Positions 1 to 35,419 of a stretch of 35,419 nt of DNA are shown piece by piece. Below the pieces are notes generated by a model. That model saw only the letters and a list, made by a program, of their open reading frames with translations. It ran no database searches and was not told the origin of the DNA. A program made the position numbers and the translations under genes. The first letter of the stretch is position 1. Every line of letters begins with the position of its first letter. Location: assembly GCA_024408505.1 (NCBI GenBank), contig JAKSUZ010000011.1, forward strand, positions 1 through 35,419, read 5' to 3'. This DNA comes from Bacilli bacterium. Lineage in GTDB: Bacteria > Bacillota_I > Bacilli_A > RFN20 > CAG-826.

Positions 1-256
1 CTTCACGAACAATTATTACTATATCAACATTCTTATCTAATTTCATTAGATCTTTGATAATTGCTTTAATTTGTCGTTTGATTTTATTACGAGTAACAGC
101 GTTTCCGATTTTAGAGGAAACACTGATTCCAATTCTTGTATGATCTAAAGAGTTTTGATTCGTGTAAATCGTAAACTCATTTGACTTAATCACATGATGT
201 TTACTGATAATTTCTTTAAAATCACTATTTTTACGAATTCGGTTCTCGCGTTTCAT
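1..256 (-). CDS. rnpA: Ribonuclease P protein component, partial at window edge
   Basis: Protein subunit of RNase P, which helps the catalytic RNA remove 5' leaders from pre-tRNAs. Translating the minus strand from the ATG at 256 gives [13 protein letters not shown] and continues for 85 codons to the window edge. The family core is visible: a short aromatic strand (EFTIYTN), then GISVSSKIGNAV and the basic RNR-type helix TRNKIKRQIK, followed by a DIVIIVRE strand. Family members are about 110-120 residues, so roughly 30 C-terminal residues lie outside the window. The start overlaps the rpmH stop by one base (TAATG), which indicates translational coupling. The rpmH-rnpA pair facing away from dnaA is the classic Bacillota origin arrangement. 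Confidence 0.95.
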   Translation of the reverse strand, partial: MKRENRIRKNSDFKEIISKHHVIKSNEFTIYTNQNSLDHTRIGISVSSKIGNAVTRNKIKRQIKAIIKDLMKLDKNVDIVIIVRE

Positions 257-396
257 TAAGCTGATAATTTCTTGCGACCTTTTTGTCTACGTCTCTTTAA
301 CACTTTACGACCATTCTTAGTCGCCATTCTTTGACGGAAACCATGGACGTTTTTGTGTTTTCTTTTACTAGGTTGGTATGTTCTATGACTCGCCAT
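256..396 (-). CDS. rpmH: Ribosomal protein bL34
   Basis: Large-subunit protein L34, 46 residues, found by reading the minus strand. It starts [16 protein letters not shown] and ends [12 protein letters not shown]. The TYQPSKRK...HGFRQRM...[18 protein letters not shown] pattern is diagnostic. Family members usually begin MKRTYQPS, so this one has two or three extra N-terminal residues. A ribosome-binding site AGAAGGGAG precedes the ATG, and a promoter lies about 35 bases upstream. It is co-transcribed with rnpA and overlaps its start by one base. Confidence 0.96.
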
Positions 397-428
397 AATA
401 AATTTCTCCCTTCTTTGTAAGTGCTATG

Positions 429-457
429 ATTATATTATTAAAAACTTAGAAACGCAA
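429..457 (-). promoter_or_regulatory. rpmH-rnpA promoter
   Basis: Read on the minus strand: -35 TTGCGT (457-452), a 17-base spacer, -10 TATAAT (434-429). The predicted transcription start is near 422, giving a 5' leader of about 25 bases with an AGAAGGGAG ribosome-binding site. The same unusual TTGCGT -35 with a 17-base spacer precedes rpsF in this window. Confidence 0.7.
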
Positions 458-482
458 ATTAAATATATAAATATATTTGTTT

Positions 483-730
483 TGTGGATACTTTAACTAC
501 ATTTTTTCTTCCACTAGCCTGGTGGGAACGATTTTTTATCTACGTGGATAAGTAGGCAAAACATCCGATAAATCCTAACTTTTTCGGTGGTGGAAACAAA
601 AATTTTTTGTGGAAATAGTGGATAAATTAAAATGTGAATAAGTTTTCCACAAGTTTTCCACAATAAAAAGTTGTTGAAAGTTAAAAAACTCATAAATTTA
701 TCATAAAAATTCGATATGAATAGTGGAAAA
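483..730. other. oriC: oriC, DnaA-box cluster upstream of dnaA
   Basis: The 396-base gap between rpmH and dnaA holds no gene but many 9-mers matching the DnaA box TTWTNCACA. Perfect matches: TTTTCCACA at 643-651 and 654-662 (direct repeats 11 bases apart, one helical turn) and TGTGAATAA (reverse) at 633-641. One-mismatch copies: 483-491, 543-551, 608-616, 617-625 and 722-730. The densest part, 608-662, has five boxes in 55 bases. A short inverted repeat (CCAC/GTGG) lies at 511-525. DnaA boxes on both sides of dnaA are the known Bacillota bipartite origin. Which half unwinds is not shown directly; the second half (2245-2290) looks more like the unwinding site. Confidence 0.85.
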
Positions 731-773
731 ATAAAAATTTAATATTTTTTCTCTATTTATTTTTGTGGAATGT

Positions 774-779
774 TATATA
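774..779 (+). promoter_or_regulatory. dnaA extended -10 promoter, very short leader
   Basis: TG at 771-772, one base, then TATATA at 774-779 (an overlapping TATAAT lies at 776-781). The dnaA ATG is at 793, only 11-13 bases after the -10 box, so the mRNA would have about 5-7 leader bases. No Shine-Dalgarno sequence lies before the ATG. No clear -35 is seen. A DnaA-box-like 9-mer (764-772, two mismatches) abuts the -10, which would suit autorepression by DnaA. Confidence 0.5.
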
Positions 780-792
780 ATCATTCTCAATT

Positions 793-2169
793 ATGAAAGC
801 GGCTGTTCAAGAATTTACTCAATTATGGAATCGGATTTTGAATGAGATCAAAATTCAATTAAATGATAATAGAATCTTTAACACCTTCTTCTCAGATAGT
901 GAAATTAATAATATAGATAATAATACTTTATATGTAGTCGTGAACTCACGCCTAGCGAAACAGGTGCTTTCTACTGATTATTACGCACTTATTAGCAAGA
1001 TTGTAGAAAATATTTTAGAAAGTAATTACACCGTTTCTTTCTTATTAAAAGATGAAATAAATAAAGAGATTAAAGTTGAAGAGACTAAGCCTAGTTTCTT
1101 TAATGAATTCTATATTAAAAAAGAAATGACTTTTGATAACTTTGTGGTTGGCGACTCTAACCGCGAAGCACATCAAGCTTCATTAATTGTTAGTAGCCCC
1201 AAACCATCAAATTGGAATCCAAATCCACTTTTCTTATATTCTGATAGTGGTCTTGGTAAAACGCATTTATTAAATGCGATTGGTAATAGAATTAAAGAAA
1301 ATAATTCACTTAAAAATGTTTTATACACTACTGCAGAGGGATTCTTTAATGAATATGTGAGAATCGTTCAAGGTGCGGTACAAACTGGCAGCAGTTCACG
1401 TTCACAAGAATTATTAGAATATTTTAGAAATGTAGATGTACTTTTAATTGACGATATTCAATTCTTTACAAAGAAGAAAAATTGCCAAGAAATGTTCTTC
1501 ACTATTTTCTCTTCAATGATTAATAATGGTAAACAAGTTGTAATCACAAGTGATCGTCATCCAAATGAATTAAAAGACATAGAAAACCGCTTAATTACGC
1601 GCTTTGCGGGCGGTTTACCAATTTCAATTAATCCACCTGATATCGACACTAGTAAAGAAATTACTAAGATGTATATTAGTGCCTCTGGCATGGATATAAA
1701 TCGAATTGATCCAGAAGTATTTTCTTTCTTCGCAGAAAAGTTTTCTAAGAACATTCGTGAGCTTAAAGGCGCAGTAAATAAATTACTCTTTTACACTATT
1801 AATATTAAAAAAGTTGATCGTATATCTTTAAGTAATGCAATTGAGGCGGTAAGTGATTTCTTAAAAGCGAACGAAAGCAATAAAAAATTAAGCGAAATTA
1901 AGATTATTGATGTAGTGAGTAATTATTATTCTTTAACTCCGTCTCAACTAACTGGAAATATGAGAACTAGTCAAATCGCATTAGCAAGACATATCGCTAT
2001 GTATTTAATGAGAGAATTATTGGATATCTCATTTGATAAAATAGGAGAATCGTTTGGAGGTAAAGATCATTCAACGGTGATGAGTGCGTGTAAAAATGTG
2101 GAGAAAGGGGTGAAAACTAACCCCAGCTTAGAGAGTGTGATCAAGGAGTTAAAAGAGAAGTTAAAATAA
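793..2169 (+). CDS. dnaA: Chromosomal replication initiator DnaA
   Basis: Initiator ATPase that binds DnaA boxes, melts oriC and loads the helicase. It has 458 residues, the usual length. Domain I covers about 1-85 and a short linker about 86-110. The AAA+ domain begins near MTFDNFVVGDSNREAH. The Walker A region reads SDSGLGKTH (150-158), Walker B LLIDDIQF (217-224), and the arginine-finger region is RLITRFAGGL. Domain IV carries the DNA-binding signature GGKDHSTVMSACKNV near the C-terminus. One oddity: the first Walker A glycine (usual YGGVGLGKTH) is Ser150. The start has no ribosome-binding site but is the family start, which supports a leaderless mRNA. Confidence 0.98.
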   Translation: MKAAVQEFTQLWNRILNEIKIQLNDNRIFNTFFSDSEINNIDNNTLYVVVNSRLAKQVLSTDYYALISKIVENILESNYTVSFLLKDEINKEIKVEETKPSFFNEFYIKKEMTFDNFVVGDSNREAHQASLIVSSPKPSNWNPNPLFLYSDSGLGKTHLLNAIGNRIKENNSLKNVLYTTAEGFFNEYVRIVQGAVQTGSSSRSQELLEYFRNVDVLLIDDIQFFTKKKNCQEMFFTIFSSMINNGKQVVITSDRHPNELKDIENRLITRFAGGLPISINPPDIDTSKEITKMYISASGMDINRIDPEVFSFFAEKFSKNIRELKGAVNKLLFYTINIKKVDRISLSNAIEAVSDFLKANESNKKLSEIKIIDVVSNYYSLTPSQLTGNMRTSQIALARHIAMYLMRELLDISFDKIGESFGGKDHSTVMSACKNVEKGVKTNPSLESVIKELKEKLK

Positions 2170-2320
2170 AAAAGTTTTATTATAAATAAAAAACTTAAGA
2201 AAATTAGAAAATTTATGATAAAATACTCATGATAAAAAAGTGAGTTATCCACAATACCCACAAAGGTTATAATTATTACTAAATAAAATATAAAGAAATA
2301 AGTAAGGAGATAAATATAAT
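2170..2320. other. oriC: oriC second half, candidate DNA unwinding element and dnaN promoter
   Basis: This is a very AT-rich spacer. It holds a perfect DnaA box TTATCCACA (2245-2253) followed end to end by a degenerate one (2254-2262), then AAGG and TTA TAA TTA TTA CTA triplets. In B. subtilis the box next to the unwinding element is followed by a G-rich step and DnaA-trio triplets of this kind. An AT-only inverted repeat with AAGTTTT/AAAACTT arms lies at 2172-2196. Candidate dnaN promoters are an extended -10 TGATAAAAT (2216-2224) and TATAAT (2268-2273). For the second, the 17-base-spaced -35 (TTATCC) is inside the DnaA box, so DnaA binding could control dnaN. The dnaN ribosome-binding site AAGGAG is at 2304-2309. 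Confidence 0.65.
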
Positions 2321-3439
2321 ATGAGATTCACAATTGATAGAGAAACATTCTTAAAATCACTTAGATTAGTTGCTAAACCAGTTCCAGTTAAAGCTTATAT
2401 TGCTAGTTTAGTTTTCATTAAACTAGTTTTAGATAATCAAGGATTAACTTTAGTTGGTAGTGGTGAAACGATTGCGATCTCAACATTAATTCCTTTTAAT
2501 CAAAACGAAAAAGAAATAATTAGAAATTATAAAGATGGTGCGATCTTAGTCCAAGGTAAATACTTAGTTGATATTATTTCTAAATTATCCGGACAAGAAA
2601 TTAATTTCGAAGTCTTAGATAATTCAGTTGTAGAGATTACCGATGAGAGATCATCTTTCCAATTAAATAGCGCTCAAGTAGAAGAATATCCTGAATATGA
2701 TTTTAACGAAGCAGGTATTGAATTTAAAATTAACGCAAAAGAATTAATCTCTTTAGTAGAACAAACATCTTTCGCTGCTGCTACAAGAGAAAATCGTCCA
2801 ATGTTAACTGCGTTAAATATTACTGGTGAAGGTAATCAAATTACTGCTGTAGCGCTTGATTCTGCGCGTTATGCAAGTAAGAAAATTACCATTAACACTG
2901 AAGCTAATTTTATTGCAAATATTTCAGCAAAAAATATTAATGAAATAGTTAGATCATTTGAAGAAAATGAAGAAATTACTATTGTAGTAGTAGGTGAAAA
3001 GAAGATGATGTTTAAGTTTGGTAACACTACCATCGCTTCTAACTTATTAAACGGCGAATATCCTAATGTTAAAAATATTGTTCCAAAGAATTTTAATTAT
3101 TCATTAGAAGTTAACGCTCAAGAATTTTTAGCCGCAATCGATCGTGTATCTTTATTATCAAATGAAAAGAGTACTGTACGTTTAATTATGTCTAATGAAG
3201 AAGTACAAGTTTTAAGTACCACTAGTGAAGTTGGTAGCGCAAACGAAAAAATTAATAATTTCCAATTTAATGGCGATCGTTTAGAAATCCTATTTAATAG
3301 TGGATTTGTAATTGACGCGATTAGAGCCCTTAAATCTGATGATGTAGTGTTAGACTTCATCGCTGAAATGAAACCGTTTGTAATTAAAAATCCTAAAGAC
3401 GAAAATATTATTCAACTAATTACTCCAGTACGCGCATAA
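2321..3439 (+). CDS. dnaN: DNA polymerase III beta sliding clamp
   Basis: Ring-shaped processivity clamp for DNA polymerase III. It has 372 residues, the normal length for three clamp domains of about 120 residues each. Recognisable segments are MRFTIDRETFLKSL at the start, the domain 1-2 region with GEYPNVKNIVPKNF, EFLAAIDRVSLLS in the third domain, and the C-terminal FVIKNPKDENIIQLITPVRA, which matches the conserved beta-clamp ending (P-[MV]-R). AAGGAG 11 bases upstream supports the ATG. It follows dnaA as in nearly all Bacillota. Confidence 0.97.
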   Translation: MRFTIDRETFLKSLRLVAKPVPVKAYIASLVFIKLVLDNQGLTLVGSGETIAISTLIPFNQNEKEIIRNYKDGAILVQGKYLVDIISKLSGQEINFEVLDNSVVEITDERSSFQLNSAQVEEYPEYDFNEAGIEFKINAKELISLVEQTSFAAATRENRPMLTALNITGEGNQITAVALDSARYASKKITINTEANFIANISAKNINEIVRSFEENEEITIVVVGEKKMMFKFGNTTIASNLLNGEYPNVKNIVPKNFNYSLEVNAQEFLAAIDRVSLLSNEKSTVRLIMSNEEVQVLSTTSEVGSANEKINNFQFNGDRLEILFNSGFVIDAIRALKSDDVVLDFIAEMKPFVIKNPKDENIIQLITPVRA

Positions 3440-3456
3440 TGCGTTTTGGAGTAATT
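3418..3456 (+). terminator. Stable hairpin across the dnaN stop codon
   Basis: AATTACTCCA (3418-3427) pairs perfectly with TGGAGTAATT (3447-3456), and an inner ACGC/GCGT pair (3430-3433 with 3441-3444) closes a 7-base loop containing the stop codon. There is no U-run after it (TCTAAGG follows), so it is not a standard intrinsic terminator. It could slow or attenuate transcription into the next gene, or protect the dnaN 3' end. Confidence 0.4.
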
Positions 3457-3470
3457 CTAAGGCATGAAAT

Positions 3471-3992
3471 ATGAAAATCCTTTTAATTATTGATATGCAG
3501 AATGATTTTGTCTCTGGCGCGTTAAAAAACGATTCAGCGCTTAAAATCATTAAAAACATCGAAAATAAAGCATCTAAATTTAAAGGTAGAATTTTCTTCA
3601 CTCAAGATACACATAACGCTAAAACATACTTAAAATCGCAAGAAGGAAAGAATCTTCCGATCATTCATTGTGTTAAAAATACAAAAGGCTGGGAAATAGT
3701 AAAACCACTACAAAAATTTATTAAAAAAGATAATGTGCTTACTAAACCTACTTTTGGATGTAAAAAGTTAATACCTTTATTTAATAAATTAAATAAAAAA
3801 GAGAAAATAGAAGAGATTATTTTAACAGGAACTTGCACTGATATTTGTGTGATTTCTAATGCGTTTTTACTTAAAACATATTTCCCAGAAATTTCTATTA
3901 TCGTTGATCAAAAATGTTGCGCGGGCACTAGCGTCCGTAATCATAGCGCAGCCATCCAAGCGATGAAATGTTCACAAATTAAAATTATCTAA
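3471..3992 (+). CDS. pncA: Nicotinamidase / isochorismatase-family cysteine hydrolase
   Basis: Probable nicotinamidase, converting nicotinamide to nicotinic acid for NAD salvage. It has 173 residues. The catalytic triad of the family is visible: Asp8 in LLIIDMQNDF, Lys92 in LTKPTFG, and Cys126 in GTCTDICV. Asp46 and His48 in TQDTH, with a further His in LPIIHCVKNTKGWE, match the metal-site region. The TQEG-like segment followed by LP..HC...T.GW is typical of a clostridial/bacilli subgroup. The ATG has no strong ribosome-binding site and lies 15 bases after the dnaN hairpin. Isochorismatase-type hydrolases with other amide substrates share these motifs, so the substrate is inferred. A terminator follows at 4003-4035. 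Confidence 0.75.
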   Translation: MKILLIIDMQNDFVSGALKNDSALKIIKNIENKASKFKGRIFFTQDTHNAKTYLKSQEGKNLPIIHCVKNTKGWEIVKPLQKFIKKDNVLTKPTFGCKKLIPLFNKLNKKEKIEEIILTGTCTDICVISNAFLLKTYFPEISIIVDQKCCAGTSVRNHSAAIQAMKCSQIKII

Positions 3993-4002
3993 AATTAACC
4001 AT

Positions 4003-4035
4003 AAGGGAATATATATTATATATATTTCCCTTTTC
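4003..4035 (+). terminator. Intrinsic terminator after the nicotinamidase-like gene
   Basis: AAGGGAA (4003-4009) pairs with TTCCCTT (4026-4032). The stem continues through an alternating AT segment after a one-base bulge, and TTTTCTT follows. It ends the dnaN-nicotinamidase transcript just before the next promoter. Confidence 0.7.
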
Positions 4036-4048
4036 TTAAAAATAAGCG

Positions 4049-4054
4049 TATAAT
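4049..4054 (+). promoter_or_regulatory. -10 box for the yaaA-recF-gyrB-gyrA run
   Basis: Perfect TATAAT directly after the preceding terminator. The predicted start is near 4061, 12 bases before the yaaA ATG. The following genes overlap or nearly abut through serS, so this may drive the whole block. No good -35 was found. Confidence 0.5.
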
Positions 4055-4072
4055 AATTTGTGGGATTTTTTT

Positions 4073-4290
4073 ATGAATAAAAAAACTCATACAATTACCC
4101 TTACCACCGAATTTATTACTTTAGGACAACTTTTAAAGCTTTCTAGGGTTGTAGATACCGGCGGTGAAGTAAAAGCCTATCTTGCTTCAAATGTGGTTCT
4201 AGTAAACCAATTAGAAGAGAAAAGACGTGGTCGTAAGCTTTATAAAGGTGATGTAGTTGAGTTCGAAGGAGACAAAATCTTGCTAAACTA

Positions 4291-4291
<1 letters not shown>
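4073..4291 (+). CDS. yaaA: S4-domain RNA-binding protein, YaaA/YlxQ-like
   Basis: Small S4-like RNA-binding protein of the type that sits between dnaN and recF in Bacillota. It has 72 residues from the ATG. The S4 core is visible as ITLGQLLKLSRVVDTGGEVKAYL, then VLVNQLEEKRRGRKLYKGDVVEF, matching the family pattern of NG..E..RGRKL..GD. An in-frame TTG at 4058 would add five residues, but a TATAAT box at 4049-4054 puts the transcription start near 4061, after the TTG, so the ATG is preferred. The leader is about 12 bases with no clear Shine-Dalgarno sequence. The stop overlaps the recF ATG (TAATG). Function beyond RNA binding is unknown. Confidence 0.9.
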
Positions 4292-7406
<3,115 letters not shown>

Positions 7407-7421
7407 AGGAGGACGAAGTTT

Positions 7422-10088
7422 ATGGCAAAGAAAAAAGCAAAGAAACAAGAAGCGGAAGTTAAAGAAGAAGTTAAGCCAACAGAAACCGCAACTAGTGAAC
7501 CTGAAGCAGAAGCAGGAATTGTTCCTGGACTTCAAGATGTTGATATTTCTGATCAAGTACAAAGCGCATTCCTTGACTATGCAATGAGCGTCATTGTCGC
7601 GCGTGCAATTCCAGATGTGCGTGATGGTATGAAACCGGTTCACCGTCGTATTATTTATTCCATGTTTGAAAGCGGCACTACACCAGATAAACCACACAAG
7701 AAATGTGCGCGTATCGTTGGTGACGTCATGGGAAAATATCACCCACACGGTGACGCAGCGATTTATGGCGCGGTCGTTAGATTAGCGCAACCATTCGCGA
7801 TGAGAAATATTCTCGTTGATGGTCATGGTAACTTCGGTAGTATCGATGGTGATGAGCCTGCGGCTTATCGTTATACAGAAGCTAGACTTGCTAAATTAGC
7901 TCTACAAATGGTTAGAGATATTGATTGCGATGTCGTTGACTTTATGGATAACTATGATGGTGTTGATCAAGAACCAACTGTATTACCATCCCGTTTCCCG
8001 AACTTACTTGTTAATGGTAGTAGTGGTATCGCGGTTGGTATGGCCACCAATATTCCAACTCATAACTTAGGCGAAACAATTGATGCAACGATTGCGATTG
8101 CGAAGAATCCAGATTTAACTACCTTAGATATTATGGGCATTATGCCTGGACCAGACTTCCCAACTGGAGGTACTATTCTAGGTCGCCAAGGCATTAAAGA
8201 TGCTTATGATACCGGTAGCGGTTCAATTGTTATTCGTTCTAAATGTCACGTTGAAGAAAGTGAATCTTCTGGTCGTAAAAGAATTATCATTGAAGAAATT
8301 CCTTACGGTGTAAATAAGGCTAGACTTATTGAAACCATTGCAGAATTAGTTAAAGACAAAGTTATTGATGGTATTACTAATATTCGTGATGAATCAAATA
8401 AAGAAGGAATTCGCGTTGTTATTGATGTAAGACACGATTGCATTCCTGAAGTTATTCTTAATCACTTATATAAATTAACTCAACTACAAACTAGCTTTGG
8501 TATTATCTTCCTCTGCTTAGAAAATGGTGCGCCAAAGATTTTACCGATTACCGCAATTTTAAAAGATTATCTTGAACACCAAATTGAAGTAGTTGCGAGA
8601 CGTACTAAATTCTTACTTAAGAAAGATGAAGATCGTAAGCACATCGTAATGGGCTTATTAAAAGCAGTGGATAATATTGATGATGTTGTTCATATCATTC
8701 GTCATAGTGATACGCCAGAAGAAGCGGTTCAAACTTTAATGAATAAATATGATTTCTCAGAACCACAAACGCAAGCAATTCTAGCGATGACCTTACGTCG
8801 TTTAACCGGTCTAGAAAAGAAGAAACTTGATGATGAAAAAGCCGAACTTGAAGAGCGGATTAAAAACTATCAACATATCTTAGAGAGTAGAGGTAACGAA
8901 ATCGAAGTTGTTATTAAAGAACTCGAAGAAGTTAAACAAAGATTCGCGGATGAAAGACGTACGGAAATCAGTGATTCTCTTGGTGATATTGATGATGAAT
9001 CGCTTATTCCACAACAAGATATCGTCGTGGTTATTACTCAAAACGGTTATGTTAAGAGAATGACTACTGATACCTTTAGAACTCAGAATAGAGGTGGTCG
9101 TGGAATCCGTGGTGTTACGATTGGCGATACTGATTTGATTCGTTTATTGTTACACACCAAGACCCACACGAACTTACTCTTCTTCTCTAATAAAGGTAAA
9201 GTGTATCGAATTCGTGGTTATAAAGTTCCGGAAGGCGGAAGAATCTCAAAAGGTATTCCAGTCCAGAACTTACTTAATCTTGAAAAAGAAGAAAGAATTA
9301 TGTCAATTATTGATTTAGGTGATGGTAGCGAACAACAAGGATTCTTAACCTTCTTTACACGTAATGGTTTAGTTAAGAGAACTCCAGTTAGCGAATATCT
9401 ATCTATTCGTCAAAATGGTAAGATCGCAATCGGTCTACGTGAAGGCGATCAATTATTAGATGTTAAACACACTAATGGTGAATGTATGCTTGGTATGTCC
9501 AGTGCAAAAGGTAAGATGGTTAACTTCCTTGAAACCACTGTTCGTCCAATGGGTAGAACTGCAACCGGCGTTAAAGGTATGAACGTAGTTGGCACTTTCG
9601 TTGTGAGCGCATCTACATCACTTGAAGGTCATATCGTCTTAGCTATTACCCAAAATGGTTATGGTAAGATGACTGAATCTAGTGAATATCGTCAAACGAA
9701 TCGTGGTACGAAAGGTGTATTAACTCTTAATACCACACAAAAGAACGGTCGTTTAATCGCTACTAAACAAGTTAATGGCGATGAAGACTTAATGATTATC
9801 ACTACTGGTGGTATTGTGATTCGTGTTCCAATCGCTCAAATTAAATTAAGCGGTCGTAATACTCAAGGCGTCCGTGTCATTAGACTTGAAGAAGGCCATA
9901 AAGTGGTTGGCGTTACCATTATTCCACACGATGTTGGTGGTGGTGAAGTTGATCCTAACGCTGGTGAATTATCAAGCGAAGGTGTAAGTGAAGCTGAACT
10001 CAAAGCCGCTATGGCCGAAGTTAAAGCGGAAGAACCTCAAGAAGAAGAAAAGGAAGAGAAAGTAGTTTCTCCTGATGAAGTAGAGTAA
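7422..10088 (+). CDS. gyrA: DNA gyrase subunit A
   Basis: DNA-cutting and wrapping subunit of gyrase. It has 888 residues. A Lys/Glu-rich extension of about 35 residues precedes DVDISDQVQSAFLDYAMSVI. The catalytic Tyr151 is in AAYRYTEAR (usually AAMRYTEAR). The Greek-key motif is QTQAILAMTLRRLTGLE, and the GyrA box QNRGGRG is at 555-561. C-terminal beta-pinwheel repeats follow, then an acidic tail rich in Glu. In the quinolone-determining region HPHGDAAIYGAVV, Ala112 and Gly116 replace the usual Ser/Thr and acidic residue (E. coli Ser83 and Asp87). AAAGGAGG sits 10 bases upstream of the ATG, and the gene starts 15 bases after gyrB. Confidence 0.97.
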   Translation: MAKKKAKKQEAEVKEEVKPTETATSEPEAEAGIVPGLQDVDISDQVQSAFLDYAMSVIVARAIPDVRDGMKPVHRRIIYSMFESGTTPDKPHKKCARIVGDVMGKYHPHGDAAIYGAVVRLAQPFAMRNILVDGHGNFGSIDGDEPAAYRYTEARLAKLALQMVRDIDCDVVDFMDNYDGVDQEPTVLPSRFPNLLVNGSSGIAVGMATNIPTHNLGETIDATIAIAKNPDLTTLDIMGIMPGPDFPTGGTILGRQGIKDAYDTGSGSIVIRSKCHVEESESSGRKRIIIEEIPYGVNKARLIETIAELVKDKVIDGITNIRDESNKEGIRVVIDVRHDCIPEVILNHLYKLTQLQTSFGIIFLCLENGAPKILPITAILKDYLEHQIEVVARRTKFLLKKDEDRKHIVMGLLKAVDNIDDVVHIIRHSDTPEEAVQTLMNKYDFSEPQTQAILAMTLRRLTGLEKKKLDDEKAELEERIKNYQHILESRGNEIEVVIKELEEVKQRFADERRTEISDSLGDIDDESLIPQQDIVVVITQNGYVKRMTTDTFRTQNRGGRGIRGVTIGDTDLIRLLLHTKTHTNLLFFSNKGKVYRIRGYKVPEGGRISKGIPVQNLLNLEKEERIMSIIDLGDGSEQQGFLTFFTRNGLVKRTPVSEYLSIRQNGKIAIGLREGDQLLDVKHTNGECMLGMSSAKGKMVNFLETTVRPMGRTATGVKGMNVVGTFVVSASTSLEGHIVLAITQNGYGKMTESSEYRQTNRGTKGVLTLNTTQKNGRLIATKQVNGDEDLMIITTGGIVIRVPIAQIKLSGRNTQGVRVIRLEEGHKVVGVTIIPHDVGGGEVDPNAGELSSEGVSEAELKAAMAEVKAEEPQEEEKEEKVVSPDEVE

Positions 10089-10090
10089 TC

Positions 10091-11089
10091 ATGAAAGCAC
10101 TTATCTATGCGGCTACTCATAAGCATAGAGCACGTGAAGAAGAACGCTTAATAAAATCAATCAAGGGTAGCTTAGAATTAGCCAAGACTCAATATACAAA
10201 CGATCCGTTCGATAATTTTGATGTTGCGCATTTCTTAAACTTCCCTGATCTAAGCAAGATTAAAGATTTAAAAAGAGATGGGATTCCAGTTGTTATGTCT
10301 GCGCTTTATTGCGAGAACGAACGTGAATCCATGTTAGCGGAACCACATGGTGAAAAAAGAGTTTTAAAAGACAACGCAAGAAGATGTTTAAATGAGGCTG
10401 ACTTAGTATTAGTGCCTAGTGAGATTAGTAAAACATTCTTAGAAAAAGAAGGCGTGCTAAGTAAAATTAAAGTTTTTCCTGCACCGGTTAGGCTAGCTAA
10501 CTTCACTATGAACGAAAGAAAGCAAACTGAATTAGTTAGTCGTTATTATCATCGAAGAGAAGAACCTTTTGTCCTTTGTTTAGGTGATTTTCTTAACAAA
10601 AAAGATATGAATAATTTCTTAGAAGTTACGGAACTCGCTCCATTTGCGAGATTCTATTTCTTAGGCGCAAACTATTCATTAATTTTAGCGGGTAAATATA
10701 TTAAATTAACCCCGGATAATGTGGTTTTATCAACTCTAGTTGATGATGATATATATCGCGCTACGTTATTAAAAGCGAAAATGTTATTAGTGCTTAATGA
10801 TTTTAAAGCGGACGCTACTAACATTCATGAAGCAATGGCGGCTAAAACTCAAGTAGTAGCTTATCTTAAAAACATGAAAGGTAAATGCCACTTAAAAGAT
10901 GGTATTAACTGTTATGCTAAAACTGGTATTAATGAATTAGTGGATACGATTGATTTATTAGTAAAAGGTAAACTAAAGAAGACTACTGAAAGAGCATACA
11001 AAGAAGTTCAAGAATATTCGTTAGAAAAGACCGGTAAACGCTTATTAAACATTTATCGTAGTCTATTAAAGGAGAAACACCATGATTGA
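10091..11089 (+). CDS. GT-B fold glycosyltransferase (GT4-like)
   Basis: Probable cytoplasmic or membrane-associated glycosyltransferase of 332 residues. The N-terminal half has an ADLVLVPSEISKTFL segment, the family's 'which glycosyltransferase acceptor-side' strand. The C-terminal half has a nucleotide-sugar domain starting near PFVLCLGDFLNKKD. The conserved acidic motif appears as NIHEAMAAKTQVVAYL, equivalent to the GT4 E-x7-E region, although the second Glu is not clear. No transmembrane segment is seen. It starts 2 bases after gyrA and overlaps serS by 8 bases, so it belongs to the same transcript. Donor and acceptor cannot be read from sequence; glycolipid or wall polymer synthesis is possible. 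Confidence 0.7.
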   Translation: MKALIYAATHKHRAREEERLIKSIKGSLELAKTQYTNDPFDNFDVAHFLNFPDLSKIKDLKRDGIPVVMSALYCENERESMLAEPHGEKRVLKDNARRCLNEADLVLVPSEISKTFLEKEGVLSKIKVFPAPVRLANFTMNERKQTELVSRYYHRREEPFVLCLGDFLNKKDMNNFLEVTELAPFARFYFLGANYSLILAGKYIKLTPDNVVLSTLVDDDIYRATLLKAKMLLVLNDFKADATNIHEAMAAKTQVVAYLKNMKGKCHLKDGINCYAKTGINELVDTIDLLVKGKLKKTTERAYKEVQEYSLEKTGKRLLNIYRSLLKEKHHD

Positions 11090-12356
11090 TGTAAAGTTGA
11101 TTGTTGAAAAACCAGAAGAAGTTAAAAAAGCTCTCAAAAAAAAGCTTTGGGATTTTGATCCAAGTAAGGTAATTGAACTTGATAAAAAAAGAAAAGAATT
11201 AATTAAACAAACCGAAGCAAATAAAGCCGAACAAAATAAATTATCCGCGTTAGTCCCGCAATATAAAAAAGAAGGCAAAGATCCAAAAGAAATTTTCACT
11301 AAAGTTAAAGAGCTAGCGAGTAAAAATAAAGAAGGCGAAGTTGAACTTAAAAAAGTTGAAAAAGAGATTTTTGATATTGTTGCGGAATTGCCAAATTTAC
11401 CTGATGACGACTTACTTTCCGGAGGAAAGGAAAATAACAAAGTAATTAAAGAAGTAAATCAAAAACCTAATTTCAAATTTAAAATTAAAGACCACGTTGA
11501 ACTCGCTAAATCATTAGGCTTAGTAGATTATGATCGCGCGGCTAAAATTAGTGGTGAAGGCACTTGGATTTATACCGATGAAGGTGCTGAACTTGAATGG
11601 GCGTTAATTAACTATTTTATAAGCACTCATTTAAAGAATGGTTATCACTTTATTCTCCCTCCTCATATGTTAAATGAAGAGAGTGGATTTGGGGCTGGTC
11701 AGTTCCCAAAATTTAAGAACGCAGTTTTTCACGTTGAGGGTAATAATAAGTTCTTACTTCCTACTGCTGAAACCGCATTAGTGAACTTCCATCGTAATGA
11801 AATATTAAAAGAAAGCGATTTACCAAGAAAGTATTTTGCCTACACTCCGTGTTACCGCCAAGAAGCAGGTAGTTATCGTACTGAAGAAAGAGGTATGATT
11901 CGTGGCTATCAATTTAACAAAGTAGAGATTGTTCAATACACCACTGAAGAAGGATCAGATAAAGCTTTTGAAGAGATGATTAATGTCGCTAGTGGGTTAG
12001 TCGAAAAATTAGGCCTACATTTTAGATTATCTAAATTAGCCGCAGCCGATTGTTCACATTCAATGGCAAGAACTACTGATATTGAAGTATATCTACCAAG
12101 CATTGGTATTTATAAAGAAGTTAGTAGTGCAAGTAACGCTCGTAGCTATCAAGCACGTCGTACCATGGCGAGATATAAAGATAAAGATGGTAAGACTCAT
12201 TATTGTCATACTCTTAACGCTTCAGGATTAGCGACTTCGCGTTTATTCCCAGCAATTTTAGAGCAATTCCAACAAGAAGATGGAAGTGTGATTATTCCAG
12301 AAGTTCTTCGTCCATTTATGGGTGGTAAGACAAAACTTACACCAAAAAAGAAATAA
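11082..12356 (+). CDS. serS: Seryl-tRNA synthetase
   Basis: Class II synthetase that charges tRNA-Ser. It has 424 residues, the normal length. The N-terminal coiled-coil arm (about 30-105) is rich in Lys/Glu and begins MIDVKLIVEKPEEVKKALKK. Motif 2 is YRTEERGMIRGYQFNKVEIV. Motif 3 is NASGLATSRLFPAILEQFQQ, followed by EVLRPFMGGKTKL. Motif 3 normally has GSGLA..R, and the Arg is kept. AAAGGAG precedes the ATG, and the start overlaps the glycosyltransferase stop by 8 bases. The SRP RNA begins just 17 bases after its stop. Confidence 0.97.
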   Translation: MIDVKLIVEKPEEVKKALKKKLWDFDPSKVIELDKKRKELIKQTEANKAEQNKLSALVPQYKKEGKDPKEIFTKVKELASKNKEGEVELKKVEKEIFDIVAELPNLPDDDLLSGGKENNKVIKEVNQKPNFKFKIKDHVELAKSLGLVDYDRAAKISGEGTWIYTDEGAELEWALINYFISTHLKNGYHFILPPHMLNEESGFGAGQFPKFKNAVFHVEGNNKFLLPTAETALVNFHRNEILKESDLPRKYFAYTPCYRQEAGSYRTEERGMIRGYQFNKVEIVQYTTEEGSDKAFEEMINVASGLVEKLGLHFRLSKLAAADCSHSMARTTDIEVYLPSIGIYKEVSSASNARSYQARRTMARYKDKDGKTHYCHTLNASGLATSRLFPAILEQFQQEDGSVIIPEVLRPFMGGKTKLTPKKK

Positions 12357-12372
12357 ATGATATTATAACTAA

Positions 12373-12455
12373 GCCGTCATAATTAAGAACTATGAACCTG
12401 GTCAGGATAGAAATATAGCAGCCATAAATAGACCTCTTAATGTATGGCGGTTTTT
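12373..12455 (+). ncRNA. ffs: Signal recognition particle RNA (small bacterial type) with terminator
   Basis: Scaffold of SRP, which pairs with Ffh for co-translational targeting of membrane proteins. The diagnostic apical part is present: GGTCAGG, then ATA-GAAA-TAT, a GNRA-tetraloop hairpin, then AGCAGCC. The closing stem pairs CCGTCATA (12374-12381, with one G-U) with TATGGCGG (12443-12450), and ATTAAGA (12382-12388) with TCTTAAT (12435-12441). TTTTT follows at 12451-12455, so the closing stem doubles as the terminator. It is about 80 nt long, a minimal single-hairpin form. A TATTAT -10 box (12361-12366) directly after serS, with a possible TTACAC -35 18 bases before it, would start transcription near 12373. 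Confidence 0.92.
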
Positions 12456-12460
12456 ATTAA

Positions 12461-14875
12461 TTAAGCCGGTTCTTCATCCATTGCCTTGAGTGTTGCTTCA
12501 TATAGGTTATCAAAAGGAATGTCGATGAAGCTTTGTTCACTATTTTGGCGATTAATTGTTTCAATAAAGTTAGTTACATAAATATTAGCACGACCCACAA
12601 ATTGCTTAATCGTGGTCGAAGAATAAATTTTTCCTAGCAATGTGTCTAGAAACTTTTGCATTTTTTCTTCAGAAAATTCTGTATACTTGTACCAAAAATC
12701 CGGTGGCTCTTTAGATGAGTGTGAGTAATCACAATAATAGTAATAATATCTTCCTGAATTAAAAGTAGATGCAAATACACTTTCTATTGCATATAAAGTC
12801 TCTAATGGATTAAAAAACAGCAAACAGTTTTTAATATAAGACATCCACCGCGTTGCATAATTGAAGCCCTTATCAACACCTTCATCGTTGTTTAGTGCAG
12901 AGTATGCCCGAACAATCAATGAATAATCTTTTTGCCAACTTAAAGCAAGCGCTTTCCCGATAAATGTCGTAAGATGAATATTAAGTAAAGGTACGCGGCT
13001 AAAAATGTCCGCCCAACTAGTAAAAATCTTGTCAAGTTGATCCTGTATTGTAATAGTAAAATAGCTATAAGTATCGGGGCGTTCGGCTGTAAATGTATTA
13101 ATATATGAATATGCACAATTTAAACCGGTACAAGCATAAGCAAACCCGATAGCACCGGCAACAGACATTCCCAGCATTTTTGATAGACCATAAGTGGTAA
13201 AAGCGCTTATAAAATCATCAATAGCAGTGCCCATATTATTAGGGGTGCCGAATTTGCTAGTTGCTATGATTCCCTTAATAATTATTTTAAACGCTTCCAT
13301 TTTATTTTCTGGAATTTCCATCTCTATTCTACTTTCGAATAAATTAATAGCTTTTTGAAGTGGCATAGTAATCTTTGAATAATCAATATAAAAAGAGTCC
13401 ATATACACTTGCATTCTGCTATCTGTTGGCATATATTCTTTGAAGTATAAATCTTCGGATACAAGGTTAAGCTGTGCTCCCATATCCATTGTATATATAG
13501 CACAATCTAAAAACTCTTCCCCATTATCACTTGTGTAGGTACCGACGACGGTTTTAATTGCTTCTATAAAGTTTTCGTACTTTGTGCAATGCTCATTATA
13601 TTGTTTTAAAGCGTTTGCGCCATGTACTGCGATTTCGGTAATGCCATTCACATACTTGCCTTCTTTATCTGCGTCTATTATGTTGGATAAATAGTTATAT
13701 AGATTATATTCAGGCCGGATTGCATCGCTATCAATATAATATCCACCAGCATCAATAAACGCTAAAAGCATTTCTAATTTATTTGATGCATGCGGATCCT
13801 TTATTTCGTTTTTTAGTAATATCAATACTTCTATATACATATTTTCAAATGCAGTGTCATACATTTCATATCCATATTTGCAATAAATAGAAGCAGCATT
13901 GCCCAAACAATCAATTATTGTCGTAAGGTCATCTTGAGTAAAGATTTTTTTAGCTTCTGTTAGCTTTTCATTAACCATTTCTTCCGCTGGGGTATAGCCG
14001 AATTTATCGTTTTGGCGACTGCATCCTCTTATCAAACCGCAGCCAATCTTATCGATTTCTCTAAGTTCAAGCGCTGATGTAGTTTGTGTCGCCTTAGCGA
14101 CATATTTGTCATAAATTTCATCCATAAAATAAGCGCTATCAGATCGCCAATACGATAGTAGCTTAGCGCAACTCAAATCATGTATTGCTGATAGTTGATC
14201 AACAGTCAATTTTTTATTAGCATAATTTTCAATACTATCAAGATATGCCCAGGCAATGTTGTAATATGCTTCATTAGGAACGACACCATTAAATCTTCCA
14301 TCTACCACATCGATTTTATTCATTGTTTCCAAACAAAGGTGAGTCAACTTATAAATCATTTGCATTTGAGTTGGTGATGTTACATTCTTGCTATCGTTTA
14401 TCACCATCATAGCAGTGGGCAACACTTTTCCCTCTACTTCGCTTTCGCCTCCGATTAAGAAGTCTATATAACCGAATGCAATTTGTTTATTAATCGCATA
14501 ATCAATCGCCTTTTGCCCCTCTTCTTCAATGCGTTTACTTAATTCCTTGCGTATTACTTCTGGATCTGTCTCATAAGTTGCAGTTAATACAAGATTACTA
14601 GTAACTGTGATAGTAGAACTAACTATATTACCTTGTTCATCTAGCCAATTACTGAATATACAATCTTCTTCCTCTGGTAACTTATAACCTTCAATTTGAT
14701 TTAAAGTAGTGCCTTCAACTACATTGTTTAAAACTATACATGTTTTACCATCAGAGAACGTTCCTTCCCCTGATTGAAGCGCTACAGCAAAAGTGGTTGC
14801 TGTAGGTGTTGCTGGCGTAGAACAACCACAAAGAATTAAGGGGCTAATTAAAGCCATAAATTTAATATTTTTCAT
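12461..14875 (-). CDS. Large lipoprotein with InlB B-repeat-like (Flg_new) domain, unknown function
   Basis: An 804-residue surface protein that I do not recognise as a whole. The signal peptide MKNIKFMALISPLILCGC has a lipobox (LCGC, lipidated Cys18), so it is anchored to the outer leaflet of the membrane. Residues about 28-102 have the spacing of one InlB B-repeat/Flg_new unit (GEGTFSDGKT, GTTL, FSNWLDEQGN, TSNLVLTATYE). The rest is mostly helical with many aromatic residues and looks like repeats of helical pairs. A hydrophobic stretch (AVAGAIGFAYACTGL) near residue 570 may be buried. The gene runs against replication and ends 6 bases from the ffs terminator. Its promoter predicts a leaderless mRNA. 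Confidence 0.75.
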   Translation of the reverse strand: MKNIKFMALISPLILCGCSTPATPTATTFAVALQSGEGTFSDGKTCIVLNNVVEGTTLNQIEGYKLPEEEDCIFSNWLDEQGNIVSSTITVTSNLVLTATYETDPEVIRKELSKRIEEEGQKAIDYAINKQIAFGYIDFLIGGESEVEGKVLPTAMMVINDSKNVTSPTQMQMIYKLTHLCLETMNKIDVVDGRFNGVVPNEAYYNIAWAYLDSIENYANKKLTVDQLSAIHDLSCAKLLSYWRSDSAYFMDEIYDKYVAKATQTTSALELREIDKIGCGLIRGCSRQNDKFGYTPAEEMVNEKLTEAKKIFTQDDLTTIIDCLGNAASIYCKYGYEMYDTAFENMYIEVLILLKNEIKDPHASNKLEMLLAFIDAGGYYIDSDAIRPEYNLYNYLSNIIDADKEGKYVNGITEIAVHGANALKQYNEHCTKYENFIEAIKTVVGTYTSDNGEEFLDCAIYTMDMGAQLNLVSEDLYFKEYMPTDSRMQVYMDSFYIDYSKITMPLQKAINLFESRIEMEIPENKMEAFKIIIKGIIATSKFGTPNNMGTAIDDFISAFTTYGLSKMLGMSVAGAIGFAYACTGLNCAYSYINTFTAERPDTYSYFTITIQDQLDKIFTSWADIFSRVPLLNIHLTTFIGKALALSWQKDYSLIVRAYSALNNDEGVDKGFNYATRWMSYIKNCLLFFNPLETLYAIESVFASTFNSGRYYYYYCDYSHSSKEPPDFWYKYTEFSEEKMQKFLDTLLGKIYSSTTIKQFVGRANIYVTNFIETINRQNSEQSFIDIPFDNLYEATLKAMDEEPA

Positions 14876-14881
14876 ATTTTC

Positions 14882-14910
14882 AAGATAACAAATTGACTAT
14901 TTATAGTCAA
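14882..14910 (-). promoter_or_regulatory. Leaderless lipoprotein promoter within a perfect inverted repeat
   Basis: Minus strand: -35 TTGACT (14910-14905), 17-base spacer, -10 TATCTT (14887-14882), then only 6 bases before the lipoprotein ATG. Transcription should therefore start at or next to the ATG. The -35 forms one arm of the perfect inverted repeat TTGACTATTTATAGTCAA (14893-14910, 7-base arms), a candidate operator. Confidence 0.6.
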
Positions 14911-14938
14911 GTAACTGGTTTATTATGAATTTAATAAA

Positions 14939-14947
14939 TGCTATTAT
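14939..14947 (+). promoter_or_regulatory. tadA extended -10 promoter
   Basis: TGCTATTAT is an extended -10 ending 11 bases before the tadA ATG, giving a leader of about 4 bases. A second candidate, TATAGT (14951-14956), lies too close to the ATG to give an intact start. No Shine-Dalgarno sequence precedes the ATG. Confidence 0.5.
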
Positions 14948-14958
14948 TTGTATAGTGT

Positions 14959-15408
14959 ATGTCCGATACTAAGTTTATGAAGTTAGCCTTGATGGAGGCT
15001 AAAAAAGCAGCAATAGAAGGTGAAGTACCTATTGGTGCAGTTTTAGTTAAAGATAGTAAAGTAATCGCTAAAGCTCATAACCTAAAAGAAAGTAAAAAAG
15101 ATGCTACCGCTCATGCCGAGATTTTAGTAATTAAAAAAGCTAGTAAAAAATTAAATAATTGGCGTCTATTAGATACAACTCTTTATGTAACATTAGAACC
15201 TTGTGCAATGTGCGCTAGTGCAATTTCTCAAGCAAGAATTAAACGCGTTGTTTACGCCCTTGATGATGAGAACAATGGTGCGATTAAAAATACGATTAAG
15301 TTATATACGTATAAAAGCATTAATCAACTGCCACAAGTTACAAGTGGCGTTTTAGAAAAAGATGCTAAACAAATATTGCAAACATTCTTTAAGAAAAAAC
15401 GAAAATAA
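14959..15408 (+). CDS. tadA: tRNA-specific adenosine deaminase TadA
   Basis: Converts the wobble adenosine of tRNA-Arg(ACG) to inosine. It has 149 residues, the usual size. Zinc and catalytic motifs: HAE at 52-54 (His52 zinc ligand, Glu54 proton shuttle) and PCAMC at 81-85 (Cys82, Cys85). The start MSDTKFMKLALMEAKKAAIEGEVPIGAV is typical. It is transcribed alone between the divergent lipoprotein and the next operon. CMP/dCMP or guanine deaminases share the zinc motifs, but the length, the GEVPIGAV start and ARIKRVVYALDDENNGA fit TadA. Confidence 0.93.
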   Translation: MSDTKFMKLALMEAKKAAIEGEVPIGAVLVKDSKVIAKAHNLKESKKDATAHAEILVIKKASKKLNNWRLLDTTLYVTLEPCAMCASAISQARIKRVVYALDDENNGAIKNTIKLYTYKSINQLPQVTSGVLEKDAKQILQTFFKKKRK

Positions 15409-15411
15409 TAT

Positions 15412-15463
15412 TTGACATAATTTATTAATAAACTAATATAGTTATACAATTTATATAAATTGT
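15412..15463 (+). promoter_or_regulatory. Transporter operon promoter with palindromic operator
   Basis: TTGACA (15412-15417), a 16-base spacer and TAATAT (15434-15439) make a strong promoter. The perfect 18-base palindrome ACAATTTATATAAATTGT (15446-15463) covers the predicted start. A regulator bound there would block transcription. The operon encodes a TetR-family protein, the obvious candidate binder. The ribosome-binding site AAGGAG lies after the palindrome, before the ATG at 15488. Confidence 0.65.
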
Positions 15464-15487
15464 TTTCCCTATTAAGGAGATAATTAG

Positions 15488-18460
15488 ATGCTTGAATTAA
15501 GAGACATTACCAAGACTTATGTTGTTGAAAAACAGCATTTTCCTGCGCTTAAAGGCATCAATTTATCGCTCCCGGATAAAGGTTTTGTTTCAATCTTAGG
15601 TCCATCTGGATGTGGTAAGACTACTTTACTAAACTTAATTGGTGGTCTTGATCAATATACTTCTGGTGATTTAATCATTAACAATAAATCTACCAAAAAG
15701 TTTACCGATCAAGATTGGGATGCTTATCGTAATAAGCGTGTTGGCTTTGTATTTCAAACTTATAACTTAGTTCCTCATCTTACGGTATTAGGTAATGTTG
15801 AATTATCAATGACCTTAACCGGTATGAACAAGAAAGAAAGACAAAGCAAAGCCACAACCGCACTTGATCGTGTTGGATTAAAAGACACATTAAAGAAAAA
15901 GCCAAATCAATTATCTGGTGGTCAAATGCAAAGAGTAGCTATTGCTCGTTCTTTAGTAAACGATCCAGAAATTATTCTCGCTGACGAACCTACTGGTGCG
16001 CTTGATAGCGTCACTAGTGTCCAAGTCATGGAGATTTTAAAAGAAGTCGCAAAAGATCGTTTAGTAGTTATGGTTACCCATAACAACGAATTAGCGGAAA
16101 AATATTCAACTAGAATTATTCGTTTAAAAGATGGCTTAGTTATTAGTGATACCGAACCATTAAATGTTGTTGATAGAAAAGATTCAACCGAACTTGAACA
16201 AGAACAAAATAAGCATACACATATGTCTTTCCTTACTGCGTTAGGTAGTTCTGCCAAAAGCTTACTAACTAAGAAAGGAAGAACGATTATGACTGCGGTT
16301 GCCGCATCATTTGGTATTATCGGTGTTGCACTTGTATTAGCGATGTCTAATGGTTTCCAAAATTATGTAAATCGTGTTGAATCCGAGACCGCCAGTAGCG
16401 TTCCGATTACGATTTCTCCATTTGTCACAACGCAAATTAAACAAATGGATTTACCAGAAGCCTGGCCAAGTGAAGAAGTAATTAAACCATACGATGAAGA
16501 TATTTCTCAAGTGATGGTAATTCACCGTAACTATTTAACCAAAGAATATTCAAATTACGCGATGGAATTATTAGAAGGTAAAAACCATTATGCTTCTAGT
16601 GTATTAGAAAATCATGAATATTTAGATTTTAATATTTTCGCTAAAAGAGAAAGTGGTGAAGTAATTAAAGTCGATCAATTCCAATCAGCCGGAGCGACTG
16701 GATCTATTCTTTCGGGTGTTACTAATTTACCATCCACTATTTTCCATGAGCTTTATGGCGGAAGAGACTATATTGAATCTCTTTATGATGTGGTTAAAGG
16801 AACATATCCTAAAGAGTTAAATGAAGATGATAGAACCGTTGAAGTCTGTTTAGTGTGTGACCGTTATAACCGTGTTCCAATGAAGACTTTATATGCTTTA
16901 GGACTTTCTGATTCATCATTAACGCAAGAAGGTCAAACAATTGATTTTAATGACATTATAAATAGCGATGGATACAAAGCCTATAGTCCTAAAACTTTAA
17001 TGGAATTTTTAAAAAGCAAAGGTCAATTTAAGGAAATTGATGTGCCTAAAGAGGAACGTTCCGCTTTTTCTGATGCTGTTCCGATAGAAACCGATAAAGA
17101 AATCCCTATTCTAAAAGACATTACTATTCCAGGATTTACTACACCACCAGATATTGAACCTAAGACCCCCAAAATTACTCTTTATGGTAATATCGCTGAT
17201 GAAACACCTGAGGCCGCTCAAGCAAGAAAAGATTTATTTGATGATGATGTAACTAACAAGCCAATTAAAATTAAGATTTCTGGAATTATTCGTCCAAAAA
17301 GAGATACATTAATTAACTTAATGCCTGGAAGCATTTGCTATCCCGCTTCCTTAAAAAAATATTATGTGAATAAATTAAGTGAAGATTATAAAGAGTATGC
17401 TGAAAGTGCAAAGAATAACTATTATATTACCGCCGAAGCGGCAGTACCCGACCCAAAAACCATTGATCTTACAGATTATGGATATGGCGAAGTCACAATA
17501 AAAAACTATCAACCAGCCGCAATTAATTTATTAGCAGGGATAAATTATGCCTACCAAGGCGCAAATACAACCCCCCTTACAACACTTTTAGATGATTTTA
17601 CTCCCGGTACTTCTTATTTTCGTTTCTTTAGTTTAATTGCCGACAAATATAAGATAGAAGATCTTAATAATTTTAGTGAATTAACTAATTTCGCAACTCC
17701 GAATTATAGTAGAAGCTACACTAGAGGTAATTATCGTTTCGCTAGTGAATTCGATAACGACAAAATTAAAATGTTTTCCGCACCCATTCCCCTTCCTATT
17801 GTCGGAACTGATAAGATAGTATTACCAGTAAAAGGAACGTATGGTAACCAACTTAATAACCTTGTTACCTATTGCAGTGGATATTCCACTATTACATCGG
17901 TGTTAGTGTTCCCAAGAAGTTTATCGGATAAGAGTAAAGTCTTTGAATATCTAGATGCTTATAACAAAGACAAAATAGAATCTGCACAAATCTTATATTC
18001 TGATTTAGCAGGTAATCTTACTGAAGCATTAGGAACAATGATTGATATTATTTCAATTGTCCTAGTGGTATTCTCTTCCGTTTCATTATTAGTTTCTTGT
18101 GTTATGACAGGTATTATTACTTATACATCCGTACTTGAACGTACTAAAGAAATAGGGATATTGCGCGCGATTGGCGCTCGTAAGAAAGACGTAGGGCGAC
18201 TATTTGAAGCTGAATCAGTAATTATTGGTGGAGTAGCAGGACTTGCAGGCGTTCTCTTTACCTTTATTGTCGAGTGGCCGATTAGTGCAATTATTAATTC
18301 ACGTTTCCCGGATCAACAAATTGGTATGATATGTAATCTTAATCCATGGCATGCAGTGCTATTAGTAGTGATTTCAATTCTTTTAACTTTCATTTCTGGA
18401 TTCATCCCAGCAAGAAAAGCTGCTAAGAAAGATCCAGTCGTTGCGCTAAGAACGGAGTGA
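15488..18460 (+). CDS. ABC transporter, ATP-binding domain fused to FtsX/MacB-type permease
   Basis: A 990-residue fused exporter-type or mechanotransmission ABC protein. The N-terminal LolD/MacB-like ATPase (about 1-235) has Walker A GPSGCGKTT (38-46), signature LSGGQ (142-146) and Walker B IILADEP (162-168). The first membrane helix is about 262-290 (GRTIMTAVAASFGIIGVALVLA). A large extracellular domain of about 550 residues follows, then the FtsX domain with three helices from about 850 to the end, including the conserved ERTKEIGILRAIGARKKDV and FIPARKAAKKDPVVALR. Fusion of the ATPase to one FtsX unit with a very large outer domain is typical of Gram-positive and gut Bacillota. Substrate unknown; peptides or lipoproteins are possible. 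First gene of a five-gene operon. Confidence 0.9.
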   Translation: MLELRDITKTYVVEKQHFPALKGINLSLPDKGFVSILGPSGCGKTTLLNLIGGLDQYTSGDLIINNKSTKKFTDQDWDAYRNKRVGFVFQTYNLVPHLTVLGNVELSMTLTGMNKKERQSKATTALDRVGLKDTLKKKPNQLSGGQMQRVAIARSLVNDPEIILADEPTGALDSVTSVQVMEILKEVAKDRLVVMVTHNNELAEKYSTRIIRLKDGLVISDTEPLNVVDRKDSTELEQEQNKHTHMSFLTALGSSAKSLLTKKGRTIMTAVAASFGIIGVALVLAMSNGFQNYVNRVESETASSVPITISPFVTTQIKQMDLPEAWPSEEVIKPYDEDISQVMVIHRNYLTKEYSNYAMELLEGKNHYASSVLENHEYLDFNIFAKRESGEVIKVDQFQSAGATGSILSGVTNLPSTIFHELYGGRDYIESLYDVVKGTYPKELNEDDRTVEVCLVCDRYNRVPMKTLYALGLSDSSLTQEGQTIDFNDIINSDGYKAYSPKTLMEFLKSKGQFKEIDVPKEERSAFSDAVPIETDKEIPILKDITIPGFTTPPDIEPKTPKITLYGNIADETPEAAQARKDLFDDDVTNKPIKIKISGIIRPKRDTLINLMPGSICYPASLKKYYVNKLSEDYKEYAESAKNNYYITAEAAVPDPKTIDLTDYGYGEVTIKNYQPAAINLLAGINYAYQGANTTPLTTLLDDFTPGTSYFRFFSLIADKYKIEDLNNFSELTNFATPNYSRSYTRGNYRFASEFDNDKIKMFSAPIPLPIVGTDKIVLPVKGTYGNQLNNLVTYCSGYSTITSVLVFPRSLSDKSKVFEYLDAYNKDKIESAQILYSDLAGNLTEALGTMIDIISIVLVVFSSVSLLVSCVMTGIITYTSVLERTKEIGILRAIGARKKDVGRLFEAESVIIGGVAGLAGVLFTFIVEWPISAIINSRFPDQQIGMICNLNPWHAVLLVVISILLTFISGFIPARKAAKKDPVVALRTE

Positions 18461-18461
18461 T

Positions 18462-20885
18462 ATGTTATTTCATAGAAAGACTGAGCGTATTGCAAAAAGC
18501 GATAAATCGGTTACTTATTATAAAGTTTCTTATGATAAAGGTCTTTCTAGCGCACAAGTTAAAGAAAGAATCGAACACGATCTAGTTAATAAACCAAAAA
18601 AGGTAGTTACTAAAAGTTATTTTGAAATTATTGTGAAGAACGTCTTCACATTATTAAATATGTTATTAATTGCCGTTGCGATAGTTTTACTATACTTTGG
18701 TTTTTATAAACGAGTCTTCTTCTTAGGCATCTTAATATTAAATATTGGTATTAGTCTATTTCAAGATATCAAAGCAAGAATCTTAGTTGGTCGTCTTTCA
18801 TTAGTGTCTAGCCCTCGTACAGTAGTAGTGCGTGATGGTAAAGAAACAGAAATACCATTTAACGAAATTGTCTTAACTGATGTAATTAGAATTAAAGCGG
18901 GTGACACTATTCCATGTGATGCAACCATTCTACATGGATCAGTGCGTTTAAATGAATCGTTGTTGTCAGGTGAAGCAGATGATGTCTTAAAACATAAAGA
19001 TGCAAAGATATATGCCGAAAGCGCAGTCACTAGTGGCTATGCATACGCGCGCGTAGATAAAATAGGTAATGCAAACTATGCATCACGTTTACAAGAAAGA
19101 GCGAAAGCATTCTCTCGTCCGAAAAGTGAAATCCTTGCTTCCTTAACTGCGTTTATTCGTATTATTTCAATTATCGCGATTGCCATTGGTGTAGCGGAAA
19201 TTGTTTCTTATTCTGTGTTAGGTAAAGATGTAAAAGCGAATGTAGATCTTATCGGATCTTCAATTGTTGCTATGATTCCAATCGGCATGTTCTTGATGAC
19301 ATCAATTACATTAACCGTAGGTGTTATCCTCTTATCAAGAAGAAGAGTATTAGTTAGAGAATTATATTCGATTGAAATGTTAGCGAGAGTGAATGTCGTA
19401 TGTCTTGATAAGACTGGAACATTAACCGATGGCAACATGAAGGTTGATAATTTAGTATCGTGCTCTACTCGCTCAGTAGAATATCTAAAGAAAGTAATTG
19501 GCTATATCTTATTTATTACTAAAGACGATAATTTAACCGCGAAAGCATTAAAGACTAAATATTCTACTTGTGTAATTAAAGATGCATATAGTTCAATTCC
19601 ATTTGAGAGCGCGAAGAAATTTAGTGCGGCCAGTTTTAATAAACATTCTTATGCTTTAGGCGCTTATGGTTTCTTAAAAGTTGATAACAATAAAGAAATC
19701 AAAAGCAAAGTAGAACGTTATGAACGCTTAGGATATCGTGTTTTATTAATTGCCGAAGGTAAAGGTGATATTCAAAGTAATAAATTGCCAAACAAGATGC
19801 ACGCGATTGGTATAATTACTTTTAGTGAAAATATCAAACCAGATGCTAAAGCTAATATCGATTGGTTTAAACAAAATGATGCTAGTGTTCGTATAATTTC
19901 AGGTGATAGTGTGGAATCATTAAAAACCATTGCTACTCGTGTAGGCATTGAAGGTTATAAAGATGCAATATCATTAGAAGGATTAAAAGAAGAGGAAGTA
20001 AGAAAGGCTGTACATAAATGTACGATTTTTGCTCGTGTTACGCCTGATCAAAAGAAAATCATTATCTCTGAATTAAGAAGAATGGGTAATACGGTTGCGA
20101 TGATTGGTGATGGTGTTAATGACTTATTAGCACTTAAGGCAGCAGATTGTTCAATCGCTATGGCTAGTGGATCAGATGCAGTTAAAGCCGCTTCTCATTT
20201 AGTGTCGCTTGATTCTAACTTCTCCAGCTTACCTAGAGTAGTGGAAGAAGGTAGAAAAGTTATTAATAATTTACAACGTGTTTGTTCAATCTTCTTAGTT
20301 AAGACTTTATTTGCGATGTTTATGTCAACGTTATTCTTATGCTTACCAAATCAAAGTTATCCGTTTGTCACTAACCATTTATTTGCTTGGGAAGTATTAA
20401 CCATTGGCATTGCCCCGTTCTTTATCGCGCTTGAACCAAACAAAGAAAGAATTAAAGGTGGATTTATTCGTAACATTATTGAAGAAGCAATCCCAGGTGC
20501 ACTTACTCAGATTATTCTATCTCTAGCCATCTTAAGCGCTTCTTATATTAATCCAGCAGCATTCCCGATTGAAGGTGTTAAAGCGGTAGCGGTTATTGGT
20601 ATATCATTGATGAGTATTGTGATTTTGTTACACGTTTGTATGCCACTTAATAAATATCGTAGCGTAGTGTTAATTGGTACAACTTGTCTTATGACAATCT
20701 TGTTTGGAGTGGATGCTTATTTAAAGATTAAAGTTGGTACTGATATTTTAGAAATTGATTATTTATTAATTAATAATTCTTGTTGGTTCTTAGCAGGAAT
20801 TGTTTTCCTTGTTTTAGTCCCACTATATTTTGTGTTTGGTTATTTATTTGGAAAATTAGTGAAGAAGAGGAACCATCATGAATAA
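18462..20885 (+). CDS. P-type ATPase, CtpE/Exp7-like cation or lipid pump
   Basis: An 807-residue membrane pump. Seen: about ten hydrophobic segments, an actuator domain with LSGEADD (the TGE loop), the phosphorylation motif CLDKTGTLTDG with Asp316, and the hinge MIGDGVNDLLALKAADCSIAMASGSDA (GDGVND at 549-554). The M4 segment, where Ca2+ pumps have PEGL, reads PIGM (273-276), so the usual Glu ligand is absent. LVRELYSIEMLARVNVVCLDKTGT resembles the CtpE/Exp7 branch. The nucleotide-binding domain is short for the family. It starts one base after the ABC gene and overlaps the TetR gene by 8 bases. The transported ion is not predictable from this. Confidence 0.85.
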   Translation: MLFHRKTERIAKSDKSVTYYKVSYDKGLSSAQVKERIEHDLVNKPKKVVTKSYFEIIVKNVFTLLNMLLIAVAIVLLYFGFYKRVFFLGILILNIGISLFQDIKARILVGRLSLVSSPRTVVVRDGKETEIPFNEIVLTDVIRIKAGDTIPCDATILHGSVRLNESLLSGEADDVLKHKDAKIYAESAVTSGYAYARVDKIGNANYASRLQERAKAFSRPKSEILASLTAFIRIISIIAIAIGVAEIVSYSVLGKDVKANVDLIGSSIVAMIPIGMFLMTSITLTVGVILLSRRRVLVRELYSIEMLARVNVVCLDKTGTLTDGNMKVDNLVSCSTRSVEYLKKVIGYILFITKDDNLTAKALKTKYSTCVIKDAYSSIPFESAKKFSAASFNKHSYALGAYGFLKVDNNKEIKSKVERYERLGYRVLLIAEGKGDIQSNKLPNKMHAIGIITFSENIKPDAKANIDWFKQNDASVRIISGDSVESLKTIATRVGIEGYKDAISLEGLKEEEVRKAVHKCTIFARVTPDQKKIIISELRRMGNTVAMIGDGVNDLLALKAADCSIAMASGSDAVKAASHLVSLDSNFSSLPRVVEEGRKVINNLQRVCSIFLVKTLFAMFMSTLFLCLPNQSYPFVTNHLFAWEVLTIGIAPFFIALEPNKERIKGGFIRNIIEEAIPGALTQIILSLAILSASYINPAAFPIEGVKAVAVIGISLMSIVILLHVCMPLNKYRSVVLIGTTCLMTILFGVDAYLKIKVGTDILEIDYLLINNSCWFLAGIVFLVLVPLYFVFGYLFGKLVKKRNHHE

Positions 20886-21432
20886 ACAAGCGCTTATTAA
20901 AGAAACACTTAAGCGTTTGTTAGAGACAAACTCCCTAAGTGATATTACCGTTCAAAAGCTTTGTAAAGAAGCAGGCATTAATCGTCAGATCTTTTATTAT
21001 CACTATACGGATATTGAAGATGTATTGAATGATTATTTTCTTAATGAGAAGATTAATGGTTTAGATAAAGCGAACGCTTGGCCAGATCTAGTGCATGCAA
21101 TTTTAATGTACGCTAGAAGTAATCGTCAATTAATCTTAAAAACCCTTAAAAGTAAGGCTAGTGGTGCAGTTGAAGCCTTCTTCTTTAATAACCTATATCA
21201 TAAAGGTAAGAAGTTTATTGAGAGACAATACGGCGCTACTTTAGAGAAGAACGATATTAGAGAAGTAGCGAAGCTTATGAGTGATTCATTATCACGCGAA
21301 ATGGCGCGTTTATTGTCTAATCCTTCGGAGCTATCAATCCCCGCTATTGAGGAAGATATTTCAAAAACTTTTGATGGAGTGCTGGACTTAATCTGTTTAA
21401 ACAAGCAAAATAAGAGAGGTAAGAAATTATGA
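20878..21432 (+). CDS. TetR/AcrR-family transcriptional regulator
   Basis: A 184-residue dimeric repressor-type regulator. The helix-turn-helix is at about 23-45 (ITVQKLCKEAGINRQIFYYHYTDIEDVL), a textbook TetR N-terminus with the YYHY pattern. The C-terminal domain has an aromatic pair (AFFFNNLY) and resembles the TetR_C_7/DhaS-like subgroup. It overlaps the ATPase by 8 bases and the next gene by 4 (ATGA), so it is made from the operon it probably controls. Its likely operator is the 18-base palindrome at the operon promoter; this is inference from position and symmetry. Confidence 0.88.
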   Translation: MNKQALIKETLKRLLETNSLSDITVQKLCKEAGINRQIFYYHYTDIEDVLNDYFLNEKINGLDKANAWPDLVHAILMYARSNRQLILKTLKSKASGAVEAFFFNNLYHKGKKFIERQYGATLEKNDIREVAKLMSDSLSREMARLLSNPSELSIPAIEEDISKTFDGVLDLICLNKQNKRGKKL

Positions 21433-22598
21433 AAAGAGAAGATGTAATTAGTTTATTAGTATACGTTTTAATGATTGTTACAGCGGTCATGGTAGGCCTA
21501 TATGTTGTGGGTCCTTTGATGAATGACTTTGTTGGCGGTAGCCTTGGTTCTGGAGGTAAGTTTGTCTGGGCACTCTTATTCGTTGTTGGCGGGGTTCTCC
21601 TTAATGTCATTTTAATTGAATTAGGACATATGTTAGGCGCAAAGATGGGCGGATATAAATATTTCTCAGTTAATATGCTCGGCCTTTGTTTCTATAAGAA
21701 AGGCAATAAGTGGAAAGTAAAGTTTTCTAACTTTGACGGTTTAACCGGTGAGACTAAAATCGCTCCAGTTAAAGAAGAAGCATCTCCCCGTTGGTATTCA
21801 TTAATGCCATTAATTTTCTACACGGTTGAAGTTGTGGTTTTAATGGTTTTGTTCAATATTTTAAAAGGACTCATTGTTGCTCCATCTCAGCCTTCTTCTG
21901 CTCATGATCAAATAATGATTTTATTACGCATTATGTGTATTTTATTTGTCACTATTGGTGGTATGCTTACCTTATATAATATATTTCCAACAAAATTAGA
22001 TACTACGAATGATGGTTATCGTTTAACACTTTTAAGTAAGAAAGAAAACGTTAAGGCCTTTAATGAATTAATGAGAATTGAATGTGCGTACGCAGAGAAT
22101 CAAGAATTATTAGATATGAAGACGTTTGATGAAATCAATGACTTTACTTGTTCTATTAATTTATTCACCGTTTATAAACACTTAAAGAATAAGAATTATG
22201 GTGGAGCATCAGTCTTATTAGATAAGATGATTGCGGAGAAAGGAAAGATATCTCGTGCAACTTATTGTTCTGCGGTTGCACAAAAGATGTTTATCGTTTT
22301 ATTAACTCAAGATTATCAAACCGCTAAAGCATATTATGATGCGCACGTTGATCAAAACGATAGACGTTTCATTAGTAATGATTTGTCAATGCCATCTATT
22401 AGAGCGTATATGTTAATCTCATCAATGTTAGATATTTCTGAACACGAAGCAAGATACGCTAAGAGTCGGGTTAAGAAAGCTTTGAAGAGAACATTGCCAG
22501 GTCGAGTTGCGGTTGAAGAAGAACTTTATCAACTCGCGCTTAATAAAGTCGATCAAGTTCGCCCAGAATGGCATATTAAAGATGCAGAGGTTAAATAA
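21429..22598 (+). CDS. Membrane protein, degenerate M50 site-2-protease-like
   Basis: A 389-residue protein of uncertain function. Four hydrophobic segments (about 9-30, 45-66, 125-148, 165-188) are followed by a soluble, helical, TPR-like half. The second segment ends VILIELGHMLGAKMGG. In M50 proteases this place is HExGHxxxA with two zinc His. Here Glu64 and His67 are kept but the first His is Ile63. FDGLTGETKIAP further on matches the region after the M50 first motif in a Bacillota membrane-peptidase family. It is therefore probably a pseudoprotease. Overlap with the TetR gene (ATGA) and a 2-base gap to mscL place it firmly in the operon. Confidence 0.6.
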   Translation: MKREDVISLLVYVLMIVTAVMVGLYVVGPLMNDFVGGSLGSGGKFVWALLFVVGGVLLNVILIELGHMLGAKMGGYKYFSVNMLGLCFYKKGNKWKVKFSNFDGLTGETKIAPVKEEASPRWYSLMPLIFYTVEVVVLMVLFNILKGLIVAPSQPSSAHDQIMILLRIMCILFVTIGGMLTLYNIFPTKLDTTNDGYRLTLLSKKENVKAFNELMRIECAYAENQELLDMKTFDEINDFTCSINLFTVYKHLKNKNYGGASVLLDKMIAEKGKISRATYCSAVAQKMFIVLLTQDYQTAKAYYDAHVDQNDRRFISNDLSMPSIRAYMLISSMLDISEHEARYAKSRVKKALKRTLPGRVAVEEELYQLALNKVDQVRPEWHIKDAEVK

Positions 22599-22600
22599 AC

Positions 22601-23320
22601 ATGGCTAAAAAGAAAGTAATAAAAAAAGAAGTAACTGAAGAAGTTGTTGATAAAAAAGCTCTAAAAGCAAAAAAGAAAAAAGAGGCCGAAAAGAAGATGG
22701 AAGGTCTTTGGGCTGAATTTAAAAAGTTCATTTTGCGGGGTAACGTGGTTGATATGTCAATTGGCGTTATTATTGGTGGTGCATTTGGCGCGATTGTTAC
22801 CGCTATGACCAATATCTTATTAAATGTTTGTACTTGGGGAGTTCCTGGTGGCTTAAAAAGTATTATTACAGTTTTACCACCGATGAACCCTGCTCAAGAA
22901 GGTCTTGTGGCATTAGGATTAGGCCAAACAATTTCGTTAGCAAATTATTATGAAATAATCGCCACTAGCACTATTCCGAATATAAAGGATTTAATTAATT
23001 CACAGTATACTTTGCATGGTTCCTTATACATTTATAATGGCGCAGCCTATATTGATTGGGGAACATTTATTAATGCCGTACTTTCATTCCTTGTAATTGG
23101 TTTAACTTTATTTGTTATCCTTAAAATCTTTGCTAAACTTCAAAAAACTAGAGCGACTATGCGTGCAAAAGCGCTTGAAGAATATTATAAGAAGCATCCT
23201 GAAGCAAGACCTGCTCCAGTCGCACCAGGTATTCCTGAACCAACTGATCATCAACTCTTAAAAGAAATCTTAGGCGAATTAAGAGCGCAAAATAACACTA
23301 AGAAAACAAAGAAGAAATAA
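22601..23320 (+). CDS. mscL: Large-conductance mechanosensitive channel MscL, enlarged
   Basis: Tension-gated pore that releases solutes on osmotic downshock. It has 239 residues against about 130-150 for the family. The core is clear: EFKKFILRGNVVDMSIGVIIGGAFGAIVTA (N-terminal amphipathic helix and TM1, about 39-72), TM2 about 155-180, and the C-terminal bundle helix DHQLLKEILGELRAQ. It carries a Lys/Glu-rich N-terminal extension of about 33 residues and an outer loop of about 80 residues, against about 30 in E. coli. AGAGG precedes the ATG. It is the last gene of the operon and ends 9 bases from the convergent lipoprotein. Being behind a transporter and a regulator is unusual for mscL. Confidence 0.9.
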   Translation: MAKKKVIKKEVTEEVVDKKALKAKKKKEAEKKMEGLWAEFKKFILRGNVVDMSIGVIIGGAFGAIVTAMTNILLNVCTWGVPGGLKSIITVLPPMNPAQEGLVALGLGQTISLANYYEIIATSTIPNIKDLINSQYTLHGSLYIYNGAAYIDWGTFINAVLSFLVIGLTLFVILKIFAKLQKTRATMRAKALEEYYKKHPEARPAPVAPGIPEPTDHQLLKEILGELRAQNNTKKTKKK

Positions 23321-23329
23321 TATTTAAAT

Positions 23330-24190
23330 TTATTTGTAGGTAACGTTCGATTCTACAAAGCCACTAATCACTGTAGGCTTATCTTCATTATTGCAGTTAA
23401 ATCCAGGGTCAGATTCAGGTCGCATAGGCACATTGTCGAAATGAAAATTAACACTATCAACAGTGCCGTATTCTCCAAACCAATGAATATAGCCAGAAAC
23501 GCCTCCTTCCACTTCTTCGTATACAATAATATTCGATGAAATAATTACCATTGCATCATCGGCTTTTGGTGATTCGTTCCATGTTGTAACATATAACGTT
23601 TCATCTTCCCTACTTAGAAATTTTATACCGCTATGGAAGGGTTGTATCCCATATGACTCAATTTCAGACGATGTAAAGATATGTTCATCGACTAGTTCGG
23701 TGAAGATAGGTGTTGATGCCGGGAATAATTCATTTAATCCATCTAGTATTGCTTGACCAAGTTCGCTGTCTTTATCAATATCAGGAAAAGAATATTTAAG
23801 ATGTAGACCAATAACTTTGTGAGGATCGGTTCCTGATTTTCGATTTTTTAGCCATCTTTCTGCGCCGCGATAGTCAATCTCTTTTCCGCCGAAAGATGAG
23901 TTAGCCTCCATATATATAGCGGTTTTATTAGTAATATTAAAAGATAATTTACCAGTATTAGGATCATAATAAAAATCATTAGCGCCACCGATTATGAGCT
24001 CATCTTTGCTGGGTAAAGTAAAATACGGATAAGGTGTGAAAGTTAAATCAACTCTTTCACCAGAATTATATTGCTCTTTTAAACCTTCCACTGTGCAGTA
24101 TTTAAATTTTACTTTTAAATCAACTGCACCATTGTGACAACTTGTGATTGCTATAGCCATTAATGGCATAATAAATAATATTTTCTTCAT
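23330..24190 (-). CDS. Lipoprotein of unknown function
   Basis: A 286-residue protein, not recognised. The signal peptide MKKILFIMPLMAIAITSC has a clear lipobox (AITSC, Cys18). The mature part is rich in aromatic residues and Asp/Glu/Asn and looks mostly beta. HHH or enzymatic motifs are not seen. The ATG is 6 bases from a perfect -10 box, so the mRNA should be leaderless, like that of the other lipoprotein gene in the window. The stop faces the mscL stop. It lies after the tldE gene on the same strand but has its own promoter. Confidence 0.75.
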   Translation of the reverse strand: MKKILFIMPLMAIAITSCHNGAVDLKVKFKYCTVEGLKEQYNSGERVDLTFTPYPYFTLPSKDELIIGGANDFYYDPNTGKLSFNITNKTAIYMEANSSFGGKEIDYRGAERWLKNRKSGTDPHKVIGLHLKYSFPDIDKDSELGQAILDGLNELFPASTPIFTELVDEHIFTSSEIESYGIQPFHSGIKFLSREDETLYVTTWNESPKADDAMVIISSNIIVYEEVEGGVSGYIHWFGEYGTVDSVNFHFDNVPMRPESDPGFNCNNEDKPTVISGFVESNVTYK

Positions 24191-24196
24191 ATCTAA

Positions 24197-24232
24197 ATTA
24201 TATATAAATAAATGTTATTGTTTTAACATTTA
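24197..24232 (-). promoter_or_regulatory. Leaderless promoter of the second lipoprotein, with overlapping inverted repeat
   Basis: Minus-strand TATAAT (24202-24197) ends 6 bases from the ATG, so transcription should start at the ATG. A 9-base-arm inverted repeat (24209-24217 with 24224-24232, loop TTGTTT) covers the weak -35 area and the tldE stop. It lacks a good U-run, so it may be a weak tldE terminator or an operator. Confidence 0.5.
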
Positions 24233-25543
24233 AACTGAGACCGAAATATTATCAATATATATACAAGGTGCGAATACATCATTTTTAATGTATTCAATGT
24301 TTTGACTAATCGCTTTTATATTATTAAAAATCTCAAATAAATTAGAAGCGACTGTCATCATATTAATAAAGCGATCAATCTTACCATCTTTAATCACGAA
24401 GCCTTCTGCTTTAAGTGAGAAGTCTCCGCTTTGAGCATTCATACCAGCATGCAATCCCTCTAACGAAGTAATATAAACACCATTACCAACTTTAGCGATT
24501 AATTCTTCTTTAGTTAATCTTCCGGGTTTTAAATGAATTGGACCAGGTCTAATACCAATCTTAGATGCAACAATGGCGGCGTGGCCGGTTGGCGCCACGT
24601 TAAACTTTCTAGCGGTTTCTAAGTTATGTAGATAAGTAAGTAATATACCTTTTTTAATAATAGCGCGATTTTGACATGGCACTCCTTGAGCATCCGCTCT
24701 AATAAATTCATGAGTGCGTTTTAATGGAGTCTCTAAAATAGTTACACGTTTATTAGCGACTTGAGTGTTTAATTTATCTTTAAACCAAGAAGAGTTCTTT
24801 AAAATCGCTTCAGCGTTTAATTGACCAATATAGAAATCAAGAAGTGTATCCACGACTTCGGGATCAAATACTGCTTTATATTTTTTAGTTTCAATATTAA
24901 CTGGATTAAGTTTCTTAAGGGCTTTTTCATATATTTCTTTAACAAAGTTATCTACATTAAATTTAGTGAAGTCATTATCGCTAAAGACTAAGAACTCAGT
25001 TTTCTTTTCACCATTATCGTTAATAACAACAGAAGCAACAAAGGAATATTCATTCTTTTTACTCTTTAAACGGATACCCGCACTATTTTGGAATAATCCT
25101 TGGCGGAATGTTTCTTCATAACCTACTTCTACTTCTTCAATACGTTTATCTAACGCTTTGATTTTTTCTTCAATCATAAAGAGATAATCAATCTTTTTTT
25201 GATGAGGAACATTAATTAACTCTTTATTAAAGTGATTATAATGACGATATTTATTTTTCTCTTTATATATTTCGCCTTCGGCTTTAGTAGTGTACTTAGC
25301 AGCCTCAAATAATTGATTCACAATACTATCAATATTATTGTTAGAAGTATTTTCAGTAGTGACCATCGCTAATTTATGATCAATAACGGCATCTACATTA
25401 ATAACAGTGGAAGTACTTGCAGAGTAATTACTTAATTCATGACGAAATACTCCACAACTAAAACTAGAAGCAGAAGCATAACGGTATTCAATATCAGTAA
25501 TACCTTTCTCGTTTAATTTCGCGAATAACTTATTCACGTTCAT
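24230..25543 (-). CDS. tldE: TldE/PmbA-like metalloprotease partner subunit
   Basis: Subunit of the TldD-TldE heterodimer, which in E. coli and related systems cleaves small unfolded or modified peptides such as microcin B17 and the CcdA antitoxin. It has 437 residues, the family length. It has the PmbA-type C-terminal half: GVPCQNRAIIKKGILLTYLHNLETARKF, then NGVYITSLEGLHAGMNAQSGDFSLKAEGFVIKDGKI. As expected for TldE it has no HExxxH. It overlaps tldD by 4 bases (ATGA), so the two subunits are made together. It is the last gene of the four-gene leftward operon. Confidence 0.9.
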   Translation of the reverse strand: MNVNKLFAKLNEKGITDIEYRYASASSFSCGVFRHELSNYSASTSTVINVDAVIDHKLAMVTTENTSNNNIDSIVNQLFEAAKYTTKAEGEIYKEKNKYRHYNHFNKELINVPHQKKIDYLFMIEEKIKALDKRIEEVEVGYEETFRQGLFQNSAGIRLKSKKNEYSFVASVVINDNGEKKTEFLVFSDNDFTKFNVDNFVKEIYEKALKKLNPVNIETKKYKAVFDPEVVDTLLDFYIGQLNAEAILKNSSWFKDKLNTQVANKRVTILETPLKRTHEFIRADAQGVPCQNRAIIKKGILLTYLHNLETARKFNVAPTGHAAIVASKIGIRPGPIHLKPGRLTKEELIAKVGNGVYITSLEGLHAGMNAQSGDFSLKAEGFVIKDGKIDRFINMMTVASNLFEIFNNIKAISQNIEYIKNDVFAPCIYIDNISVSV

Positions 25544-26934
25544 ACGAGTTTGCCTCCATTACCGCCGACCACTAATTCTTTAACACGAATGGTAGGTTGG
25601 CCAACATCAGTTGGGATATTGCCACTACTTGCGCCACAAATACCTTGTGCGCGTTCTAGATCATTACCGACCATATCAATGTTCTTTAAGATTTCTTCGC
25701 CTTTGCCAATTAAGGTTGCGCCTCTTACCCTTTCAGCGATTTTACCATCACGAATGATATAACCAACACTAACAGCGAATTCAAATTCTCCATTAACTGG
25801 ATTAACTGATCCACCGCCTAATTTCTTAGCGTATAATCCTAACTTAGTATTCTTAATGATTTCTTCTACTGGAGTAGATCCATTATCAATATAAGTATTA
25901 GACATTCTACTTGTAGGTTCATGTTTATAAGATTCTCTACGACACGCACCATTACCTTTTTCATTCATTCTCCTACCATTAAAGTTATCAATTAAATATT
26001 CATTTAGAATTCCGTTTTTAATTAAACAAGTTCTATTAGTTAAATTGCCTTCATCATCAATGTTGTTGCTGCCCCAAGCATGAGGAATAGTTCCATCATC
26101 ATAAGCAGTTACTATAGGAGAGGCAATCATCTCGCCTTTCTTACCAGCAAAGACTGATAAGTTACGTGCTACTGCACTCGCCTCTAGTGGATGTCCACAA
26201 GATTCATGAAATAAAACACCGCCAAAACCATTACCAATTACTACTGGCATTTTGCCAGCTGGACATTCTTTAGCGTGTAATGAAGTAATTGCATCATCCG
26301 CCGTTTCTTTCGCTAATTTAACAATATCTAAATTACGGAAGAAGTTCATTCCATCTTTAGCGCCTGGTCCAATAAAACCAATATCATGTTTATCGCCTTC
26401 ACTCGCAATGGCTTCCATAATAAATCTTTCTCTTTCTTTATAGTCTTTAAAATGAAGACCATCGGAGTTATATATTTCAACATTCTTCCTACTAGCCGCC
26501 ATTAAGCAAATCGTACGCGTAATTAAAGGAGAGTAGTTCTTCATCGTTTGATGAGCGAGTTCTAACATCTTTAATTTCTCTTCAATTGGAGTGTTAAAGT
26601 AAGAATCCACAATTGGAGATAAATCTTTAACCTTAATCGTTTTGAAACTATCAACCATTTTAATTTGTGATTCATTAAATGCTGCATTTAGTTTATTCGC
26701 TAAATCTAATAAATTCTTTTTATTTATTTCGTTTGTGTAACCATAAACGCTACGATTACCTTTTAATAAACGAAGCCCAACCCCTAATGAAGATGTAGTA
26801 CCAATGGCCTCAACAATTCCATTATCGTAATTAATACTATGAGAAGTGGTATCTTCAATATAAAGTTCAGCAAAATCAGCGCCAGTTTTAAGCGCTTCGT
26901 TTAATACTAATTTTGCTAAGCTTTGATTAATCAT
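25540..26934 (-). CDS. tldD: TldD metalloprotease catalytic subunit
   Basis: Zinc peptidase subunit that works with TldE. The HExxxH motif is present as FHESCGHPLEA (about residues 243-248 from this start). The C-terminal ICGASSGNIPTDVGQPTIRV carries the conserved Cys that completes the zinc site. From the ATG at 26934 it has 464 residues. A TTG 15 bases upstream is also possible (AAGG is 5 bases before it), but [25 protein letters not shown] fits the family start. It overlaps the upstream F420-ligase-like gene by 8 bases and tldE by 4. Confidence 0.9.
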   Translation of the reverse strand: MINQSLAKLVLNEALKTGADFAELYIEDTTSHSINYDNGIVEAIGTTSSLGVGLRLLKGNRSVYGYTNEINKKNLLDLANKLNAAFNESQIKMVDSFKTIKVKDLSPIVDSYFNTPIEEKLKMLELAHQTMKNYSPLITRTICLMAASRKNVEIYNSDGLHFKDYKERERFIMEAIASEGDKHDIGFIGPGAKDGMNFFRNLDIVKLAKETADDAITSLHAKECPAGKMPVVIGNGFGGVLFHESCGHPLEASAVARNLSVFAGKKGEMIASPIVTAYDDGTIPHAWGSNNIDDEGNLTNRTCLIKNGILNEYLIDNFNGRRMNEKGNGACRRESYKHEPTSRMSNTYIDNGSTPVEEIIKNTKLGLYAKKLGGGSVNPVNGEFEFAVSVGYIIRDGKIAERVRGATLIGKGEEILKNIDMVGNDLERAQGICGASSGNIPTDVGQPTIRVKELVVGGNGGKLV

Positions 26935-28120
26935 TCGTATAGTTATCAAAATAACCTTGGACTAATATGATTGGAGTTCCTTTATCGCCAGAACCACTAG
27001 TTAAATCACATAATGATCCAAGTAAGTCTGTAATTTGTCTTGGAGTGGTACCTTGAGTAGCCATGCTACCTTTTAGGTTGCTAGATTTATGTTTAATAGA
27101 ATTAGAAATAGCCTTCTTTAATTCTGCACCTTTTAAATCTTTAAAATCGTTATCCGCTAAATATTTAAGTTTTAATTCATTCGGAGTACCTACTAAGTTA
27201 GAAGTATAGAAAGGAGATACGACTGGATCGGCTAATTCCCAAATCTTACCTTGTGGATCTTTAAAGGCGCCATCACCATATACCATTACTTCAACATGTT
27301 TCTTAGTGGCCTTAAGAATGTCTTCTTGAATGCCTTCAACTAAATCTTGTGCGTCTCTTGGGAAGAGCTTTACTTTATCTTCAGTTGCTTTATTACTTCC
27401 GAGTAATCCGTATTTCTTGTTATATCCACTACCATTAACACTAGCGGTCATGATTTCATCTAAACCTAAAACCATTTCAGCGCCCGCTTCTTTAAGTAAG
27501 CGTTTAGTTCTTGCTCTAGTGTGAATATCACAAGTTAATACTTTCTTAGTGTATTTAAGAATACTCTTAGCTTGATTAGCGAAAATTACTTCAACCTTCG
27601 CACCCGTGCTTTGAATTACATCCATATAGAATTCAATATAATCAATGCCGGTGAATTCATGTTTCTTGAATCCAAAGAGTTCACGATATTTCTCTAAAGT
27701 TAAAACATCACTATAAGGATTAATGCCTTTCTCATCTAATTCATCATAGGTAAGTAAAGAGTTACCAACTTCATCGCTTGGATAAGAAAGCATTAAGATA
27801 ATCTTTTGACATCCTTTAGCGATTCCTTTAAGCAAAACGGAAAAACGGTTTCTAGAATAGATTGGGAAGATTACACCTAAAGTATCTCCACCAAACTTTC
27901 TTCTTATATCACTTGCGATGTCATCGATGCTTGCGTAGTTACCTTGAGCACGCGCTACAATTGATTCAGTAACCGCGATTACATCTTTATCTTTTAAGGT
28001 AAAGTTATCAGTCTTGCCAGCATTTAAAACCGCATCAACCACAATCTTTCTTAGATTATCGCCTTGTTTAATAATGGGGCAACGGATGCCTCGAGAAATA
28101 GTTCCAACATTTCTTGCCAT
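26927..28120 (-). CDS. Coenzyme F420-0:glutamate ligase-like protein (CofE family)
   Basis: A 397-residue protein of the F420_ligase fold. CofE adds gamma-linked glutamate to F420-0 in archaea and actinobacteria. Diagnostic stretches: [13 protein letters not shown] (11-23), [17 protein letters not shown] (46-62), and [21 protein letters not shown] in the C-terminal half. Bacillota carrying this family usually lack F420 synthesis, and none is in this window, so the substrate is unknown; gamma-glutamylation of a peptide or other metabolite is a guess. I use the ATG at 28120, which has AAGGAG 7 bases upstream. A longer frame from 28219 would overlap the upstream gene by about 100 bases and adds non-family residues. 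It overlaps tldD by 8 bases. Confidence 0.8.
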
Positions 28121-28121
28121 A

Positions 28122-29537
28122 TTATTTCTCCTTCTTAACGATATTGCGTGCGATATAGACACCGCATGCTCCGGCTTGAGCAAGCCCACGAGTAAGGCCT
28201 GCGCCATCACCAGCCACATATAAATTCTTAATTGAATTAACTTCTAATTCATTATTAATATCTGGATGCGCGGTATAGTATTTTGATTCCACGCCATAAA
28301 GTAAAGTATGGTCCATCGCAATACCTGGAGTGATATGATCAAGTACTCTAATCATCTCTACGATTGAACGAAGGGTTTTATAAGGAAGCACTAAAGCTAA
28401 ATCGCCAGGCACCGCTTCTTTTAGTGTAGGCTTTACAAAACCTTCTTTTAAACGTTTATAAGTTGTTCTTCTATTTAATAATAAGTCACCAAACTTTTGA
28501 ACAATAACTGAACCACAACTTAATTGATTCGCTAATTTAGAAACTTTATAAGCATATTCATTTGGTTTCTTAAATGGTTCTTCAAAGTGATGAGAGACTA
28601 ATAAAGCAAAGTTAGTGTTCTTACTATGAAGTTTACTATCATTATATGAATGACCATTAACATTAACCACTCCACCATAGTTTTCAACGACTACGTGTCC
28701 ACCTGGATTAGAACAGAAGGTTCTCACTGAATTACCAGACTTAGTGCGATATACGAACTTACCTTCATATAAGTTCTCATTAATTTCTTGCATAATACGG
28801 TTATCACATTCAACTCGCACACCAATATCAACTTGGTTTTGAGTCATCTTAACACCTTTAGACTCAAGAATATCGGTTAACCATGAACTGCCTTCACGTC
28901 CCACGCCTAATACTACATATTTCGCTTCAATCTTGCTGTTATCATCCAAAACGACACCTGAGACTTTATTGTTCTTAACGATAATATCTTTTACATTCGT
29001 GGAGAACTTCATATCCACTCTCTTTTTTAAGTCGTTATATATTTTAGTTAAGATCTTTAAATTCTCTTCGGTACCTAGATGTCTTACTTTAGCGCGTAAT
29101 AACTTAACGCCTACTGACATCGCTCTTAATTCAATTTCATGCACTTTAGGGGTATTAGGGTCAGTAATCGTCTTAGTTGCGCCATAACTTAAATTAATCT
29201 TATCGACGTAATTGATTAAGCTTAATAACTCATCTTCATCAATATAATCAGTTAACCAACCACCAAATTCAGTGGTGATATTAAACTTACCATCAGAATA
29301 TGCACCTGCTCCACCAAATCCATTCGTGATACTACAAGCCGGATAACATTCGTTGTGACCTTTTAAAGTATTTGGGCATTTAGTGAGTTTATGCTCTAAG
29401 ACTGGGCAATGACGTTTAGTGATATCTAATCCGCGATCAATTAAAAGAACCTTCATCTTAGGATTAAGTTTCGCTAATTCGTAGGCATTAAAGTATCCAC
29501 TAGGACCCGCGCCAACGATAATCACATCATATTTCAT
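28122..29537 (-). CDS. FAD-dependent dehydrogenase, COG2509-like
   Basis: A 471-residue NAD(P)/FAD-dependent oxidoreductase. The N-terminal dinucleotide fold is KYDVIIVGAGPSGYF (Gly9, Gly11, Gly14). An atypical insert with Cys residues follows the first fold: CPNTLKGHNECYPACS then NGFGGAGAYSDGKFN. The second FAD contact is YVAGDGAGLTRGLAQAG near the end, a strong match to uncharacterised FAD dehydrogenases of COG2509. The start at 29537 has GGAG 9 bases upstream; the ATG at 29558 has no ribosome-binding site and would add seven residues. It is the first gene of the operon with the F420-ligase-like protein, TldD and TldE, and its stop is one base from the next ATG. Confidence 0.88.
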   Translation of the reverse strand: MKYDVIIVGAGPSGYFNAYELAKLNPKMKVLLIDRGLDITKRHCPVLEHKLTKCPNTLKGHNECYPACSITNGFGGAGAYSDGKFNITTEFGGWLTDYIDEDELLSLINYVDKINLSYGATKTITDPNTPKVHEIELRAMSVGVKLLRAKVRHLGTEENLKILTKIYNDLKKRVDMKFSTNVKDIIVKNNKVSGVVLDDNSKIEAKYVVLGVGREGSSWLTDILESKGVKMTQNQVDIGVRVECDNRIMQEINENLYEGKFVYRTKSGNSVRTFCSNPGGHVVVENYGGVVNVNGHSYNDSKLHSKNTNFALLVSHHFEEPFKKPNEYAYKVSKLANQLSCGSVIVQKFGDLLLNRRTTYKRLKEGFVKPTLKEAVPGDLALVLPYKTLRSIVEMIRVLDHITPGIAMDHTLLYGVESKYYTAHPDINNELEVNSIKNLYVAGDGAGLTRGLAQAGACGVYIARNIVKKEK

Positions 29538-29560
29538 CAGTCTAAACTCCGCAGGCATTT

Positions 29561-29580
29561 ATTTTACCATATAGGTAAAA
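29561..29580 (-). promoter_or_regulatory. Promoter of the FAD dehydrogenase/TldDE operon inside an inverted repeat
   Basis: Minus strand: extended -10 TGGTAAAAT (29569-29561). The perfect inverted repeat TTTTACC/GGTAAAA (29562-29568, 29574-29580) overlaps it, making a candidate operator. The start would be near 29554, leaving a leader of about 17 bases with GGAG. Confidence 0.5.
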
Positions 29581-29645
29581 AAATGGTTGTTTAATTTTCT
29601 AAGATAAAAATACGGGATATAAAATAATATTGATTTTTGTATTTT

Positions 29646-29684
29646 TTGACATTATCATAGTATTTGTCTGTATTTATTAAATAC
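29646..29684 (+). promoter_or_regulatory. Promoter of the exported-protein gene, with palindrome
   Basis: TTGACA (29646-29651), 17-base spacer, TGTATT (29669-29674), or TATTTA with a 19-base spacer. The odd palindrome GTATTTATTAAATAC (29670-29684) lies over the -10 and start, a candidate repressor site. AAGGGAG (29685-29691) is the ribosome-binding site. Confidence 0.5.
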
Positions 29685-29698
29685 AAGGGAGATTTTAT

Positions 29699-32089
29699 AT
29701 GAAAAAAGTATTAGTACTATCAGCTCTTGGTTGCGTAGCAACTATAGGCGCAGTATTTGCGGCCTTTACGCTTGATCCAACAAATGAATCGAAAGAGATT
29801 CCAAGTGTCAATGTTGATGTTGACCTATCATCGCATGTTTTCTCAACGTTTGAACGTATTTACAAAATCGATTATGAGGATTATGAGGATGGTGCGAACC
29901 AACTATGGAAAGATGTAACTATTAGTGAGCCTAAATATCACTTTAAACCGAAAAATATATATAGCGGAAGCGGTGCTATTGTAGGCACGACACTAGATTT
30001 ACATTGTGATGATTATGATATTGGCGATATGTCGCTTTATTGTCAAAAACGCGAGGATGAACCAGATCCATCAAAGACTGAAGAACATGCACAATGGGAA
30101 AAAGAGCTTGCAGAATTAGCTCCTACTGGTTATGCATTTAAATATGAGTATGATAATGATTTCCTTACTCGTATTAAAGTTGATGACAAAAGACCTGGCG
30201 ACATGCAAGAGTGGGAATATGCTATTTATAAAACCAATTTCTCATCTGGTTTAACTAAATCTGACTTCAAGGCGAAGGCTGATTCTACAAGAACAGAAGA
30301 TCCACACGGACTCGATGAATTTGGCATTCATTATCAAGATCCTGATGCAACCAAACCTAACTATAAAGAATTTGTTTGGGATAAAAGCAGTTTAGACCGT
30401 GATGCGAAAACTGGACAATATCCATGGATTTCGGGTAACCCCTATGATCCTAGTGCTGAAGATGCCAAAAATCCTGGTTTCTACATTCAACCAAATGTGG
30501 ATGATAATGGAAGACCATTAAATAGTGGTGTAATTTTCTTTACCGGTGCAGAATTAACCGAAAATTTATTTGCGGGTAATTTTACTGATGAAGCTGCTGT
30601 TAAAGCATGTGAAGAATATTTAAATGAAACAGAGGAAGGATCTACCACTAAATTTTTACATAGAAACTTTGCTTTGAAGATTAAGGCTTCTGAATACTTT
30701 AAAGTTGAATCTCATGAATTAAATCCTGATGGAACAGCAAAATTTGTATATTACAACAACAGTGGTTCAGGAGAACCGATGGCTTCTGGAAATAGATATA
30801 GTTTTAGCTTTGAAGTTGATGAAGAAACCGATCAATTATTTAAAGATGGATTTGAAATTGATAAGTTCGTTATCACTAATCAATCGGATCAAGAACCACT
30901 TCTTTTACTAACTGAAGAAGCTGCTAAGGCAGGCGATGTTGATGCGTTAGGCTTAAAAGTTATGTTAGATAGTCCTGGAAATGGTGTATCTGATATTACA
31001 AGATTCTTCAAATACAGTACTGATAGAGGTGATCAAGAGCACTACGCTAGCATCTATTTCGATGATACCGTAGCTTTGAATGCGGTTGGTGATTTACCTG
31101 AAAAGGGCGATAAAATTACGTTTAATTTCGTATTTAGACAAACTACTGGCAAGGTAGAAAGAGAAGATTGGTTCGCAGCACGACTCAATTTAAATAAACC
31201 AATAAAGAAATTTTTTGAATTGCAAGATGGTGGTAGCGGAACATATGTGTTCGCACCAGCAGATCCAGTGTCAATGCCAAAAGGTGGAACTTATCGTTTT
31301 GAAGCTTTATATAACATGGATAAATATTTTAATACCTTATCATTCACTAACAATGGAGAACCGGTGGCGATAACAAGCGAAATTGCTAAACCATACTTTG
31401 TTGATCAAAATGGTGGAATAAGAGCAATGCCTAGCGAGTATTATGCATTTAATGATGATGGTACCCTCACATTTTACGATGAACTAATCCGTTCAAAAGA
31501 AGTGTTCAACGAGGGCGATAGATACGCTGTTGATATTAGAAACAATGATGAGGCGACTCCTTTAGTAGTTAGCAGGGCTGAACTTACTACTGCGCCAGCT
31601 CCTAGAAGAATTCAGTTTAATAGTTATACCCCTGGTGGTGAATTATTATCAACTGGTCACTTTATGATGATTGACCCCGGTGATTCAGTAAGATCAATTC
31701 ATAGTGGTGTGTTACTTAGTTTTGACGTTTTTATTGATGATGATAAATTTTGGGACTCTTTGAATGCATTTATCGCAGACACCACTGGTTATACCGCAAA
31801 ATTAACATTTGCTTTACTTGATGACTCGCTAGACCCAATTCCAATGGCTGCAGGAACCCCAGTTTTCACAGTTAAGAGATTAAATAAAATGGGCGAACTA
31901 ATATCTACTGATACTACCCAATTTGAGTATAGCAATGGTGTTATATCAACTAAAGGTGATGGTGCTGATTACCTCAAAACATGGAAGAGAGAAGATGCAT
32001 GCTTTCATTTGGTTATTGATGTTAACTACGAAGGCGAAGAGGTTAAATTTAAAGGCGCTGACTTCGCTTTTGAAATTACTGAACCGTAA
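29699..32089 (+). CDS. Large exported protein with SipW-type signal peptide
   Basis: A 796-residue secreted protein, not recognised beyond its export signal. The N-terminus MKKVLVLSALGCVATIGAVF then AAFTLDPTNE resembles SipW-dependent signal peptides (KKK..LLS...G.T.AYFTD). The gene beside it encodes a SipW-like peptidase, so cleavage near AVFA/AF is likely. The mature part is acidic (many Asp/Glu/Thr), without a lipobox, sortase motif or C-terminal membrane anchor. The second half alternates beta-rich segments such as GDKITFNFVF and SGVLLSFDVFIDDDKF, suggesting repeated beta domains. TasA/CalY-type SipW substrates are about 200-260 residues; this one is about three times longer. It ends 20 bases before a strong terminator. 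Confidence 0.7.
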   Translation: MKKVLVLSALGCVATIGAVFAAFTLDPTNESKEIPSVNVDVDLSSHVFSTFERIYKIDYEDYEDGANQLWKDVTISEPKYHFKPKNIYSGSGAIVGTTLDLHCDDYDIGDMSLYCQKREDEPDPSKTEEHAQWEKELAELAPTGYAFKYEYDNDFLTRIKVDDKRPGDMQEWEYAIYKTNFSSGLTKSDFKAKADSTRTEDPHGLDEFGIHYQDPDATKPNYKEFVWDKSSLDRDAKTGQYPWISGNPYDPSAEDAKNPGFYIQPNVDDNGRPLNSGVIFFTGAELTENLFAGNFTDEAAVKACEEYLNETEEGSTTKFLHRNFALKIKASEYFKVESHELNPDGTAKFVYYNNSGSGEPMASGNRYSFSFEVDEETDQLFKDGFEIDKFVITNQSDQEPLLLLTEEAAKAGDVDALGLKVMLDSPGNGVSDITRFFKYSTDRGDQEHYASIYFDDTVALNAVGDLPEKGDKITFNFVFRQTTGKVEREDWFAARLNLNKPIKKFFELQDGGSGTYVFAPADPVSMPKGGTYRFEALYNMDKYFNTLSFTNNGEPVAITSEIAKPYFVDQNGGIRAMPSEYYAFNDDGTLTFYDELIRSKEVFNEGDRYAVDIRNNDEATPLVVSRAELTTAPAPRRIQFNSYTPGGELLSTGHFMMIDPGDSVRSIHSGVLLSFDVFIDDDKFWDSLNAFIADTTGYTAKLTFALLDDSLDPIPMAAGTPVFTVKRLNKMGELISTDTTQFEYSNGVISTKGDGADYLKTWKREDACFHLVIDVNYEGEEVKFKGADFAFEITEP

Positions 32090-32108
32090 GTAAACTATCT
32101 ACATATAT

Positions 32109-32136
32109 AAGGCGCAGAGACATCTGCGCCTTTATT
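32109..32136 (+). terminator. Strong terminator between exported protein and signal peptidase
   Basis: AAGGCGCAGA (32109-32118), loop GACA, TCTGCGCCTT (32123-32132), a perfect 10-bp GC-rich stem, then TTATT. The sipW-like ATG is 12 bases further on and no separate good promoter is seen. Readthrough would give far less peptidase than substrate. Confidence 0.85.
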
Positions 32137-32143
32137 GTCTCTA

Positions 32144-33352
32144 ATGGAACGAAATCAAATAATCTTACTCATCATAGGCATCATTGTTGCTGTGTTCGTA
32201 GGAGGAACGATGGCGCTTATTTTGCTCTATGGAGAGAAGCAAAGAAATCGTTTAGCGGAAGTTGGAGATATTGATGAAGATCTTAAAAGAGAATATATTT
32301 CAGAACATAGATATAAGCCGTTTCGAATAGGTGGGAAAGTTTTAGAGTTAGTAATTGCTTTAGGACTTATTTCCTTATTCACGATGGCGTTAGTGGTGAA
32401 GGCGAATGGTGATCGCTTTGCCATTAATGGACAAGATGTTTATGTTGTGCGTTCAGGTTCGATGGCGAAATTAAATCCAAATAATCCAGACTATGATTTT
32501 ATGAAGGATTTTCATGATCGCTTTGATGTTTACGATATGGTCTTTATTAAAGATAAACCAGTTGATCCTGCTGAGTTTCAACTTGGTCAAATTATTATGT
32601 ATAAAAGCGGCGAACAAAATATTATCCACCGCCTTGTTGAAATTAAAAAACCTAGTGAAACACCAGACTCTCAATATCATTATATTTGTTGTGGAGATGC
32701 GAATGCATTCCGTGATGGTTATGTTACTTACGATGATATTGTAGGCGTGTACGCTGATCATAAAGTTCCATTTGTAGGTGTATTCGTTTTGTGGCTACAA
32801 AGTCCATTAGGATACGTAGTAATCGGTATTATCGTAGTGTACGGTATTTATTCAACCTACCTCGAAGATAGTTTAAATAAAGTTCGCAATAAACGTTTAG
32901 TGGAAATCGGTTATTTAGTGCGCCGTAAGAAGAAACATGGTGGAGTGAAATACTATTTAAACGATAATCCATCTTCTAGTGAACCTAAGAGTGTAGAAAA
33001 CCGAACGGTCAATAAAAACATCAAAGAACCGGTTGTTAAGTTCAATAGACGAGACTATATCAGCATGAGACGTCTCACTTGGTATAAGTTCTCTAAACCA
33101 TCAAAGAGTAAATTTAATTGCACAAATTATCGTTATAAAGTTATGAAATGTCTAAATTATCGATATATATGCATTAAAGTTACTTTTGAATGTAAAGGTA
33201 AGGATATCTCTAAATACTTATTCTTATATAAACGTCCAGATGTTGATGATATCGCTCGTGCGAACAAATGCATTCGCTACTTATCCCATAGTGGTAAACT
33301 TAATAGCTATATTAGATATCATTTAAGATTGTACGAAAACAAAAATAAGTAA
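32144..33352 (+). CDS. sipW: SipW-like (ER-type) signal peptidase I
   Basis: Membrane signal peptidase of the S26B/ER type. From the ATG it has 402 residues. Segments: TM1 about 6-29, TM2 about 65-87, catalytic Ser106 in VVRSGSM, catalytic His162 in NIIHRLVEI (the His in place of the Lys of classical SPase I), and GDANAFRDGYV carrying the Asp. A third membrane span is about 208-240. The C-terminal 160 residues are very basic and rich in Tyr/Asn; B. subtilis SipW is about 190 residues. No Shine-Dalgarno sequence precedes the ATG and TTG at 32135 is an alternative. It sits directly after the exported protein, matching the SipW-TasA gene pair logic. Confidence 0.88.
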   Translation: MERNQIILLIIGIIVAVFVGGTMALILLYGEKQRNRLAEVGDIDEDLKREYISEHRYKPFRIGGKVLELVIALGLISLFTMALVVKANGDRFAINGQDVYVVRSGSMAKLNPNNPDYDFMKDFHDRFDVYDMVFIKDKPVDPAEFQLGQIIMYKSGEQNIIHRLVEIKKPSETPDSQYHYICCGDANAFRDGYVTYDDIVGVYADHKVPFVGVFVLWLQSPLGYVVIGIIVVYGIYSTYLEDSLNKVRNKRLVEIGYLVRRKKKHGGVKYYLNDNPSSSEPKSVENRTVNKNIKEPVVKFNRRDYISMRRLTWYKFSKPSKSKFNCTNYRYKVMKCLNYRYICIKVTFECKGKDISKYLFLYKRPDVDDIARANKCIRYLSHSGKLNSYIRYHLRLYENKNK

Positions 33353-33396
33353 CGTAATTTTTATTTAAAATATAAAATATAGAAATTATTTAAAAA

Positions 33397-33466
33397 TCTA
33401 TATTTATAGATAAATATAAAAAAATAAGTGAGTAATTTAGTCTCTTTTTGTTAAGTAACTAATAAG
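33397..33466 (+). repeat. Direct repeat copy 1 (about 70 bp), with inverted repeats
   Basis: Near-identical to the copy at 33787 (about 90 % by eye). It contains ATATTTAT-AG-ATAAATAT (perfect 8-bp inverted repeat), seven A, then GAG-TAATTTAGT-CTC with TTTTTG, and TTAAGTAACTAATAAG. It lies after the sipW gene and before the small gene at 33503. The 44 bases before it are AT-rich with no other feature. Confidence 0.8.
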
Positions 33467-33502
33467 CCTACTACGGTTATTTTCAAGTGGAGGTAGACGA
33501 TT

Positions 33503-33784
33503 ATGAAAAGAGACTTAAAAAATATGGTGGAATTAAAAGAATTTCTAAAAAATCTCTCAGCGAATTTAAAAGTTCCGGTGTATACTGAAAGCGAAGATGG
33601 AGCTAAACCAGTGAAAAATACAAAAGATAGAGTCACATTGAAACAAGTCGTTGATATAATGAATGATAAGTTTCAAAAACTAGAAGCAAAAGTTGATGCT
33701 GGTTTTAAACAAGTAAATGATCGTCTTGATTACATCGTAAGCGTAAATAATCTAAAAGATCTTCCAAAAACAAAAATTAAGTAA
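33503..33784 (+). CDS. Small coiled-coil protein of unknown function
   Basis: A 93-residue protein, not recognised. It starts MKRDLKNMVELKEFLKNLS with TGGAGG 9 bases upstream. Residues about 45-78 (LKQVVDIMNDKFQKLEAKVD...GFKQVNDRLDYIV) form an amphipathic helix with coiled-coil spacing, like the KLE.KVD.GF..VN.RLD repeats seen in phage tail and small accessory proteins. It is highly charged and has no membrane segment. It is enclosed by the two ~70-bp repeats, which suggests an accessory gene. A link to the neighbouring toxin-like locus is possible but unproved. Confidence 0.6.
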   Translation: MKRDLKNMVELKEFLKNLSANLKVPVYTESEDGAKPVKNTKDRVTLKQVVDIMNDKFQKLEAKVDAGFKQVNDRLDYIVSVNNLKDLPKTKIK

Positions 33785-33786
33785 AT

Positions 33787-33857
33787 TCTATATTTACTTT
33801 GTAAATATAAAAAAATAAGTGAGGAAATTAGCCTCTTTTTGTTAAGTAACTAATAAG
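33787..33857 (+). repeat. Direct repeat copy 2 (about 70 bp), with inverted repeats
   Basis: Copy of the repeat at 33397. The hairpin is ATATTTAC-TTT-GTAAATAT, with C-G where copy 1 has T-A, a compensated change. The second hairpin is GAGG-AAATTAG-CCTC then TTTTTG, a plausible terminator of the small gene. It ends TAATAAGGAGG, which supplies a ribosome-binding site for the short frame at 33867. The TTGTTA within it (33839-33844) and TATTGT (33863-33868) could form a weak promoter. Confidence 0.8.
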
Positions 33858-33866
33858 GAGGATATT

Positions 33867-33959
33867 GTGCATATGCACTTTATCTTTCCTAGGCGCCTAC
33901 CCTTTATCTCCTTGGTGCTGCAACAAAGGAGGAGAGCGTGCTCGATACCATTTTGCTGA
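33867..33959 (+). CDS. Possible 30-codon leader peptide overlapping the toxin start
   Basis: GTG (or the ATG at 33873) with AAGGAGG 5 bases upstream opens a 30-codon frame, MHFIFPRRLPFISLVLQQRR and onward from the ATG, that ends at TGA inside the toxin frame. The start lies in the perfect palindrome GTGCATATGCAC (33867-33878). Leader translation could open the hairpin that hides the toxin ribosome-binding site, as in other type I toxins. The coding status is speculative. Confidence 0.3.
   Translation: MHMHFIFPRRLPFISLVLQQRRRACSIPFC
33908..33931 (+). promoter_or_regulatory. Hairpin sequestering the toxin ribosome-binding site
   Basis: CTCCTT (33908-33913) pairs with AAGGAG (33926-33931), the Shine-Dalgarno core for the GTG at 33938. 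A 12-base loop lies between. Such masking is typical of type I toxin mRNAs. Confidence 0.5.
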
Positions 33960-34003
33960 TGGTAGTATTGACGTTACTGATTGAGTTAATCTCGCGAAGG
34001 TAA
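33938..34003 (+). CDS. Tiny hydrophobic peptide, holin-like type I toxin candidate
   Basis: Reading from the GTG with AAGGAGGAG upstream gives 21 residues: start Met/Val, LDTILLMVVLTLLIELIS, then RR. This is one membrane helix with a basic C-terminal end. It is too short for usual gene finders. It resembles Bacillota 'putative holin-like toxin' peptides (pattern EALTLLVTFAMVVIALL). In those loci the stop codon is followed closely by a run of A and a GC-rich hairpin, exactly as seen here (AAAAAAGGGCGG...CCGTCC). GC content here is well above the flanking genes, hinting at an acquired element. The toxin role is inferred from architecture. Confidence 0.55.
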   Translation: MLDTILLMVVLTLLIELISRR

Positions 34004-34005
34004 TG

Positions 34006-34040
34006 AAAAAAGGGCGGTCATCCCGTCCTCAACATTAAGC
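34006..34040 (-). ncRNA. Candidate antisense RNA (antitoxin) opposite the toxin 3' end
   Basis: On the minus strand a promoter (34075-34047) would start RNA near 34040. It runs into GGACGG-GATGA-CCGCCC (34028-34012; one mismatched pair on this strand) followed by six T (34011-34006), which is an intrinsic terminator. The product of about 35 nt would end opposite the toxin stop; readthrough would cover the toxin frame. This is the layout of type I antitoxin RNAs, but the short length is unusual. Confidence 0.45.
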
Positions 34041-34046
34041 GAAATA

Positions 34047-34075
34047 ATGATAGCACCTCGTAGGAGTCTTGTAAA
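34047..34075 (-). promoter_or_regulatory. Minus-strand promoter facing the toxin gene
   Basis: -35 TTTACA (34075-34070), exact 17-base spacer, extended -10 TGCTATCAT (34055-34047). A strong consensus promoter with no protein gene after it on that strand. Confidence 0.7.
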
Positions 34076-34089
34076 GGGGCGAGTGCCGA

Positions 34090-34110
34090 CCCGGATCCTT
34101 TGGGTCCGGG
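34090..34110. repeat. GC-rich hairpin between the toxin locus and rpsF
   Basis: CCCGGATCC-TTT-GGGTCCGGG, a 9-bp stem (one G-U on the plus strand). No U-run on either side, so it is not a usual terminator. It could cap the 3' end of the toxin mRNA. A ribosome-binding-site-like AAGGAGG at 34118-34124 leads only to a frame of eight codons. Nothing else is seen between 34111 and 34163. Confidence 0.5.
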
Positions 34111-34163
34111 GTTAAATAAGGAGGTGAAAAAGGTCAAATTTATTATCTAGGATAATATTTATT

Positions 34164-34192
34164 TTGCGTATTAAGTGTTTTAGTTATACAAT
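34164..34192 (+). promoter_or_regulatory. rpsF-ssb-rpsR promoter
   Basis: TTGCGT (34164-34169), 17-base spacer, TACAAT (34187-34192), start near 34199. The -35 and spacing match the rpmH promoter, and both spacers contain AAGT. Confidence 0.7.
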
Positions 34193-34198
34193 ATGTCC

Positions 34199-34278
34199 CT
34201 ACGATTAATTTATTAGTCGTTACTCTCTTGCTATTATTACTTTAGGTAATAGCCAGATGTCCAAAGGAGGGAAATGTA
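34199..34278 (+). promoter_or_regulatory. Structured rpsF leader, possible autoregulatory element
   Basis: Two hairpins fill the 80-base leader: ACGATTA-ATTTAT-TAGTCGT (34201-34220, one G-U) and GCTATTA...TAATAGC (34230-34253; an alternative pairing is GCT, ATT bulge, ATTAC-TTTAG-GTAAT, AGC). AAAGGAGGG follows directly. S6:S18 binding leaders are known before rpsF in many bacteria. The CCG feature of that motif is not visible here, so it may be a variant or an unrelated structure. Confidence 0.45.
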
Positions 34279-34569
34279 ATGAAAAAGTACGAGATTATGT
34301 ACATCTTACGCGCTGATCTAGAAGATGCTAGCCGTAAGAAAGAAGTTGAAAAACTTCATAACATTTTGACTAAGAATGGAGTAAAAATCACTAAGGTTGA
34401 TGAATGGGGCGTCAGAGATTTTGCCTACATCATTAAAGACCAAAAGAAGGGCTATTATATGGTCCTTAAGGTTTTAGCCGAAGCCGATCAACTTGCCGAA
34501 TTCTCACGCTTAATCCGCATTGATGAAAATGTTATTCGTTTCTTAATTACTGTCAGTCACGGTAATTAA
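34279..34569 (+). CDS. rpsF: Ribosomal protein bS6
   Basis: Small-subunit protein S6, 96 residues, which forms a complex with S18 on 16S rRNA. The signature MKKYEIMYILRADLED and the central VDEWGVRDFAYIIKDQKKGYYMVLKV match the family pattern (WG.R.LAY.I.....G.Y). The C-terminal LIRIDENVIRFLITV is typical. AAAGGAGGG precedes the ATG. First gene of rpsF-ssb-rpsR, the order conserved near the origin of Bacillota. Confidence 0.96.
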   Translation: MKKYEIMYILRADLEDASRKKEVEKLHNILTKNGVKITKVDEWGVRDFAYIIKDQKKGYYMVLKVLAEADQLAEFSRLIRIDENVIRFLITVSHGN

Positions 34570-34604
34570 TTACTCAAGCGAATTGATTAAGGAGGAATTA
34601 AATA

Positions 34605-35030
34605 ATGGTCAATCGAGTAGTATTAGTAGGTCGCTTAACTCGCGATCCAGAATTAAGAAAGACCAACAGTGATAAACCTGTTGCTTCTTTCACTTTAGCG
34701 GTCGATAACCGCAATAAAGGCGCTGATGGTCAAAAGACCGCCAGTTTTATTCCAGTTACCGTCTGGAATGATCAAGCCACCAATGTTTGTAAATATGTAA
34801 GAAAAGGCTCACTCGTTGGAGTAGATGGTCGTCTCTTACAAAGAAGTTATGAGAAGAAGGACGGAACTAAAGCAAGTGTCTTAGAAGTCGTTGCCGATTC
34901 TGTTCAATTCTTAGAGCCAAAAGGTGCAAACAAAGAAACGGCGAATGTTACTAAGGAAGATGTTGCTCAACCACAACCAGACGCCAAAATGGAAGGCGTG
35001 GATATTGTGGATGATGATCTTCCATTCTAA
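34605..35030 (+). CDS. ssb: Single-stranded DNA-binding protein
   Basis: OB-fold protein that coats single-stranded DNA, 141 residues. The OB fold (1-105) starts [20 protein letters not shown], with [38 protein letters not shown] and [12 protein letters not shown] linker rich in Gln/Pro/Asp follows, and it ends DDDLPF, the conserved tip that recruits repair and replication partners. AAGGAGG lies upstream. It sits 35 bases after rpsF and is co-transcribed with it. Confidence 0.97.
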
Positions 35031-35050
35031 TTAAACTAAAGGAGAATATT

Positions 35051-35278
35051 ATGGGATTTAAAAAAGTTAGACAACATAAGAAATCTTGTTATTTCAAGAA
35101 AGCGCATATTGAATGGATCGATTATAAGGATGTTGAACTCCTTCAAAGATTCATTATGCCAAATGGCAAGATTATGCCAAGTTATCTATCTGGTACTAGT
35201 GCGAAGTATCAACGCCAATTAGCAAGAGCGATTAAAAATGCTCGCTATATGGGATTACTTCCATTCATTGCTGAATAA
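35051..35278 (+). CDS. rpsR: Ribosomal protein bS18
   Basis: Small-subunit protein S18, partner of S6, 75 residues. Recognised by [25 protein letters not shown] and [26 protein letters not shown]. Two features differ: the usual ILPRR.TG reads IMPSYLSG, so the near-universal Arg-Arg is replaced, and the N-terminus is short. AAAGGAG precedes the ATG by 8 bases. Last gene of the rpsF operon. Confidence 0.95.
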
Positions 35279-35307
35279 ATAAACAAAAAGGAAACCCTAC
35301 GTACTGA

Positions 35308-35329
35308 TGTGAACCCTGTTTAGTTCACA
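35308..35329 (+). repeat. Hairpin in the rpsR 3' region
   Basis: TGTGAAC (35308-35314) pairs with GTTCACA (35323-35329) across an 8-base loop. No U-run follows, so it is upstream structure in the rpsR 3' untranslated region before the true terminator. Confidence 0.5.
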
Positions 35330-35349
35330 CCAAAAGAAAACCCGTTATA

Positions 35350-35381
35350 AATAGGAAGGGAGAGATCCCTTCTTATTTTTT
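35350..35381 (+). terminator. Intrinsic terminator of the rpsF-ssb-rpsR operon
   Basis: AATAGGAAGGGA (35350-35361), loop GAGA, TCCCTTCTTATT (35366-35377): a 12-bp stem with one G-U, then TTTT. Nothing further can be assigned up to the window end. Confidence 0.9.
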
Positions 35382-35419
35382 AATCTCTTCGTGTTATAAA
35401 ACTTTATCCATTCTTTAAC

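Follow-up and report, generated by a model that had tools for sequence, protein, structure and literature searches.

We found that the window, the whole stretch of 35,419 nucleotides that was analysed, carries what is probably an accessory two-gene export module for an adhesin-like protein of the cell surface or matrix. The two genes, coding for the exported protein ORF796 and a SipW/ER-type signal peptidase (SPase), form a real and very probably dedicated pair with a secretion logic of a known kind; the novelty lies in how large and isolated the substrate is, in its sequence, and in the pair being present or absent as a unit. The dedicated secretion pair proposed in the earlier note is well supported: such genes are linked at 37/41 loci of relatives, the signal and cleavage motif match, the genome shows one enzyme and one substrate, and both genes are present or absent together, with an empty site in congeners. 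In the mechanism we propose, ORF796 would be translocated by Sec, and the SPase, an enzyme of the ER/archaeal type (Ser106, His162, Asp185) whose gene follows after 54 nt, would cut its SipW-type motif (GAVFA/AF, with an aromatic P2' residue) after Ala21 to free an 87-kDa acidic protein. The freed protein would be adhesin-like, rich in beta structure and located at the surface or in the matrix, with Ig-like domains as part of its make-up; having no sortase motif and no second membrane span, it may be released or held non-covalently. The features on which this rests are as follows:

29685-29692, forward strand: putative ribosome-binding site of ORF796, AAGGGAGA (read from the sequence)
29699-32089, forward strand: ORF796, exported protein, 796-aa precursor (ORF and sequence analysis)
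29699-29761, forward strand: predicted SipW-type signal peptide, residues 1-21 (PSSM, 23.8 bits; signal alignment A2; P2' rule, PMC10269814)
32144-33352, forward strand: SipW/ER-type SPase, ATG start, basic C-terminal tail of ~152 aa (profiles, alignment, L118 N-terminus)
32459-32461, forward strand: catalytic Ser106 codon (invariant, alignment A1)
32627-32629, forward strand: catalytic His162 codon (invariant, alignment A1)
32696-32698, forward strand: Asp185 codon, GDAN motif (invariant, alignment A1)

ORF796 begins with an ATG placed 6 nt downstream of AAGGGAGA. Its predicted mature form has 775 aa, a mass of 87.4 kDa and a pI of 4.47, so that the acidic 796-aa ORF with a hydrophobic N-terminus described earlier was borne out. 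The predicted cleavage, VFA21/A22-F23 within the signal motif LSALGCVATIGAVFA/AFT, leaves an aromatic residue at P2', as is typical of SipW substrates. On a PSSM trained on the SPase neighbours at other loci (L035-L063), with ORF796 left out, it scored 23.8 bits against 1.5 for the next-best ORF in the window, which upholds the earlier call of a SipW-type signal peptide. TasA likewise has a Phe at P2' and is poorly cleaved by Escherichia coli LepB, SipW being the dedicated enzyme (PMC10269814). ORF796 thus combines two hallmarks of a SipW-type substrate, namely a signal with an aromatic P2' residue and a gene adjoining a SipW-type SPase. It shows neither a hydrophobic segment after the signal peptide nor an LPxTG motif, the marks of a sortase-assembled pilin.

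The SPase gene most likely starts at ATG 32144, from which its residues are numbered: the N-terminus MERNQIILLIIGI aligns with MSRNDFILLILGI of the enzyme from locus L118, an alternative TTG being available at 32135. S106, M107, H162, R163, G184 and D185 are invariant in 27 sequences (boxes SxSM, HR and GD), and the enzyme scores 54.8 bits with TIGR02228 (sigpep_I_arch), above the cut-off of 51.85; the ER-type signal peptidase with Ser106 and His162 that had been recognized earlier is therefore confirmed. With the Bacillus SipW equivalog profile NF046067 (SipWBacil) it reaches 39.8 bits, below the cut-off of 190, and by these profiles it appears to share the superfamily of Bacillus SipW but not that equivalog. 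The enzyme contains three hydrophobic stretches and ends in a basic tail of ~152 aa (pI 10). Homology of this tail to a 107-aa tail domain of related SPases seemed plausible by eye but was not supported. In the SPase tree the window enzyme groups, on a long branch, with those of genomes G020 and G068 (support 99/97); the partner at the G068 locus is a 977-aa DUF285-repeat protein, and the G020 partners share the signal of ORF796. The SPase had no match in plasmids, and a scan of genome contigs with the SPase alone yielded no match.

SipW-type SPases are present in 150/224 genomes of the family, spanning 28/35 genera, and the neighbourhood survey that had been proposed showed that their linkage to partners recurs. 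Among 41 independent loci, that is, those not used for training the PSSM, there were 37 in which one or more SipW-type partners lie no further than two genes from the SPase. Of the same-strand genes inside this distance, 67/143 carry the signal, as against 16/236 of those farther away (Fisher p 1e-19; 41 loci), and the nine strong matches among the latter all belong to clusters that extend further at the same loci. The P2' residue is aromatic (Trp, Phe or Tyr) in 59 of the 67 adjacent partners of these test loci, most of which measure 177-384 aa, with eight exceeding 500 aa. When all 59 loci with a partner are considered, leaving out the window, 17 have a partner of at least 480 aa, which a small partner nearly always accompanies; a large partner without a small neighbour, as ORF796 is, was otherwise seen only at locus L050. 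Thirteen loci of the order have proteins of 700-990 aa that adjoin a SipW-type SPase and bear a signal like that of ORF796. Those compared with ORF796 are unrelated to it in sequence beyond the signal peptide, and they are accompanied by small SipW-type partners, whereas ORF796 stands alone. Further, many SPases of these large-partner loci carry a separate 107-aa tail domain.

This ~107-aa cytosolic domain is found in one to four copies at the C-termini of the SPases of nine loci, and it goes with large partners (7/9 loci versus 10/50; Fisher p 0.0014, uncorrected for shared ancestry). The example from L118 matched no Pfam family above the cut-off; at the same locus, a SipW-linked protein of 977 aa (L118:9053-11986) consists of DUF285 (BspA-like leucine-rich) repeats. 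Separately, ten loci of the order represent a recurrent type with small SipW-type partners, the SPase, a ~600-aa membrane protein, a ~440-aa protein, an ABC ATPase and a ~535-aa permease-like protein, together with a ~820-aa protein in many of them. We know of no description of this locus type.

Two features of the non-coding DNA at the window locus had been proposed to regulate it:

32109-32132, forward strand: hairpin between the ORF796 and SPase genes (z -3.87; marginal T-tract)
29669-29685, no strand: 8-bp inverted repeat, earlier taken for an operator; not above chance

The hairpin (10 bp, -19 kcal/mol) is far more stable than shuffled sequences. Its T-tract (TATTGTCT) is poor, so that of the strong terminator claimed by the earlier note the hairpin is real, but its strength was overstated; it is possibly a leaky terminator or an mRNA processing element. 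No Shine-Dalgarno sequence occurs just before the SPase ATG. The order substrate-hairpin-enzyme and this missing element suggest that the enzyme would be made in a smaller amount than its substrate, and a terminator-based stoichiometry is plausible. The sipW operon of Clostridium perfringens is reported to have an internal terminator with read-through, in a gene order reversed with respect to the window (PMC7395162). Upstream of ORF796, the best perfect inverted repeat has 8-bp arms. When this AT-rich region was shuffled with its dinucleotides preserved, arms at least as long arose in 11.6% of cases, and promoter-like sites were as frequent in the shuffled sequences as in the real one or more so; the palindrome and the on-off switch attributed to it thus did not hold up.

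The mature part of ORF796 is an orphan. Searches of Pfam and NCBIfam gave no match and those of PDB sequences no credible one, and no relatives were found among 279 genomes of the order or in viral contigs, phages and plasmids. Its function is consequently without a conservation or covariation signal. No homology to the other large SipW-linked proteins was recovered beyond the signal peptide with phmmer and hhalign; a weak match in genome G022 (L002/L054), a nucleotidase-like lipoprotein, was taken as chance. Thus, the earlier description of a protein of a new type stands as regards its lack of relatives, while the size contrast with substrates of 200-260 residues is softened by the recurrence of large SipW-linked proteins in the order. 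An AF2 model of the full-length mature protein was unusable (pLDDT 36), and structure prediction was informative only for the segment of residues 525-650, which, folded alone from its single sequence, gave a predicted Ig-like sandwich (pLDDT 69, pTM 0.64):

31271-31588, forward strand: predicted Ig-like beta-sandwich, residues 525-630 (AF2 model of residues 525-650)
30629-30838, forward strand: residues 311-380, possible diverged repeat of residues 559-622 (Smith-Waterman)

The best structural matches of residues 525-630 are largely domains of Gram-positive pilins and MSCRAMM/adhesins (Z 5-6; Foldseek E >= 0.06), a weak resemblance that falls short of a conclusive level. The Ig-like domains of EbpB, RrgB, PilB, ClfB and SdrD resemble the predicted sandwich at this level, within the range expected of common arrangements; unlike these proteins, ORF796 has no LPxTG sorting signal, and it shares no significant sequence similarity with them. 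TasA is not among the fold matches, which, coming from a single modelled segment, exclude nothing. The repeat is weak (Smith-Waterman score 58, matched by 0/300 shuffles; nine segments tried). This one Ig-like or adhesin-like domain model weakly points to a matrix, fibre or surface-layer function.

A narrower form of the preferred explanation, that ORF796 is a fibre or surface-layer subunit analogous to TasA, BsaA or an S-layer protein, is possible but doubtful. Known SipW systems do export polymer-forming proteins (TasA, BsaA), and the acidic ORF796, without a membrane or sortase anchor, may contain an Ig-like domain. However, searches against Pfam, NCBIfam and PDB sequences gave no match to TasA, camelysin (Pfam M73) or S-layer families, the search for TasA/camelysin domains suggested earlier having come up empty in Pfam and NCBIfam. 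Further, the small TasA-sized partner present in nearly all other large-partner loci is missing here, so a TasA-type fibre would be without its usual subunit.

We then considered the genomic setting. The window lies near a replication origin (dnaA, dnaN, recF, gyrB, gyrA, serS) of its genome (G000), a 1.23-Mb draft in 53 contigs that is 87% complete. The nearest named relatives of the FAD-dependent protein encoded beside the locus are from MAGs of animal-gut and rumen Bacilli, the closest, Horse_feces345, being 98% identical. Comparison with the nearest congener, G001, delimited a variable segment:

29581-34111, no strand: segment absent from the syntenic site of G001 (synteny comparison)

It contains ORF796, the SPase, a 93-aa ORF and repeats. 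The flanking DNA is 90-93% identical to that of G001, with homology ending at 29580 and restarting at 34112; against G002 it ends at 29600 and restarts at 34152. In both congeners the site is empty, the FAD gene directly adjoining rpsF-ssb-rpsR, and neither ORF796 nor the SPase was found in any of the four congeners searched. Because the flanks are joined in G001 and G002, the pair represents a species-variable segment of ~4.5 kb, which by synteny has been either gained in the window genome or lost in the congeners. A foreign base composition was rejected, GC and GC3 being the same as in the flanks.

Several small elements accompany the site. A 56-nt direct repeat (33411-33466 and 33802-33857, 95% identical) lies on either side of the 93-aa orphan ORF (33503-33784), and the empty site of G001 has a similar element. 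At 33938-34003 an ORF encodes a 21-aa hydrophobic peptide (MLDTILLMVVLTLLIELISRR) that recalls type I toxin peptides; the small hydrophobic ORF found at this site in G001 is a different one. An Rfam scan of 29000-35419 gave no match above the gathering score. Elsewhere in the window, a lipoprotein-like ORF (23330-24190) occupies another variable site, where G001 has three different lipoprotein ORFs and G002 none, and an 804-aa lipoprotein-like ORF (12461-14875) has no Pfam match.

Within the window genome, for which our statements rest on profile searches, the signal profile retrieved ORF796 only (E 1e-9), the next matches being a lipoprotein and a non-gene; ORF796 was included in the alignment of that profile, and the independent evidence is therefore the PSSM. 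No other type I SPase was detected with TIGR02227 or PF10502, both of which were positive in 14/14 control genomes at the same threshold. The SPase would provisionally be the only type I SPase, and ORF796 the only SipW-type substrate, of this draft genome, given its 53 contigs and 87% completeness. A bolder reading, which we regard as rather unlikely, is that the locus is a self-contained and horizontally exchangeable one-enzyme-one-substrate cassette, in which the SPase arrived with its 87-kDa substrate, a new multidomain protein of a surface array or filament unrelated to TasA, in a genus otherwise apparently without a type I SPase.

The SipW-like enzyme might instead be a general type I SPase, placed beside ORF796 by descent from a sipW locus and not by a dedicated role. 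This would accord with the finding that no LepB-type SPase was detected in the five genomes of the genus searched with TIGR02227 (G000-G004), nor in G000 with PF10502, as against its presence in 182/224 family genomes. However, the four congeners lack the window enzyme too, so that the genus appears to live without a recognizable type I SPase; moreover, the SPase gene lies in a species-specific insert, a single SipW-type signal was found in the genome, and many family genomes have both kinds of enzyme. We therefore consider a general role improbable. We attach a similarly low probability to ORF796 being a secreted enzyme or effector against competitors or the host that merely uses the SipW route: it is a large single-copy orphan in an accessory insert with small variable ORFs beside it, but domain searches found no catalytic or effector domain in it, its one modelled segment looks structural, and the partners scanned in other SipW loci matched no enzyme family. 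Chance adjacency, for which one might cite the hairpin separating the genes and the lack of relationship of mature ORF796 to any other SipW-linked protein examined, is very improbable for two genes on the same strand, 54 nt apart, in the same insert, with a matching signal motif and a 37/41 linkage in relatives.

The preferred reading, an export module for an adhesin-like protein, places the locus beside a few known systems. SipW processes TasA and TapA, the biofilm matrix proteins of Bacillus subtilis, which are ~200-260 residues long. As in the window, the tapA-sipW-tasA locus of B. subtilis and the sipW-tasA/calY locus of B. cereus encode an ER-type SPase beside its substrates, which are exported independently of sortase and have a SipW-type signal with an aromatic P2' residue. 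In contrast to their several substrates of ~200-260 aa, the window has one of 796 aa, with no second partner and no TasA/camelysin match, and its SPase differs from Bacillus SipW in the basic C-terminal tail of ~150 aa and the weak SipWBacil score (39.8 vs 190). The sipW-bsaABCRSD operon of C. perfringens also pairs a dedicated SipW with adjacent secreted proteins, and its terminator with read-through compares with the window hairpin; BsaA, however, is a polymerizing protein of ~23 kDa, and the operon order differs (PMC7395162). The bsa two-component regulators have no counterpart adjoining the window pair.

Work on SipW-type systems has dealt with a few species of Bacillus and Clostridium, in which the fibre proteins are small. 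In our analysis the same logic proved widespread among gut and rumen Bacilli of an uncultured order (150/224 family genomes), and roughly 30% of the loci that we examined have large partners. The window locus is its minimal form, one enzyme and one large orphan substrate that are present or absent as a unit. It draws attention to surface proteins that are as yet unexplored in gut bacteria, and it is small enough to serve as a test case for the co-specificity of SPases and their substrates.
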